Source: a beta proteobacterium AAP65
Lineage (GTDB): Bacteria; Pseudomonadota; Gammaproteobacteria; Burkholderiales; Burkholderiaceae_C
DNA: 64,000 nucleotides
Assembly (NCBI GenBank): GCA_001295865.1
Contig: LJHW01000004.1
Location: forward strand, 62,001 to 126,000
Reading direction: 5' to 3'
The translations under genes and the position numbers were made by a program. The notes beneath the pieces were generated by a model. It was given only the letters and a program-made list of their open reading frames with translations, was not told the origin of the DNA and made no database searches. Of the stretch, positions 1 to 64,000 are shown in pieces (position 1 is the first letter of the stretch; every line of letters starts with the position of its first letter).

Positions 1-330
1 CGCCGCTCGGTGGGGCTGATGCAGTTCGATGCCCTGCTCGCGCTGGTGATGGTGCTGCTGGCCTACCAGGCCGGCAGCGGCGCGGCCGAGCTTTTCGTGC
101 AGCTCAACCGCTGGGGCTTCGTGCTGGCGCTCTTCAGCTGCGTGCTGATGATCCCCAACCTGGCCCTGCTCTGGGGCGCCGACCCCGCCGTGCACACGCG
201 CCAGCCGCGTGAGGCCTACCTGCTGGCCATGGGCGTGCACAAGGTGCGCGCGGCGCGCTATACCTTCGCGCTCATCTTCAGCTTTGCAGCCGCCGTCATG
301 ACGCTGGTGTCGCTGACGCAATTGAATTGA
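1..330 (+). CDS. Unrecognised membrane protein, 5' end outside window
   Basis: The reading frame is open to the left edge. A GTG at 10 is the first possible start inside the window, but the gene may begin upstream. The visible ~106 residues hold about three hydrophobic segments: one near the beginning, one around residues 35-55 and one at the C-terminus. They are joined by a basic, polar loop. I do not recognise a family and assign no function. It runs towards pucBA, and a short hairpin follows its stop codon. Base composition matches the neighbours. It could be one subunit of an assembly or transport complex, but nothing visible proves this. Confidence 0.6.
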   Translation, partial: RRSVGLMQFDALLALVMVLLAYQAGSGAAELFVQLNRWGFVLALFSCVLMIPNLALLWGADPAVHTRQPREAYLLAMGVHKVRAARYTFALIFSFAAAVMTLVSLTQLN

Positions 331-340
331 AAGACACCTG

Positions 341-361
341 ATGCGCTAACGCAGCGCATTT
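341..361 (+). terminator. Weak hairpin after the first gene
   Basis: ATGCGCT (341-347) pairs with AGCGCAT (353-359) across a 5-nt loop, 10 nt after the stop codon of the plus-strand gene. The stem is only 7 bp and the tail is TTTGAT, so this is a weak intrinsic terminator at best. Confidence 0.35.
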
Positions 362-441
362 GATATATCCACGGCGGTGCCTTGTGCACCGCCATTTCTT
401 TTTGCTCGGCGCTCCAACGCCAACACGAAAGAAGCCAAACC

Positions 442-484
442 AAAAAAATCGGGGCACTGGCATCCAGAGATGCCGGTGCCCCGA
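442..484 (-). terminator. Intrinsic terminator of pucBA
   Basis: On the minus strand a long GC-rich stem (15 positions, 449-463 with 470-484, one mismatch, 6-nt loop) is followed by a run of seven T. It lies about 35 nt past the pucA stop codon and closes the pucBA transcript. Confidence 0.9.
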
Positions 485-517
485 TTTTGCAGGGGTGCTC
501 GACGGATCGAGCAGGCC

Positions 518-745
518 TTACTGCTTGGCCGGTGCGGCGCTTTGCGCCGTGACGGTCGGTGCCGCCATCGGGGCCTCGGCGGCCTTCGGGGCCTCCTTGG
601 CACCGCCTTGGTAATAGGCCGGCAGCCACTGCGTCGTCTTCAGCAGCTGGTAGTGCACGAACAACGAGGTCAGTGCCACTGCGCCCAGGAAGAGCGGAAC
701 GCCGATGGTGGGGTTGACCACACGCCAAACTTTGCCTTGGTTCAT
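518..745 (-). CDS. pucA: LH2 antenna alpha subunit
   Basis: This 75-residue protein is the alpha apoprotein of the peripheral light-harvesting complex LH2 and sits in the photosynthetic membrane. The N-terminus MNQGKVWRVVNP is typical of LH2 alpha. A single membrane helix carries His31, the axial ligand of the B850 bacteriochlorophyll. Tyr44 and Tyr45 (PAYYQGG) occupy the positions that hydrogen-bond the B850 acetyl groups, as in Rhodobacter sphaeroides LH2, so a B800-850 rather than a B820 spectrum is expected. The Ala/Pro-rich tail of ~27 residues recalls the long alpha tail of Rubrivivax gelatinosus. An AGGAG site lies 7 nt before the ATG. It is 9 nt downstream of pucB and surely cotranscribed. 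pucC is not adjacent. Confidence 0.95.
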   Translation of the reverse strand: MNQGKVWRVVNPTIGVPLFLGAVALTSLFVHYQLLKTTQWLPAYYQGGAKEAPKAAEAPMAAPTVTAQSAAPAKQ

Positions 746-754
746 GAGGTCTCC

Positions 755-910
755 TTACTTAAGCCACGGGGAATAGACGTAGGCGAAGAAGTGCGCCAGC
801 AGTGCGATGAGGCCGAAGATTCGGGTGCCCTCGACCAAGCCCTGTTGCAATTCTTCAGCTTCAGGGGTGGTCAACCCCGACGGCCAAACTCTGTTCGGAT
901 CATCTGCCAT
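755..910 (-). CDS. pucB: LH2 antenna beta subunit
   Basis: Translation gives 51 residues starting MADDPNRVWPSG and ending FAYVYSPWLK, the standard LH2 beta layout: polar N-terminus, one membrane helix and a PWL end. His40 in ALLAHFF is the B850 ligand. The sequence EELQQGL has Gln where most LH2 beta chains have the conserved His of EELHxxx; I recall Gln here in Rubrivivax as well. A GGAGAG site precedes the ATG. It is the first gene of pucBA, about 90 nt downstream of a predicted promoter that overlaps PpsR-type boxes. It is too short for many gene finders. Confidence 0.93.
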   Translation of the reverse strand: MADDPNRVWPSGLTTPEAEELQQGLVEGTRIFGLIALLAHFFAYVYSPWLK

Positions 911-1005
911 GTTGTTCTCTCCAATAGTCAGACATACCGTGCTGAACCCGCACGAGGGCTTCTTGTGGCTGCGTTGGCCACGTAATTCCCCCAGACTTCA
1001 GAGGA

Positions 1006-1034
1006 ACTTTACGCCCCAGGATGTAATTGGTCAA
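1006..1034 (-). promoter_or_regulatory. Predicted puc promoter (sigma70 type)
   Basis: On the minus strand TTGACC (1029-1034) and TAAAGT (1006-1011) are separated by exactly 17 nt. Transcription would start near 999 and leave a leader of about 90 nt before pucB. The -35 element lies inside the PpsR-like box at 1022-1040. Confidence 0.55.
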
Positions 1035-1040
1035 TTGACA
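1022..1040. promoter_or_regulatory. PpsR-like box with 13-nt spacing overlapping the puc -35
   Basis: TGT (1022-1024) and ACA (1038-1040) flank 13 bases and the core AATTGGTCAATTG is nearly palindromic. The canonical spacing is 12, so this may be a weaker PpsR site. Together with the box at 1055 it gives the two-site layout expected for a PpsR-controlled promoter. Confidence 0.4.
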
Positions 1041-1054
1041 TTTACATCCCAGGC

Positions 1055-1072
1055 TGTCACGCGCACGTGACA
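1055..1072. promoter_or_regulatory. PpsR box upstream of pucBA
   Basis: TGTCACGCGCACGTGACA is a TGT-N12-ACA site with matching TGTCAC/GTGACA arms, the PpsR/CrtJ consensus. It is 21 nt upstream of the predicted puc -35. PpsR in Rubrivivax gelatinosus was reported to activate pucBA while repressing other genes, so an activator position upstream of -35 makes sense. It also sits just beyond the crtB terminator. Confidence 0.8.
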
Positions 1073-1078
1073 CTTTCG

Positions 1079-1105
1079 AAAAAAAAAAGCGAGCTGCCGG
1101 CTCAC
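1079..1105 (-). terminator. Intrinsic terminator of the bchF-crtB superoperon
   Basis: On the minus strand GTGAGC-CGGCA-GCTCGC forms a 6-bp stem (one G-T pair), followed by ten T residues. It lies 10 nt after the crtB stop codon and ends the 17-kb operon immediately before the puc control region. Confidence 0.8.
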
Positions 1106-1114
1106 GGGCCAGGT

Positions 1115-2161
1115 TCATCGCGCCACGCTCTGGTGCAGCGCCTGCCGCTCTGACAGCGCGATGACCCAACCCATGCGGTCGTCGAAACTGCGCGAGGCCG
1201 GGCCCGCCGCACGGGCTGCGGGCGCCGCCATCACGGCCGCGTCCACCAGGAACTGCACCGAAGGCAGCACCGGCAGCGGCATGCGCACCACCGAAGGCGT
1301 GCGCACCACCGCGGCGCTGGCGCGTGCAATCAGCGCCAGCTTGCGCTGCTTGCTGACCACGGCGCGCCGGGTGATCGAGTCCAGCCCGTTGCGCTCGATC
1401 TCGCGGCCGATTTCGGCGTAAACCAGGCGCGCGGCATGGATGGCGGCGCGGCAATCACGCGGCAGCGCCGCGATGCCGTGGTCGGCCTTGGCGTACAGCG
1501 CGTCGGCGGTGTGCAGCAGGCGCTGCACCACGCCCGCGATGCGCGGTTCGAAATACGCTTGCTGCAGCCAGGCTTCGACATCGATGCCGGCCTCGCGCAG
1601 CCACTGGCGCGGCAGGTAGAGGCGGCCGCGGCGTGCGTCTTCACCGACATCGCGTGCGATGTTGGTGAGCTGCATGGCCACACCCAGGTCGCAGGCGCGG
1701 GCCATGGCCGCTTCGCCGCGCACCCCCATCACCACGGCCATCATCGCGCCCACGGTCCCGGCCACACGCGCGCCGTAGTCCTGCACGTCCTGCAGGGTTT
1801 CGTAGGTACGGGCGGTGGTGTCCCAATAGAAGCCGTCGATGAGTGCGTCCAGCAGTTCACGCGGCATGTCGAAGCGGTGCACCACGCCGGCCAGGGCCGA
1901 GTCGACGCCGATGTCCAGCGGGCGGCCGTCGTAGATGGCGTCCAGCCGGCGCTGCAGGCGCAGCACGGCGGCCTGCGGGTCGTCGCCGTCGTCGATTTCG
2001 TCATCGGCCAGGCGGCAGAAGGCGTAGAGCGCCCGCGCCGGCTCGCGCACACGCGCCGGCAGCAGCAGCGAGGCTGCAAAAAAGGTCTTGGACCCGCCGC
2101 GCATCAGCTCGCGGCAGGTGGCGCTGTCAGGCGCGTGCAACTCAGTTGAAGGCATGGGCAT
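1115..2161 (-). CDS. crtB: Phytoene synthase
   Basis: Condenses two geranylgeranyl diphosphates to 15-cis-phytoene, the committed carotenoid step. The 348-residue length fits the squalene/phytoene synthase family. Both Asp-rich substrate-binding motifs are present: LADDEIDD (residues 51-58) and QLTNIARDVGED (164-175). The ATG at 2161 overlaps the last 20 nt of crtI; a second ATG two codons on (2155) is equally possible. It is the last gene of the superoperon, followed by a strong terminator. The GGPP synthase gene crtE and the later carotenoid genes are not in this window. Confidence 0.95.
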   Translation of the reverse strand: MPMPSTELHAPDSATCRELMRGGSKTFFAASLLLPARVREPARALYAFCRLADDEIDDGDDPQAAVLRLQRRLDAIYDGRPLDIGVDSALAGVVHRFDMPRELLDALIDGFYWDTTARTYETLQDVQDYGARVAGTVGAMMAVVMGVRGEAAMARACDLGVAMQLTNIARDVGEDARRGRLYLPRQWLREAGIDVEAWLQQAYFEPRIAGVVQRLLHTADALYAKADHGIAALPRDCRAAIHAARLVYAEIGREIERNGLDSITRRAVVSKQRKLALIARASAAVVRTPSVVRMPLPVLPSVQFLVDAAVMAAPAARAAGPASRSFDDRMGWVIALSERQALHQSVAR

Positions 2162-3734
2162 GCGGCACCACCGTTTCCAGCGCTTTGGCTGACATCAACA
2201 CACCGGGCACGCCGGCGCCAGGGTGGGTGCTGGCACCCACCATGAACAGGTTCTTCACGTCTTCGCTGCGGTTGTGCGGGCGGAACCACGCGCTTTGCAG
2301 CAGCAGCGGCTCCAGCCCGAAAGCCGCACCCTTGAAGGACAGCAGGCGGTCGTGGAAGTCTTGCGGCGTGGTCACGCGCGAGTGCTGCACGAATTCGCTG
2401 AAGCCCGGCATCACGGTTTCTTCCAGGCGTTTTTCAACGGCCTGGCGGAAGGTTTCTGCAAAAGCCGGCCAGTCGGTGCCGCTGTCCAGGTGCGGCACCG
2501 GGGCCAGCACGTAGAAACAGTCGCAACCGGCCGGCGCCATGCTGGCGTCGGTGGCCGTGGGTCGGTGCAGGTAGAGGCTGAAGTCTTCGGAGAGCTGGTG
2601 CTTCTTGAAGATGTCTTTCAGCAGGCCTTCGTAACGCGGGCCCAGCACCATCATGTGGTGCGGCACCTCGGGGAATTGCTTCGTGGTGCCGAAGTACCAG
2701 ACGAAGAGGCTCATCGAGTAGTCGCCGCGCTCGATCTTGGCGTTGGTCCAGTGGCGGCGGTGCTGCGGCTCGACGAGGTTGCGGTAGGTCCAGGCGGTGT
2801 CGGCGTTGCTCACCACGATGTCGGCGCGACGGCGCGTGCCGTCGGCGAGTTCGATGCCGGTGGCCTGGCCGTTTTCCACCGTGATGCGGCGGACCTCGGC
2901 GTTCAGGTGCACCGGTGCGCCGCGCTCGGCCAGCAGCTTCACCAGGCCCTGCACCAGCACGCCCGTGCCGCCCATGGCCCAGTGCACGCCGTAGCGGCGT
3001 TCCAGCGTGTTGATCAGGCTGTAGATGCAGGTGACGGAGAAAGGATTGCCCCCGATCAGCAGCGGGTGGATGGTCATCACCACCCGCAGCTTCGGATGCT
3101 TGATGTGGCCGGCCACCATGCTGTGCAGGCTGCGCCACCCGCGCATGCGCGCCAGCGCCGGCACGGCCTTCAGCAGGCTGCCGATGCCGTCAAAAGCCTG
3201 CGGGCCGAGTTCTTCGAAACCCTGGCGGTAGCAGCTCGCCGCTTCGACGAGAAAACGTTCGTAGCCGGGCAGGTCTTCGGGGCAGATGCGGGCCACCTCG
3301 GCGCGCATCTTGTCGGCGTCGCCGCTGTAGTCGAAGTGCGTGCCGTCGTCGAAACGGATGCGGTAGAAAGGGTCGAGCGCCTTCAGCGTGACGTCGTCTT
3401 CCAGGCGTTTGCCGCACAGCGCCCACAGCTCTTCGAGCATGAAGGGCGCGGTGATGATGGTGGGGCCGGCGTCCCAGGTGTAGCCGCCTTCGCGCCACAC
3501 GTAGGCGCGGCCGCCGGGGGCGTCGAGCTTCTCGTAGACCTCGACGTTGTAACCCTTGCAGCTCAGGCGCACGGCGGCGGCCAGGCCGCCGAAACCACTG
3601 CCTATGACGATGGCCTTGGGCGCCGGGGCGCCCCCGGTGCGGCCACGCGCGGGCACAGCGGCCGGCGGCGTGGGCGTGACGGCGCGCAGGGCGGTGCCCG
3701 TGGCGGTGTCAGCGGGCGTGAAAAAGCTTGTCAT
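2142..3734 (-). CDS. crtI: Phytoene desaturase
   Basis: Introduces conjugated double bonds into phytoene to give neurosporene and/or lycopene; CrtI of Rubrivivax makes both, which permits the spheroidene and spirilloxanthin branches. The protein has 530 residues. An FAD-binding dinucleotide motif (GSGFGG, residues 45-50) leads into a Glu-containing strand (VEVYEKLDAPGG), and the family signature NLFMVGASTHPGAGVPG lies near the C-terminus. The N-terminal ~40 residues are Ala/Pro-rich and longer than in most CrtI. Its start overlaps the end of puhE by 26 nt and its end overlaps crtB. There is no room for a separate intergenic promoter, so any crtI-specific control must lie within puhE. Confidence 0.96.
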   Translation of the reverse strand: MTSFFTPADTATGTALRAVTPTPPAAVPARGRTGGAPAPKAIVIGSGFGGLAAAVRLSCKGYNVEVYEKLDAPGGRAYVWREGGYTWDAGPTIITAPFMLEELWALCGKRLEDDVTLKALDPFYRIRFDDGTHFDYSGDADKMRAEVARICPEDLPGYERFLVEAASCYRQGFEELGPQAFDGIGSLLKAVPALARMRGWRSLHSMVAGHIKHPKLRVVMTIHPLLIGGNPFSVTCIYSLINTLERRYGVHWAMGGTGVLVQGLVKLLAERGAPVHLNAEVRRITVENGQATGIELADGTRRRADIVVSNADTAWTYRNLVEPQHRRHWTNAKIERGDYSMSLFVWYFGTTKQFPEVPHHMMVLGPRYEGLLKDIFKKHQLSEDFSLYLHRPTATDASMAPAGCDCFYVLAPVPHLDSGTDWPAFAETFRQAVEKRLEETVMPGFSEFVQHSRVTTPQDFHDRLLSFKGAAFGLEPLLLQSAWFRPHNRSEDVKNLFMVGASTHPGAGVPGVLMSAKALETVVPHAHAFN

Positions 3735-4563
3735 CGCTGTCCAAGGCCATTTCTGGCAAAACAGCCACCGGCTCCACGACAGGAGCAGCTTGGCTTGAAG
3801 AATCGCGCATGGCCCAGCGCCACAGCGCCGTGGCTTCCAGCGGCAGCACCAGCAACCAGTGCTCCACGATGGCCAGCACCAGCAGCGTGGCCACCAGCCA
3901 GGCGCCTACCGCGGCGGCACTGCCGGCCGGCTGCGCCAGGGCCTCGCGCACGAGCCCCACCGCCACCACCGTGGCCGCCGTCACGGCAAAAGGAAAGAGC
4001 AGGTTCATCGCCCGCTGGCGGAAATAGCTGCCCAGGTAACGCAGGTGCGGCGGCAGCAGTTGCAGGCTGAGGTTGCGCACACCGAGAAAAACGTTGAGCT
4101 TGGCGCTGATGCGCATGAGCCACAGCACCGCGAAGGTGGCGGTACCGACCTGGTTGGTCTCGCCCCAGGTCAGCGCCGCGATCAGCAGGCCGGTGGCCAG
4201 GATGGCGAGCTCGTGCCAGATCAGCGTCTGCGTGGCCTGCATGAACCGGCGCCAGCCCGTGGCCCCGCTGTCCAGCACGCGCTGGCGCGGGCCCGTGACC
4301 CAGCCCGTGAGGAAGCTCAGCTCGTGCCAGCCCCACACCAGCAAGGCGCAGGTGAAGGCGCAGTAGGCCGAGGCCACATCGCCCTGCCCCGCGGTGCGGT
4401 GCAAGCCCACCAGCGCCATCACCGCCAGCGCCGAGCTGATCAGGTGGCTCCAGCGGAAGGTTGTGCGCGGCAGCCCGTCCAGCAGCAGGATCAGCCCGGT
4501 GGAGAACCACCAGACGAACACCGCAAAGAGGATGGGCCAGAGCGCTTCGGTCATCGGTGTCAC
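3709..4563 (-). CDS. puhE: Photosynthetic complex assembly protein PuhE (DUF3623)
   Basis: A 284-residue integral membrane protein with about seven hydrophobic segments, of the PuhE/DUF3623 family found next to puhABC in purple bacteria. Family members influence reaction-centre and LH1 assembly; the biochemical role is not settled. The recognisable stretch includes [16 protein letters not shown] and [13 protein letters not shown]. The C-terminal ~40 residues are polar and Pro/Ala-rich. Its ATG overlaps the acsF stop by 4 nt (ATGA) and its end overlaps crtI by 26 nt, indicating translational coupling. Confidence 0.88.
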
Positions 4564-5642
4564 CAGGCCGGCGCGACGCGCACTTGTGCGGGCAGTTCGT
4601 GGTGCTTCACGGGCAGGAAGTACAGGCGCGCGAAGGTGGCGAAGCCCTGCACCGCCAGGCCGGCCTGCTTGAGCTTGCCGAACACACCGCCCTGGGCCTT
4701 GGCCGCATCCATGCGCATCGACAGCTCATACAGCCGCGTCATGCCGGCGCGGAAGGCGGGCAGGTCGTGGTCGAGCGAGATCGGGAAGACCTGCTTGCTG
4801 ATCTCCGTCGTGATGCGGAAGACCTCGTAGTCGTAGGCCGTGGCGTCCAGGCCCATCGCGTTTTTCAGCATCGGGCGCGTGTGGTCACGCACGTACATCG
4901 TGGCGTAGACGGCGAGCAGGAAAAAGCGGATCCACAGCGTGTTCGCACCGCGCAGCAGGTGCGGCTGGGCGCGCATCAGCAGCGCGAAGCTTTCACCGTG
5001 GCGGAATTCGTCGTTGCACCAGCGTTCGAACCACTTGAAGATGGGGTGGAAACGCTTCTCGGGGCAGCGTTCGAGCTGGCGGAAGATGGTGATGTAACGC
5101 GCGTAGCCGATCTTCTCGCTGAGGTAGGTGGCGTAAAAGATGTACTTGGGCTTGAAGTAGGTGTAGGCCTTGGTGCGCTTGAGGTCGCCCAGATCCAGGC
5201 CGAGGCCGAAGTCCTTCAGGCTCTGGTTGATGAAACCCGCGTGGCGCGATTCGTCGCGCGCCATGTAGCGCATCAGCGCCTTGATGTCGGGATTGCTGAT
5301 GTTCTTCTGGATCTCGTTGTAGAGGATGCAGCCGCTGAATTCGCTGGTCACGCTGCTGATCAGGAAATCCAGGAACTCCTGGCGCAACTCGGGCGACATC
5401 TGCGCCATCTGCGCGCGGGCTTCTTCGGCGAACTCGGGCGTGCGCTGGAAGTGGTCGTGGTTGTTGTCGCCTTCGTACTCGGCCATCATCGTGTCCCACT
5501 CCTGGCGGATGGGGTTCACGTCCAGGCGGTCCATGGCCTTGAAATCGGTGGTGTAGAAGCGCGGCGTGAGCAGGGTCTCCTGCTTGGCCTTGCGGGCCGC
5601 TTCTTCGGGGCTGTCGATGCTGACGGCGTGGGTGGCGCTCAT
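4560..5642 (-). CDS. acsF: Aerobic Mg-protoporphyrin IX monomethyl ester cyclase
   Basis: Oxygen-dependent di-iron enzyme that forms ring E of bacteriochlorophyll from Mg-protoporphyrin IX monomethyl ester. It has 360 residues and two EXXH iron-ligand motifs: ESRH (residues 131-134) and EFRH (212-215). Neighbouring conserved text includes [20 protein letters not shown]. It implies pigment synthesis under air. No bchE (anaerobic cyclase) is seen in this window, so anaerobic capability cannot be judged here. Its start overlaps the puhC stop by 4 nt and its end overlaps puhE by 4 nt. Confidence 0.97.
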
Positions 5643-6112
5643 GGGGTACTCCTTGGAGACACGTTCGGTGCGGGGCTGCGCAAGAGCGCCGCGAAAGCAC
5701 CGGCATTGGTCGGCCCGAAGGCCTCGAGATCGATGCGCTGGCCGGTGGCCGGGTCCAGCAGCGTGAGCCGGCCGTCGGCGCGGCCCACCAGTTCAAAAGG
5801 CGCTTCACCGCCCAGCCCGCGCATGCGGCGCTCACGCGCCATCACGCGCAGCGCGCCGCGCAGGAAACCGCCTTCGCCTTGCACATGCGCCACCTGCTGG
5901 CCGCTGCGCGCGTCGATGACGAGCACGCCGCCATCGCTGGCATCGCTGAACTTCAGGCTGCGTGAGAGCGCCGGGGCCGCGTCAGGGGCGCGCACCTCGG
6001 TGCCCGACAGGCGCACGGCCGAAACACCGGCCAGCGCCACCAGCACCAGCGCGGCCATGGCCATCAGCAGGCCGCGCGGCAGCGGGTCGGGATGGGTGTG
6101 GGCGTTGCTCAT
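5639..6112 (-). CDS. puhC: Photosynthetic complex assembly protein PuhC
   Basis: A 157-residue protein with a short cytoplasmic N-terminus, one membrane helix (about residues 14-33) and a periplasmic domain. This is the layout of PuhC, which promotes assembly of the RC-LH1 core. The stretch [18 protein letters not shown] and the following basic/glycine-rich [15 protein letters not shown] are recognisable PuhC features. It lies between puhB (11-nt gap) and acsF (4-nt overlap). Confidence 0.88.
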
Positions 6113-6123
6113 GGCTTGGGTCT

Positions 6124-6846
6124 TCAGCGGCCGGCCATCGCGGGCGTGGGGCCACGACCTTGGGCCTCGGCAGCGGCCGCAGGAGCCGCCGTGGCCGGCA
6201 GCTCAACCCCGGTGTCCACCGCCCAGGCCTGGGCCAGGGTGCGCGCCACCGCGGCGGCTTCGGGCACGCAGCGCAGCATCGGCTCGGGCTGGCCCACACG
6301 CCAGGGGCGCGCATGCGGCCACAGGTGCAGGTAGGCGATGCGGTCGTCACCGGCCAGCTGCAGCGGCAGGTCGCCACTGCCATCGGCGTTCAGGTGCAGG
6401 CCGGCGGCAGCGATGCGCTTGAAGGGGATGTTGAAGGTGAGCGTCAGCACCACGCCGATGCGCATCACCACACGGCGGTTGGTCACCGTGTAGATGGCCG
6501 AACGGGCCGACAGCCAGGCGATGAAAGCCAGCATGCCCAGGGCCGAGCCGGCCAGCAGCAGCATCCACAGCACCGAAACCGCCATGGTGCCGACGCTGGC
6601 GTTTTCACTGGCCAGAAACACCACGCGCAAGACCATCAGCGCCGCGAAATACACCACCAGCTTGCGCAGGTGGAAAGCCTGGCGCGCCAGCGCCTGCCAC
6701 TGCGGGCTGCCTTGCCAGAGCACACGCTCACCGGCAGGCAGCATCTCGGGCAGGCCGCGCGCCGCCTCGAACTCGTGCTCTTGCGCCAGCGGCGCGCTGG
6801 CGTTCACCGGCGAGGCGGCGGCCGGGGCGCGGCGCACCGCCTTCAC
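6124..6846 (-). CDS. puhB: Photosynthetic complex assembly protein PuhB
   Basis: PuhB is a membrane protein with a PH-like domain that assists reaction-centre assembly. Here it has 240 residues. The motif LPAGERVLWQGSPQW (residues ~36-50) is the PuhB/bPH hallmark. Two or three membrane segments follow, then VTNRRVVMRIGV and a C-terminal PH-like region. The C-terminal ~20 residues are Ala-rich. Its ATG overlaps the puhA stop (4 nt). Confidence 0.9.
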   Translation of the reverse strand: MKAVRRAPAAASPVNASAPLAQEHEFEAARGLPEMLPAGERVLWQGSPQWQALARQAFHLRKLVVYFAALMVLRVVFLASENASVGTMAVSVLWMLLLAGSALGMLAFIAWLSARSAIYTVTNRRVVMRIGVVLTLTFNIPFKRIAAAGLHLNADGSGDLPLQLAGDDRIAYLHLWPHARPWRVGQPEPMLRCVPEAAAVARTLAQAWAVDTGVELPATAAPAAAAEAQGRGPTPAMAGR

Positions 6847-7601
6847 AGCAGCGGCTCCGCGCGTGAGGGCTCGGCGTAGAGCGTGCCGGCGCCGTAGTAG
6901 CCCATGATCTTTTCTTCTTCCAGCAGCGTCACCACGTCGGGGTTGCGCGTGCCGGGCACGTCGGCGAACTGGTGGCCGAGGATGGCGCCGACCTTGACCT
7001 TGTCGCGGCTGACGCGCGCAAAGTTCATCGGCAGCAGCACGCGGCGGCCGTTGCTGGCCGATTCGAGCTCGATGTAGCGGAACAGGCTTTCGGCTTCGTC
7101 GACCCAGAGGTCGACCACCGTGCCGCCCACCTGGTTGTCGGCGCCCATCACGGGCAGGCCGCGCGGGTCGGTGTCACCGCGGCTCACGCTGAACTCGGTG
7201 GCCACGCGCAGCGGCATCAGCTTGATGTGGCCTTCGAAGTTCACATCGGGGTGGTCTTGGCGGTCGGCCCAGGCACCGGGGCCCACGCCGTCGAGCAGCG
7301 GGTTGGCGCCCGTGGGCACCAGCGGTGCACCGGCCCAGCGGTGCGCCGGCTCGGCCATCAGCACCTGCGGCGAGACGATGTCGTTGGGCGCCGAGAAGGT
7401 GCGGCCGTCCTGCAGCAGGTAGGTCTTGGGCTCGGGGATGGGAAAGCCGCGCACGGTGACACCGTTGTCGGTGACCATGGGGTAGCCCTCGCGGTGGTTC
7501 TCCAGCACCAGGTAGTAGATGAGGAAGGCGAAGAAGATCCAGAAGGCGTAGAGCACGAGCTGTGCGACGTCGATGTACTGCGTGATGGCTCCGGTTCCCA
7601 T
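6843..7601 (-). CDS. puhA: Reaction-centre H subunit
   Basis: The H subunit caps the cytoplasmic face of the photosynthetic reaction centre and guides protons to the QB quinone. I chose the ATG at 7601 (MGTGAITQYIDVAQ) because an AGGAG site precedes it and this is the normal H-subunit N-terminus. The frame is open 36 codons further upstream, but that extension runs into lhaA. The product has 252 residues: one membrane helix (about 12-31), then the cytoplasmic domain with GVSPQ-type PRC-barrel features. It follows lhaA by 22 nt. Confidence 0.95.
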   Translation of the reverse strand: MGTGAITQYIDVAQLVLYAFWIFFAFLIYYLVLENHREGYPMVTDNGVTVRGFPIPEPKTYLLQDGRTFSAPNDIVSPQVLMAEPAHRWAGAPLVPTGANPLLDGVGPGAWADRQDHPDVNFEGHIKLMPLRVATEFSVSRGDTDPRGLPVMGADNQVGGTVVDLWVDEAESLFRYIELESASNGRRVLLPMNFARVSRDKVKVGAILGHQFADVPGTRNPDVVTLLEEEKIMGYYGAGTLYAEPSRAEPLL

Positions 7602-7623
7602 GAGGGTCTCCTTCAGTCGTGAT

Positions 7624-9078
7624 TCAGCTGGGCAGATCGGCCAGGCCGAACTTGGTGCCGGGCGTCCGGGTGGACGGCCCCAGCGAGCGGACGAGCGGGC
7701 CGATGGCAATCAGCGCCGCGAACAACAGGTAAAGCTCGAGGTGGTAGACGAAGCTGTAGCCCGTGACCGGGCTGACCAGCACCTCGCCAAAAGCGCCGTG
7801 CGTGGCCAGCGTGGACACGAGGTCGCGCACGCCGCCGCCCAAGGCGATGGCCAGGCCACCGGCCGTGGCCTGCACCGCGCCCCAGGCGCCCAGGGCGAGG
7901 CCCACGTGGTCGCGGTGTTCCAGGGACATGGCCGCGGTGAGCATGCCCACCGAGAACAGGCCGCCACCAAATCCGATGAGGCCGGTGCCGCTGCGGAAGA
8001 GCCAGGGCGCTTCGGCCGGGGCCGAGACGATCACCGCGGCAAATGCCGGCAGGCCCAGCACGAGGCCGAGCGCGGCCACGCGGTAGGGGTCGCCCCCGCG
8101 CGCCAGCCAGCGTGCGGCCAGCCCGAAAGCCAGCAGCGCGCCGCCGGCCATCACCGCGGTGAGCGAACTCGTGGCGCCGACGCTCAGGCCGAGGATCTCG
8201 CCGCCGTAGGGCTCGAGCACCACGTCCTGCATGGCGAAGGCGGCGGTGCCCAGGCCCACGGTGACGAGGAAACGGCGCGCCTTGGGCTGCGCGATGAAAC
8301 TCTGCCAGCGCGGGCCGAAGGCCGGGGCCGGTTCGGCGGCCGAGCGGCGGCGGTTGGGGTTGCGGGCTTCCTGCTTCCACACGGCGGCCACGCACAAGGC
8401 GGCCGTCACGACACCGGCGCCCTGCACCACCTGCACCAGGCGGGTGGCCGAGAAGTCGGCCAGCAGCAGCCCGAAGACCGTGCCGCCGCCGACCATGCCC
8501 ACCAGCAGCATCACGTACATCAGAGCCACCACGCGCGGGCGGGTTGCCTCGGTGGACAGGTCGGACGCCAGCGCCAGGCCGGCGGTCTGCGTGGTCTGCA
8601 ACCCGGCGCCCACGAGCAGGAAAGACAGCCCCGCCACGAGGTGCCCCACCCAGGCCAGGCCGAAGCGGCCTTCACCGGTGAGCAGCAGCAGCGCAAAAGG
8701 CAGCAGCGCCAGCCCGGCGAACTGCAGGAAGGCGCCAAGGCCGACGTAGGGCACACGCCGCCAGCCGATGGCCGAGGCGTAGACATCGCTGCGGTGGCCG
8801 ATGAGCGCTCGGAAGGGCGCGGCGATGATGGGCAGCGCCACCATCAGCGCCACCAGCCACGCGGCCACGCCCAGCTCGACGATCATCACGCGGTTCAACG
8901 TGCCCACCATCAGCGCCGTGGCCATGCCCACGCTCACCTGGAAGAGGCCCAGGCGCAGCAGGCGCGGCAGCGGCAGGTCGGCGGTGGCGGCGTCGGCAAA
9001 AGGCAGGAAACGCGGGCCCAGGCGCTTCCACTTGAGCGCGAGCTTCGACGGGGCCTTGCCGACGCGGGGGGTGTTCAT
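7624..9078 (-). CDS. lhaA: LhaA/PucC-family light-harvesting assembly transporter
   Basis: A 484-residue, 12-helix protein of the PucC/LhaA branch of the major facilitator superfamily. It has the usual position next to puhA. LhaA is needed for LH1 assembly and may deliver bacteriochlorophyll; the mechanism is inferred from mutants in other bacteria. Recognisable parts are GTLNRVMIVELGVAAW, APFRALIGHRSD and ALASDLSTEATRPRVVALMYVM. The ATG at 9078 shares its bases with the bchM stop codon (TGATG). A second paralogue lies at 22002. Confidence 0.9.
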   Translation of the reverse strand: MNTPRVGKAPSKLALKWKRLGPRFLPFADAATADLPLPRLLRLGLFQVSVGMATALMVGTLNRVMIVELGVAAWLVALMVALPIIAAPFRALIGHRSDVYASAIGWRRVPYVGLGAFLQFAGLALLPFALLLLTGEGRFGLAWVGHLVAGLSFLLVGAGLQTTQTAGLALASDLSTEATRPRVVALMYVMLLVGMVGGGTVFGLLLADFSATRLVQVVQGAGVVTAALCVAAVWKQEARNPNRRRSAAEPAPAFGPRWQSFIAQPKARRFLVTVGLGTAAFAMQDVVLEPYGGEILGLSVGATSSLTAVMAGGALLAFGLAARWLARGGDPYRVAALGLVLGLPAFAAVIVSAPAEAPWLFRSGTGLIGFGGGLFSVGMLTAAMSLEHRDHVGLALGAWGAVQATAGGLAIALGGGVRDLVSTLATHGAFGEVLVSPVTGYSFVYHLELYLLFAALIAIGPLVRSLGPSTRTPGTKFGLADLPS

Positions 9079-9782
9079 CAACCGCGCACCAGTTCCAGGG
9101 CTTGCGAGGTGTAAAAACCGCTGCTGATGCGCTGCGTGCGGGCCGGCTTGAACTGCGGCACACCGCGGTTCAGCCGGGTGCGCAGCGACTTCTCGGCCAC
9201 CGGCTCGATCCACGGCGCGCGGTTGCCACGCGGGAAAAGCCGGCCCACCGCGCGCATGGCGGCCAGCGCCGGGTTGCGCGGCGCGAAGGTGAAGAGCATC
9301 GAGTGGCGGGTGCGCTGCGACCAGGCTTCGATCACACGCACCATGTCGGCTTCGTCGTAGTGGATGAGCGAGTCCATCGCCACCACGTGATCGAAGCCGC
9401 CGAGCTGCGGGTCGAGCATGTCGCCGCTGCGGAACTCGATGCGGCCGGCCACCGGGTGCGCAGCCAGCAGCGTGTTCATGCGCTCCCGTGCCACGTTCAC
9501 GAGGGCCGGCGACAGATCGATGGCCACCACCTCGGCACCGCGTGCAGCCGCTTCCAGCGCCAGCGCGCCGGTGCCGCAGCCGGCGTCGAGCACCCGCGCG
9601 CCGCGCAGGTCTTGCGGCAGGCAGCCCATCAGCGTGCTGCGCATGCGGTCGCGGCCCGCGCGCACGGTGGCGCGGATGCGGCCCACCGGTGCGTTGCTGG
9701 TCAATTGCTCCCACGCTTTGAGCGCGGTGCGGTCGAAGTAGTCTTCGATCTCGCCGCGGCGGGCTTCGTAGCTGGCGTCCAT
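9078..9782 (-). CDS. bchM: Mg-protoporphyrin IX O-methyltransferase
   Basis: Transfers a methyl group from S-adenosylmethionine to Mg-protoporphyrin IX, giving the AcsF substrate. I use ATG 9782 (MDASYEARRGEIEDYF, 234 residues), preceded by GAGGCG; a TTG five codons upstream overlaps bchL and is less likely. The SAM-binding glycine motif VLDAGCGTGAL is at residues 64-74. The C-terminal region SSGFYTSQALELVRG is typical of BchM. It lies 11 nt after bchL and overlaps lhaA by 1 nt. Confidence 0.95.
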   Translation of the reverse strand: MDASYEARRGEIEDYFDRTALKAWEQLTSNAPVGRIRATVRAGRDRMRSTLMGCLPQDLRGARVLDAGCGTGALALEAAARGAEVVAIDLSPALVNVARERMNTLLAAHPVAGRIEFRSGDMLDPQLGGFDHVVAMDSLIHYDEADMVRVIEAWSQRTRHSMLFTFAPRNPALAAMRAVGRLFPRGNRAPWIEPVAEKSLRTRLNRGVPQFKPARTQRISSGFYTSQALELVRG

Positions 9783-9793
9783 GTTCGTGCGCC

Positions 9794-14626
<4,833 letters not shown>

Positions 14627-14652
<26 letters not shown>

Positions 14653-16279
14653 CGTAGAGGGTCTCAACGGTGATCTGCGCCAAGCCACGTTGGCCGGCAT
14701 AGGCCTCGGTGTTGCGCTTCGCCTTGCCGCGCACGAAAAAGGGAATCTTCTTGAGCTCCTTTTCGGCGTCGGCGGTCCAGGGCGCCGGGCCGCTGGCGGT
14801 GACGGTCTGGGCCGCGGCTGCGTGGGCCGGCTGGGCCACCATCACCTCGGGTTCGGCAAGGGCCACGTCGGCTTCGGCGCCGGTTTCGGCCACCTCGGGC
14901 CGGCGTGCCGCCGAGCCCAGGTGCGAAGGCGCCGCGCCATCGTGGAACTCGAAGTCACCGCGGAACATGTGCAGCAGGTGTTCTTCCAGGCCCATCATCA
15001 GCGGGTGCACCCAAGCGTCGAACATCACGTTCGCGCCTTCAAAACCCATCTGGGGCGCGTGGCGCGCCGGGAAGTCCTGCACGTGCATCGGGGCGCTGAT
15101 CACCGCGCAGGGCACGCCCAGGCGCTTGGCGATGTGGCGTTCCATCTGCGTGCCCAGCACCAGCTCGGGGTGCAGCTCGGCGACGCGGTCTTCCACTTCG
15201 AGGTAGTCGTCGGTGATGAGCGCTTCGCAGCCGTAGAGCTTGGCGGCGTCACGCACATCGCGGGAGAATTCGCGGCTGTAGGTGCCCAGGCCCACCACTT
15301 CGAAGCCCAGTTCTTTCGCGGCGATGCGCGCGGCGGCGATCACGTGCGTGGCGTCACCGAAGATGAAGACACGTTTGCCGGTGAGGTAGGTGGAATCCAC
15401 CGACTTCGAATACCAGGGCGAGCGTGCGCGCGGGTCGTTGAGCAGCGGCGCGGCGTCGGCACCGCTGAGTGCCGCCACTTCTTTGATGAAGTCGCGCGTG
15501 GCACCCACGCCGATGGGCACGGTTTTCACCACGGCCTGGCCGAAGTTGCGCAGCAGCCACTGTGCGGCCTGCATCGCCACCTCGGGATACATCACCACGT
15601 TGAAGTCGGCTTCGCCCAGGCGCGTCAGGTCGTGCGGCGTGGCGTCCAGCGGGGCCACGACGTTGATCTCCACGTCCAGCCGGCGCAGCAGTTCCAGCAC
15701 TTCACGCAGGTCGTCCTTGTGGCGGAAGCCCAGGGCCGTGGGGCCCAGCACGTTGCAGCGGATCTTCTGGCCGGCGGCGCGTTCGCGCTTCGTGCCCGTG
15801 GATGTGTTGAGCGCGCCTTCGGCGCGCGTGGGCACGTGCGGCGTGCACAGCGCGCGCACGAGTTGGTAGAAGGTTTCCGAGGCGCCCCAGTTTTCCTTGC
15901 GCTGGTAGGCCGGCAGTTCCAGCGGCACCACGGGCACGGGCAGGTTCAGCGCGGCGGCCAGGCCGCCCGGGTCGTCCTGGATCAGCTCGGCCGTGCACGA
16001 AGCGCCGACGATCATAGCCTGCGGCTTGAACCGCTCGTAGGCCGTGCGGGCGGCGTTCTTGAAGAGCTCGGCGGTGTCGCCGCCCAGGTCACGCGCCTGG
16101 AAGGTGGTGTAGGTGACGGGCGGGCGCGCGTCGCGCCGCTCGATCATCGTGAACAGCAGGTCGGCGTAGGTGTCGCCCTGAGGCGCGTGCAGCACGTAGT
16201 GCAGGCCCTTCATGGCCGTGGCGATGCGCATCGCGCCGATGTGCGGCGGGCCTTCGTAGGTCCAGAGCGTCAACTGCAT
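14627..16279 (-). CDS. bchB: Light-independent protochlorophyllide reductase subunit B
   Basis: BchB forms the NB catalytic heterotetramer with BchN and reduces ring D of protochlorophyllide in the dark. The 550-residue sequence starts [20 protein letters not shown], the conserved BchB N-terminus. [15 protein letters not shown] and the C-terminal [16 protein letters not shown] helical domain are also clear. AAGGA precedes the ATG. It follows bchN by 16 nt and its end overlaps bchH. The region around residues 440-490 (before the C-terminal domain) is Ala-rich and longer than usual. Confidence 0.97.
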
Positions 16280-16295
16280 GGTGCTCGTCGTTCCT

Positions 16296-18157
<1,862 letters not shown>

Positions 18158-18164
18158 GAAGCGG

Positions 18165-18193
18165 AGCCTAGGGGCTGGTTTGGCAACTGTCAA
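18165..18193 (-). promoter_or_regulatory. Predicted promoter of bchF superoperon
   Basis: On the minus strand TTGACA (18188-18193), a perfect -35, is 17 nt from TAGGCT (18165-18170). Initiation would fall around 18157-18159, at the bchF start codon. The -35 is part of a PpsR-type box. Confidence 0.5.
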
Positions 18194-18221
18194 TTCAGAT
18201 AGACGTAAATCGCAGTTGACA
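18188..18221. promoter_or_regulatory. Tandem PpsR-type boxes between bchF and ppaA
   Basis: Read on the minus strand, TGT-N12-ACG (18221-18204) is followed by CGT-N12-ACA (18205-18188), the two sharing their middle ACGT. Each outer half is a perfect TGTCAA/TTGACA arm, and each inner half has one mismatch to TGT-N12-ACA. The outer arms are also the -35 elements of two divergent promoters, so occupation would block both. Confidence 0.6.
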
Positions 18222-18244
18222 CTCAAAACCCAGCCCCGCATGAT
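18216..18244 (+). promoter_or_regulatory. Predicted promoter of ppaA
   Basis: TTGACA (18216-18221) and CATGAT (18239-18244) are spaced 17 nt apart on the plus strand. The start would be near 18251, leaving ~300 nt of leader before the ppaA ATG. Confidence 0.45.
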
Positions 18245-18250
18245 TTCTGC

Positions 18251-18549
18251 CACGCCGCCCGAGCCCCCACACGGCGGTACCCCAGCGCCCCTGTCAGGGT
18301 CCGGCGCGACCCTCTCGGTGGAAACACCAAGAGGGAAGAATGTTTTGACGACCAGCCGGTCGCGGTTTACAACCCCCAGCGACGTGAGACACCAACAAGA
18401 TCCCCACGAGCCGTTGAAGTTGGACGAGCACCTGCCCTCCGCGCCCCTACCGGCCTCGTGCCGCGGTCGGGGTGCGTTCGCAGGGGCCGTGCTACCTTTC
18501 CTGTGCCGGCCGCCCCGCGCTGTATGGGCCGCCGCGCCTGGAGGTTGTG
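18251..18549 (+). other. Long structured 5' leader of ppaA, no gene
   Basis: I see no convincing protein here. The first 130 nt can fold into four successive hairpins: CCGCC/GGCGG (18255-18259 with 18273-18277); GCGCC/GGCGC (18285-18289 with 18303-18307) with an inner CCT/AGG; a CCCTCT/AGAGGG stem capped by GGTG-GAAA-CACC, a GNRA-type tetraloop (18310-18335); and GTCGCGGTT pairing with AACC and GCGAC (18359-18383). A frame open from 18240 has atypical composition and ends past the ppaA start. It does not contain the conserved cobalamin-riboswitch boxes. Confidence 0.45.
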
Positions 18550-19446
18550 ATGCAAGGTGATCCCACACGAGGCCAGGCCTCGCCCGAGGGCGAAAACAGG
18601 GAACATCAATGGGCCAACGAGGAGCGCCCCTCCTCCTGGCCCAATGTGCCCGACGCCGATGCCGCCAAGCACCGCCTGGCGCGGCTGGCGCGCACCATCG
18701 AAGCCGACGTCATCCCGCGCCTCGTGCAGGCCCACCGTCCTGGCGCCGCCAACCCCCACCCCGGTTCGGTGCTGCCCCACCCCGCCGACATCGAGAACCT
18801 GCTGCAGCAGATCCTGCGCGGCGGCGAAACCGAAACGCTGGCCCTCATCGACGGCCTGCGTGAACGCGGTGTTTCGGTCGAGTCGCTCTACCTCGACATC
18901 TTCGGCCCCGTCGCGCGACGGCTGGGCGAGATGTGGGAGAACGACAGTTGTGACTTCAGCACCGTCACCGTGGCGCTCGGCCGGCTGCAGCGCCTGTTGC
19001 GCGAACTGAGCCCGGCTTTCGGCACCGAGATCGAACACCCGGCCAACGGCCGGCGCGCGCTGTTCGTGCAGCCGCGCGACGAGCAGCACAGCTTCGGGCT
19101 GTCGATGGTGGCGGAGTTTTTCCGCCGCGACGGCTGGGACGTCATCGGTGGCATCGGCGGTGCGGTCACCAGCCCCGTGGCCATGGTGCGCGACGAGTGG
19201 ATCGACATCATCGGTTTTTCGGTCGGCAGCGACAGCCGCCTGCCCTGGCTGCAGGAAACCATCGTCGCCGTGCGCGCCGCCTCGCGCAACGCGGCCCTGG
19301 CCGTGCTGGTAGGCGGCCCGCCCTTCGTGGCGCGCCCCGAAGTGGCCGTGGCGGTGGGTGCCGACGGCACCGCCAGCAACGGCAAGGAAGCGCCGCTGGT
19401 CGCAGAGCGGCTGCTCAGCACGGGCAGGCTGAGAAAAAATAAGTGA
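18550..19446 (+). CDS. ppaA: AerR/PpaA-type B12-binding regulator of photosynthesis genes
   Basis: A member of the AerR/PpaA family, cobalamin-binding light/redox antirepressors that act on PpsR/CrtJ. I chose ATG 18550 because GGAGG lies 6 nt upstream; it gives 298 residues. An N-terminal helical region with LGEMWENDSCDFSTV (126-139) resembles the B12-capping bundle of CarH. It is followed by a Rossmann-type B12 domain with the cobalamin ligand motif E-x-H-x-x-G as EQHSFG (178-183, His180). The SVGSDSRLPWL and LVGGPPF stretches match the rest of the fold. It lies between the divergent promoter region and ppsR, its presumed partner. Confidence 0.88.
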   Translation: MQGDPTRGQASPEGENREHQWANEERPSSWPNVPDADAAKHRLARLARTIEADVIPRLVQAHRPGAANPHPGSVLPHPADIENLLQQILRGGETETLALIDGLRERGVSVESLYLDIFGPVARRLGEMWENDSCDFSTVTVALGRLQRLLRELSPAFGTEIEHPANGRRALFVQPRDEQHSFGLSMVAEFFRRDGWDVIGGIGGAVTSPVAMVRDEWIDIIGFSVGSDSRLPWLQETIVAVRAASRNAALAVLVGGPPFVARPEVAVAVGADGTASNGKEAPLVAERLLSTGRLRKNK

Positions 19447-19461
19447 CCGTACAGTCTGTGC

Positions 19462-19479
19462 TGTAAGTACTGACTGACA
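19462..19479. promoter_or_regulatory. PpsR box in front of ppsR
   Basis: TGTAAGTACTGACTGACA is a perfect TGT-N12-ACA site in the 71-nt gap between ppaA and ppsR, which suggests autoregulation. It overlaps an inverted repeat TACAG-N6-CTGTA (19450-19465). Confidence 0.7.
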
Positions 19480-19517
19480 ATACCCTCTGTCAACTACCTC
19501 ACCAGCGGCCCCAGCCC

Positions 19518-20984
19518 ATGCCTCGAAACACCGGCGAGCAGCACGCTCTCGGCGCCCTTGACGCCCAGAGCGCGGCACGGCTTGTCCAGGCCTCGAGCGA
19601 CGTGGCCCTGGTGCTCGACCACGAAGGCACCATCCTCGACGTCGTGACCCAGGTCGACGACGTGGCCACCCAGCAGCTGCGCGCCTGGCGTGGCAAGCCC
19701 TGGGTGCAGACCGTTTCGCCCGACAGCCGCCAGAAGGTGGAGGCCATGCTGCGCGACGCGCAGGCCGCCGCCGATGCCGACATCGGCCGCTGGCGCCAGG
19801 TGAACCACCCCATCGCCGACGGCGACGAACTGCCGCTGCTGTACTCGGCCGTGCGCCTGGGCGACGGTGAACGCGGCGGCAAGGGCCGCATCGTGGCCTT
19901 TGCGCGCGACCTGCGCGCCACCGTGGCGCTGCAGCGCCGCCTCATCGACACCCAACAGGCCATGGAGCGCGACTACTGGCGCTCGCGCGAGGCCGAAACA
20001 CGCTACCGGCATCTGCTGGAGACCTCTTCCGAAGCGGTGCTGATCGTCGACGGCAGCACGCAGAAGGTGCTGGAAGCCAACCCCGCGGCACGCACCCTGT
20101 GCGGCAGCACCCGCGCCAAGCTCGTTGGCGCTGGCTTGCCAGCGCTCTTCGATGCCGCGCACGGTGAACGCCTGCAAGACCTGCTGGCTGCGGCACGTTC
20201 GGTGGGCAAAAAGGATGCGGTGCGTGCGCGCCTGCTCGACGCGCAGTCGGAAGTCGCCGTCTCGGCCTCGGTGTTCCGCCAGGAAGATGCCGTGCTGGTG
20301 CTGGTTCGCCTGGCCCCGGTGCAGGCCACGGCCGCCGTGGGCAAGTCGGCCAGCCGGCGTGTTCTGCCTGCCGGCGCCCCGAGCTGGGAAGTGACGCTGG
20401 CTGCCTTCGTGCAGAACTCGCCCGACGGGCTGGTGTTCTGCGACGAAACCGGGCGCGTGCTGAGCGCGAACCGCGCTTTCCTGACACTGGCCGAGCTGAG
20501 CACCGAAGACCAGGCCCGCGGCCAGGCACTCGACCGCTGGCTGGGCCGCACCGGCGTTGAACTCGGCGTGCTGATCACCAACCTGCGCCAGCGCGGCAGC
20601 GTGGGGCGCTTTGTCACCGCGCTGCGCGGCGAGTACGGCACCGAAGTCGAGGTCGAGATCTCGGCCGCGCAGCTCGCACCCGACACCGAAACCGTGCTGG
20701 CCTTTGCCATCCGCGACATCGAACGCCGCATCAAGCCCGAGCCCGAAAGCAGCCGCGCGATGACACGTTCGGTCAGCGAACTCACCGAACTGGTGGGCCG
20801 GACGCCGCTGAAAGACATCGTCAGCGAGACCACCGACCTCATCGAGCAGCTCTGCATCGAGACCGCGCTGCAGATGTCCAACGACAACCGCGCCTCCGCG
20901 GCGCTGCTGCTGGGCCTGTCGCGCCAGAGCCTCTACGTGAAGCTGCGGCGTTACGGCCTGGGCAGCCTGGGCGGCGAAGAGTAA
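19518..20984 (+). CDS. ppsR: Photosynthesis gene transcription regulator PpsR (CrtJ)
   Basis: The aerobic repressor (and in Rubrivivax also activator) of bch, crt and puc genes. The 488 residues comprise an N-terminal domain (~20-145), a Q-linker helix with DTQQAMERDYWRSR (144-157), two PAS domains (~165-265 and ~290-400) and a Fis-type HTH at the C-terminus. The recognition helix is SRQSLYVKLRR (468-478). Cys446 (EQLCIETAL) lies in the HTH, where the redox-active cysteine of PpsR/CrtJ is found. Other cysteines are 195 and 308. No clear Shine-Dalgarno sequence precedes the ATG. Confidence 0.95.
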   Translation: MPRNTGEQHALGALDAQSAARLVQASSDVALVLDHEGTILDVVTQVDDVATQQLRAWRGKPWVQTVSPDSRQKVEAMLRDAQAAADADIGRWRQVNHPIADGDELPLLYSAVRLGDGERGGKGRIVAFARDLRATVALQRRLIDTQQAMERDYWRSREAETRYRHLLETSSEAVLIVDGSTQKVLEANPAARTLCGSTRAKLVGAGLPALFDAAHGERLQDLLAAARSVGKKDAVRARLLDAQSEVAVSASVFRQEDAVLVLVRLAPVQATAAVGKSASRRVLPAGAPSWEVTLAAFVQNSPDGLVFCDETGRVLSANRAFLTLAELSTEDQARGQALDRWLGRTGVELGVLITNLRQRGSVGRFVTALRGEYGTEVEVEISAAQLAPDTETVLAFAIRDIERRIKPEPESSRAMTRSVSELTELVGRTPLKDIVSETTDLIEQLCIETALQMSNDNRASAALLLGLSRQSLYVKLRRYGLGSLGGEE

Positions 20985-21008
20985 ACAGCGGGCGTCTGCC
21001 GACGCGGC

Positions 21009-21026
21009 TGTCCAGCGCCGCTGACA
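21009..21026. promoter_or_regulatory. PpsR box upstream of bchG
   Basis: TGTCCAGCGCCGCTGACA is TGT-N12-ACA. It is the distal of two boxes in the ppsR-bchG gap. Confidence 0.65.
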
Positions 21027-21043
21027 CCTGCAAGCAGAACAGG

Positions 21044-21061
21044 TGTAAACATAGATTGACG
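21044..21061. promoter_or_regulatory. Second, near-consensus PpsR box upstream of bchG
   Basis: TGTAAACATAGATTGACG is TGT-N12-ACG, one base off consensus. Its right arm supplies the TTGACG -35 of the predicted bchG promoter. The ACACCTG/CAGGTGT inverted repeat (21024-21030 with 21040-21046) bridges the two boxes. Confidence 0.5.
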
Positions 21062-21084
21062 CGAAGGAGTGTCAAGCGCAAGAT
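21056..21084 (+). promoter_or_regulatory. Predicted bchG promoter
   Basis: TTGACG (21056-21061), a 17-nt spacer and CAAGAT (21079-21084, poor match). Initiation would fall near 21091, the bchG start codon itself, so if real the message is leaderless and the AAGGAG at 21063-21068 is not transcribed. Confidence 0.3.
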
Positions 21085-21090
21085 GCGCTC

Positions 21091-22005
21091 ATGAGCTCCA
21101 CGGCCCACGCCGCCCCCGCGACCCTGCCAGCGCCTTCGGCCATTGCCGAACTGCTCAAGCCCGTCACCTGGTTCCCGCCCATGTGGGCCTTCAGCTGCGG
21201 CGTCATCGCCTCTGGCGTGCCGCTGGCCGGGCACTGGATGCTCATCACCGTGGGCGTGCTGCTCAGTGGCCCGCTGGTCTGCGCCACCAGCCAGGCCGTG
21301 AACGATTGGTTCGACCGCCACGTCGACGCCATCAACGAACCGCACCGCCCCATCCCTTCGGGCCGCATGCCGGGGCGCTGGGGCCTGTACGTGGCCGTCA
21401 TCTGGACACTGCTGTCGCTGGCCGTGGCCACGCTGCTCGGGCCCTGGGGCTTTGGCGCGGCCGTGGTCGGGCTGCTGTTGGCCTGGGCTTACAGCGCCCC
21501 GCCGCTGCGCCTGAAGCGCAACGGCTGGTGGGGCTGCCTGGCCTGCGGCATCTGCTACGAAGGCCTGGCCTGGGTGACCGGGGGTGTGGTGATGGCCGGC
21601 GGCGCGGCGCCCGCGGCCGCCTCGCTGCTGCTGGCCGCGCTCTACAGCGGCGGGGCCCACGGCATCATGACGCTGAACGATTTCAAGGCCATCGAGGGCG
21701 ACCGCCAGATGGGCATAGGCTCGCTGCCGGTGCGCCTGGGGGTGCAAGGCGCGGCCCGCGTGGCCTGCCTCTTCATGGCGCTGCCGCAGGTCGTCGTGAT
21801 CGGCCTTCTGCTGCACTGGGGCCAGCCGCTGCACGCGGCCGCCGTGGCCGCGCTGCTGGTGGGCCAGGGCCTGATGATGCGGCGCTTCCTGCGCGACCCG
21901 GTGCGGCAGGCTCTCTGGTACAGCGGCTTCGGCGTGCCGCTCTTCGTCAGCGGCATGATGGTCAGCGCCTTCGCCTTGCGCGGCCTGGCCGGAGCAGCGG
22001 CATGA
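21091..22005 (+). CDS. bchG: Bacteriochlorophyll synthase
   Basis: Esterifies bacteriochlorophyllide a with geranylgeraniol or phytol. It has 304 residues and about eight or nine membrane helices, of the UbiA prenyltransferase superfamily. The Asp-rich motif NDWFDRHVDAINEPHRPIPSG begins at residue 71 (Asp72, Asp75, Asp79), and a second block ITLNDFK-like (GIMTLNDFKAIEGDR) lies later. The ATG at 21091 is the only start in frame because a TAG lies at 21052. A tiny frame ATG-CGC-TCA-TGA (21083-21094) overlaps this start. Its stop overlaps the next gene (ATGA). Confidence 0.95.
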   Translation: MSSTAHAAPATLPAPSAIAELLKPVTWFPPMWAFSCGVIASGVPLAGHWMLITVGVLLSGPLVCATSQAVNDWFDRHVDAINEPHRPIPSGRMPGRWGLYVAVIWTLLSLAVATLLGPWGFGAAVVGLLLAWAYSAPPLRLKRNGWWGCLACGICYEGLAWVTGGVVMAGGAAPAAASLLLAALYSGGAHGIMTLNDFKAIEGDRQMGIGSLPVRLGVQGAARVACLFMALPQVVVIGLLLHWGQPLHAAAVAALLVGQGLMMRRFLRDPVRQALWYSGFGVPLFVSGMMVSAFALRGLAGAAA

Positions 22006-23378
22006 GCACGCAAGCCCACCTCGGCTGGGCGGGCATCGTGCGCCTGGGCCTGGTGCAGGCCATGCTGGGCGCGGTGGTGGTGCTGACCACCTCCACGCTG
22101 AACCGCGTGATGGTGGTGGAACTGGCCCTGCCGGCCCTGCTGCCCGGCCTGCTGGTGGCGCTGCACTACGCGGTGCAGCTGAGCCGGCCGCGCATGGGTT
22201 ACGGCAGCGATGTCGGCGGGCGCCGCACCCCGTGGATCCTGGGGGGCATCGCCGTGCTGGCCCTGGGCGGCTTCGGCGCGGCGGTGGCCACCACCTGGAT
22301 GAACACCGCACGCGGCCCCGGCATCGTGCTGGCCGTGCTGAGTTTTGCGCTGGTGGGCGTGGGCGTCAGCGCGGGCGGCACTTCGCTGCTGGTGCTGCTG
22401 GCCAAACGTGTGGACGCACCGCGCCGCGCCTCGGCCGCCGCGCTGGTGTGGGTGATGATGATCGTCGGCTTCGCGGTCACCGCGGGGCTGGCCGGGCGTT
22501 TTCTCGACCCCTACACCCCGGCGCGCCTGATGGCGGTGTCAGGCACCGTGTCGCTGGTGGCCGTGGTGGTGGCGGCACTCGCACTTTGGGGCCTGGAAGG
22601 CCACGGCCGCGCGGCGCCTGCTGCGCAGAAGGCCCGGCCCGATTTCATGGCGGCACTGCGCGAGGTCTGGCGCGAGCCCGACGCACGCCGCTTCACCATC
22701 TTCGTCTTCGTCTCGATGCTGGCCTACAGCACCCAAGACCTGATCCTCGAACCCTTCGCGGGCGCCGTCTTCGGCTTCACGCCGGGTGCTTCCACGCAGC
22801 TGTCGGGGGTGCAGCACGGCGGCACGCTGATGGGCATGCTGCTGGCCGCCCTGGCGGGCCGGCGCGTGGCCGGTGCGCGCCTGGGCTCGTTGCGGGCCTG
22901 GACGGTGGGCGGCTGCATCGCCTCGGGCCTGGCGCTGCTGGGCCTGGTAGTGGCCGGCTCGGTGGCCCCGAACTGGCCGCTGCGCGCCAACGTCTTCATC
23001 CTCGGCGTGGCCAACGGTGCTTTCTCCATCGCCGCCATCGGCTCGATGATGAGCCTGGCCGGCGGCGCCACCGCCACCGGCGAAGCCCGTGAAGGCACGC
23101 GCATGGGCCTGTGGGGCGCTGCGCAGGCCATAGGTTTTGCCGTCGGCGGGCTCTTCGGCGCCGCCGCCAGCGACGTGGCGCGCTGGCTCATCGGCGACAT
23201 GGGCACCGCCTACGCCGCCGTGTTCGCCCTGGAAGCCGGCATGTTCGTCGCGGCAGCGCTGCTGGCCGCCCGCATCGGCGGGCCGCTGCTCGGCGCCGCG
23301 CCTGCCACCCGTCCGGCTTCGGCCGCCCCCCTCGTCGGCCCTGCCGACACCCAGGCCCTGCGGGCCGGAGGTTCCTGA
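22002..23378 (+). CDS. PucC-family transporter of the bchG-bchP operon
   Basis: A 458-residue, 12-helix MFS protein of the PucC/Bch2/LhaA family, in the same bchG-X-bchP position as orf428/bch2 in Rhodobacter clusters. Features include TLNRVMVVELALPALLPG, PRMGYGSDVGGRRTPWIL and STQDLILEPFAG. It is the second paralogue here after lhaA (7624-9078). Since no pucC follows pucBA, this or lhaA may serve LH2 assembly, but this is inference. It starts in an ATGA overlap with bchG and ends in a TGATG overlap with bchP. Confidence 0.85.
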   Translation: MSTQAHLGWAGIVRLGLVQAMLGAVVVLTTSTLNRVMVVELALPALLPGLLVALHYAVQLSRPRMGYGSDVGGRRTPWILGGIAVLALGGFGAAVATTWMNTARGPGIVLAVLSFALVGVGVSAGGTSLLVLLAKRVDAPRRASAAALVWVMMIVGFAVTAGLAGRFLDPYTPARLMAVSGTVSLVAVVVAALALWGLEGHGRAAPAAQKARPDFMAALREVWREPDARRFTIFVFVSMLAYSTQDLILEPFAGAVFGFTPGASTQLSGVQHGGTLMGMLLAALAGRRVAGARLGSLRAWTVGGCIASGLALLGLVVAGSVAPNWPLRANVFILGVANGAFSIAAIGSMMSLAGGATATGEAREGTRMGLWGAAQAIGFAVGGLFGAAASDVARWLIGDMGTAYAAVFALEAGMFVAAALLAARIGGPLLGAAPATRPASAAPLVGPADTQALRAGGS

Positions 23379-24592
23379 TGTCCACCCCCGACACTGCCAA
23401 GGCCTACGACGTCGTCGTCATCGGCGGCGGCCCTGCCGGCGCCACCGCCGCGCACGACCTGGCCAGCCAGGGCCGCAGCGTGCTGCTGCTCGACCGCGCC
23501 GGGCGCATCAAGCCTTGCGGCGGCGCTATCCCGCCCCGCGCCATCAAGGACTTCCAGATCCCTGACCACCTGCTCGTGGCCAAGGCCCGCTCGGCACGCA
23601 TGATCTCGCCGGCCGACCGCAAGGTCGACATCCCCATCGAGAACGGCTTTGTGGGCATGGTCGACCGCGAGCACTTCGACGAGTGGCTGCGCCAGCGCGC
23701 CGCCGGCAGCGGCGCCGTGCGCGCCACCGGCACCTTCGAGAAGATCGAACACACCGACGACGGCCTGGCTGTGGTGCACTTTCGCGCCCGCACCGACGAC
23801 GGCCCGGCCAGCGGCCACGCCGCCACGGTGCGCGCGCGCTGCGTCATCGGCGCCGACGGTGCGCGCTCGGCCGTGGCCCAGCAATGTGTGCCCGGCTCCC
23901 ACGACACCGAGTACGTCTTCGCGTACCACGAGATCGTGCGCGCCCCGGCCGTCAAGCCCGCGGGTTACGACGACACCCGCTGCGACGTCTACTACCGCGG
24001 CGAACTCAGCCCCGATTTCTACGGCTGGGTCTTCCCCCACGGCGACACGCTCAGCATCGGCACCGGCAGCGCCGACAAGGGCTTCTCCCTGCGCACGGCC
24101 ACCGCCACGCTGCGCCAGGCCGCCGGCATGGCCCACTTCGAGACCGTGCGCCGCGAAGGCGCGCCCCTGCCGATGAAGCCGCTCAAGCGCTGGGACGACG
24201 GCCGCAACGTCGTGCTGGCCGGCGACGCCGCCGGCGTGGTGGCGCCCTCCTCCGGCGAAGGCATCTACTACGCGATGTACGGCGGCCGGCTGGCGGCTGA
24301 CGCTGCCCAGGAGTTCCTGCGCACCGGCCAGGCCGCGGCGCTGGCGGGTGCCCGCAAACGTTTCATGAAGGCCCACGGCCGCGTGTTCTGGGTGCTGGGC
24401 ATCATGCAGCGCTTCTGGTACCGCAACGACAAGCGCCGCGAGAGCTTCGTCAAGATCTGCATGGACAAGGATGTCCAGCAACTGACTTTCGAGTCGTACA
24501 TGAACAAGGAACTGGTGCGCAAGAAGCCCATGGCCCATGTGCGCATCTTCTTCAAGGACATGGCTCACCTGCTGGGTTTGGCGCGCGTCTGA
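23378..24592 (+). CDS. bchP: Geranylgeranyl reductase
   Basis: A flavoprotein that reduces the geranylgeranyl tail of bacteriochlorophyll to phytyl. It has 404 residues. The FAD-binding motif VVVIGGGPAGATAA is at residues 12-25, KPCGGAIPPRAIKDF follows, and the second flavin motif VVLAGDAAGVVAPSSGEGIYYA lies in the C-terminal half. It is the third gene of the tightly coupled bchG-pucC-like-bchP operon. A strong hairpin follows 22 nt after its stop. Confidence 0.95.
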   Translation: MSTPDTAKAYDVVVIGGGPAGATAAHDLASQGRSVLLLDRAGRIKPCGGAIPPRAIKDFQIPDHLLVAKARSARMISPADRKVDIPIENGFVGMVDREHFDEWLRQRAAGSGAVRATGTFEKIEHTDDGLAVVHFRARTDDGPASGHAATVRARCVIGADGARSAVAQQCVPGSHDTEYVFAYHEIVRAPAVKPAGYDDTRCDVYYRGELSPDFYGWVFPHGDTLSIGTGSADKGFSLRTATATLRQAAGMAHFETVRREGAPLPMKPLKRWDDGRNVVLAGDAAGVVAPSSGEGIYYAMYGGRLAADAAQEFLRTGQAAALAGARKRFMKAHGRVFWVLGIMQRFWYRNDKRRESFVKICMDKDVQQLTFESYMNKELVRKKPMAHVRIFFKDMAHLLGLARV

Positions 24593-24614
24593 GACGCCGC
24601 TCCGGTCGGTGGGC

Positions 24615-24636
24615 GGTGGCCGCAGCAGCGGCCACC
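24615..24636. terminator. Perfect 9-bp hairpin after bchP
   Basis: GGTGGCCGC-AGCA-GCGGCCACC is a perfect stem-loop without a T run. It may stabilise the bchP message end or act as a pause or Rho-assisted terminator before ppsR2. Confidence 0.5.
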
Positions 24637-24717
24637 GTGGCTGTCTGCGTGCCTGAAGAGGGCCTGCCGCGGTCTCCCTTTCTGCTCAGGTCGCCCACCG
24701 CACAGAAGGACATCCCC

Positions 24718-26127
24718 TTGAGCCGCCCCCCCACCCGCCTGCAGAACGATCTGGACGCCCTCTCGGGCTGCGCCGCGGGGCTGGCACGTGCCTTTGTTTC
24801 ACTGTCCTCCGACATCGCCCTCGTCATCGACGAACACGGCATCGTCACCGATGTGGTGCAGAACGAGCAGGCCCCGATGGACGCCACGGCGCAGGCCTGG
24901 ATAGGCCGGCCCTGGAGCCAGACCGTCACCGGCGACACCCGCGGCAAGATCGAGAGCCTGCTGGCCGATGCCTGCACCGCCGGGCTGGGCCGCCGCCGCG
25001 AGGTGAACCACACCGGTGAAGAGGGCCACGAACTGCCCGTGGCCTACACCGCGCTGCGCCTGGGCAGCAAGGGCCCGGTGCTGGCCGTGGGGCGCGACCT
25101 GCGCAGCCTGGCCGCCATCCAGCAGCGTTTTCTCGACACCCAGCAGGCGCTGGAGCGCAGCTACTGGCGCGCGCGCCACGGCGAGATGCGCTGCCGGCTG
25201 CTCTACCAGGTGGCCACCGACGCCGTGGCCAGCGTGGACGTGCGCCGCGAAAGCCTGGTGGCGGTGAACGCCGCCGCCGCGCGGCTGCTGCAGGTGGAAG
25301 GCCCCTCGGCCCAGGGCCGGCTGCTGGCGGCGCACTTCGACGCGCGCTCACGCCCGGGCGTGCTGGCGCTGCTGGCACGCGCCGGTGCCAGCCCGGAGGC
25401 CGTGGCCGCGCAGGCCCGGCTGTCCGGCACGCACCTGTCGATAGGCCTCACTGCCACGCGCCTGCCGGCGGCCCGCCAACCGACCGTGCTGCTGCGCCTG
25501 CGCCAGGCCGACCCGGTGCTCGACGACCCGCTGGCCCTCGGCTCGGCGCTGGCCAAGCATGTGGACGGCACGCCAGAAGGCATCGTCGTCGTCGACCGCC
25601 ACGCGCTGGTGCGCGAAGCCAATCTGGCTTTCGTGCAGATGGTGCACGCTGCCGACCTAGAAGCGGTCATCGGCCAGCCGCTGGAACGCTGGCTGCCGGG
25701 CACCGCCGTGGCCGCGCTGCACAGCCTGCAGCAGCATGGCCTGGCGCCCACCCAGCGCGTGACGCTGCTGCGCGGCGACGAGCCAGGCCTGTCCGTTGAC
25801 CTGGCCGGCGCCCTGCTCGACGACATCGGCGGTGGTGATGCCGGCTTCACCCTGCGCCCGGCCGGCGCCGATGTGCTGACCGCCGATGCCCGGGCCGCAG
25901 AACTCCTGCGCGCAATTCACGCGCTGGCGGCAGAATTGGGCGGTTCGCCGCTGCCCGAGCTGCTGCGCGAAGCCCAGGCCCTGACCCAACAGCACTTCGT
26001 GCGCACCGCGCTCGACCGCCACCCCGGGGATGCGCCTGCCGCCGCCAGACTGCTGGGCATCACGATCGATGAATTGGCGCAACTGCGCCGACAACCGGGC
26101 TTCACAGCCCCGCCGCCAACGAGGTAG
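24718..26127 (+). CDS. Second PpsR-like regulator with diverged HTH
   Basis: A clear paralogue of PpsR, colinear over its whole length: SSDIALVIDEHGIVTDVV, the RRREVNHTGEEGHELPVAYTA stretch, the linker DTQQALERSYWRAR, then PAS-like regions. I chose the TTG at 24718 (AGAAGGA just upstream, 469 residues, PpsR-like length); a GTG at 24616 would add 34 residues over the hairpin. In the C-terminal HTH the recognition helix is TIDELAQLRR (449-458) against SRQSLYVKLRR in PpsR, and the redox Cys position is Phe427. DNA binding is therefore doubtful or altered. It ends 4 nt before the phytochrome-like gene, so the two are cotranscribed. Confidence 0.82.
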   Translation: MSRPPTRLQNDLDALSGCAAGLARAFVSLSSDIALVIDEHGIVTDVVQNEQAPMDATAQAWIGRPWSQTVTGDTRGKIESLLADACTAGLGRRREVNHTGEEGHELPVAYTALRLGSKGPVLAVGRDLRSLAAIQQRFLDTQQALERSYWRARHGEMRCRLLYQVATDAVASVDVRRESLVAVNAAAARLLQVEGPSAQGRLLAAHFDARSRPGVLALLARAGASPEAVAAQARLSGTHLSIGLTATRLPAARQPTVLLRLRQADPVLDDPLALGSALAKHVDGTPEGIVVVDRHALVREANLAFVQMVHAADLEAVIGQPLERWLPGTAVAALHSLQQHGLAPTQRVTLLRGDEPGLSVDLAGALLDDIGGGDAGFTLRPAGADVLTADARAAELLRAIHALAAELGGSPLPELLREAQALTQQHFVRTALDRHPGDAPAAARLLGITIDELAQLRRQPGFTAPPPTR

Positions 26128-26131
26128 TTCC

Positions 26132-28225
26132 GTGTCGCGCAGTACGGCATACGGTCAAGCCAGCAGTTCCTTTACCGTTCCGCCCGGCCTGGTGGGCACC
26201 GTCCAGGCCCACGGCCTGCTGCTCGTGCTGCGTGAGCCGCAGCTGCGCATCGTGCAGGCCAGCAGCAGCGCCGCCCACTGGCTCGAACGCCCGTTGCCCA
26301 CCTTGCTGCTGGCCACCCTGCTCGATCTCGGCGGCGACGCCGACAGCCGGCTGCGCCAGCTGCTCGACACGCTGCAGCCTGCAGAACCCCGGCCCTGGCG
26401 CTGCACGCTGGGCGTGGCGCCCGCCGAGCGCGCCTACGAAGGCTGTGTGCACCGCGTCAGCACCGACACCGTGGTGCTGGAGCTCGAACCCCAGGCCTCG
26501 TCCACCACAGCGGGGCCCACCCAGGACGCCACAAGCTCGGCGCGCGCACCCACGCAGGCCGCCTTGCTGGCGCACCTCAGCCGCGCGGTGCAGCGCTTCA
26601 GCGAGGCCGGCTCGGTGGCGGCGCTGTCGGTGGCCGCCGCCCAGGCGGTGCGCGGTCTGCTCGGCCACGACCGCGTCTTCATCACCGAGTTCGGGCCCGA
26701 CGGCCGCGGCTGCGTGATCGCCGAAGACCGCGCGCCGCGACTGCCCGCCTGGTTGGGCCAGAACCGGCTGCTCGACGAAGCCTGGCCCGACCCTTCGGTG
26801 CGCTCCCGCGAGCTCTACCTGCACAAGCGGGTGCGGGTGCTGGTGGATGCCGCCGCAACGCCCTCCGAACTGATTCCCGCCTTGCCGCCGGGCAGTGGCG
26901 GCGGCCACGACCTGACGCTCGGCGAACTGCGCAGCACCTCGGCCGCGCACGCCGAACGCCTGCGCGCGCACGGCGTGGCCGCCAGCGTGGTGGCCGCACT
27001 CGTGCGCGAAGACCAGCTCTGGGGCCTGATCACCTGCCACCACCCGCAGCCGCGCCGGCCGGCCCAGGCCCTGCGCGCGGCGCTGGAGCTGCTGGCGGAA
27101 GTCTTCATGACGCGGGTGGTGGCGCTGGAGAACTACGCCCGCGCCCAGGTGCGTGCCGAGGTGCGCCGGCTGGAACAGCGCCTGCTGCAAGCCACGTCCG
27201 TCGAAGGCGACTGGCGTGCCGCCCTCCTGCGCAACGAAGCGGCGTTGCTGCAGCCCCTGGACGCCAGCGCCGCGCTGCTCTGGCATGGCGGCGAAGTGCT
27301 GGGCTGCGGCGCGGCGCCCGCCAGGCCGGCGCTGCAGGCGCTGGAGGCCTGGCTGCAGGTGCAAGACGACAGCGCGGCTTCCTGGCAGCACAGCGCCCTG
27401 CCGCTGCCGGGGGACGACGCTGACGGCCTGCCACAGGCCAGCGCCGGTGTGCTGGCGGTGAAGCTGTCGAGCCAGCAGCCCGATGCCCTGGTGTGGCTGC
27501 GCCGCGTACAACCCGACACCGGCCACTGCCTGCCTTGGACACGCAGCGACCTGTCGCTGGCGCAGGCCTACGGCGCGGCGCTGGTCGACATGATCCTGCA
27601 GGTCAACGCAGTGCGCCTGCTGATCGCCGAACACCAGCTCTCGCAGCTGCGCTCGGCCGTGGCCAATTCGCAGGAGGCCGCGGTCGTCACCGACGGTGCA
27701 CAGCGCAGCTTCTACCCCAACGCCGCCTTCCTGGCGCTGAGCGGACGCCGCCGTGACGAAGTAGGCAGCCTCGAGGCGCTGGCGGCACTGTTCACCCAGC
27801 CGGCGCTGGCCCACCGCGCCATCGGCCAGGTGCGCGCCGAACACCGGCCCTGGCAGGGCGAACTGGTGCTGCGCCGACCCGATGGCCGTGGCTTGCCCGT
27901 GGCTGTGCGCGCCGAGCCCGTGCAGGCCAATGAGCACCCGCTGCTGGGTTGTATCTTCATCTTCGAAGACCTCAGCGAAGCACACGAGGCCCAATCCCTG
28001 CGCGAGCGCCTGGAAGCGGCGCTGACACGCACCACCCGCGACGCGCGGCCCACCGAAGGCCAGGAACTGGTGGGCGCGATCATCGCCAACGCGAGCCTGG
28101 CCGCCATGGACATCGCCGATGGAGACGCCGGCCTGGCTGCAGCACCCTTGCTGGCGGAGGTGGAGGCTCGCACCGCACGTGCCACGGCGCTGCTGCAGCA
28201 GATCCGCGATGTCGGCGTGGCCTGA
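26132..28225 (+). CDS. Phytochrome-like protein lacking chromophore cysteine, PHY tongue and kinase
   Basis: I chose GTG 26132 (GAGG 7 nt upstream, 697 residues). The order is PAS (~14-120), GAF (~140-325), PHY (~330-500), PAS (~503-620) and a helical tail. Phytochrome marks are VQAHGLLLVL (24-33), RELYLHKRVRVLVD (226-239), LRSTSAAHAERLRAHGVAAS (266-285) and WGLITCHH (297-304). The biliverdin-attaching N-terminal Cys is Ser13, and no Cys stands in the GAF position used by plant-type phytochromes. Asp220 and His273 are kept. Between Trp455 and PW (468-469) only ~12 residues remain, so the PHY tongue with PRxSF is missing. The tail ends without an ATPase domain. Its partner is probably the PpsR paralogue just upstream. 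Confidence 0.82.
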   Translation: MSRSTAYGQASSSFTVPPGLVGTVQAHGLLLVLREPQLRIVQASSSAAHWLERPLPTLLLATLLDLGGDADSRLRQLLDTLQPAEPRPWRCTLGVAPAERAYEGCVHRVSTDTVVLELEPQASSTTAGPTQDATSSARAPTQAALLAHLSRAVQRFSEAGSVAALSVAAAQAVRGLLGHDRVFITEFGPDGRGCVIAEDRAPRLPAWLGQNRLLDEAWPDPSVRSRELYLHKRVRVLVDAAATPSELIPALPPGSGGGHDLTLGELRSTSAAHAERLRAHGVAASVVAALVREDQLWGLITCHHPQPRRPAQALRAALELLAEVFMTRVVALENYARAQVRAEVRRLEQRLLQATSVEGDWRAALLRNEAALLQPLDASAALLWHGGEVLGCGAAPARPALQALEAWLQVQDDSAASWQHSALPLPGDDADGLPQASAGVLAVKLSSQQPDALVWLRRVQPDTGHCLPWTRSDLSLAQAYGAALVDMILQVNAVRLLIAEHQLSQLRSAVANSQEAAVVTDGAQRSFYPNAAFLALSGRRRDEVGSLEALAALFTQPALAHRAIGQVRAEHRPWQGELVLRRPDGRGLPVAVRAEPVQANEHPLLGCIFIFEDLSEAHEAQSLRERLEAALTRTTRDARPTEGQELVGAIIANASLAAMDIADGDAGLAAAPLLAEVEARTARATALLQQIRDVGVA

Positions 28226-28275
28226 GCCGAGGCGGGGGTTGAACGCGCGTGGAGGGCGGCGTGTAGTGAAGGCGG

Positions 28276-28869
28276 TCAGCCCGCTTGGTCAGTGGTCTGC
28301 GGCGCAGGTTCAGCGGCCACGCAGGCCCACACGGCATCGCCCACACGCAGGCGGCCGCTGCGAAGCACGCGTGCTGTCAGGCCCCCGTGCCCACGCATGG
28401 CGTTGTAGCCGCCCGGCCCGAGCAGCGCTTCCATCTTCGAGCACGGGTCGCACGGCCCGGTGAGTTCGAGCACCACCTCGTCACCGAGGTGCAGGTGCAC
28501 GGTCTGGTCGGCAAAGGGCGAACGTGCGGCGAGCAGGTTCAGGCCCGAGACCACGAGGTTGCGACGCAGCTGTGTGGCTGCTGGTTGGGCCGTGCCAGCG
28601 AAGGCCGCGATCAGGGGCAGGTGTTCGGCCTGCAGCAAGGTGACCTGGCGTTTGCCACCCAGGGGTGAAGTGCGCGCCTTGTCGCCGGTGCGGTCGCCCT
28701 GCAAGCCGCGGCCGGCGATGGCCTCGGTGGTTGCGACCTCAACCGCCGCCTGGCCGCGAGCAGGCCGCAGCACGATGGCTTCCAGGCGCCCGGTGCGGGG
28801 CCACTGCCGCGCCAAGGCACGCAGGTCGGTGATTGGGGCTGCGTCAATGGGCATGGAGGCACGGGGCAT
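28276..28869 (-). CDS. MOSC domain protein
   Basis: A 197-residue stand-alone MOSC protein (YiiM-like sulfurase C-terminal fold). Such domains bind molybdenum cofactor or handle sulfur; the substrate here is unknown. The family marks are GRGLQGDR (53-60), LLQAEHLPLI, QLRRNLVVSGLNL and GPCDPCSKMEALLG, with the conserved cysteine pair. An in-frame ATG five codons later (28854) is an alternative start. It is convergent with the phytochrome-like gene (50-nt gap, nothing seen) and downstream of the tRNA-Lys terminator on the same strand. Confidence 0.8.
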   Translation of the reverse strand: MPRASMPIDAAPITDLRALARQWPRTGRLEAIVLRPARGQAAVEVATTEAIAGRGLQGDRTGDKARTSPLGGKRQVTLLQAEHLPLIAAFAGTAQPAATQLRRNLVVSGLNLLAARSPFADQTVHLHLGDEVVLELTGPCDPCSKMEALLGPGGYNAMRGHGGLTARVLRSGRLRVGDAVWACVAAEPAPQTTDQAG

Positions 28870-28936
28870 GGGCTGCTGCCGGCGCGAAGTGGCGGAGCGG
28901 GCATTGTCGGCGGCGGCCCGCAGCGGCCCTACGCAG

Positions 28937-28972
28937 AAAGAACAAAGGCCTGGACGTTGCCGTCCAGGCCTT
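28937..28972 (-). terminator. Intrinsic terminator of the tcdA-tRNA-Lys transcript
   Basis: On the minus strand AAGGCCTGGACG-GCAA-CGTCCAGGCCTT is a perfect 12-bp stem with a GNRA-type loop, followed by TGTTCTTT. It begins 10 nt after the last tRNA. Confidence 0.85.
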
Positions 28973-28981
28973 GGTCGTGGT

Positions 28982-29057
28982 TGGTGGGCCCCGACAGATT
29001 CGAACTGTCGACCAACGGATTAAGAGTCCGCTGCTCTACCAACTGAGCTAGGAGCCC
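28982..29057 (-). tRNA. tRNA-Lys (CTT anticodon)
   Basis: The 76-nt cloverleaf has acceptor GGGCTCC pairing with GGGGCCC (one G-T pair), D-loop AGTTGGTAGA, anticodon loop CTCTTAA (anticodon CTT), T-arm GTTCGAATC and an encoded CCA. It is the second of two tandem tRNA-Lys genes. Confidence 0.97.
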
Positions 29058-29106
29058 GGGGTACCGGTTCACGCGTTGGCAGGGCATGAAGCCCGGCGCC
29101 GTCGTG

Positions 29107-29182
29107 TGGTGGGTCGTGCGTGACTCGAACACGCGACCAACGGATTAAAAGTCCGCTGCTCTACCGACTGAGCTAACGACCC
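29107..29182 (-). tRNA. tRNA-Lys (TTT anticodon)
   Basis: The 76-nt cloverleaf has acceptor GGGTCGT with ACGACCC, anticodon loop CTTTTAA (anticodon TTT, A37), T-arm GTTCGAGTC and an encoded CCA. Its anticodon arm is nearly identical to that of the CTT gene 49 nt downstream. It follows tcdA by 32 nt on the same strand. Confidence 0.97.
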
Positions 29183-29214
29183 CTCCGGTGAGCCTCACAT
29201 TATAGCCAGAAAAT

Positions 29215-30018
29215 TCAGGCCTGCGCCCGGTCGCCTTTCGAGATCAGTTGCGCCAGGGCTTCACCCGCGGCCACCATGCCGAAGGTGGCTGTCACGGTGA
29301 CGCTGGAGCCATAGCCGTGGCAGTTCAGGCTGCCGTCGCTGTCGCAGCTGTCGGCCGGCCCCGCCACAGCCTCGCGCGAGAACACGCAGCTCACACCCAA
29401 ACGCCCCTGCCGCGGCGCGCCGGCTTCCTTGCGCAGACGCTGGCGCAGGCTGGCGAGCAGGGGGTCGTGCGTGGCCTCGGACAGATCGGCCACCTCCACG
29501 CGCTGCGCAGCGCGCTTGCCGCCGGCCGCGCCCACGCACACCAGCGAGACCCCGGCAGCCCGCGCCCAGGCGGCCATCGCCACCTTGGCGCGCACCTGGT
29601 CGCAGGCGTCGATGACGGCATGCACAGGGCCGGGCAGCAGTGCCGGCCAGTTGCCGGCATCGACAAACGCGTCGACCACCTGCACTTCGCAGGCGGGATG
29701 GATGTCGGCCACCCGGTCGCGCAGCGCCAGCCCCTTGTGCTGGCCCAGCGTGGCGCCGAGGGCCTGCACCTGGCGGTTGATGTTGGACTCGGCCACGTGG
29801 TCCAGGTCGATGAGCACGAGCCGCGCCACGCCGCTGCGCGCCAGGGCCTCGGCCGCCCACGAGCCCACGCCCCCCAGGCCCACCACCGCCACTGCGGCCC
29901 CTCGGACCTGGGCATACCCGGCGTCGCCGTAGAGGCGCCGCAGGCCGCCGAAGCGGCGCTCGGTGTCGGCAGTGTCGGGCGGCAAGTGCAGGGCCGCCGG
30001 TGCGGCCTCTGCGGTCAC
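29215..30018 (-). CDS. tcdA: tRNA threonylcarbamoyladenosine dehydratase
   Basis: An E1-like ATP-dependent enzyme (CsdL/YgdL) that cyclises t6A37 to ct6A in tRNAs reading ANN codons, including tRNA-Lys. It has 267 residues. The N-terminal RRFGGLRRLYGDAGYAQ leads into the nucleotide-binding VVGLGGVGSWAAEALARSG (45-63), then LIDLDHVAESNINRQ and AVIDACDQVRAK. The C-terminal SSVTVTATFGMVAAGEAL is typical. It overlaps cpoB by 4 nt and is followed directly by two tRNA-Lys genes, its own substrates. Confidence 0.93.
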   Translation of the reverse strand: MTAEAAPAALHLPPDTADTERRFGGLRRLYGDAGYAQVRGAAVAVVGLGGVGSWAAEALARSGVARLVLIDLDHVAESNINRQVQALGATLGQHKGLALRDRVADIHPACEVQVVDAFVDAGNWPALLPGPVHAVIDACDQVRAKVAMAAWARAAGVSLVCVGAAGGKRAAQRVEVADLSEATHDPLLASLRQRLRKEAGAPRQGRLGVSCVFSREAVAGPADSCDSDGSLNCHGYGSSVTVTATFGMVAAGEALAQLISKGDRAQA

Positions 30019-30809
30019 TTGATCGACGCCAGCCGTTCCTTGCCGGCCTGCGCGGCCTCGGAATCGGGGTAGGTCTTCATCAGCTCTTCGATGGTGCGAC
30101 GCGCGCCACGCGGGTCTTTCATTTCCGCCTGGCTGTTGGCCAGCGCGAGCAAGGCCTCAGGCGCCCGCGGGTGATCGGAGGCACCGGCCACAAAAGCGCG
30201 GAAGGCGGTGACCGCTTCCTTGTAGTCGCGTTTGCCGTAGAGGGCGTTGCCCAACCAGAAGCGCGCCGAATCGGTGTAGGGGCTGCCTATGAAACGCCGC
30301 TGGAAGGTGGTGAGCAGGGCCACCGACAGATCGAAGTCACCGCCGCGGATGGCGGCGATGGCCTCTTCATAGGCGCGTTTTTCGCCTTGCTCGACGATAG
30401 CTTCGCGGCCGTCGATGCTGACCTTCACCGGCTCGATCTTGCGCAGGCGGTCGTCCAGGCTCTGGCTCACGTCTTTCTGCCGCGCCTGCATCTCGGCCAC
30501 GTCGCGCATCATCTGCTCGTCGTTGCCGCGAAGCTTGGCCAGTTCGCCGCGCATGGCTTCGAGCTGGTTGTTGAGGTCGAGCATGCTGCGGCGCAGGGCC
30601 GTCAGCTGCTCGAGCAGTTGCGCGTTGGCCGCAGCCAGCTCGGCGCTGCGCGCCTTGCCGGCCTCTTCCACCGCGGTGACACGGTTGCGCAGGTCGACGA
30701 TGGCCTTGCGGGCCTCGTCGTCACTGAAGATGGCGTGTGCCGCCCCCACTGTGCCGCCCAGGCTCAGGGCCAGGATGGCAGCGCGGCTGACCTGCGCAAG
30801 TCTGTGCAT
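30015..30809 (-). CDS. cpoB: Tol-Pal system protein CpoB (YbgF)
   Basis: A periplasmic protein that links Tol-Pal outer-membrane constriction with peptidoglycan synthesis. Its 264 residues start with a signal peptide (about 1-25, cleaved near AHA). An N-terminal coiled coil (~30-130, heptad-rich, trimerisation region) is followed by three TPR repeats (~145-264; e.g. YEEAIAAIRGGDFDLSVALL and PYTDSARFWLGNALYGKRDY). It is 1 nt from pal and overlaps tcdA. Confidence 0.92.
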   Translation of the reverse strand: MHRLAQVSRAAILALSLGGTVGAAHAIFSDDEARKAIVDLRNRVTAVEEAGKARSAELAAANAQLLEQLTALRRSMLDLNNQLEAMRGELAKLRGNDEQMMRDVAEMQARQKDVSQSLDDRLRKIEPVKVSIDGREAIVEQGEKRAYEEAIAAIRGGDFDLSVALLTTFQRRFIGSPYTDSARFWLGNALYGKRDYKEAVTAFRAFVAGASDHPRAPEALLALANSQAEMKDPRGARRTIEELMKTYPDSEAAQAGKERLASIK

Positions 30810-30810
30810 C

Positions 30811-31446
30811 TCAACGGTCCTTCAGTTCGGCACGGCGGTTCTTGGACCAGGCCGATTCATCGGTGCCCTGGGCGGCAGGGCGCTCTTCGCCGAAGCTCAC
30901 GGCCTCCATCTGGCCTTCTTTCACACCCAGCAGCTTCAGCGAGTTCATCACCGCGGCCGCGCGCTTCTGGCCCAGCGCCAGGTTGTATTCGCGGCCACCG
31001 CGCTCGTCGGTGTGGCCTTCGATGGTCAGGCGCTTGCCGGCATTGGCCGACAGCACGCGCGCATAGCCGTCGAGCACTGGCTTGAAGTCGTCCTTGATGG
31101 CGAAGCTGTCGAAATCGAAGTAGACGACTTTCTGGCTGGGCAAGGCCATCAGCGCAGCAGCACCAGCTCCTGCCGTGCCCCCTGCGGCCGCACCGGTGGT
31201 GGGGGTGGCGCCCGGCGCACCGGCGCCAGGCAAGCTGACCGTGGCCACGCTCGATTGCGGCGTGGCCGAAGGCGTGGCTGAGCGAGCCGTGCCAGCCGGT
31301 GCTGCCGTGGCCACCGGCGTGGCGGTCTGCACGGCTGGCGCCGCCGCGGTGTCGGCCGGCAGGCGCGTCGTGCCGCAAGCGGCCAGCAGGGCCGCGGTGG
31401 CGATGAGCGCGGTGGCCGGGCGGAGGGTGGACAGGCGGGTCTTCAT
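30811..31446 (-). CDS. pal: Peptidoglycan-associated lipoprotein Pal
   Basis: An outer-membrane lipoprotein that binds peptidoglycan through an OmpA-like domain. I chose ATG 31446 (MKTRLSTLRP, AAGGAG upstream, 211 residues); the frame upstream overlaps tolB and is not signal-like. The lipobox LLAAC puts the lipidated Cys at 24. A long Ala/Thr/Pro linker (~25-100) is unusually extended. The OmpA domain carries VYFDFDSFAIKDDFKPVLD and IEGHTDERGGREYNLALGQ. Confidence 0.94.
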   Translation of the reverse strand: MKTRLSTLRPATALIATAALLAACGTTRLPADTAAAPAVQTATPVATAAPAGTARSATPSATPQSSVATVSLPGAGAPGATPTTGAAAGGTAGAGAAALMALPSQKVVYFDFDSFAIKDDFKPVLDGYARVLSANAGKRLTIEGHTDERGGREYNLALGQKRAAAVMNSLKLLGVKEGQMEAVSFGEERPAAQGTDESAWSKNRRAELKDR

Positions 31447-31510
31447 GAACGTCTCCTTGCAGGGGGTTGACGGTAGGGGCAGCGGTGAGTGGTGTCCCGG
31501 CAGCCTGGCA

Positions 31511-32797
31511 CTAGCGCCCATAAGGGCCCCAGGCCGGTTCGCGCATATCGGCGCCGCTGCTGATGCTCAGGAGGCGTGTTTTGATCTTGCCATCAAGCGT
31601 GGTGGTCATCAACACGTCGGTTCCTTGCACGCGCGAGGCGTACACGATCAGGCGGCCGTTGGGCGCGAAGCTCGGGCTCTCGTCGTCCTGTGTGTCCGAA
31701 AGCGGCAGCACAGTTCCGTCGTTCAGGTCTTGCAGCATCAACTTGTAGCCGCTGCCCTGGCGCGTGATGTAGGCCAGCTGCGTACCGTCGGGGCTGACGG
31801 CGGGGCTGATGTTGTAGGCGCCCGAGAAGGTCACGCGCTGCGGGCTGGTGCCGTCGAGCCCCACACGGTAGACCTGTGGGCCACCGCCACGGTCGCTGAC
31901 GAAAAACACGCTGCGGCCATCGGGCGCAAACACTGGTTCGGTGTCGATGCCGTTGCTGCGCGTCAGGCGCTGCGGCGTGCCGCCCGAGGCGGGCATCAGG
32001 TACAGCTGCGTCAGGCCGTCTTGCGACAGTGCCAAGGCCAACTGGCGGCCGTCGGGGCTCCAGGCGGGCGCGCTGTTGCTGCCGCGGAAGCTCGCCAGCA
32101 TGCGGCGCTCGCCGGTGGTGAGGTCTTGCACCCAGACCACGGCCTTCTGCGTTTCGAAAGACACGTAGGCCAGGCGCTTGCCCTCGGGGCTCCAGGCCGG
32201 CGAGATGATGGGCTCGGGGCTGGCCAGTGCGATCTGGCCGCCTTCGCCGTCGGCGTCGGTGACGTGCAGCGTGTAGCGGCGGCCTGAGCGCACCACGTAG
32301 GCGATGCGCGTGGCGTTGACGCCGCGCTCCCCTGTGAGCTTCTGGTGGATCTCGTCGGCAACGCGGTGGGCCGCCAGGCGCAGGTCGGCTGCCAGCACCA
32401 CCTTGCTCTGGCCGAGCAGCTCTTCGTTGCGCACGGCGTCCCAGAGCTTGTAGCGCACGTCGAAGCGGCCATCGACCAGGCGCGTGACCGAGCCCGCGAG
32501 CACGGCATCCACGCCCTTGGCGCGCCAGGCGGGCAGGTCGATGGTGCTGCGCTCGTCCAGCGCTTCGGTGATGTCGACAGTGCGGATCAGGCCGCTGCGC
32601 TCGAGGTCGCCACGCACGATGCGCGAGACCGGGACGCCGGCATCGACTTCGCCGCGGAACACCGCACTGGCCAGCGGCACCTGCGTGGCCCCCACGCCCG
32701 AGATCTCGACACGGAACTGGGCCAGCACCGGCCCGGCTGAGGCCAGCAGACCGCTGGCGATGAGCGCACGGCGCCCGCGGTCGACAAGGGGGTTCAA
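31511..32797 (-). CDS. tolB: Tol-Pal system protein TolB
   Basis: A periplasmic beta-propeller protein of the Tol-Pal envelope complex. The 428 residues start with a signal peptide that contains Arg-Arg (GRRALIASGLL), so Tat export is possible. The TolB N-domain (~30-160) and five to six propeller repeats of the type SPDGTQLAYITRQ, SPEGKRLAYVSFE and APDGRSVFFVSDR follow. The order tolB-pal-cpoB is standard; tolQRA are not upstream here, where a divergent exporter gene stands instead. Confidence 0.94.
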   Translation of the reverse strand: MNPLVDRGRRALIASGLLASAGPVLAQFRVEISGVGATQVPLASAVFRGEVDAGVPVSRIVRGDLERSGLIRTVDITEALDERSTIDLPAWRAKGVDAVLAGSVTRLVDGRFDVRYKLWDAVRNEELLGQSKVVLAADLRLAAHRVADEIHQKLTGERGVNATRIAYVVRSGRRYTLHVTDADGEGGQIALASPEPIISPAWSPEGKRLAYVSFETQKAVVWVQDLTTGERRMLASFRGSNSAPAWSPDGRQLALALSQDGLTQLYLMPASGGTPQRLTRSNGIDTEPVFAPDGRSVFFVSDRGGGPQVYRVGLDGTSPQRVTFSGAYNISPAVSPDGTQLAYITRQGSGYKLMLQDLNDGTVLPLSDTQDDESPSFAPNGRLIVYASRVQGTDVLMTTTLDGKIKTRLLSISSGADMREPAWGPYGR

Positions 32798-32854
32798 GAC
32801 GGTCGGTGTCGAGGGCTGAACATGGATTCATTGTAGGCAGCACGCTGCCCGCCC

Positions 32855-32882
32855 TTGGGCAACAAACGGTCACCGCGATAAT
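32855..32882 (+). promoter_or_regulatory. Predicted promoter of the MsbA-type gene
   Basis: TTGGGC (32855-32860), 16 nt, then GATAAT (32877-32882), a five-of-six -10 match. It lies in the 141-nt divergent gap between tolB and the exporter gene. Confidence 0.4.
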
Positions 32883-32938
32883 CCGCCGCTGATGTCGGCC
32901 CTGCCGTCGCACTTTCGGGCCCTGCCAGAACCTTGCCC

Positions 32939-34663
32939 ATGCCCACCCTTTTGCAGCGCCTGAAGCGGCTCTGGCCCTACGTTCGCCACAGCCGTGCGGG
33001 CCTGGTGGCTGCGGCCCTGGCAGCCCTGGTCACCGCGGCCACGGAGCCGGCCATCCCGTTGCTGCTGGGCAAGCTGCTCGACCAGGGTTTTGCCGGCGGC
33101 TCGCTGCCGCTGTGGGTGGTGCCGGTGGCCATCATCGGCCTGTTCGCGGTGCGCAGCATCTCGGGCTTCATCGCGCAGTACGGCCTGGCCTGGGTGGCCA
33201 ACCGCGCCGTGCTGAAGCTGCGCGAGGGCATGTTCGCGCGCCTGCTCTCGCACACGCCCGAGCTCTACACGCAGCAAACGGCCAGCGGCATGACCAACAC
33301 GCTGGTCTACGAGGCGCAGGCCGGCGTCACCATCCTCTCGGCCTCGGTGCTGACGCTGGTGCGCGACACGCTCATCCTCATCGGCCTGCTGACCTACCTG
33401 CTGGTGCTGAACTGGCAGCTCACGCTGGTGGTGGGCCTGCTCTTCCCGGCCGTGGCGCTGGTGATGCGTGCGCTGGGCAAACGACTGCACCGCGTGACGG
33501 TGGAGGGTCAGAAAGCCACCGACGAGCTGGCCTACGTGGTGGAGGAAAACGTGCTGGCCTGGCGCATCGTGCGGCTGCACGGCGCGCAGGCGCAGCAGCA
33601 GGCGCGCTTCCGCTTCAGCGCCGACAGCGTGCGCCGGCTGATGATGAAGGCCGTGGCCGCCGGCGGCACGATGACGCCGGTGACGCAGATGCTGGCCTCC
33701 ATCGCGATCTCGGCCGTCATCACGTTGGCGCTGTGGCAAAGCCGCAGCGGCGGCACTTCGGTGGGCGAGTTCGTCGCCTTCGTCACGGCCATGCTGCAGC
33801 TGGTGGCACCGGCCAAGCACCTGTCGGACGTGATGGCGCCGCTGACGCGCGGCCTGGCCGCGGTGGAGCGTGGGCTCGACCTCATCGAGCACAGCCCGGT
33901 GGAGCAAGGCGGCAGCTTCGATGCCAGCCGCGCTCGCGGCGACATCGCCCTCGAAGGCGTGAGCCTGCGCTACCGCGAAGACAGCCCGCCGGCGGTGGAT
34001 GCCCTGGACCTGCGGGTGCGCGCCGGCGAAACGGTGGCGCTGGTCGGCCCCTCGGGCGCAGGCAAAACGACGCTGGCCAACCTGCTGCCACGTTTCATCG
34101 AACCCACGGCCGGCCGCATCACGCTGGACGGCGTGCCGCTGGCGGCTTGGGACGTGCAGGCCCTGCGTCGCCAGTTCGCGCTGGTGAGCCAGGACGTGAT
34201 CCTCTTCAACGACACCGTGGCCGCCAACGTGGCCCTGGGCGCCAGGCTGAGCCGCGAGCAGGTGCGCGCCGCGCTGCAGGCCGCGCACCTGCTCGATTTT
34301 GTCGAAGGCCTGCCGCAGGGCCTGGACACGGTGATCGGCCACAACGGCAGCCAGCTCTCGGGCGGTCAGCGCCAGCGCCTGGCGATTGCGCGCGCCATCG
34401 CGAAAGACGCGCCGGTGCTCATCCTCGACGAAGCCACCTCGGCGCTGGACAGCGAAAGCGAACGCGCCGTGCAGGCTGCGCTGGAAGGCCTGATGCAGGG
34501 CCGCACCACGCTCGTCATCGCACACCGCCTGTCCACCATCGAGAAGGCCGACCGCGTCGTGGCGATGGAAGCCGGCCGCGTGGTGGAGCAAGGCACGCAC
34601 ACCGAATTGCTGGCCGCCGGCGGGCTTTACGCGCGGCTGCACGCCATGCAGTTCAGAAGCTGA
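32939..34663 (+). CDS. msbA: MsbA-type lipid A flippase ABC transporter
   Basis: An inner-membrane exporter half-transporter with fused membrane and ATPase parts (574 residues), most like MsbA, which flips lipid A-core. ATG 32939 follows an in-frame TTG at 32933. Six membrane helices (~15-310) precede the nucleotide-binding domain with Walker A GPSGAGKTT (from residue 370), signature LSGGQ (473-477), Walker B VLILDEATSALD and the H-loop AHRLST. A short 14-nt gap and strong ribosome site link it to the next gene. Confidence 0.88.
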   Translation: MPTLLQRLKRLWPYVRHSRAGLVAAALAALVTAATEPAIPLLLGKLLDQGFAGGSLPLWVVPVAIIGLFAVRSISGFIAQYGLAWVANRAVLKLREGMFARLLSHTPELYTQQTASGMTNTLVYEAQAGVTILSASVLTLVRDTLILIGLLTYLLVLNWQLTLVVGLLFPAVALVMRALGKRLHRVTVEGQKATDELAYVVEENVLAWRIVRLHGAQAQQQARFRFSADSVRRLMMKAVAAGGTMTPVTQMLASIAISAVITLALWQSRSGGTSVGEFVAFVTAMLQLVAPAKHLSDVMAPLTRGLAAVERGLDLIEHSPVEQGGSFDASRARGDIALEGVSLRYREDSPPAVDALDLRVRAGETVALVGPSGAGKTTLANLLPRFIEPTAGRITLDGVPLAAWDVQALRRQFALVSQDVILFNDTVAANVALGARLSREQVRAALQAAHLLDFVEGLPQGLDTVIGHNGSQLSGGQRQRLAIARAIAKDAPVLILDEATSALDSESERAVQAALEGLMQGRTTLVIAHRLSTIEKADRVVAMEAGRVVEQGTHTELLAAGGLYARLHAMQFRS

Positions 34664-34677
34664 AGGAGACACGCCCC

Positions 34678-35277
34678 ATGGCCCACCCGATCTCGCCGAT
34701 CTCGCGTTACCCGGTGCCCGAGCTGCACGACCTGCCCGAAGACCTGCGCACGCGCATCCTGGAAGTGCAGGCCAAGGCCGGCTTCGTGCCCAACGTCTTT
34801 CTCGCGCTGGCGCACCGGCCGGCCGAGTGGCGGGCCTTCATGGCCTACCACGATGCGCTGCTGCTGAAGGACACCGGCTCGCTCAGCAAGGGCGAGCGCG
34901 AGATGATCATCGTCGCCACCTCAGCGGCCAACCAGTGCCTCTATTGCGTGGTGGCGCACGGTGCCATCCTGCGCGTCTACGAGAAGGCGCCGCTGGTGGC
35001 CGACCAGGTGGCGGTGAACCACCGCAAGGCCGACATCACGCCGCGCCAGAAGGCCATGCTCGATTTCGCGATGAAGGTCTGCACCGCCTCGCACACGCTG
35101 GACGATGCCGACTACGAGGCGCTGCGTGGCCACGGCTTCGACGACGAAGACATCTGGGACATCGGCGCCATCACGGCCTTCTTCGGCCTGAGCAACCGCA
35201 TGGCCAACCTGACGGGCATGCGGCCCAACGACGAGTTCTATCTGATGGGGCGAGTGCCCCGCGCGCCGAAGGCGTGA
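34678..35277 (+). CDS. AhpD-like peroxidase-related protein
   Basis: A 199-residue member of the carboxymuconolactone decarboxylase/AhpD superfamily, 'peroxidase-related enzyme' subgroup. The redox motif CLYCVVAH (Cys87, Cys90, His94) matches the CxxC-x3-H site of AhpD, which reduces peroxides with lipoyl or thioredoxin-like electron donors. The donor here is unknown. It has AAGGAG 8 nt before the ATG and probably forms an operon with msbA, ending at a bidirectional terminator. Confidence 0.85.
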   Translation: MAHPISPISRYPVPELHDLPEDLRTRILEVQAKAGFVPNVFLALAHRPAEWRAFMAYHDALLLKDTGSLSKGEREMIIVATSAANQCLYCVVAHGAILRVYEKAPLVADQVAVNHRKADITPRQKAMLDFAMKVCTASHTLDDADYEALRGHGFDDEDIWDIGAITAFFGLSNRMANLTGMRPNDEFYLMGRVPRAPKA

Positions 35278-35304
35278 ACGGCAGCGAGCCCAGGAAACCC
35301 AAGA

Positions 35305-35340
35305 AAAAGGGCCCGGCGGAAACCGGGCCCTTCTTCATTT
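35305..35340. terminator. Bidirectional intrinsic terminator
   Basis: AAGGGCCCGG-CGGAAA-CCGGGCCCTT (35307-35332) is a perfect 10-bp stem with TTCTTCATTT after it on the plus strand and CTTTTTCTT after it on the minus strand. It separates the convergent AhpD-like and htpX genes. Confidence 0.9.
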
Positions 35341-35348
35341 CAAACTGC

Positions 35349-36224
35349 TCACTGCGACTGTTGCAGCACGCGAATGCGGTCTTCGATCGGCGGGTGGCTG
35401 CTGAACAGCGCCATCAGGCCGCTGGGCTTGCTGCTGATGCCCATGTTGGCCACGCTCTTGGGCAACTCGCCGGGCTCCAACCCGCCCAGGCGCGCCAGGG
35501 CGTTGATCATGGGCTGCTTGCGGCCCATCAGCGCGGCGGCACCGGCGTCGGCGCGGTACTCACGCTGGCGCGAGAACCAGGCCACGATCACGGCGGCCAG
35601 CACGCCCAGCACGATGTCGAGCACGATGGTGGTGACGTAGTAGCCGATGCCCGGGCCGTCGTTGTTGTTGCGCAGCACGACCTTGTCGACGAAGTAACCC
35701 ACCACGCGCGAGAGGAACACGACGAAGGTGTTCATCACGCCCTGGATCAGCGTCATCGTCACCATGTCGCCGTTGGCCACGTGGGCCACCTCGTGGCCGA
35801 TGACGGCCTCGACCTCGTCGCGGTTCATGCTGTGCAGCAGGCCCGTGCTCACCGCCACCAGGGCCGAGTTCTTGAAGGCGCCGGTGGCAAACGCATTGGG
35901 CTCGCCGTCGTAGATGGCCACCTCTGGCATGCCGATGCCGGCCTTCTGCGAGAAGTTCTGCACCGTGCCAACGATCCAGCGGTGCGTGGGGTCGTTGGAG
36001 TTGTTGATGATTTGCGCGCCCGTGGTCCATTTGGCCATGGGCTTGCTCATCAGCAGCGAGATGATCGCGCCGCCAAAACCCATCAGCGCCGCGAAGCCCA
36101 GCAGCGCGCCCAGGTTCAGCCCGTTGGCCGTGAGGAAGCGGTTGACGCCCAGCAGGCTGGCGGCCAGGCCCAGCACCAGCATGACGGCCAGGTTGGTGAC
36201 GACGAAAAGCAGGATGCGTTTCAT
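35349..36224 (-). CDS. htpX: Protease HtpX
   Basis: A membrane-bound zinc metalloprotease of the M48 family that degrades misfolded inner-membrane proteins under envelope stress. It has 291 residues. Two N-terminal helices precede the zinc site HEVAH (residues 144-148), with the third ligand Glu in [10 protein letters not shown]; two further hydrophobic segments lie between. The C-terminal [14 protein letters not shown] is the usual HtpX end. Confidence 0.94.
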
Positions 36225-36345
36225 GGCGGAAGCGGCCTCCGTGCCGCAAAGATGCCCAGGACAGGCGAGATGTTAGGGCGGGGCCCGCCGATTCAAGCAA
36301 GCCCGGCGGCGGTAAGGGCAAGGCCGCGCAGGCGCGCCCGCGGGC

Positions 36346-37392
36346 TCAGCGGCGCAGGCGCACCTGGGCCGGCTTGTCGGGCGGCAGCAGTTCGAAGCGG
36401 TCGCTCAGCAGCGAAAACAGCTTCAGCGACGAGCTGCTCTTGCCCAGCAATTGCGCGGCGCGCAGGCGCTGCACGGCCACGTTCAGGGCCAGGCTCTGGC
36501 CGGCTTCGAGCTCGGGCAGACAAGCCAGCACGGCGGCCAGGGTCGAAGGCGAGCGCGGGGCGCGGGCCTCGTCGGCCGCCTGCGCGGTGCGGGCCGGACG
36601 GGCGGGCCGGGCGGTGGGGGCCGCCGGCGCGGTCGTGGCTGCGGGCGTGCCCGCCTCCAGCATCGCCACCACTGCGCTGGGCAGGTCGTCATCGCCCGCA
36701 TCGTCAGGCGTCTGTGCCGGCGTGGGGACGGGCTCAGGCGCCGGCGCCGCGGCCCGCTTGCGCGCCGGTGTCTTGCGCGCGGCGGGCTTGGGAGCCGACG
36801 CTTCGGCATCGGCCTCGGCCACCACGGCGCTGGCCTTGGCGGCGCTGCTCTTGCGCGCGGCCGGGGCCTTCTTCGCGGCGGCTGTCTTGGCCGCCGGGGC
36901 TTTGGCGGCGGCGGTTTTGCGCGGTGCACGCTTGGGCCGCTCGGCCGCCGCTGCAGCGCTGGCGGCCGACTTGCGGTGTTCGAGCACGGTGAAGTCGTCG
37001 TAGACCTCCTGCGTCTCGTCACCCGTCTTGCCCAGCTGGCCGATGCCGCGCACCACGCAACCCTTCTCACGCAGGCGCTGCACCAGGGGCGCGAAGTCGC
37101 TGTCTGAAGAAGCGATCACCACCACATCGGGTCGCTCGGCCAGCACCAGGTCGATGGCGTCCACGGCCATCGCGATGTCGGTGCTGTTCTTGCCCGCGGC
37201 CAGGTTCACCATGGGCTTGATGCCCAGGCGTTTGAAGGCGTTCTGGTTGGCCACGGCGCTCTCGGCCGTGCAATAGGCGCGGCGCACGTGCAGCGCGCCG
37301 TGCTGGTTCAGCAGCAGGCGCACGGCCTGCTCCATCACGTCGACCGACACGTTGTCGGCGTCGATGAGGAGCATGACGCGGTCGGTGCTCAT
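36346..37392 (-). CDS. NYN-domain protein with histone-like linker
   Basis: A 348-residue protein. The N-terminal NYN/DUF88 domain (~1-135) has the PIN-like acidic residues Asp11 and Asp13 in LLIDADNVS and the [15 protein letters not shown] block, so ribonuclease activity is plausible. A linker of ~130 residues, nearly all Ala, Lys, Pro and Arg ([20 protein letters not shown]), resembles histone-H1-like tails. The C-terminal ~75 residues look like a small OST-HTH/LOTUS-type RNA-binding fold ([40 protein letters not shown]). It overlaps pyrC by 4 nt. Function is unknown. Confidence 0.8.
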
Positions 37393-38420
37393 GACAGTTT
37401 CCAGTTCAAGGTTTCGCCAGCGCGCAGCGGCTTGATGGTGGCGTCGCCGAAAGGCAGCGTTTCGGGCAAAGCCCAGGCCTCGCGCTTGAGCGTGACGGTG
37501 CCGCTGTTGCGCGGCAGGCCGTAGAAGTCAGCGCCGAAGTGGCTGGCGAAGCCCTCCAGCTTGTCCAGCGCGCCGGCGGCCTCGAAGGCCTCGGCGTAAA
37601 GCTCCAGCGCGGCCGGGGCGGTGTAGCAGCCGGCACCACAGACGCTCTGCTCTTTCATCACGGCCGCGTGCGGGGCACTGTCCGTGCCCAGGAAAAAGCG
37701 CGGGCTGCCCGAGGTGGCTGCCTGCACCAGCGCCTGACGGTGCTTTTCCTTTTTCAGCACTGGCAGGCAGTAGTAGTGCGGGCGCAGGCCGCCGGTGAAG
37801 AGCGCATTGCGGTTGTAGAGCAGGTGGTGCGCGGTGAGCGTGGCCGCGGTGCGCGGGCCGGCTTCGGCCACGTACTGCGCCGCTTCGCGGGTGGTGATGT
37901 GCTCGAACACCACCTTCAGCTCGGGGAAGTCACGGCGCAGCGGCTGCATCACACGGTCGATGAAAACGGCCTCGCGGTCGAAGATGTCGATCTCGGCGTC
38001 GGTCACCTCGCCGTGCACCAGCAGCAGCAGGCCTTCGCGCTGCATCGCTTCCAGCGTGGCGTGGCACTTGCGCAGATCGGTGACGCCCGCGTCGCTGTTG
38101 GTGGTGGCACCGGCGGGATAAAGCTTGAGCGCCACCACGCCGGCCGCCTTGGCGCGCGCGATCTCTTCCGGCGGCGTGTTGTCGGTGAGGTAGAGCGTCA
38201 TCAGCGGCGTGAAGCTCGCCCCCGCCGGCAGCGCGGCGTTGATGCGCTCGCGGTAGGCCACGGCCGCGGCGGCGGTGGTGACCGGCGGCCGCAGGTTGGG
38301 CATGACGATGGCTCGGGCAAACTGGCGGGCCGTGGCCGGCAGCACGGCGGCCAGGGCAGCACCGTCGCGCAGGTGCAGATGCCAGTCGTCGGGGCGCGTG
38401 AGGTGAAGAGCGTCGGTCAT
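37389..38420 (-). CDS. pyrC: Dihydroorotase
   Basis: A zinc enzyme that cyclises carbamoyl aspartate to dihydroorotate in pyrimidine synthesis. The 343 residues match the short class II type of E. coli PyrC. Metal ligands His14 and His16 are in [10 protein letters not shown], and the bridging carboxylated Lys99 is in [14 protein letters not shown]. His residues in LVHGEV and VFEHITT and the Asp of LGTDSAPH complete the site. Its end overlaps the NYN-domain gene start (ATGA). Confidence 0.96.
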
Positions 38421-38523
38421 GGTTCATTCTCGCATTCAGCACTTCACCTCGGCCCCTGCGCTGCCGATACTGAGCGCTGCCGCCGCACAGGCCGGCCCAT
38501 CACCTTCTGAAGGAAAACATCGC

Positions 38524-39414
38524 ATGAAGCCCCGTTCCGCAGGCCCCTTGTTCGCTGCCGCTGCCCTGGCCCTGGCCGCCTGTGGCTCTGGCCCCAAGAC
38601 CGAAGCCGTGGGCCCGGCCGCGAAAGAAGAGATCGTGGCCGTGTCGGTGAGCAACCACCTGCTGCGCTTCAACGCAGGGCAGCCGCAGCAGGTGCGCGAT
38701 CGCAAGCCGCTGCAGGGCCTGCGCAATGGCGAGCGTGTGCTGGGCATTGATTTCCGCGTCGCGCGCGGCGAGCTGTACGCGCTGGGTTCATCGGGCCAGC
38801 TCTACAAGATCGACATCGCCCAGGCCCGCGCCACGGCCGTGGGCTCGCCCGTGGTGCTGCCCACTGCTGGCGCCACCGAGTGGGCTTTCGACTTCAACCC
38901 CACGGTCGACCGCATCCGCGTGGCCAACAACACCGGCTTCAACCTGCGCCTGCACCCCGACACGGGCGCGGCTGTGGACGCCGAGCCCAACCAGCCCGGC
39001 GTGCAGTTCGACGGCCGCCTGGCCTACGACCCGAAAGACACGAACGACGACGAAAAACCGCGCATCGTTGGCGCGGCCTACACCTACAACAAGAGCAACG
39101 ACAAGATCACCACCAACTACGCGCTGGACGGTGAACTCGGCACGCTGGTGCACCAGGGCACGAAGGAGGGCGTGACGCCCATGGTCTCGCCCAACACAGG
39201 GCGCCTGTACACGGTGGGCAGCCTGGGCATCGGCCCGTTTGCGCACGCCAGCTTCGACATCAGCGATCTGTCGCCCACGGCCTACACCGGCGTGCACAAC
39301 AAGGACAGCAAGGCCACGCGCTGGCACAAAGTGGACCTGGCCACCGGCAAGGCCACCTTCATCGGCACGGTCGGGGGCGGCGAGCCCTTGATCGGGGCAG
39401 CCATAGAACCTTGA
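38524..39414 (+). CDS. DUF4394 lipoprotein
   Basis: I chose ATG 38524 (AAGGA upstream, 296 residues); an earlier start at 38419 overlaps the pyrC promoter region and lacks a signal. A lipobox ALAAC gives a lipidated Cys20. The rest is a DUF4394 propeller-like domain with repeated blocks such as GIDFRVARGELYALGSSGQLYKID and EWAFDFNPTVDRIRVANNTG. The family is found in secreted proteins of unknown role. It is divergent from pyrC and is followed by a palindromic repeat. Confidence 0.82.
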   Translation: MKPRSAGPLFAAAALALAACGSGPKTEAVGPAAKEEIVAVSVSNHLLRFNAGQPQQVRDRKPLQGLRNGERVLGIDFRVARGELYALGSSGQLYKIDIAQARATAVGSPVVLPTAGATEWAFDFNPTVDRIRVANNTGFNLRLHPDTGAAVDAEPNQPGVQFDGRLAYDPKDTNDDEKPRIVGAAYTYNKSNDKITTNYALDGELGTLVHQGTKEGVTPMVSPNTGRLYTVGSLGIGPFAHASFDISDLSPTAYTGVHNKDSKATRWHKVDLATGKATFIGTVGGGEPLIGAAIEP

Positions 39415-39500
39415 GCCCCCAAGCTCGCTAGCGCTCGCTACCCCCCGAGGGGGCCGGCCCCCTACGGCCCGGCAGAGCCGGTTCCGTGGGGGAGCTTGAT
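39415..39500. repeat. Burkholderiales-type palindromic intergenic repeat
   Basis: The gap holds a nested palindrome: CAAGCTC (39420-39426) with GAGCTTG (39492-39498) outside, runs of C and G inside, and GAGGGGGCCGGCCCCCT at the centre, followed by GGCCCGGCAGAGCCGG. I recognise this composition from repeats common between genes of Variovorax/Acidovorax/Rubrivivax-type genomes. It may also terminate the convergent DUF4394 and gltL transcripts. Confidence 0.65.
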
Positions 39501-39523
39501 CGCGCGCCGTAGCGGCGGCTCGG

Positions 39524-40258
39524 TCAGTGCTGCAGAATTTTGGAGAGGAACTCTTGTGCTCGCGGGGAGCGCGAGGCGGTGTCGCCGAAGAAGGCTTCCT
39601 TCTTGCAGTCTTCGACGATCTTGCCGGCGTCCATGAAGATGACGCGGTGGCTCACCTTGCGGGCGAAGCCCATCTCGTGTGTGACGACCATCATCGTCAT
39701 GCCTTCCTTGGCCAGCAGCACCATCACATCGAGCACCTCACCCACCATCTCGGGATCGAGCGCGCTGGTGGGTTCGTCGAAGAGCATCACGAAAGGGTCC
39801 ATGCTCAGCGCGCGTGCGATCGCCACGCGCTGCTGCTGACCACCGCTGAGCTGGCCCGGGAACTTGTCCTTGTGCGCCATCAGGCCCACACGCTCCAGCA
39901 TCTTCAGGCCGCGGGTCTTGGCTTCGTCGAGGCTGCGGCCCAGCACCTTCACCTGTGCCAGCGTGAGGTTCTCCGTCACGCTCAGGTGGGGGAACAGCTC
40001 GAAGTGCTGGAACACCATGCCGACGCGGCTGCGCAGTTGGGGCAGGTTGGTCTTGGGGTCGCTGATGCTGATGCCGTCGACAGTGATGTCGCCCTTCTGG
40101 AAGGGCTCCAGCGCGTTGACGGTCTTGATCAGCGTGCTCTTGCCCGAGCCCGAGGGTCCGCACACCACCACCACCTCACCCTTGTTGACGGTGGTGCTGC
40201 AGTCCGTGAGCACCTGAAAGCTGCCGTACCACTTGCTGACGTTCTTGATCTCGATCAT
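39524..40258 (-). CDS. gltL: Glutamate/aspartate ABC importer, ATPase
   Basis: The ATP-binding subunit of a polar amino acid importer. ATG 40258 ([17 protein letters not shown]) gives 244 residues; the frame upstream belongs to gltK sequence and is not coding. Walker [11 protein letters not shown]-loop [11 protein letters not shown], signature LSGGQQQR, Walker [13 protein letters not shown] and the H-loop VTHEMGFAR are all present. It is the last gene of gltI-gltJ-gltK-gltL, 14 nt after gltK. Confidence 0.93.
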
Positions 40259-40272
40259 GGCGGCTGGGCCTT

Positions 40273-40938
40273 CTAGCGGATGATGGCTATCTTCTGCTGC
40301 AGCCTGCGCACGAGCATGCTGAGCGAGAAGCAGATGACGAAGTACACGACGGCGGCGACGAGGTAGGTCTCCACCGGCCGGTTGAAGTTCTTGCCGGCGA
40401 CCTCGAAGCCTTTGAGCAGGTCGTAGGCGCCGATGGCGTAGACCAGGCTCGTGTCCTGGAACAGGATGATGGTCTGCGTCAACAGCACCGGCAGCATGTT
40501 GCGGAAGGCCTGCGGCAGCACGATGTACTGCATGGTCTGCGGGTAAGTCATGCCCACCGCGTAGCCGGCGTTGACCTGGCCCTTGGGCACGCTCTGGATG
40601 CCAGCGCGCATGATCTCGCTGTAGTAAGCGGCCTCGAAGAGCGTGAAGGTCACCATGGCCGAGATCTCGGCGCCCAGCGGCTTGCCCAGCATCAGCGGAA
40701 TCAGCAGGAAAAACCACAGGATCACCATCACCAGCGGGATGCTGCGCATGGTGTTCACGTAGGCCGCGGCCGGCACCGCCAGCCAGGGCTTGCCCGACAG
40801 GCGCATCAGCGCCAACGCCGTGCCCAGCAGGATGCCGCCCACCATCGCCACGAGCGTGAGCTGGAAGCTGAAGATCAGGCCCTTGAGCACGAAGCCCGAG
40901 AGCACGTCGGCGCTGAGGAAGCTGAAGTCGAGGTTCAT
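40273..40938 (-). CDS. gltK: Glutamate/aspartate ABC importer, permease K
   Basis: A 221-residue inner-membrane permease of the HisM/GltK type with five hydrophobic segments. The coupling EAA loop is [23 protein letters not shown]. It pairs with GltJ to form the translocation channel. It lies 10 nt after gltJ. Confidence 0.91.
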
Positions 40939-40948
40939 CGCAGCGCCC

Positions 40949-41695
40949 TCACTTCGCGCCCAGCAGGCCGGGCACCCGCACGCGGTTTTCCAACACCAGC
41001 GCGAGGCGGTTGATGGTGAAGGCCGAGACGAAATACAGGGCCGTCACGGCGAGGTACATCTCGACGTTGCGCGAGGTCTCTTCACCGGCCTGCAGCGCAA
41101 ACATCGTCAGCTCGGCAATGCTCACGGCGAAGGCCACCGACGAGTTCTTGACGATGTTCATCGCCTCGCTGGTGAGCGGCGGGATGACGGTGCGGAAGGC
41201 CATCGGCAGCAGCACGTAGCGGTAGGTCTGCGGCAGCGTCAGGCCCATGGCCAGCCCGGCGTAACGCTGGCCGCGCGGCAGCGTCTGGATGCCTGCCTTG
41301 ACCTGCTCACTCACCCGCGCGCTCGTGAAAAACCCCAGCGCCACCACCACCAGCAGGAAACTGGGCACGCCCTGCAGCGGCTTGAACAGCGAAGGCAGCA
41401 CGTGGTACCAGAGGAAGATCTGCACCAGCAGCGGGATGTTGCGGAAGAGCTCCGTCCACGCGTTGCCGATGAAGACCAGGCGCTTGTCGGGCACCGTGCG
41501 CAGGATGCCCATCAAGGCACCCACCAGCAGCGCCACCAGCAGGGCCAGCACCGCGACGCTGAGCGTCCAGCCCCAGGCCGAGAGCAGCCAGTCGAGGTAG
41601 GTGATGTCACCGCCCTTGCCGAAGCAGCTCATCACCACCTCGCCGGTGGTGGTTTCCTTGCAGAAGACCTGCCAATCCCAGTTCACGCCGCTCAT
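40949..41695 (-). CDS. gltJ: Glutamate/aspartate ABC importer, permease J
   Basis: A 248-residue permease with five to six membrane segments and the EAA loop EQVKAGIQTLPRGQRYAGLAMGL. The N-terminal MSGVNWDWQVFCKETTTGE is typical of GltJ. It lies 45 nt after gltI. Confidence 0.91.
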   Translation of the reverse strand: MSGVNWDWQVFCKETTTGEVVMSCFGKGGDITYLDWLLSAWGWTLSVAVLALLVALLVGALMGILRTVPDKRLVFIGNAWTELFRNIPLLVQIFLWYHVLPSLFKPLQGVPSFLLVVVALGFFTSARVSEQVKAGIQTLPRGQRYAGLAMGLTLPQTYRYVLLPMAFRTVIPPLTSEAMNIVKNSSVAFAVSIAELTMFALQAGEETSRNVEMYLAVTALYFVSAFTINRLALVLENRVRVPGLLGAK

Positions 41696-41740
41696 GCAGG
41701 CCCTTGCTCAGACGCTCTCGCTGTTGCCCGGAGGGCCGCC

Positions 41741-42637
41741 TTACTTCTTGGCGTACTCTTCCACGGGCTTGTCGTTCGGGCTGGCCCAGGCCGCCTTGGT
41801 GGCCTCGCTGGCCGGCAGGCCCACGCGCGTGTTGCTCGGCGGGATGGGCTGCACGAACCACTTGTCGTAGAGCTTGGCGATCTCGCCGCTCTTCATCATG
41901 GCGCCGATGCTGGTGTCGACGGCCTTCTTGAAAGCCGGGTCGTCCTTGCGCACCATGATGGCGATGGGCTCCACCGCCAGCACCTCGCCGACGATCCTGA
42001 AGTCGGCCGGGTTCTTGGCCTTGGCGATGTTGCCGGCCAGGATCTGCCCGTCCATCACGAAGGCATCGGCGCGGCCGCTTTCCAGCAGCAGGAAGCTGTC
42101 GGCGTGGTCTTTGCCGAAGACTTCCTTGAAGTCGACGCCGTTGGCGCGCTCGTGCTTGCGCAGCAGCTGCACGCTGGTGGTGCCGGTGGTGGTGGCCACG
42201 TTCTTGCCCGAGAGCTGCGCGATGCTGGTGATGCCGCTGTTGGCCTTGACCGCGATGCGCACTTCTTCGACGTAGGTGGTGACTGCGAAGGCCACGTCCT
42301 TTTGGCGCGTGGCGTTGTTGGTGGTGCTGCCGCACTCGATGTCGACCGTGCCGTTCTGCACCAGGGGGATGCGGTTCTGCGAGGTCACGGCCTGGTACTT
42401 GACGTCGAGCTTGGGCAGGGCGAGCTGCTTTTGCACATCGGCCAACACACGCTGGCAGATCTCGACGTGGTACCCGGCGTAGGCGCCGTTGCCCAAGGTG
42501 TAGCTCAGCGCGCCCGAGGATTCACGCACGCCCATGGTGACCGCGCCGTTGGCCTTGATCTTGGCCAGTGTGTCGGCCTGTGCGGCGCCGGCGGCGGCCA
42601 GGACAAGTGCGGCGAGCGCAAAAGACATCTTGTTCAT
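41741..42637 (-). CDS. gltI: Glutamate/aspartate ABC importer, periplasmic binding protein
   Basis: The solute receptor of the importer. I chose ATG 42637 (MNKMSFALAALVLAAAG, GGAG-type site upstream, 298 residues); 29 residues upstream in frame are not signal-like. A signal peptide is cleaved near AQA (~residue 22). The mature protein is a family-3 binding protein with GVRESSGALSYTLGNGAYAG and the NGTVDIECGSTTNNATRQKD segment typical of GltI. It is the first gene of the operon, with the LysR gene upstream on the same strand. Confidence 0.93.
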   Translation of the reverse strand: MNKMSFALAALVLAAAGAAQADTLAKIKANGAVTMGVRESSGALSYTLGNGAYAGYHVEICQRVLADVQKQLALPKLDVKYQAVTSQNRIPLVQNGTVDIECGSTTNNATRQKDVAFAVTTYVEEVRIAVKANSGITSIAQLSGKNVATTTGTTSVQLLRKHERANGVDFKEVFGKDHADSFLLLESGRADAFVMDGQILAGNIAKAKNPADFRIVGEVLAVEPIAIMVRKDDPAFKKAVDTSIGAMMKSGEIAKLYDKWFVQPIPPSNTRVGLPASEATKAAWASPNDKPVEEYAKK

Positions 42638-42785
42638 GGGTTCTCCTTCAGAAACAGGTGAGGGGCATTCTAGGAAGCCCGCCAACAGGCCCACCGGGTG
42701 GAAGCCCGGCCCTCGGCCGCGCACGCATGCAAGCGCCGGGCCAAGGGCGCAGCTGCGCGGGCTTGGACGGAGATGCCTGCGCGCT

Positions 42786-43724
42786 TCATGGCGCCTGCAC
42801 CTGGCTGCCGAGAAAGCTCCACAGCGCCTGCACCGCCGGCTTGGCGTGGCGCGCGCTGCCAGGGCGCTCGCGGTAGATGCGCACTTCCATCGTCACCTGC
42901 AGTTCACCGTCGGGGGCTGCGGGCACCAGGCGGCGGGCACGCAACTCCCTGCGCACGCTGCTGTGTGGCAGGAAGGCCAGCCCGTGGCCCTCCAGCGCCA
43001 TGGCCTTGAGGCCTTCGGCCATGTCGGTTTCGTACAGTGGCTCGAGGTGCAGGGGCTGGCCAGCCTGCTTGAGGATCACCTCCACCAGCCGCGCCATATA
43101 GGCACCCGAGGCGTAACCGAGAAAAGGCACGGGCGCCCCGGCGCGGCCCGGCAGGCTGAAGATCGGCGCACCGTCGGGCCCGGCCTTGGCGTAGGGCGCC
43201 AGCGTCTCGTGGCCCAGGCTCAGCATCTCGTAGCGCTCGGCGCTCAGCTGTAGCGGCTGGCTGGCGTGGTGGTAGGCGATGAGCAGGTCGCAGCCGCCTT
43301 CGGTCAGGCGCAGCACGGCGTCGTGCACGTTCAGCGCCGTCAGGCGCGTTTTCAGCGTGCCCGATTCGAGCTTCAAGTCGCTGTTGATCTGCGTGAGCCA
43401 GTGCGGGAAGAAGGTGAAGGCCAGCGTGTGCGGCACGGCGAACTCCACCATGTCCTGCCCGGCGGCCTGGTGGCTGCGCATGAGGTTGCGCGTGGCCTGC
43501 AGCGCGTCCAGCACTTCCAGGGCCTGGGCGAGAAAGGTTTCGCCCGCCGGCGTGAGCCGCGTGGGGAAAGAAGAGCGGTCGACCAGGTCCACACCCGCCC
43601 AGGCTTCCAGCCCCTGGATGCGGCGGCTGAAGGCGGGTTGCGTGACGTGTCGCAACTGCGCCGAGCGCGAGAAGCTGCGCGTCTCGGCCAGGCTCACGAA
43701 GTCTTCGAGCCACTTGGTTTCCAC
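42786..43724 (-). CDS. LysR-family regulator
   Basis: A LysR-type regulator with 312 residues from GTG 43724 (first residues METKWLEDFVSLAETRSFSR), the usual beginning of this subgroup; an ATG at 43766 would add 14 unusual residues. The winged HTH (~1-60) has SRSAQLRHVTQPAFSRRIQGL. The effector domain follows. Its position just upstream of the glt operon suggests control of amino acid uptake, but this is only context. The 148-nt gap to gltI holds no gene. Confidence 0.88.
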   Translation of the reverse strand: METKWLEDFVSLAETRSFSRSAQLRHVTQPAFSRRIQGLEAWAGVDLVDRSSFPTRLTPAGETFLAQALEVLDALQATRNLMRSHQAAGQDMVEFAVPHTLAFTFFPHWLTQINSDLKLESGTLKTRLTALNVHDAVLRLTEGGCDLLIAYHHASQPLQLSAERYEMLSLGHETLAPYAKAGPDGAPIFSLPGRAGAPVPFLGYASGAYMARLVEVILKQAGQPLHLEPLYETDMAEGLKAMALEGHGLAFLPHSSVRRELRARRLVPAAPDGELQVTMEVRIYRERPGSARHAKPAVQALWSFLGSQVQAP

Positions 43725-43782
43725 GGCGCCGAGTGTATCGAGCGCGTTTCGGTCACATCCGGGCACAGAGCTTTACGTGCCG

Positions 43783-43856
43783 CACCCCCGCCGGGGGGTG
43801 AACCGCGGCAGGGGTGCCCGCGTTCTAAGAGACACGGCCGGTGCGAACCTGCCGTG
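43783..43856 (+). other. Two hairpins in the leader of the small secreted protein gene
   Basis: CACCCCC-GCCG-GGGGGTG (43783-43800) and CACGGC/GCCGTG (43833-43838 with 43851-43856) lie between lysR and the plus-strand gene at 43876. They may be mRNA leader structures or the end of an upstream transcript. Confidence 0.35.
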
Positions 43857-43875
43857 CAACCAAGGAGAGATCTGC

Positions 43876-44256
43876 ATGAACCGCAAGACCATCCCCCTGA
43901 TCGCCCTGGCGCTGAGCGCCCTGGCCGCTGTTGGCAGCGCACAAGCCCGCGATGTCGATGTGCAATGGTCGGTCACCATCGGCAGCCCCCGCGTGGGCGT
44001 GGTGGTGGGCGCGCCGGTGTACGCGCCGCCGGTCTACGCGCCCCGGGTGTACGCCCCGCGTGTGATCACCCAGCCCGTGGTGGTGGTGCCGCCGCGCGGC
44101 GCCTACCGCGTGGGCCACGGCCGCGGCTGGAAGGACGCCGACCGCGACGGCATTCCCAACCGCTACGACCGCGTCTACAACCCGCGCTGGGATGTGGATG
44201 GCGACGGCGTGCCCAACCGCCACGACCGCCACGACCGCAACCCCCACCGCCGCTGA
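43876..44256 (+). CDS. Small secreted protein with Ca-binding type repeats
   Basis: A 126-residue protein with AAGGAGAG before its ATG. It begins with a signal peptide (about 1-25, ending AQA). A Val/Tyr/Pro repeat (APPVYAPRVYAPR) follows. The C-terminal half has two Asp-rich elements, DADRDGIPNRYDRVYNP and DVDGDGVPNRHDRHD, resembling thrombospondin type 3 calcium-binding repeats, and a basic His/Arg tail. It may be an envelope protein. I know of no defined function. Confidence 0.75.
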   Translation: MNRKTIPLIALALSALAAVGSAQARDVDVQWSVTIGSPRVGVVVGAPVYAPPVYAPRVYAPRVITQPVVVVPPRGAYRVGHGRGWKDADRDGIPNRYDRVYNPRWDVDGDGVPNRHDRHDRNPHRR

Positions 44257-44260
44257 GCAC

Positions 44261-44284
44261 GGCCCGGTGGCTGGCGACCGGGCC
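44261..44284. terminator. Hairpin between convergent genes
   Basis: GGCCCGGT-GGCTGGCG-ACCGGGCC is an 8-bp stem in the 30-nt gap between the small secreted protein gene and the ABC exporter. There is no long T run. Confidence 0.5.
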
Positions 44285-44286
44285 CT

Positions 44287-46107
44287 TCAGGTCTCCTGCC
44301 CGCTCTGCTGCAGCCGCCACATCTGCGCGTAGCGCCCGCCACGCGCCAGCAGCTCGGCATGCGGGCCGCGTTCCACCACGCGGCCCGCCTCCATCACCAC
44401 GATCTCGTGCGCGTCCACCACGGTACTCAGGCGGTGCGCGATGACGAGCGCCGTCTTGCCCTGTGACACCGCGCGCAGCTCGGCCTGGATGGCGCGTTCA
44501 TTGGCGCTGTCCAGCGCCGAGGTGGCCTCGTCGAAGATAAGGATGGGCGGGTTCTTCAGCAGCGTGCGCGCGATGGCCACGCGCTGCTTCTCGCCGCCGC
44601 TGAGCTTCAGCCCGCGCTCGCCCACCATGGTGTCGTAACCCTTGGGTGTGGCGCTGATGAAGCCGTGGATGTGCGCGGCCTGGGCCGCGGCTTCCACCTC
44701 GGCACGCGTGGCGCCGGGGCGGCCGTAGGCGATGTTGTATTGCACCGTGTCGTTGAAGAGCACGGTGTCCTGCGGCACGATGCCGATGGCGCTGCGCAGG
44801 CTGGCCTGCGTGACCGAACGCAGCTCCTGCCCGTCGATGCTGATGTGCCCGCTGTCGATGTCGTAGAAGCGGTAGAGCAGCCGCGCCAGCGTGCTCTTGC
44901 CCGCGCCGCTGGGGCCCACCACGGCCACGGTCTTGCCCGGCGGAATCTCGAAGCTCACGCCGTGCAGGATGGGCCGGCTCGGGTCGTACGCGAAGCTCAC
45001 GTTCTCGAAGCGCACGTGGCCTTCGCGCACCTGCAGTGCGGGCGCGCCCGGCGCGTCGTCCACCTCGCGGTTCTTTTCCAGCAGCGTGAACATCTTGTCG
45101 AGATCGGTCAGGCTCTGCTTGATCTCGCGGTACATCACGCCCAGGAAGTTCAGCGGGATGTACAGCTGGATCATGAAGGCGTTGACCATCACCAGATCGC
45201 CCAGCGTCATGCGCCCTTCCACCACGCCCTGCGTGGCCCGCCACAGCATGGCCACCAGCGCGGTGGCGATGATGAGCTGCTGTCCGGTGTTGAGCAGGCT
45301 CAGCGTGCTCTGGCTCTTCAGGCTGGCCAGCCGCAGGCGTTCCAGGTTCTCGTCGTAGCGCCTGGCCTCGAAGTCTTCGTTGTTGAAGTACTTGACCGTC
45401 TCGTAGTTCAGCAGCGCGTCGATGGCGCGGCTGTGCGCCGAGCTGTCGAGCTCGTTCATCTGCTTGCGGAACTGGGTGCGCCACTCCGTCACCGTGATGG
45501 TGAAGACCACGTAGACCACCAGCGCGGCGATCGTGATCCACGCAAACCAGGCGTCGAACTTCACCGCCAGCAGCGTGAGCACCATCGCCACCTCGATGAG
45601 CGTGGGGCCGATGCTGTAGAGCGAATACGAGATCAGCGAGTGCACGGCGCGCGTGCCACGCTCGATGTCGCGTGTCATGCCGCCGGTCTGGCGTTCCAGG
45701 TGGAAACGCAGGCTCAGGGCGTGCAGGTGCCGGAAGACCTTCAGGCTGATGCTGCGCGCCGCGCCTTCGGTGGCCTTGGCGAAGATGAGCTCGCGCAGCT
45801 CGGTGAAGAGGCTGGTGCTCAGGCGCAGGGCGCCATAGGCCACCAGCAGGCCGATGGGCACCACCAGCACGGCCGCGGGGTCGGTGGGCTTGTAGGACAG
45901 CGCATCGACCAGGTTCTTCAGCAGCAGCGGCACGCTGACGTTGGCCACCTTGGCCGCCACCATGAAGGCCAGCGCGATGCCCACACGCCAGCGGTACTGC
46001 CACAGGTAGGGCAAAAGCTTGCCCAGGGTGGACCAATCGGAACGCGGGGCGGTGGGCGGGGTGCCCGTGCTGGCTTCAGGCGCGCCAGCGGCTACAGTGG
46101 GACGCAT
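44287..46107 (-). CDS. Atm1-type ABC exporter
   Basis: A fused membrane-ATPase half-transporter (606 residues from ATG 46107; a GTG 5 codons upstream is less likely). It belongs to the Atm1/ABCB7/HMT1 group, which exports glutathione-linked metal or sulfur compounds; MNELDSSAHSRAIDALLNYETVKYF and RHLHALSLRFHLERQTGGMTRDIERGT are typical. Walker A GPSGAGKST, signature LSGGEKQR, Walker B ILIFDEATSALD and the H-loop AHRLST are intact. The substrate cannot be read from sequence. It is divergent from the thioesterase gene (47 nt). Confidence 0.88.
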   Translation of the reverse strand: MRPTVAAGAPEASTGTPPTAPRSDWSTLGKLLPYLWQYRWRVGIALAFMVAAKVANVSVPLLLKNLVDALSYKPTDPAAVLVVPIGLLVAYGALRLSTSLFTELRELIFAKATEGAARSISLKVFRHLHALSLRFHLERQTGGMTRDIERGTRAVHSLISYSLYSIGPTLIEVAMVLTLLAVKFDAWFAWITIAALVVYVVFTITVTEWRTQFRKQMNELDSSAHSRAIDALLNYETVKYFNNEDFEARRYDENLERLRLASLKSQSTLSLLNTGQQLIIATALVAMLWRATQGVVEGRMTLGDLVMVNAFMIQLYIPLNFLGVMYREIKQSLTDLDKMFTLLEKNREVDDAPGAPALQVREGHVRFENVSFAYDPSRPILHGVSFEIPPGKTVAVVGPSGAGKSTLARLLYRFYDIDSGHISIDGQELRSVTQASLRSAIGIVPQDTVLFNDTVQYNIAYGRPGATRAEVEAAAQAAHIHGFISATPKGYDTMVGERGLKLSGGEKQRVAIARTLLKNPPILIFDEATSALDSANERAIQAELRAVSQGKTALVIAHRLSTVVDAHEIVVMEAGRVVERGPHAELLARGGRYAQMWRLQQSGQET

Positions 46108-46154
46108 GCGGTGGATTGTCACCGCGCCCCCGTTCAGCCGCTTGCCCGCCCACC

Positions 46155-46586
46155 ATGACCGAGCCCAGCACCACCCCTGCCCCAGCCGCCCCCATGATGG
46201 CGCCCCACAGCCTGCCCAACGGCGCCGAGCTGGTGCTGCGCGTCATGCCCATGCCGGCCGACGCCAATGCCAACGGCGATGTCTTCGGCGGCTGGATCAT
46301 GGCGCAGGTGGACCTGGCCGGCGCCGTGCTGCCGGCGCGCATCGCCAAGGGGCGCATCGCCACGGTGGCGGTGAACCAGTTCATCTTCAAGCAGCCGGTG
46401 TCCATTGGCGACCTGCTGAGCTTCTACGCGCGCGTCACGCGCATCGGCAACACGAGCATCAGCGTGCACGTGGAGGTCTATGCCGAACGCAACCCTGCCA
46501 ACCTGCAGGTGGTGAAGGTGACCGAGGCCGACCTCACCTACGTGGCCATCGACCTGCAGGGACAGCCGCGGCCCGTGCCGCGCTGA
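46155..46586 (+). CDS. Acyl-CoA thioesterase (YciA-type hotdog)
   Basis: A 143-residue single-hotdog thioesterase that hydrolyses acyl-CoA. ATG 46155 was chosen over an upstream TTG. The family marks are RVMPMPADANANGDVFGGWIM (Asn and Asp of the active site) and AVNQFIFKQPVSIGDLLSFYA. The function fits the beta-oxidation genes next door, though it is transcribed in the opposite direction. Confidence 0.9.
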   Translation: MTEPSTTPAPAAPMMAPHSLPNGAELVLRVMPMPADANANGDVFGGWIMAQVDLAGAVLPARIAKGRIATVAVNQFIFKQPVSIGDLLSFYARVTRIGNTSISVHVEVYAERNPANLQVVKVTEADLTYVAIDLQGQPRPVPR

Positions 46587-46590
46587 AAAC

Positions 46591-47355
46591 TCAGGCGCCG
46601 GCGCCCGCGGCCGGCCGCAGATGCGGCAACACGCGCGGCCACACCTTCGCCGCGATGTGCTCGGCAATCGCTGCCGCGCAGTAGCGGTACACCAGCTCGC
46701 CAGGATGAAAGCCGTCGGCGGCCATCACGCCGGCGTTCAGCGGCGTTTCCATGTCCACCAGGCTCACATCGCCACCGCGCTGCCGCACCCACTGCAGCAG
46801 CGCCTTGTTGTGGCGGCGCGCATCGCTGCCGGCCACCCAGCGCAGCGGCTGCGGCAGGCCCGGAAAGTGATGGATGGGCGGCAGCGGCGCAAACACCACG
46901 TGCTGCACACCATGCGCGTTGCGCAGCGCGTTGGCCAGGCCCTCGCGCGCGCTCACCGCGTGGTGCGAGGGCACCTGCTCCACCACATCGTTGACGCCCG
47001 TCACCACCACGGCCACGTCGGCCTGCAGGCCAACGCCTTCGCGCTGCAGCAGGTGCAGCGTCTGCGCGCTGCTGAGGCCTGATTTCGCAAGCAGGCGCCA
47101 CTGCACGCGCGCCGCACAGCCGCGCGCCAGATGCTGCGCCAGCTGCGCGGCCAGGGCCTGGCGCTGGTGTACCACGCCCACGCCGGCGGCCGAAGAATCG
47201 CCAGTGATCAGCAGCCGCAAGGGCGCGGCCTTCGCAGCGCCAGCTTCGCCCTGGCGCGCCCCGGCAGGCTCGGGCAGCACGGGCAGGCGCCGGCGCGTGA
47301 GCACCGCCTGGGCCACCAGCAAGGGGCTCAGCGCGAGCTTGACGGCCAGCGACAT
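46591..47355 (-). CDS. SGNH/GDSL-family hydrolase
   Basis: A 254-residue protein with an N-terminal hydrophobic segment (~1-20). Block I is ITGDSSAAGVGV with the nucleophile Ser, the Gly/Asn blocks are at SGLSSAQ and VTGVNDV, and block V is DGFHPGELVYR with the Asp-His pair. It is an esterase or lipase of unknown substrate. ATG 47355 lacks a clear ribosome site but is 17 nt after the enoyl-CoA hydratase stop. Confidence 0.82.
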   Translation of the reverse strand: MSLAVKLALSPLLVAQAVLTRRRLPVLPEPAGARQGEAGAAKAAPLRLLITGDSSAAGVGVVHQRQALAAQLAQHLARGCAARVQWRLLAKSGLSSAQTLHLLQREGVGLQADVAVVVTGVNDVVEQVPSHHAVSAREGLANALRNAHGVQHVVFAPLPPIHHFPGLPQPLRWVAGSDARRHNKALLQWVRQRGGDVSLVDMETPLNAGVMAADGFHPGELVYRYCAAAIAEHIAAKVWPRVLPHLRPAAGAGA

Positions 47356-47372
47356 GGTGAGAACTGGCGCGG

Positions 47373-48155
47373 TCAGAACTTCGAGAAGTCGGGCTGCCGC
47401 TTCTGGAAAAAGGCCTGGAAGGCTTCCATGGCCTCGGGGCTGCGCAGGCGCTTGGCGAAGAGCTCGCCTTCGGTGCGGATGGTCTGCAGCACCAGTTCGC
47501 GCTGCGGCGCGCGCATCAGTTGCTTGGCCTCGCGCACGGCACCCGGCGGCAGCGCGTTGAAGCGCTCGGCCACGCGGCGCGCGTGGTTCACCACTTCCTG
47601 GGCCGGCAGCACGGCGTTGGCGATGCCGCACTCCACCGCCTGCTCGGGCGTGAAGGGGTCGCCCAGCAGCAGCTTCTCGGCTGCGCGGCGGTTGCCCATC
47701 AGCTGCGGCACCACCAGGCTGCTGGCGAACTCGGGCACCAGGCCCAGGCCCACGAAGGGCATGGCCAGGCGCGCCTCGTCGCTGACATAGACGAAGTCGC
47801 AGTGCAGCAGCAGCGTGGTGCCGATGCCGATGGCCGCGCCCGTGACGGCGGCGACCACGGGCTTGTCGCAATCGAGCAGCGCGCGCATGAACTTGAACAC
47901 CGGCGACTCGTTGTCTTCGCTGCCGGCGCCACCGCCGCCCGTGCCACGCGACATGAAGTCTTCGATGTCGTTGCCGCTGGTGAAGATGCCCGGCTGGCCG
48001 GTGATCAACACGGCGCGCACGGCGCCGTCGGCCTTGGCGGCGTTCAGCGCGTCGGTCATGGCCTGGTACATGGCCACCGTGAGCGCGTTCTTCTTCTCGG
48101 GGCGCGCGATCTCGATGGTGGTGACGCCGTTCAGCGTCGCGGTCTTGATGCTCAT
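47373..48155 (-). CDS. Enoyl-CoA hydratase/isomerase
   Basis: Crotonase-family enzyme of 260 residues. The oxyanion-hole segments are FTSGNDIEDFM and TGAAIGIGTTLLLHCDFVYV. The second catalytic Glu position is in GLVPEFASSLVVPQLMG, as in the enoyl-CoA isomerase/hydratase branch. It is next to thiolase and FadB-type genes in one operon. Confidence 0.92.
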   Translation of the reverse strand: MSIKTATLNGVTTIEIARPEKKNALTVAMYQAMTDALNAAKADGAVRAVLITGQPGIFTSGNDIEDFMSRGTGGGGAGSEDNESPVFKFMRALLDCDKPVVAAVTGAAIGIGTTLLLHCDFVYVSDEARLAMPFVGLGLVPEFASSLVVPQLMGNRRAAEKLLLGDPFTPEQAVECGIANAVLPAQEVVNHARRVAERFNALPPGAVREAKQLMRAPQRELVLQTIRTEGELFAKRLRSPEAMEAFQAFFQKRQPDFSKF

Positions 48156-48179
48156 CGTGTTTGTCTCCTGCTGCTGGTT

Positions 48180-49382
48180 TTACAGCGCTTCGATGATGCC
48201 GGCAGCGCCCTGCCCCATGCCCACGCACATCGTCACCATGCCGTACTTCAGCTGGTGGCGGCGCAGCGCGTGCACCACGGTCGCGGCGCGGATGGCACCG
48301 GTGGCGCCCAGCGGGTGGCCCAGCGCAATGGCACCGCCCATGGGGTTGACCTTGGACGGGTCCAGGCCCACGGTGTTGATGACGGCCAGGGCCTGCGCGG
48401 CAAAGGCTTCGTTCAGCTCGAACCAGCCGATGTCCGACAGGCTCAGACCGGCGTATTTCAGCGCGGCGGGGATGGCCTCGATGGGGCCGATGCCCATGAT
48501 TTCGGGCGCCACGCCACGCGAGGCGTAGCTGACAAAACGCGCCAGCGGCTTGAGGTCGAACTGCTTGATGGCCTTTTCGCTGGCCAGAATCAAGGCACCC
48601 GCACCGTCGCTGGTCTGGCTGCTGTTGCCGGCCGTCACGCTGCCCTTGGCGGCGAAGACCGGGCGCAGCTTGGCCAGGCCTTCCAGCGAGGTGTCGGGCC
48701 GCGCGCCTTCGTCCAGGTTCACGGTGCGCGTCTTCGTGCTCACCTCACCCGTGGCCAGGTTCGGAAAACGCTCGACGATGTCAACGGGCGTCATCTCGGC
48801 AGAGAACTCGCCGGCAGCTTGCGCCTTCAGCGCCTTCTGGTGCGAGGCCAGCGCGAACGCGTCCTGGTCTTCGCGCGAGACCTTCCACTGCGCCGCCACC
48901 TTCTCGGCCGTCAGGCCCATGCCGTAGGCGATGCCGACGTTTTCGTCGCGGGCAAACACTTCCGGGTTGAAGCTGGGCTTGTTGCCGCCCATGGGCACCA
49001 TGCTCATGCTCTCGGCACCGCCGGCGATCATCACGTCGGCTTCGCCCACGCGGATGCGGTCGGCCGCCATCTGCAGCGCGGTCAGGCCGCTGGCGCAGAA
49101 GCGGTTCACCGTCACACCGCCCACCGAATGAGGCAGGCCGGCCAGCACCATGGCGGCGCGCGCCATGTTCATGCCCTGCTCGCCCTCGGGGAAGCTGCAG
49201 CCGATGATGGCGTCTTCGATGGCCTTGGGATCGAGATTGGGCACCTGGGCCAGCGCGCTGCGCACGGCCGCCACCAGCAGGTCGTCGGGCCGCGTGTTGC
49301 GGAAATAGCCGCGGCCGCTCTTGCCGATGGGCGTGCGCGTGGCGGCGACGATGTAGGCGTCTTGAACTTGTTTGCTGCTCAT
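48180..49382 (-). CDS. fadA: Acetyl-CoA C-acyltransferase (thiolase)
   Basis: The 3-ketoacyl-CoA thiolase of beta-oxidation, with 400 residues. The nucleophile Cys96 is in TVNRFCASGL, the second Cys is in MCVGMGQGAAG near the C-terminus, and the His is in GHPLGATGAIRA. ELNEAFAAQALAV is also typical. It lies 17 nt from the FadB-type gene and 24 nt from enoyl-CoA hydratase. Confidence 0.94.
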   Translation of the reverse strand: MSSKQVQDAYIVAATRTPIGKSGRGYFRNTRPDDLLVAAVRSALAQVPNLDPKAIEDAIIGCSFPEGEQGMNMARAAMVLAGLPHSVGGVTVNRFCASGLTALQMAADRIRVGEADVMIAGGAESMSMVPMGGNKPSFNPEVFARDENVGIAYGMGLTAEKVAAQWKVSREDQDAFALASHQKALKAQAAGEFSAEMTPVDIVERFPNLATGEVSTKTRTVNLDEGARPDTSLEGLAKLRPVFAAKGSVTAGNSSQTSDGAGALILASEKAIKQFDLKPLARFVSYASRGVAPEIMGIGPIEAIPAALKYAGLSLSDIGWFELNEAFAAQALAVINTVGLDPSKVNPMGGAIALGHPLGATGAIRAATVVHALRRHQLKYGMVTMCVGMGQGAAGIIEAL

Positions 49383-49399
49383 GATGTGAAGTCCTTCGC

Positions 49400-51784
49400 T
49401 CAGTTGCGCACCGGCTTGCCGGTCTGCAGCATGCCCATGATCCGCTCTTGCGACTTGGGGTGTTCCAGCAGGCTGCAGAAGCGACTGCGCTCCATGGCCA
49501 TCAAGTATTCCTCGCTCACAAGGCTGCCGGCGTCGACATCACCGCCGCACACCACTTGGGCGATCAGCGTGCTGATGTGGAAGTCGTGCGCGCTGATGAA
49601 GCCACCGTCGCGCATGTTGGCCAGCTGGCCCATGATGGTGGCGACGGCACTGCGGCCGGCCACCGGGAACAGCGCCTTGTGCGGCGGGCGGTAGCCGCTG
49701 TCGAACATGGCCTTGGCCTGCGTGCTGGCCACGAACAGCAGCTCGTCCTTGTGCGGCACAACGATGTCGGTGTCCAGCAGGTAGCCCAGCTTGCGCGATT
49801 CGATGGCGCTGGTGCCCACCTTGGCCATCGCGGCATTGGTGAAGCCGTCGGTGGCGAACTTCATGATGTCGGCATTCGCGTTGCCCGCAGCCGCCATCTC
49901 GGCCGCGCGGCGTGCGATGTAGGTCAGGCCGCCACCGCCCGGGATCAGGCCCACGCCCACTTCCACCAGGCCGACATAGGTTTCCATCGCGGCCACGCGG
50001 CGCGCGCAGTGCAGCGCGATCTCGCAGCCACCGCCGAGAGCGATGCCGCGCATCGCGGCCACCACCGGCACCTGCGCGTAGCGCATGCGCAGCAGCGCCG
50101 TCTGCAGCTGCAGGATGACCGGGGCGATGCCCTTCGCACCTTCCTTCATGAAGACGGGCAGCGTCTGCTCCAGGTTGGCGCCGGCACTGAACACATCATC
50201 GGGCGACCAGATCACCAGGCCCTTGTAGCTGCTCTCGGCCAGCTCCACGGCCTTGTGCAGGCCTTCGACCACGCCCGTGCCGATGAGGTGCAGCTTGCTG
50301 GTGATGCTGAGGATGAGCACCTCGCCGTCCAGCGTCCAGACGCGCGCTTCGTCGTTCTTGAAAACTTCGGTACCGCTGCTCAGCGGCGCCACCGCGCCGG
50401 CGCCCAGCACGCTCTCGGGGAAGTGCTGCCGCTGGTAGACGGCCAGGCTGCTGCCCGGCACGTAGCTGCCCTTGGTGGGGCTCCAGCTGCCTTCGGGCGT
50501 GTGCACGCCAGTGCGGCCGTCAAACACCCAGGCCGGCAGCGGCGCGCTGCTCAGCGCCTTGCCGGCTTCGATGTCTTCCTTCACCCAGCCGGCCACCTGC
50601 TGCCAGCCGGCGTCTTGCCACAGCTCGAAGGGGCCCTGCTTCATGCCGAAGCCCCAGCGCATCGCGAAATCGACGTCGCGCGCCGTGTCGGCGATGCTGC
50701 CCAGGTGCACGGCGGCGTAGTGGAAGGCGTTGCGGTGGATGGCCCACAGGAACTGCGCCTGCGGGTTGCTGCTTTCGCGCAGCAGCTTCAGGCGCTCGGC
50801 CGCAGGCTTCTTCAGCATGCGCTCGACGATGGGCTCGGCCTTGCCGCCGGCCGGCACGTAATCGGCCTTGGCCGGGTCCAGACGCAGGATGTCCTTGCCC
50901 ACCTTCTTGTAGAAGCCGGCGCCGGCCTTCTGGCCCAGGGCGCCCTTCTCGATCAGCGCCTTCAGCACGGCAGGCGTGCTGTAGCTGGGGAAGAAGGGGT
51001 CGTCAGCCAGGTTGTCCTGCAGCGTCTTGATGACGTGGGCCATGGTGTCCAGGCCCACCACGTCGGCGGTGCGGAAGGTGCCGCTGCTGGCGCGGCCCAG
51101 CTTCTTGCCGGTGAGGTCGTCGACGACGTCGTACGAGAGGCCGTAGTTCTCGGCTTCCTTGATCGTCGCCAGCATGCCGGCGATGCCCACGCGGTTGGCG
51201 ATGAAGTTCGGCGTGTCTTTCGCGCGCACCACGCTCTTGCCCAGCGCGCTGGTGACGAAGGCTTCCAGCTGGTCCAGCACTTCGGGCATCGTGGCCGGGG
51301 TGTTGATCAGCTCCACCAGCGCCATGTAGCGCGGCGGGTTGAAGAAATGGATGCCGCAGAAGCGCGGTTGGATGCTCTCGGGCAGCACCTCGCTGAGCTT
51401 GGTGATGCTCAGGCCCGAGGTGTTGCTGGCCACGATCGCGTGCGGCGCGAGGCTGCCGGCGATCTTCTGGTACAGGTCCAGCTTCCAGTCCATGCGCTCG
51501 GCGATGGCCTCGATGACGAGGTCGCATTCACCGAGCAGCGCCAAGTGCTCTTCGTAGTTGGCGGCCTGGATGCGCGCGGCATCTTCCGGCACGCCCAGCG
51601 GCGCGGGCTTGAGTTTCTTCAGGCCTTCGATGGCCTTGGTGACGATGCCGTTCTTGGGCCCTTCTTTCGCAGGCAGGTCGAACAGGACGACAGGCACTTT
51701 GCAGTTCACCAGATGGGCGGCGATCTGCGCGCCCATCACGCCGGCGCCGAGCACGGCGACCTTGCGGACTTGGAATCGGTTCAC
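49400..51784 (-). CDS. 3-hydroxyacyl-CoA dehydrogenase/enoyl-CoA hydratase fusion
   Basis: A 794-residue bifunctional beta-oxidation enzyme. The NAD-binding motif VAVLGAGVMGAQIAAH opens the N-terminal dehydrogenase, with SNTSGLSITKL and FFNPPRYMALVELI. The crotonase domain is C-terminal (APVILQLQTALLRMRYAQVPVVAAMRG). This dehydrogenase-first order is like FadN, the reverse of E. coli FadB. It forms a functional pair with the thiolase just downstream. Confidence 0.92.
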   Translation of the reverse strand: MNRFQVRKVAVLGAGVMGAQIAAHLVNCKVPVVLFDLPAKEGPKNGIVTKAIEGLKKLKPAPLGVPEDAARIQAANYEEHLALLGECDLVIEAIAERMDWKLDLYQKIAGSLAPHAIVASNTSGLSITKLSEVLPESIQPRFCGIHFFNPPRYMALVELINTPATMPEVLDQLEAFVTSALGKSVVRAKDTPNFIANRVGIAGMLATIKEAENYGLSYDVVDDLTGKKLGRASSGTFRTADVVGLDTMAHVIKTLQDNLADDPFFPSYSTPAVLKALIEKGALGQKAGAGFYKKVGKDILRLDPAKADYVPAGGKAEPIVERMLKKPAAERLKLLRESSNPQAQFLWAIHRNAFHYAAVHLGSIADTARDVDFAMRWGFGMKQGPFELWQDAGWQQVAGWVKEDIEAGKALSSAPLPAWVFDGRTGVHTPEGSWSPTKGSYVPGSSLAVYQRQHFPESVLGAGAVAPLSSGTEVFKNDEARVWTLDGEVLILSITSKLHLIGTGVVEGLHKAVELAESSYKGLVIWSPDDVFSAGANLEQTLPVFMKEGAKGIAPVILQLQTALLRMRYAQVPVVAAMRGIALGGGCEIALHCARRVAAMETYVGLVEVGVGLIPGGGGLTYIARRAAEMAAAGNANADIMKFATDGFTNAAMAKVGTSAIESRKLGYLLDTDIVVPHKDELLFVASTQAKAMFDSGYRPPHKALFPVAGRSAVATIMGQLANMRDGGFISAHDFHISTLIAQVVCGGDVDAGSLVSEEYLMAMERSRFCSLLEHPKSQERIMGMLQTGKPVRN

Positions 51785-51808
51785 GTTGTTTCCTTCACTG
51801 AATGGGGT

Positions 51809-52249
51809 TCACTCGACCCGTTGCCAGGTCTGGTTGCGGTAGAGGAAGCCGATGAAGCCGCGCACCTCCAGCGTCTTGCCGCCGTCCTTGAGCGTCAGGC
51901 GCACCTTGTAGGTCTTGCCGTTGTTGGGGTCGAGGATCTGGCCCCCGTCCCAATAGGGCTCGTCGCTGTGCTTCTTCACGCCGGTGATGATCTGCATGCC
52001 CACCACCGGCTGGTCCTTGCGCGCATCGGTGCACTTGTCGCACTTGGCATCGGCCTTGGCAGGGTCGAGCAGCTTCTCGATCTTGCCGCTGACCGCGCCG
52101 CCGCTCTCGGTGATGCGCACCAGCGACTTTTCCTGCTTGGTGTCGTCGTCGATGGTCTTCCACAGGCCCACGGGTGAGGCCTGGGCGAACACGCTGCCGC
52201 TGAACGCGCAAGTCGTGGCCAGCAGGGCGGTGATCAGCAGCTTCTTCAT
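51809..52249 (-). CDS. DUF2147 secreted protein
   Basis: A 146-residue protein with a signal peptide (cleaved near VFAQA, residue ~23). The DUF2147 domain has SPVGLWKTIDDDT, the CDKCTD pair and GGQILDPNNGKTYKVRL. Family members are periplasmic and of unknown activity, and often sit with acyl-CoA metabolism genes in this order. It lies between the FadB-type and acyl-CoA dehydrogenase genes on the same strand. Confidence 0.88.
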   Translation of the reverse strand: MKKLLITALLATTCAFSGSVFAQASPVGLWKTIDDDTKQEKSLVRITESGGAVSGKIEKLLDPAKADAKCDKCTDARKDQPVVGMQIITGVKKHSDEPYWDGGQILDPNNGKTYKVRLTLKDGGKTLEVRGFIGFLYRNQTWQRVE

Positions 52250-52287
52250 CGTCTTGTCTCCGTGTCGTTGTTGAAGGGCAGGAACGG

Positions 52288-54087
52288 TCAGAACAGCGCT
52301 TCGTCCATGGCCATCAGCGGCGCCACGCCAGTGCGGGCGCTGCGCATCAGGCCCGCCGTTTCGGGCAGCAGCTTGGTGAAGTAGAAACGCGCCGTGTGCA
52401 GCTTGGCCGTGTAGAACGGGTCGCCGCTGTTCTGCTTGGCCAGCGCGATCTTGGCGCTGCGCGCGAAGAAGTAGGCGAAGACCAGGTGGCCCACCACACG
52501 CAGGTAGTCCACCGCCGCGCCGCCCACTTCGTCGGCATTGCCGAAGGCCTTCATGCCCAGCTCGGTGGTGAGCTTGGTGACCTTGTCGCCCAGTTCGGCC
52601 AGCGGGTTCACGAACTCCTGCAAAGCCTCGTTGGTGCCTTCTTCTTCCACGAACTCGGCGATCAGCTTGCCGAACTTCTTCAGCTTGGCCCCGTTGTCGC
52701 CCAGCACCTTGCGGCCCAGCAGGTCCAGGCTCTGGATGGTGTTGGTGCCCTCGTAGATCATGTTGATGCGCGCATCGCGCACGTACTGCTCCACGCCCCA
52801 TTCCTTGATGTAGCCGTGGCCGCCGAAGACCTGCATGCAATGGCTGGTGGCGATCCAGGCGTTGTCGGTGAGGAAGGCCTTGACGATGGGCGTGAGCAGG
52901 GCCACCTGGTCGGCGCAGTCCTTGCGCTCGTCTTCATCGTCGGTGTTGAGCTCGCGGTCGATCAGCAGCGCGATGTAGATGGCCAGCGCGCGGCCGCCTT
53001 CGGCATAGGCGCGCGCGGTCAGCAGCATCTTGCGCACATCGGGGTGCACGATGATGGTGTCGGCCGGCTGGTCAGGGTGCTTGGGGCCGCTCAGCGAACG
53101 CATCTGGCGGCGGTCTTTCGCGTAGGCCACGGCGTTCTGGTAGGCCACTTCCGTCAGGCCCAGACCCTGGTTGCCCACGCCGAGGCGGGCCGCGTTCATC
53201 ATCACGAACATCGCGGCCAGGCCCTTGTGCGGCGCGCCCACCAGCGTGCCTTCGGCACCGTCCAGCATCATCTGGCAGGTGGCGCTGCCGTTGATGCCCA
53301 TCTTGTGCTCGATGGCGCTGCAGAAGATGGGGTTGCGCTCGCCCAGGCTGCCATCGGCCTGGATCTTGAACTTGGGCACCACGAAGAGGCTGATGCCCTT
53401 GCTGCCCACGGGCGCGTCGGGCAGGCGGGCCAGCACCAGGTGCACGATGTTGTCGGCCAGGTCGTGTTCACCGGCGCTGATGAAGATCTTCTGGCCGGTG
53501 AGCTTGTAGGTGCCTTCCGGCGCGCCGGCCACGGGCTCGGCCTTGGTGCGCAGCAGGCCGAGGTCGGTGCCGCAATGCGGCTCGGTCAGACACATCGTGC
53601 CGGTCCACTCGCCGCTGGTCAGCTTGGGCAGGTAGAGCTGCTTCTGCGCTTCGGTGCCGTGGGCGTGCAGGCATTCCAGGGCGCCATGGCTGAGGCCCGG
53701 GTACATGGTCCAGGCCTGGTTGGCGCTGTTGAGCATCTCGTAGAAGCACTGGTTCACCACGATGGGCAGGCCCTGGCCGCCATAGGCCGGCTCGATGGCC
53801 AGCGCGGGCCAGCCGCCTTCCACGTACTTGGCGTAGGCCTCCTTGAAGCCCGTGGGCGCCTTCACGCTGTGCGTGGTCTTGTCGTGCGTGCAGCCTTCGC
53901 GGTCGCCGCTCTGGTTCAGCGGGAAGATCACCTCGGCGGCGAACTTGCCACCTTCTTCCAGCACCGCGTTGATGGTATCGGCGTCGATCTCGGCGTGCGC
54001 CGGCAGCATCTTCAGTTCGTCGGTGACGTTCAGCAGCTCGTGCAGCACGAATTGCATGTCGCGCAGCGGCGGGGTGTAGACGGCCAT
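52288..54087 (-). CDS. Acyl-CoA dehydrogenase (long form)
   Basis: An FAD-dependent dehydrogenase of 599 residues from ATG 54087 (CAGGAG upstream). It has the extended architecture of the DmdC/AidB-like long acyl-CoA dehydrogenases with an extra C-terminal domain. Conserved text includes TGTMCLTEPHCGTDLGLLRT and MQVFGGHGYIKEWGVEQYVRDARI, and the catalytic Glu of MIYEGTN. It catalyses the first step of beta-oxidation. A chain-length preference cannot be read from the sequence. Confidence 0.92.
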   Translation of the reverse strand: MAVYTPPLRDMQFVLHELLNVTDELKMLPAHAEIDADTINAVLEEGGKFAAEVIFPLNQSGDREGCTHDKTTHSVKAPTGFKEAYAKYVEGGWPALAIEPAYGGQGLPIVVNQCFYEMLNSANQAWTMYPGLSHGALECLHAHGTEAQKQLYLPKLTSGEWTGTMCLTEPHCGTDLGLLRTKAEPVAGAPEGTYKLTGQKIFISAGEHDLADNIVHLVLARLPDAPVGSKGISLFVVPKFKIQADGSLGERNPIFCSAIEHKMGINGSATCQMMLDGAEGTLVGAPHKGLAAMFVMMNAARLGVGNQGLGLTEVAYQNAVAYAKDRRQMRSLSGPKHPDQPADTIIVHPDVRKMLLTARAYAEGGRALAIYIALLIDRELNTDDEDERKDCADQVALLTPIVKAFLTDNAWIATSHCMQVFGGHGYIKEWGVEQYVRDARINMIYEGTNTIQSLDLLGRKVLGDNGAKLKKFGKLIAEFVEEEGTNEALQEFVNPLAELGDKVTKLTTELGMKAFGNADEVGGAAVDYLRVVGHLVFAYFFARSAKIALAKQNSGDPFYTAKLHTARFYFTKLLPETAGLMRSARTGVAPLMAMDEALF

Positions 54088-54145
54088 GGCAATACTCCTG
54101 AAGAGAAGGAAAGGAAATCGGAAACGGTGAAGGAAGGCCCGGCGC

Positions 54146-54850
54146 TCAGCGCTTGCTGCGTGCGCGTGCCGGCGGTGTTTCGGGTGCAACGCCCTGTTCT
54201 GCCGCGGGCGTGGCGTAATGCCCCAGCGTGCGCTCGAAACCGGCGCGCGCACGGTCCAGCGCGCCGGGGCTGCGCAGGAAACGCGCGTCGTGATGCAGCG
54301 CCAGGATGAGGCCGTGCAGCTCGAAGAGCATCTGCTCGGGGTCGGTGTCGGCGCGCAGCTGCCCGCCCTGCACGGCCAGGCGGATGGCGCGCGCCAGCGC
54401 CGCGTGCCAGGCACGCACCATGCTGGCCAGCGCGTCGCGCACGGGGCCGGGGCGGTCGTCGAACTCGACCGCGCCGCTGATGTAGATGCAGCCCGAGTCG
54501 AGCTCCACAGAGACGCGGCGGATCCAGCGCTCGAACAGCGCGCGCAGGCGCGGCAGGCCGCGCTCTTCCTTGATGGCGGGGAAAAAGACCTCGTCTTCGA
54601 ACCGCGCGTGGTACTCGCGGATGACGCTGATCTGCAGTTCTTCGCGCGAGCCGAAGTGCGCGAAGACGCCGCTCTTGCTCATCTGCGTGACTTCGGCCAG
54701 CGCGCCGATGGACAGACCTTCCAGCCCCATGTGCGAAGCCAGGCCGAGCGCAGCATCGAGAATCGCCGCACGGGTCTGCTGCCCCTTGTGCAAGGCGCGC
54801 GGGGCGGTGCGGGGCGCTTCGGCGGTGGCGGCTTCGGTGGGTGGGTTCAC
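54146..54850 (-). CDS. TetR-family regulator of the beta-oxidation genes
   Basis: A TetR regulator of 234 residues from GTG 54850 (first residues MNPPTEAATAEAP); starts further upstream would cross the operator palindrome. The N-terminal HTH (~30-75) reads TRAAILDAALGLASHMGLEG and MSKSGVFAHFGSREELQ. The ligand domain follows, with a basic tail (RARSKR). It lies 58 nt upstream of the acyl-CoA dehydrogenase on the same strand, so it probably represses fatty-acid genes in response to acyl-CoA. This is inference. Confidence 0.85.
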   Translation of the reverse strand: MNPPTEAATAEAPRTAPRALHKGQQTRAAILDAALGLASHMGLEGLSIGALAEVTQMSKSGVFAHFGSREELQISVIREYHARFEDEVFFPAIKEERGLPRLRALFERWIRRVSVELDSGCIYISGAVEFDDRPGPVRDALASMVRAWHAALARAIRLAVQGGQLRADTDPEQMLFELHGLILALHHDARFLRSPGALDRARAGFERTLGHYATPAAEQGVAPETPPARARSKR

Positions 54851-54867
54851 GTCATCGGCAAGAAATC

Positions 54868-54879
54868 GAACGACCGTTC
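54868..54879. promoter_or_regulatory. Probable TetR operator
   Basis: GAACGACCGTTC is a near-perfect inverted repeat (GAACG-AC-CGTTC), a form often bound by TetR-family fatty-acid regulators. It lies 17 nt upstream of the regulator's start codon. Confidence 0.6.
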
Positions 54880-55033
54880 TATTTTGCAGACTTCGTGTGA
54901 CAGTGCGGGAAGGATGCCGTGACTTTTTTAGGGGCGCTCTCCTAGAACCCGGGCCGGCCGAGCCCCGCTGCTGCGGGCCTGTGCCTGGCGGGCGCCTGCA
55001 GGCTGTCACGGTCTTGGTTTACGCTCAAGCCCC

Positions 55034-55591
55034 ATGGACGTGCTGCAGCTCGATATCTCGGGCCGCCCCCAAGCGTGGATCACATCGCGCGAAGCGGCGG
55101 TGCTGTACGCCAGCGACGCCGTCGCGTGGACGCTGGGGGATGCCTTTCAGGTGCTGCGTGGCGGCATGCAGAGGGCCACGGGCCTGCAGAGCCGCATCGA
55201 GCTGCACCCGATCGTGGCCGTGCGCGGCGCCATCCCCAGCCGCGCCTGGCGCCACACCCCGGCGCTCACGAACCAGAAGCTCTTCGTGCGCGACCGCGGC
55301 ATTTGCGCCTACTGCGGCGGTCACTTCCACTTCGACGAGCTCACGCGCGAGCACATCGTGCCGGTGTCGCGCGGCGGCGGCGACACCTGGATGAACTGCA
55401 TCACCGCCTGCCGCGCCTGCAACGGCCACAAGGGCAGCCGCCTGCCCGAAGAAGCGCGCATGACGCTGCTCTACCTGCCTTACGTGCCCAGCCTGCACGA
55501 AGACATGATCCTGCGCGGCAGGCGCATCGTGGCCGACCAGATGGAGTTCCTGCTCGCCAGCGTGCCGCGCAGCTCGCGCCTGCACGGCTGA
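55034..55591 (+). CDS. HNH endonuclease
   Basis: A 185-residue HNH nuclease. Zinc-binding Cys91 and Cys94 (CAYCGG), the catalytic His107 in EHIVPVSRGG, Asn121 in MNCITACRACN and the second pair Cys126/Cys129 form the complete motif, followed by GHKGSRLPEEA. Similar stand-alone HNH proteins are common in betaproteobacteria with no known role. No toxin or phage genes are near. It is divergent from the TetR gene. Confidence 0.9.
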   Translation: MDVLQLDISGRPQAWITSREAAVLYASDAVAWTLGDAFQVLRGGMQRATGLQSRIELHPIVAVRGAIPSRAWRHTPALTNQKLFVRDRGICAYCGGHFHFDELTREHIVPVSRGGGDTWMNCITACRACNGHKGSRLPEEARMTLLYLPYVPSLHEDMILRGRRIVADQMEFLLASVPRSSRLHG

Positions 55592-55599
55592 GCAGGCGT

Positions 55600-55626
55600 C
55601 AAGCCCCGCCCGGGCGGCGGGGCTTG
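55600..55626 (+). terminator. Hairpin after the HNH gene
   Basis: CAAGCCCCGCC-CGGGC-GGCGGGGCTTG is an 11-bp perfect stem just after the HNH stop, without a T run. The next ~150 nt to the lipoprotein gene hold no gene. Confidence 0.55.
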
Positions 55627-55777
55627 GGCCGGCGACGGCACTTCGTCGCGGCCGGTGGCGTTCCGTCGCTTCTTTACGCCGCGCCGCGGAACTTCGCTTG
55701 CCCGCGGCCCGTCCACAACGGCAAGATGCCCGCATCACGCCGCAGGCCCTGGCCTCGCGCCCCCCCGGAGAACCACC

Positions 55778-56290
55778 ATGCAACACCTCGCCACCCGCGC
55801 CGCCCTGCTGGCCACCGCCCTCGTGCTGGGCGCCTGCTCGACCACCAGCCCCGATGTCGTCAGCCGCAACGAAGCCCAGCGCCTGTCGACCGTGGTCGAC
55901 GCCGTGGTGCTGAATTCGCGGCCGGTGGTGGTGGAAGGCCAGCAAAGCGGCATCGGCGCCGCTGCCGGCAGCGTGGCGGGCGGCGTGGCCGGCTCGGGCG
56001 TGGGCGGCCGGCGTGAAGCCATGGTGGTGGGCGTGATCGGCGCCGTGGTGGGCGGTGTCATCGGCAACGCCGTGGAGCGCAGCACCACGCGCGAAGAAGC
56101 GGTGGAGATCCTGGTGCAGCTGAAAAACGGCGACCGCCGCTCGGTGGTGCAGGCCAAGGCCGCAGAAACCTTCAGCCCGGGCGACCCGGTCATCCTGGTG
56201 AGCACCGGCGGGCGTGTGCGTGTCACGCGTGCACCGGTGATCACCGCGCCGGCACCTCAGCCCGCCAAGGCCGCCGAACCCAGCCGCTGA
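55778..56290 (+). CDS. Glycine-zipper outer-membrane lipoprotein
   Basis: A 170-residue SlyB/Pcp-like (17 kDa surface antigen type) lipoprotein. The lipobox VLGAC gives Cys20. Two glycine-zipper membrane-like segments (GIGAAAGSVAGGVAGSGVGG and VVGVIGAVVGGVIGNAVE) are followed by a small beta domain with EEAVEILVQLKNGDRRSVVQ. GGAG precedes ATG 55778; the frame upstream is not signal-like. Confidence 0.88.
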   Translation: MQHLATRAALLATALVLGACSTTSPDVVSRNEAQRLSTVVDAVVLNSRPVVVEGQQSGIGAAAGSVAGGVAGSGVGGRREAMVVGVIGAVVGGVIGNAVERSTTREEAVEILVQLKNGDRRSVVQAKAAETFSPGDPVILVSTGGRVRVTRAPVITAPAPQPAKAAEPSR

Positions 56291-56300
56291 GCACAGCACC

Positions 56301-56321
56301 CCGCCGGCATCCTGCCGGCGG
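56301..56321. terminator. Hairpin between convergent genes
   Basis: CCGCCGGCA-TCC-TGCCGGCGG is a perfect 9-bp stem in the 36-nt gap between the lipoprotein and the REC-Hpt gene. Confidence 0.55.
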
Positions 56322-56326
56322 CCGCT

Positions 56327-57169
56327 TCATTCAGCCGCTGCGGCCAGGTCTTGCAGGGTTGCGCGCAGGGCCTGCCAGGCGTCTTGCGCCTGCGCCAGGC
56401 TGCCCGCGGCAGCGGCGCTTTCAACGGCACGCGCCCAGGCCGCGGCCCGCGTGTGCCCCAGCGTCGCCAGCACACTCTTCAGGCTGTGCGCCAACCGCCG
56501 CACGGCGGGCGCGTCGGCACGCGCCCAGGCGGCATCACCCTCGGCCCGATCGGCACCGAACTGCGGCAGGCAGCTCTGGCGGAAAGCATGGAAGAGCCCG
56601 GCATCGCCGCCGAAGTGGTTGGCGATGGCCCGGGCTTCATCGGCAGGCGCGGCGTGGCCGGGTGCGGGGGCATCACCGGCCGCCGGCCCAGGGACGGCCG
56701 CGGGGGTCGCATCGGCTTGAAGCTCGGCAGGCGCCTGCGCCGCGGGTGCCATGCGCGCAGCGCTGTTGGTCACCGCCTCCATCACCACGTCTTCCAGCGC
56801 CTTCAGCGACACCGGCTTGGACAACATGCGGTGCACGCCCAGACTCTGCAACTGCTGGCGCGTGGCAGCGTCGATGCCCGCACTGAAGGCCACCAGCTCG
56901 GCACCCTGACGCAGCGCGGGTTCTCGCGCCAGCCGCTGCAGCAACTCCAGGCCCGAAACACCGGGCATCATCAGGTCCGTGACGAGCACTTGCACCGGCC
57001 CCGTCTGCAGCAGCGCCAGCGCGGCAGCGCCGTCGGCGCAGCTCAGCAGTTCCAGCGGCAAGCCGTCGAGCGCGAGCGCCACCAGGCGCCGCACCGAAGC
57101 GTCGTCGTCCACCAGCAGCACGCGCGGCAGGCCGGCGGGCTGCGGCCCCTGCGCGGCCTCAGGCGGCAT
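56327..57169 (-). CDS. Receiver-Hpt phosphorelay protein
   Basis: A 280-residue protein from ATG 57169. A receiver domain (~15-135; acidic pair at 21-23, phospho-Asp65 in LVTDLMMPG, Lys118) is joined by an Ala/Pro-rich linker to a C-terminal Hpt domain (~175-275). His228 is in RLAHSLKSVLATLG, the Hpt phospho-site. It can both take and pass on phosphoryl groups. Its start overlaps the upstream HTH-REC gene by 11 nt. Confidence 0.88.
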   Translation of the reverse strand: MPPEAAQGPQPAGLPRVLLVDDDASVRRLVALALDGLPLELLSCADGAAALALLQTGPVQVLVTDLMMPGVSGLELLQRLAREPALRQGAELVAFSAGIDAATRQQLQSLGVHRMLSKPVSLKALEDVVMEAVTNSAARMAPAAQAPAELQADATPAAVPGPAAGDAPAPGHAAPADEARAIANHFGGDAGLFHAFRQSCLPQFGADRAEGDAAWARADAPAVRRLAHSLKSVLATLGHTRAAAWARAVESAAAAGSLAQAQDAWQALRATLQDLAAAAE

Positions 57170-57836
57170 CGGCTGCCTCGATTTCCAGTCCCAGCGCCGC
57201 GCCCAGCAAGGCCGGCAGTTCCAACGCCAGCCGGGGTTTGTGGATGACCGGCAGCCCCTGCAGCGCGAAGGCGTAGGGCTGCAGTTCGTCACCGCTGAGC
57301 GAGGTGACGACGATCAGGCGGCTGCCTTCGAAGGCCGGGCTGGAGCGCAGGCCGTTGATCAGCGTGGCGCCGTCGATGCCCGGTAGCAGGATGTCGACTA
57401 GCAGCACTTGCGGCTGCAGCCGCCCGGCCATCGCCAGGCCGGTGATGCCATCGTCGGCCAGGTGCAGTTCCACCTCGGGGAAGTGCTGGCGCACCAGCAG
57501 CGACACCAGGTTCTGGAAGTGGCGCGAGTCTTCGATCAACAGCACGCCCGGCTTGGCAGCCCCCGCCCGGCCCGGTGCGCCCAGACCGACCTTCGCACGG
57601 CCGGGCCCGCGCACGCCCTGCGGGCGCGGGCTGCCCTGGCGCTGCGCCAGCCAGGCCTCCACCGAACTGCGCGAGATGCGCCGGTGCCCGCCCGGGGTCT
57701 TCCAGGCCTGCAGCTCACCGCGGTCGACCATCAACTGCACGGAACGCACGGCCATGCCGAGCATGCGCGCCACATCGCGGGTGCTGCACTCGTCAGCCAG
57801 GTCGGGCACCGCGCTCGAAATCAGGGGCTTGTCCAT
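57159..57836 (-). CDS. HTH-receiver regulator with reversed domain order
   Basis: A 225-residue protein from ATG 57836. The N-terminal excisionase/MerR-type winged HTH (~17-65; STRDVARMLGMAVRSVQLMV and the wing TPGGHRR, 47-53) is followed by a Gly/Pro/Arg linker and a C-terminal receiver (~96-215; Asp103, phospho-Asp148 in LLVDILLPG, Lys200). Ordinary response regulators place the receiver first. It is cotranscribed with REC-Hpt and is probably the relay's DNA-binding output. A frame extension upstream of 57836 crosses promoter sequence and is rejected. Confidence 0.86.
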   Translation of the reverse strand: MDKPLISSAVPDLADECSTRDVARMLGMAVRSVQLMVDRGELQAWKTPGGHRRISRSSVEAWLAQRQGSPRPQGVRGPGRAKVGLGAPGRAGAAKPGVLLIEDSRHFQNLVSLLVRQHFPEVELHLADDGITGLAMAGRLQPQVLLVDILLPGIDGATLINGLRSSPAFEGSRLIVVTSLSGDELQPYAFALQGLPVIHKPRLALELPALLGAALGLEIEAADAA

Positions 57837-57895
57837 TCCAGCGATTTTGCCGGTTTGGCGGCCCGAAAAGCCAGACCCCGTGACATTTGCCAAAA

Positions 57896-57909
57896 ATGAT
57901 ATTTATCAT
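57896..57909. promoter_or_regulatory. FNR-like palindrome between divergent signalling genes
   Basis: ATGATATTTATCAT is a perfect 14-bp palindrome with the TGAT-N4-ATCA core of FNR/Anr boxes (consensus TTGAT-N4-ATCAA, two outer mismatches). It lies in the 168-nt gap between the HTH-REC gene and the receiver gene, in the only AT-rich patch there. Confidence 0.45.
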
Positions 57910-58004
57910 CTTGCGCACAATCACAGCCTGAAGACGGGTGGCCAGGCTGCCTGCCACCGCAAGACCCGGCCACCGCCCCGACCTATGCAACGACGCCAGA
58001 CCGC

Positions 58005-58379
58005 ATGAAGAAGATCCTGATCGTCGAGGACCACGCCGACATCCGCCGCCTGATCCGCATGACCCTGGAGTTCGAGCACTGCGAGATCCACGAAGCGCCC
58101 GACGCCCCCACGGGTTGGGACATGGTGCGCGAACTGCAGCCCGATGCCGTGCTGCTGGACGTGATGATGCCCGGCGCCCTCAACGGCCTGGACCTGTGCC
58201 GAGCCATCAAGGCCGATGCGCGGCTGCGCCGGGTGCCGGTGCTGCTGCTCACGGCCCGCGGTGGCAGCGCCGACCGCGAGGCCGGCCTGCTGGCTGGCGC
58301 CGACGCCTACATCGTCAAACCTTTCAGCCCCATGCAACTGCTGGAACTGCTGGTGCAGCTGAACGTCATCTCGGCGTGA
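58005..58379 (+). CDS. Single-domain response regulator
   Basis: A CheY-like receiver of 124 residues with no output domain. The acidic pair is in IVEDHADI, the phospho-Asp52 in LLDVMMPG, and Lys in YIVKPFSPMQL. It is the first gene of a plus-strand group with a binding protein and a histidine kinase, 56 nt upstream of the former. It probably shuttles phosphate within the relay. Confidence 0.9.
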   Translation: MKKILIVEDHADIRRLIRMTLEFEHCEIHEAPDAPTGWDMVRELQPDAVLLDVMMPGALNGLDLCRAIKADARLRRVPVLLLTARGGSADREAGLLAGADAYIVKPFSPMQLLELLVQLNVISA

Positions 58380-58435
58380 AGCAGCACCTTGGCACCCGCT
58401 TCCACCCACCCTCATCATCGTTACCCGCCTGGACC

Positions 58436-59260
58436 ATGACTCGCCTGCCCATCCCCCGCCGTTTCAGCGCCCGCCACCTGTGCCTGGGTGCCACCTTGTT
58501 CGCCGCGGCCCTGGGCGCCGGCAGCGTGCAGGCCGGCGAGGTGCAGGCGCGCGTGAAGGCCAGCGCCACCGTGAAGGTCTGCATCTGGCCCGACTACTAC
58601 GGCGTCAGCCTGCGCAACCCGCGCACGCAGCAGCTAACGGGCATCGACATCGACCTCTCGGCCGAACTCGGCCGGGACCTCAAGGCCCAGGTGCAGTACG
58701 TCGATTCGTCGTTCGCCACGCTCATCGACGACCTGAAGAACGACCGCTGCGACGTGGCCATGTTCGCCGTGGGCATGCTGCCGCAGCGCATGGCGCAGCT
58801 GGCCTTCACGCGGCCCTATCTGGAAAGCGACATCTACGGCGTCACGACCAAGGGCAACCAGGTCGTCAAGCGCTGGGAAGACATCGACAAACCCGGCGTG
58901 GCCGTGGCCGTGCAGGCCGGTACCTTCATGGAACCGGTGATGGGCGCGGCGCTGAAAAACGCCCGGCTCGTGAAGGTGGCGCCCCCGGCCACGCGTGAAC
59001 GCGAGCTGGAAGCGGGCCGGGTCGACGTCTTCATGACCGACTACCCCTACAGCCGCCGCCTGCTCGACAACGCCGACTGGGCCACGCTGATCTCGCCGCC
59101 CACCCCCTTCAGCGTGCTGCCCTATGCCTACGCGATGAAAAAGGGCGATGCCGCCTGGGCCGAGACCGTGGACGGCTTCGTGGCACGCATCCAGCGCGAC
59201 GGGCGGCTGGAAACTGCGGCCCGCAAACACGGCCTGAGCCCGATCGTGCGCCTGCGGTGA
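58436..59260 (+). CDS. Periplasmic solute-binding protein linked to a kinase
   Basis: A family-3 type binding protein of 274 residues. The signal peptide (~1-33) contains Arg-Arg (PRRFSARHLCLGATLF). The mature part has KVCIWPDYYGVSLRNP, GIDIDLSAELGRDL and DVAMFAVGMLPQRMAQLAFTRPY. No permease or ATPase gene is near; its stop overlaps the histidine kinase start (GTGA), so it more likely acts as sensor input than in transport. The ligand is unknown. Confidence 0.85.
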   Translation: MTRLPIPRRFSARHLCLGATLFAAALGAGSVQAGEVQARVKASATVKVCIWPDYYGVSLRNPRTQQLTGIDIDLSAELGRDLKAQVQYVDSSFATLIDDLKNDRCDVAMFAVGMLPQRMAQLAFTRPYLESDIYGVTTKGNQVVKRWEDIDKPGVAVAVQAGTFMEPVMGAALKNARLVKVAPPATRERELEAGRVDVFMTDYPYSRRLLDNADWATLISPPTPFSVLPYAYAMKKGDAAWAETVDGFVARIQRDGRLETAARKHGLSPIVRLR

Positions 59261-61809
59261 AAGCGCAAGGGCTCGCCCCCAAGGCAGCACCGCCGGCCTC
59301 GGCCATGCCGGTGCCCAGCGGCAGCGCCCGGTTGGCGCTGCCATCGCAGCTGGCCGGCAAGCGGCGCTGGGTCTTCGGCGCCGGCGCCCTGCTGATGGCG
59401 CTGGTGACGCTGACCCTCACGGGCATGGCCTGGCACGAGCACCAGCAACTGCAGGCGGTTGTGGGCGACCGCAATGAGCTGCTCGCGCGCGTGCTCAGCG
59501 AGCAGACCACCCGCAACATCGAAGCCGCGGCCCTGGCCGCCGCCACGCTGGCCGATCTGCTGCAGCGCGACCAGTTGCCTGAGAGCGCGCAGACCGGGGC
59601 CGCGATGCAGCAGTCGCTGGTCAACCTGCCTTTCCTGCGCAGTATCGCCGTGCTCGACGCTGCCGGCCGCGTGCGCGCCAGCGCTCAGGCCAGCGAGGTC
59701 GGCCGCCTGATCGACCTGGCCGCGCTGGGCCCCTTGCCCGCACCCGGCACAGACCGGTTGGCCGAGCAGGCACCCGGCCGCAGCCTGGCCGATCTGGCCC
59801 GCGGCCAGGCCACGGCCATCCCGGCCGGGGTCAGCTTCCTGCCGCTGCTGCGCACGGTGCGCCGCAGCAACGGCGAGACGCTGCTGGTGGTGGCCTTGCT
59901 CAACCCGAGCGCCTTCGTCAACTTCCAGCAGCTGCTGCTCGACGGACCCGGCGCTGCGGCCGCACTCGTCACCTACGACGGACGCCTCATCGCCGGCACC
60001 GACACCGTGGCGCGCCCGGCCGGTGCCGACCTCCGGGCGCTGGCGCCCTTCAGCCAGTTCTTGCCCGCACGCGAACACGGCGCATGGATAGGCGAGGGTC
60101 TGCGAGAAGGCACCCAACTGGCAGCCTTTCGCGTGTCAGCCACGCGGCCGCTGGCGGTGCTGGTGGAGGTGGACCGCGATGCGGTGCTGCAACCCTGGTG
60201 GACCCTGGTGCGCAACCTGGCGCTGGCCGGGGCCGCCATCTTCGTGATGGTGGCGGGTTTCACCTTCCTGGCCTGGCGCAGCCTGCGGGCCCGCGAAATC
60301 GCCAGGGCCGAACGCGACGCCGCGCAGGCCGAGGCCCTGCACCGCGAACGCGAACTCAGCGTCACCATCCAGAGCCTGCAGGAGCTGATCTTCCGCACCG
60401 ATGCCCAGGGCCTGCTCACCTATGCCAACCAGCCCTGGGCGCTGACGGCGGGTGCAGGCCGGCCGCTGTGGGAGCTGGTGGCGCCCGAGCAGCGCACAGC
60501 CGCGCGAACGCTGTTCGCCCGCGCCAGCGACACCGACGTGCGCCACCTGCAGGCCGTGATGGCCGAGCAAAGCGGGCGCAGGCGCAGCTTCGACATCTCG
60601 GTGATGCCGCTGCACGAAAACGGCCGCCTCACCGGCTTCGCGGGCAGCGCCATCGACGTCACCGGCCGCATCGTGGCGCAGCGCCGCCTGCAGATGCAGC
60701 TGGCCTTCACCGAACAGCTCATGAACGTGAGCCCCTTCCCGATGTCGCTCTTCGACCTGAAGCGGCGCTACGTGATGGTCAACAAGGCCTGGGAAGACTT
60801 CACCGGCCGCACCCGGGCGGAAACCGTCGGTCAGACCGTCGGCGGTGCGCTGCCGCAATCGGAACGTGACCAGCACGAGGCGCAGGACCGCGCGCTGATC
60901 GAAGACGGCCAGCCGCGCCGCTACGAGGCGCGCGCGCGCCACCGCGATGGCAGCCAGCGCGACCTGATGGTCAACAAGCTGCTCGTGCCGGGCGATGAAG
61001 AACAACCGGCCTGCGTGCTGGCGGTGATGGTCGACGTGACCGAGTTCCGCAATGCCGAGCGCAGCACGCGCGAGGCGCGCGACATCGCCGAAGAGGCCTC
61101 GCGCGTGAAGAGCGAGTTCATCGCCAACATCAGCCACGAGCTGCGCACGCCGCTGCAATCCATCATCGGTTTTTCGGAACTGGGGCTGCGCCGTGGCCAA
61201 GACCAGCCCCGGCTGGCCAGCATGTTCGACGACATCCACAACGCCGGGCAGCGCATGCTGGCCCTGGTCAACGACCTGCTGGACGTGGCCAAGATCGAGA
61301 GCACCGTGGGCACCATCCACCTGGAGCGCACCGACTTGCGCGGCCTGGTGACGCACGTGCTCAAGGAACTGACGCCGCTGCTGGACGGCAAGCAGTTGCA
61401 GGTGCTGCTGCAGCTGGGCAACCAGCCCTTGCGCGGCAAGGTCGACCCGCTGCGCTTTCAGCAGGTCTTGCGCAACGTGGTGGCCAACGCGATCAAGTTT
61501 TCGCCCCCGGGCAGCCGCCTCACGGTGGAGGGCGGCCACACCGACATGGGCGAGCTCGAGCTGCGGGTGGCCGACGAAGGCCCGGGCATCCCGCCGGCCG
61601 AGCTGGAGACCATCTTCCAGGCCTTCGTGCAGAGCAGCAAGACCAAAGACGGCTCGGGCGGCACCGGCCTCGGCCTGGCGATCTCACGCAAGATCATCGA
61701 AGCCCATGGGGGCCGCATCAGCGCGCAGAACCGCCCCGAGGGCGGCGCCGTCTTCAGCATCGTGCTGCCCAACCGGGGCAGCACCGAGACACAACCCGCG
61801 CCGCTTTGA
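59257..61809 (+). CDS. Membrane PAS sensor histidine kinase
   Basis: An 850-residue kinase starting at GTG 59257. A first membrane helix (~30-53), a periplasmic Cache-like domain (~55-315), a second helix (~320-345), two cytoplasmic PAS domains (~365-475 and ~480-600), HisKA with phospho-His627 in ISHELRTPLQ, and an HATPase domain with NVVANAIKFSPPG, DEGPGIPPAELE and GTGLGLAIS. No receiver or Hpt is attached; those functions are supplied by neighbouring genes. It may sense the adjacent binding protein. Confidence 0.93.
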   Translation: MKAQGLAPKAAPPASAMPVPSGSARLALPSQLAGKRRWVFGAGALLMALVTLTLTGMAWHEHQQLQAVVGDRNELLARVLSEQTTRNIEAAALAAATLADLLQRDQLPESAQTGAAMQQSLVNLPFLRSIAVLDAAGRVRASAQASEVGRLIDLAALGPLPAPGTDRLAEQAPGRSLADLARGQATAIPAGVSFLPLLRTVRRSNGETLLVVALLNPSAFVNFQQLLLDGPGAAAALVTYDGRLIAGTDTVARPAGADLRALAPFSQFLPAREHGAWIGEGLREGTQLAAFRVSATRPLAVLVEVDRDAVLQPWWTLVRNLALAGAAIFVMVAGFTFLAWRSLRAREIARAERDAAQAEALHRERELSVTIQSLQELIFRTDAQGLLTYANQPWALTAGAGRPLWELVAPEQRTAARTLFARASDTDVRHLQAVMAEQSGRRRSFDISVMPLHENGRLTGFAGSAIDVTGRIVAQRRLQMQLAFTEQLMNVSPFPMSLFDLKRRYVMVNKAWEDFTGRTRAETVGQTVGGALPQSERDQHEAQDRALIEDGQPRRYEARARHRDGSQRDLMVNKLLVPGDEEQPACVLAVMVDVTEFRNAERSTREARDIAEEASRVKSEFIANISHELRTPLQSIIGFSELGLRRGQDQPRLASMFDDIHNAGQRMLALVNDLLDVAKIESTVGTIHLERTDLRGLVTHVLKELTPLLDGKQLQVLLQLGNQPLRGKVDPLRFQQVLRNVVANAIKFSPPGSRLTVEGGHTDMGELELRVADEGPGIPPAELETIFQAFVQSSKTKDGSGGTGLGLAISRKIIEAHGGRISAQNRPEGGAVFSIVLPNRGSTETQPAPL

Positions 61810-61871
61810 GAGCCCGGCGGCCGTTCGCTGAGCCCTGCGCCTGAGGGAGCCCCGGCGCGCTTCAGTGCCGC

Positions 61872-62249
61872 TCAGCGCGGGCCGGCGCGCAACAGGCGTT
61901 CTTCGGGCGGCAGGGCGGTCTGGCTGTCGAGTTCCACCGCCACCTGGGTGCACACGGCGCGGCACAACATCGCCACACGCTCGCTCTGCAGCCGGTAGTA
62001 GATCTGCGTGCCCTCGCGCCGGCGGCCGAGCACACCAGCCCGGTACAACGTGGCCAAGTGCTGCGACATGTTCGGCTGCGTGGTGTCGATCTGCGCGAGC
62101 AGGTCGGACACGTTGCGCTCGCCGTTGCACACCGCGCTGATGATCTTCAGGCGGACAGGCGTCGACAGCAGTCCGAACAGCTCTGCGGCTGACTCGAACA
62201 CCACGTCTTCTTCGCGTTCATTGCTCACGGCGCCCTCTGTGGAATGCAT
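61872..62249 (-). CDS. ArsR-family regulator
   Basis: A winged-helix repressor of 125 residues with ArsR marks LLSTPVRLKIISAV and NMSQHLATLYRAGVL and the wing RREGTQIYYRL. Cys41 in SAVCNGER aligns with the reactive Cys of the sulfide-responsive BigR/SqrR group. The other cysteines (96 and 100, LCRAVC) lie nearer than the usual second site, so the sensing chemistry may differ. Context with a cytochrome c and a YeeE transporter suggests sulfur response; this is not proven. Confidence 0.85.
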   Translation of the reverse strand: MHSTEGAVSNEREEDVVFESAAELFGLLSTPVRLKIISAVCNGERNVSDLLAQIDTTQPNMSQHLATLYRAGVLGRRREGTQIYYRLQSERVAMLCRAVCTQVAVELDSQTALPPEERLLRAGPR

Positions 62250-62335
62250 CCGAGCATCACTTTATCAGCACACGCCGATGAGGCAACACAGGGTCGCGGG
62301 GCCAGCCGTGCCCGCACCGTGCGGGCCCCCGGGCC

Positions 62336-62650
62336 CTACTTGGCGCCGGCCAGCACCCAAGCGGCCAAGGTGTTCAGGTCGGCCTCGCTGAGCGCGGGCT
62401 GCGGCGGCATCGGCACCGGGCCCCACTTGCCCATGCCGCCCTTGCGGATGCTGGCGGCCAGCGTGGCGGCCGCGTCTTTCTGGCCGGCGTACTTCTTCGC
62501 GATGTCGGCATAGGACGGGCCGACGATCTTGCGGTCGGCCGCATGGCAGGCGGTGCAGGCGTTTTTGGTCGCCAGTTCGAGGTTAGCGAAAGCCGGCAGG
62601 CTGGTGGCGCCCAGCGCGGCCACGGCAACGAGGGTGAAAACAGGTTTCAA
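62336..62650 (-). CDS. c551/c8-type cytochrome c
   Basis: A small class I cytochrome. I chose TTG 62650 (GGAG 5 nt upstream; signal KPVFTLVAVAALGATSLPAFA), 104 residues; the ATG at 62698 lacks such a site and breaks the signal. The mature part (~82 residues) has CTACH (32-36) and Met81 in GPVPMPP, the Pseudomonas c551 pattern. In Rubrivivax a protein of this type (cytochrome c8) donates electrons to the reaction centre. It may serve the same role here, or respiration. Confidence 0.85.
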   Translation of the reverse strand: MKPVFTLVAVAALGATSLPAFANLELATKNACTACHAADRKIVGPSYADIAKKYAGQKDAAATLAASIRKGGMGKWGPVPMPPQPALSEADLNTLAAWVLAGAK

Positions 62651-62783
62651 GGCAACTCCAGGCAAGGGGGGAACTTGCAAATAGCTTTTTATGAGCAATC
62701 AATGATATTCAGATCGTTTGACGGACAACCCCGGGTCAACCCCGAGCGCGGGCCGGCCCCCGCCGCCGCGCCACAATTCGGGG

Positions 62784-63899
62784 ATGGAAACAGTCGACAT
62801 CCCCGGTCTCACGAACCAGGTGCTCTGGGCTTCACTGGCCCTGGCGGTGGCCTTTGGCGCCGTGGCGCAGCGCACGCGTTTTTGCACCATGGGCGCCATC
62901 GCCGATGTGGTGAACATGGGCGACTGGGAACGCGCCCGCATGTGGGCGCTGGCCGTGGCCGTGGCCGTGCTCGGCTTCAACGGCATGGTGGCCGCAGGCT
63001 GGGTGCAGGCCAGCAACAGCATCTATGCCGCGCCGCGTGTGCTGTGGCTGTCGGCGCTGCTGGGCGGGGCGATGTTCGGCTTCGGCATGGTGCTGGCCTC
63101 GGGCTGCGGCAGCAAGAACCTGATGCGTATGGGCAGCGGCAACCTCAAGGCCCTGGTGGTGATGCTGGTGCTGGGGCTGGCGGGCTACGCCACGCTGCGC
63201 GGCATCACAGGGGTGCTGCGGGTCAACACGGTGGAGCACGTGCACTTTGAACTCGCCACGGGGCAAGACCTGCCCTCGATGGCGGCCGCCGCCTTCGGCC
63301 TGCCCGGGCCCATGCTGGCTTTGGCGCTGGGCGCCGCGCTGGCGCTGGTGCTGCTGGTGTGGGTGCTCAGCAAGCCCGAGGGCCGCAGCGGTGAGGTGCT
63401 CGGGGGCGGCATCGGCGTCGGTGCGGTGATCGCCGCCACCTGGTGGGTCAGTGGCAGCCTGGGCTTCGTGGCCGAAGACCCCAACACGCTGGAGCCCGCT
63501 TTCCTGGGCACGAATTCGCGCCGCATGGAATCGCTGAGCCTGGTGGCGCCGGTGGCCTATACGCTGGATTGGCTGCTCTTTTTCAGCGACACCTCGCGCA
63601 CCCTGACGCTGGGCATCCTCAGCGTCGTCGGCATCACGCTGGGGGCCTTCATCGTCTCGGTGCTCGACCGCAGTTTCCGCTGGGAGGGATTCGGCAGCTT
63701 CGAAGACCTGGCCAACCACCTGGTCGGCGCCACGCTGATGGGCGTGGGCGGCGTCGTGGCCATGGGCTGCACCGTGGGCCAGGGGCTCTCGGGCGTGTCG
63801 ACCTTGTCGCTGGGCAGTTTCATCGCCCTGGCCGGCATCGTGGGCGGCGCGGTGGCGGCGCTGCGTTACCAGGTCTGGCGCATCGAGCGTTCGCTCTGA
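62784..63899 (+). CDS. YeeE/YedE-family sulfur transporter
   Basis: A 371-residue polytopic membrane protein (about nine helices) of the YeeE/YedE (TsuA) family, which takes up thiosulfate or related sulfur compounds. The conserved cysteines of the conduction path are visible: Cys34 (RFCTMGA), Cys108 (ASGCGSKN) and one in AMGCTVGQGLSG. ATG 62784 was chosen; the 22-residue extension upstream is polar and not conserved-looking. It is divergent from the cytochrome gene. Confidence 0.88.
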   Translation: METVDIPGLTNQVLWASLALAVAFGAVAQRTRFCTMGAIADVVNMGDWERARMWALAVAVAVLGFNGMVAAGWVQASNSIYAAPRVLWLSALLGGAMFGFGMVLASGCGSKNLMRMGSGNLKALVVMLVLGLAGYATLRGITGVLRVNTVEHVHFELATGQDLPSMAAAAFGLPGPMLALALGAALALVLLVWVLSKPEGRSGEVLGGGIGVGAVIAATWWVSGSLGFVAEDPNTLEPAFLGTNSRRMESLSLVAPVAYTLDWLLFFSDTSRTLTLGILSVVGITLGAFIVSVLDRSFRWEGFGSFEDLANHLVGATLMGVGGVVAMGCTVGQGLSGVSTLSLGSFIALAGIVGGAVAALRYQVWRIERSL

Positions 63900-63908
63900 A
63901 GCCGCGCT

Positions 63909-64000
63909 TCAGCGCGCCGGCAGGGCCAGACGCGCCAGTGCCATCACGTCGTCGGCACTCATCTCGCCGGGGATGGCCTGCTGCAGCCGGCCGTCGGCCC
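63909..64000 (-). CDS. Partial gene, 3' end only
   Basis: On the minus strand a frame runs in from the right edge and stops at 63909. The visible ~30 residues end RLQQAIPGEMSADDVMALARLALPAR. I do not recognise the family. It is convergent with the YeeE gene with a 9-nt gap, as expected for a real gene end. Confidence 0.4.
   Translation of the reverse strand, partial: ADGRLQQAIPGEMSADDVMALARLALPAR

Follow-up and report, generated by a model that had tools for sequence, protein, structure and literature searches.

The photosynthesis cluster in the window (the whole 64,000-nucleotide stretch analysed here) carries a bacteriophytochrome-like gene whose product lacks the biliverdin-linking cysteine, the PASDIP motif with several bilin-pocket residues, and the tongue of the PHY domain, while the output half of the protein is kept. 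Such Cys-less, tongue-less forms are referred to below as dark. The protein may act as a light-independent partner of PpsR, likeliest of PpsR1, with contact presumably made through its PAS9-HOS end and the direction of its effect likewise presumed; this reading is given a probability of roughly 0.5.

Gene and domain architecture

The frame at 26132-28225 begins with a GTG preceded by GAGG at 7 nt, lies 4 nt from the ppsR2 stop, and includes its stop codon (Table 1). Pfam searches and a structure model (pLDDT 82.5) give the order PAS-GAF-PHY-PAS9-HOS, as in RpBphP1/BrBphP, in agreement with the PAS-GAF-PHY order of the first-pass annotation. Scores were 45 bits for PAS_2, 38 for GAF, 70 for PHY, and 39 for PAS_9, the PHY match covering only positions 2-116 of the 183 in the profile. 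In the model a strand at 452-458 is followed by a loop (459-470) and a long helix (471-499), and both helices of a HOS-type output are present (644-663 and 667-695). A PAS9 domain after PHY, the absence of a kinase, the HOS helices, and the position beside ppsR2 in the cluster are all type-3 features; judged from the sequence, the protein belongs by descent to the type-3 RpBphP1/BrBphP line and falls outside the photoreceptor class by the three features tested (Cys, PASDIP/pocket, and tongue).

The tail gave no Pfam match to an ATPase domain. This had been annotated as loss of a kinase, a claim rejected here as the absence is ancestral: the intact paralogue of the same genome and RpBphP1, described as kinase-free in PMC6899989, are equally without one.

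Table 1. Features of the photosynthesis cluster and of the dark phytochrome gene, in window positions
Feature	Position	Strand	Basis
B12-binding protein gene, AerR/PpaA-like	18550..19446	+	domain and position; AerR name provisional
ppsR1, full HTH, proposed partner	19518..20984	+	TIGR02040, 481 bits
bchG	21091..22005	+	family profile search
PucC/LhaA-like transporter gene	22002..23378	+	open frame; name provisional, from position and sequence
bchP	23378..24592	+	family profile search
ppsR2-like gene, start uncertain	24616..26127	+	TIGR02040, 238 bits, below the 275.4 cut-off
Decayed FIS-type HTH of PpsR2	26000..26120	+	HTH_8, 12.1 bits (cut-off 22)
Dark (Cys-less, tongue-less) type-3 bacteriophytochrome-like gene	26132..28225	+	697 aa, open frame
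Ser13 codon in place of biliverdin-linking Cys	26168..26170	+	ungapped count; alignment uncertain here
PAS_2 domain, residues 21-121	26192..26494	+	Pfam
GAF domain, residues 169-326, with altered PASDIP and several altered bilin-pocket residues	26636..27109	+	Pfam, alignment
Truncated PHY domain, residues 345-460	27164..27511	+	Pfam, profile 2-116/183
12-residue loop, residues 459-470, in place of the PHY tongue	27506..27541	+	alignment and model
Long helix, residues 471-499 (hI of RpBphP1)	27542..27628	+	model; comparison of dark forms
C-terminal PAS9 domain, residues 519-616	27686..27979	+	Pfam
HOS-type helical output region	27974..28216	+	HOS by position; model helices 615-637, 644-663, 667-695

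Loss of the light-sensing parts

No biliverdin-linking Cys precedes the PAS domain, the first Cys of the protein being residue 91. Ser13, annotated as its replacement, occupies that site by ungapped count, whereas the alignment places a gap there. In the corresponding column Cys occurs in 0 of 21 dark rows, 10 of which are gaps, including P0069, whose N-terminus is missing. P0062 has a Cys nine residues downstream of this column, two before VQPHG. The GAF site is also without Cys, as had been claimed (LRSTSAAH). PASDIP is replaced save for an Asp aligned with D207. By alignment, and in DrBphP numbering, the pocket residues M174, Y176, S206, I208, P209, Y263, and M267 are replaced and D207, Y216, R222, R254, S257, H260, H290, and H291 are kept. 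Only 10 residues lie between WLR and PW, where aligned intact relatives carry the PRRSF tongue. A tongue with PRxSF is thus missing; the 12-residue loop, seen by both alignment and structure prediction, matches the roughly 12 residues first noted, and checking the alignment for an overlooked Cys or full tongue revealed neither. The protein probably binds no bilin.

Recurrence and number of losses

A homologue search that scored 8000 candidates found 1222, of which 120 were listed; 16 of those listed, including that of the window, lack PRxSF. The other 104 all have PRxSF and DIP, and the bilin Cys is present in 103. P0075 is a long form with tongue and DIP in which Phe replaces that Cys (TNFERE). 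The G357 form, used as query, returned 89 new proteins: 74 are intact by all three motifs, 3 are dark (P0123, P0124, and P0164), 1 is a fragment, and 11 have tongue and DIP with a Cys site left unread by the motif pattern.

Within the genus, a phytochrome match at E 1e-60 was found in 25 of 81 genomes. Dark forms with the losses for which a homologue search had been proposed occur in seven of the 81: G000 (the genome of the window), G303 (Rubrivivax rivuli), G363, G316, G357, G356, and G365. Intact forms alone are found in 17, and the match in G308 is interrupted by a contig end. Outside the genus, none of 18 matches in a family sample of 299 genomes is dark, nor, besides G000, is any of nine in an order sample of 399 genomes, two of the nine being also in the family sample. 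Of the named loci 33/35 have the tongue; it is absent in L071 (Rubrivivax rivuli KYPY4) and L073 (uncultured beta proteobacterium), apparently the G303 and G363 loci, and the genus is on this basis probably Rubrivivax. At L074 (8098-10345), in a MAG labelled Rhodoferax, an intact-type phytochrome is divided between two frames. A single decayed gene was also considered, and is ruled out by dark forms in seven genomes.

Two independent origins of the dark state are likely and a third is possible. In a PpsR1+BchG+BchP tree of 11 loci the window, G303, G363, and G316 group together, G357 and G356 form the sister group to the intact G368 (100/100), and G365 stands separate. A single dark clade is rejected in this tree (AU p=1e-42), a result that extends to the phytochrome on the assumption that it was inherited together with its cluster. 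Trees of the phytochrome also place G357 and G356 with the intact G368 and P0115, and with P0125 where included (96; 100/99). Taken alone, however, the phytochrome tree does not clearly reject one origin (AU p=0.044 for a quick tree, p=0.053 for the rooted set). Long-branch attraction is expected to group dark rows, not to separate them. The branch of G365 is very long, which leaves its placement unsure.

Setting in the photosynthesis cluster

The order ppsR1-bchG-pucC-bchP-ppsR2-bphP in the window matches that of RpBphP1/BrBphP clusters, and the cluster beside the dark gene is otherwise intact, ppsR1 and the AerR-like gene included. The proposal of a phytochrome without bilin Cys or tongue, kept in a photosynthesis cluster beside a PpsR-type gene, is upheld. 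The full order through to bphO is found in G322, G320, and G091, and G368 has the same order up to bphP, with bphO not in the stretch examined. The Bradyrhizobium locus L089 likewise matches. The published Bradyrhizobium cluster, as given in PMC10569730, has matching order but with cycA between genes.

All seven dark genes belong to the photosynthesis cluster and sit downstream of bchP. The 81 genus genomes contain 44 bchP loci, distributed over 43 genomes, and a survey of these found after bchP a dark phytochrome at 7 loci and an intact one at 3, so that phytochromes in this position are dark in 7 of 10 cases. At 4 loci ppsR2 occurs without a phytochrome (G195, G346, G328, and G371), at 4 only the N-domain and Q-linker of PpsR are left (G340, G329, G364, and a second G346 locus), 2 are interrupted by contig ends, and at 24 no family member was recognised (E 1e-6, within the 5.3-8.7 kb searched). 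In G195 (L106) ppsR2 is kept in the cluster and the phytochrome is absent; an intact BphP with BphO lies on another contig. The cut-down PpsR proteins directly after bchP (L158, L163, L164, and L170 in G340, G329, G364, and G346) share the tail EASRAAFAAWL, the remainder of PpsR being unmatched, and could possibly be dominant-negative partners of PpsR1.

PpsR2 and PpsR1 as possible partners

PpsR2 of the window (24616-26127) has no proper FIS-type HTH of the PpsR/CrtJ kind; for comparison, the PpsR neighbour at Bradyrhizobium L089 scores 47.4 bits with HTH_8. PpsR1 carries an SRQ-type recognition helix, as do 30/30 BphP-adjacent PpsR proteins of named loci that are not of the Rubrivivax type. 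In Rubrivivax-type PpsR2 this helix is incomplete in every one aligned, also next to intact phytochromes, with SRQSL retained in L069, and the Pfam HTH of the three tested (L061, L068, and L060) scores 15-19 bits. Decay of the HTH is seen in PpsR2 of the window, L061, L062, L063, and L068, intact phytochromes not being spared such a neighbour. In G363 the HTH of PpsR2 is cut off.

Between bchP and the dark gene, ppsR2 is present in G000, G303, and G363 and absent in the other four of seven genomes. In G357, G356, and G365 PpsR1 is present, and no further PpsR match exceeds 41 bits. Because the HTH of PpsR2 has decayed, and because four of the seven dark genes have no PpsR2 next to them, PpsR1 is the likelier partner. 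The same absence, together with ppsR2 lacking a phytochrome in G195, counts against the function proposed below, as it indicates that phytochrome and ppsR2 are no obligate pair and that the module can be lost.

Relation to known phytochromes

RpBphP1/BrBphP of Rhodopseudomonas and Bradyrhizobium share the domain order, the lack of a kinase, and the place beside ppsR2 in the cluster. Unlike them, the window protein is without Cys, PASDIP, several pocket residues, and tongue, and its PpsR2 has a decayed HTH. The intact long forms of the order, among them that of the window's own genome (G000:C56, beside bphO), are of the same family at 43-49% identity and have the same output end, but their Cys, DIP, and PRRSF are intact. 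The Cys-less RpBphP4 of some R. palustris strains is reportedly a redox sensor (Vuillet 2007) and resembles the window protein as a natural phytochrome of a phototroph without the bilin Cys; RpBphP4 is a kinase-type protein with a tongue, unlike the window protein. To our knowledge, all known roles of apo-phytochromes come from proteins still able to bind bilin or keeping the tongue. RpBphP2/P3 keep Cys and tongue and differ from the window protein in being light sensors. In R. palustris under low light their presence is needed for LH4 and light-quality sensing is dispensable, according to PMC6879726. Structure 8bor is a DrBphP photosensory module with its tongue removed in the laboratory and its bilin site assumed kept; the window protein offers a natural tongue-less PHY domain. 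The literature searched, mostly without subscription papers, contained no natural tongue-less phytochrome and nothing on this Rubrivivax protein. Removal of the sensor by nature with the output kept, apparently more than once, is a surprise. As R. rivuli KYPY4, a strain held in collections, carries the gene, a light-free phytochrome role and the HOS-PpsR1 contact are directly testable.

Proposed function

A type-3 phytochrome of the BrBphP/RpBphP1 line, at its usual cluster site, has been stripped of bilin Cys, pocket, and tongue and has retained its dimer helix and PAS9-HOS output. The dark protein would contact PpsR1, or PpsR1/PpsR2 mixed dimers, via PAS9-HOS. Repression of the cluster might thereby be loosened or tuned, to a level set by the abundance of the dark protein and not by light. 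Without a tongue there would be no Pfr clamp, and the protein might, as a guess, be permanently in a binding-competent form. A protein that has lost its sensor but not its output is most simply read as a constitutive partner of PpsR. PMC6899989 reports that the Pr form of RpBphP1 binds PpsR2 through HOS and that its PAS9 perhaps touches PAS2, its authors urging caution over the model of the complex. More generally, several lineages may independently have dropped the bilin site and tongue, kept the PpsR-contact half, and let the HTH of PpsR2 decay, leaving pseudo-phytochromes that act as constitutive PpsR1 adaptors; this wider proposal is put forward tentatively, at slightly under even odds.

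Conversion to another sensor, in which the remodelled GAF pocket would respond to redox state, heme, or a different tetrapyrrole and the output would still run through PAS9-HOS, is considered unlikely. A ligand for GAF is possible given its purifying selection (dN/dS 0.135) and the retention of H290 and H291 in 18 and 20 of the 21 dark rows, and the reported case of RpBphP4 offers a precedent. Cys392 occurs in 18/21 dark and 10/46 intact rows, and Cys527 in 8/21 and 0/46. However, among all Cys columns checked (21 dark and 46 intact rows) none is both dark-specific and common to all dark lineages. The pocket, moreover, has no tongue as a lid and varies among these lineages, Y263 being replaced by R, Q, A, H, S, C, or L.

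Selection and sparing of the output half

The dark gene is under purifying selection and is not evidently a pseudogene. Between the window and G303 its dN/dS is 0.24 (NG86) or 0.09 (YN00), compared under NG86 with 0.21 for the intact paralogue, 0.15 for PpsR2, 0.07 for PpsR1, 0.05 for BchG, and 0.04 for BchP, ratios that are rough owing to the high dS in a GC-rich genome. Within the gene (same pair, NG86) the values are 0.04 for helix hI, the most conserved region when dark forms are compared, 0.135 for GAF, 0.16 for PAS9, 0.33 for PAS, and 0.41 for the truncated PHY. For G357 and G356 the ratio is 0.54 (NG86) or 0.20 (YN00). Changes at codon positions 1/2/3 number 99/68/231 in the first pair (p=3e-25) and 150/146/225 in the second (p=1e-5).

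Judged by alignment, the losses are concentrated in the sensor half and the output half is kept. Counting as invariant the sites conserved in at least 95% of 46 intact forms and scoring losses in the 21 dark rows, the sites lost are 28/75 in GAF, 13/67 in PHY, 0/6 in PAS, 2/14 in PAS9, and 0/16 in HOS; the 7/8 of the NTE is weak evidence, as rows that are gapped or lack the N-terminus were scored as losses. GAF differs from PAS9+HOS at p=0.0015. Among intact forms, GAF and PHY both show an identity of 0.71, which falls to 0.58 for GAF and 0.60 for PHY among 18 dark rows, and in PAS9 identity is higher in dark rows (0.64) than in intact rows (0.43); because the dark and intact sets are not of equal depth, the argument rests on how the domains compare and not on the raw identities.

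These data make it improbable that the gene is merely decaying towards deletion, its frame open because the loss is recent. The phytochrome has indeed gone from G195 while ppsR2 stays, no family member is recognised after bchP at 24/44 bchP loci of the genus, and the G356-G357 ratio and that of the truncated PHY are comparatively high. Against this, frames are open in all seven genomes, down to about 40% identity, the output sites are spared, and the window-R. rivuli ratio and both codon-position tests indicate constraint. Simulated neutral drift gave 3.5-20.6 stops on average and left 0-2.4% of runs stop-free.

Biliverdin supply

On another contig of the window's genome an intact long bacteriophytochrome with Cys, DIP, and PRRSF (L006, 8940-11846; G000:C56) adjoins a heme oxygenase gene (150 bits); in the tree it lies on a branch other than that of the cluster forms. 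G303 and G316 likewise have an intact long form beside heme oxygenase, whereas in G363 the phytochrome is more distant and the heme oxygenase match weaker (53 bits). In a test of 13 genomes by PF01126 only, G357, G356, and G365 (completeness 100, 83, and 90%) gave no match and no second PHY protein, and the other 10 had heme oxygenase. Non-covalent biliverdin binding, by which the protein would sense light poorly or in an altered way in biliverdin-making genomes such as that of the window, might draw on the heme oxygenase and on the retained Y216, R222, R254, S257, H260, H290, and Asp at D207, but is very doubtful with the tongue missing, with Y176, I208, P209, Y263, and M267 replaced, and with dark forms persisting in the three genomes without a PF01126 match. 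Second, weak heme-oxygenase matches (about 28-30 bits) occur at G000:C75:10011-10640 and G303:C28:110977-111606, inside frames of ~970 aa, and are perhaps fusions.
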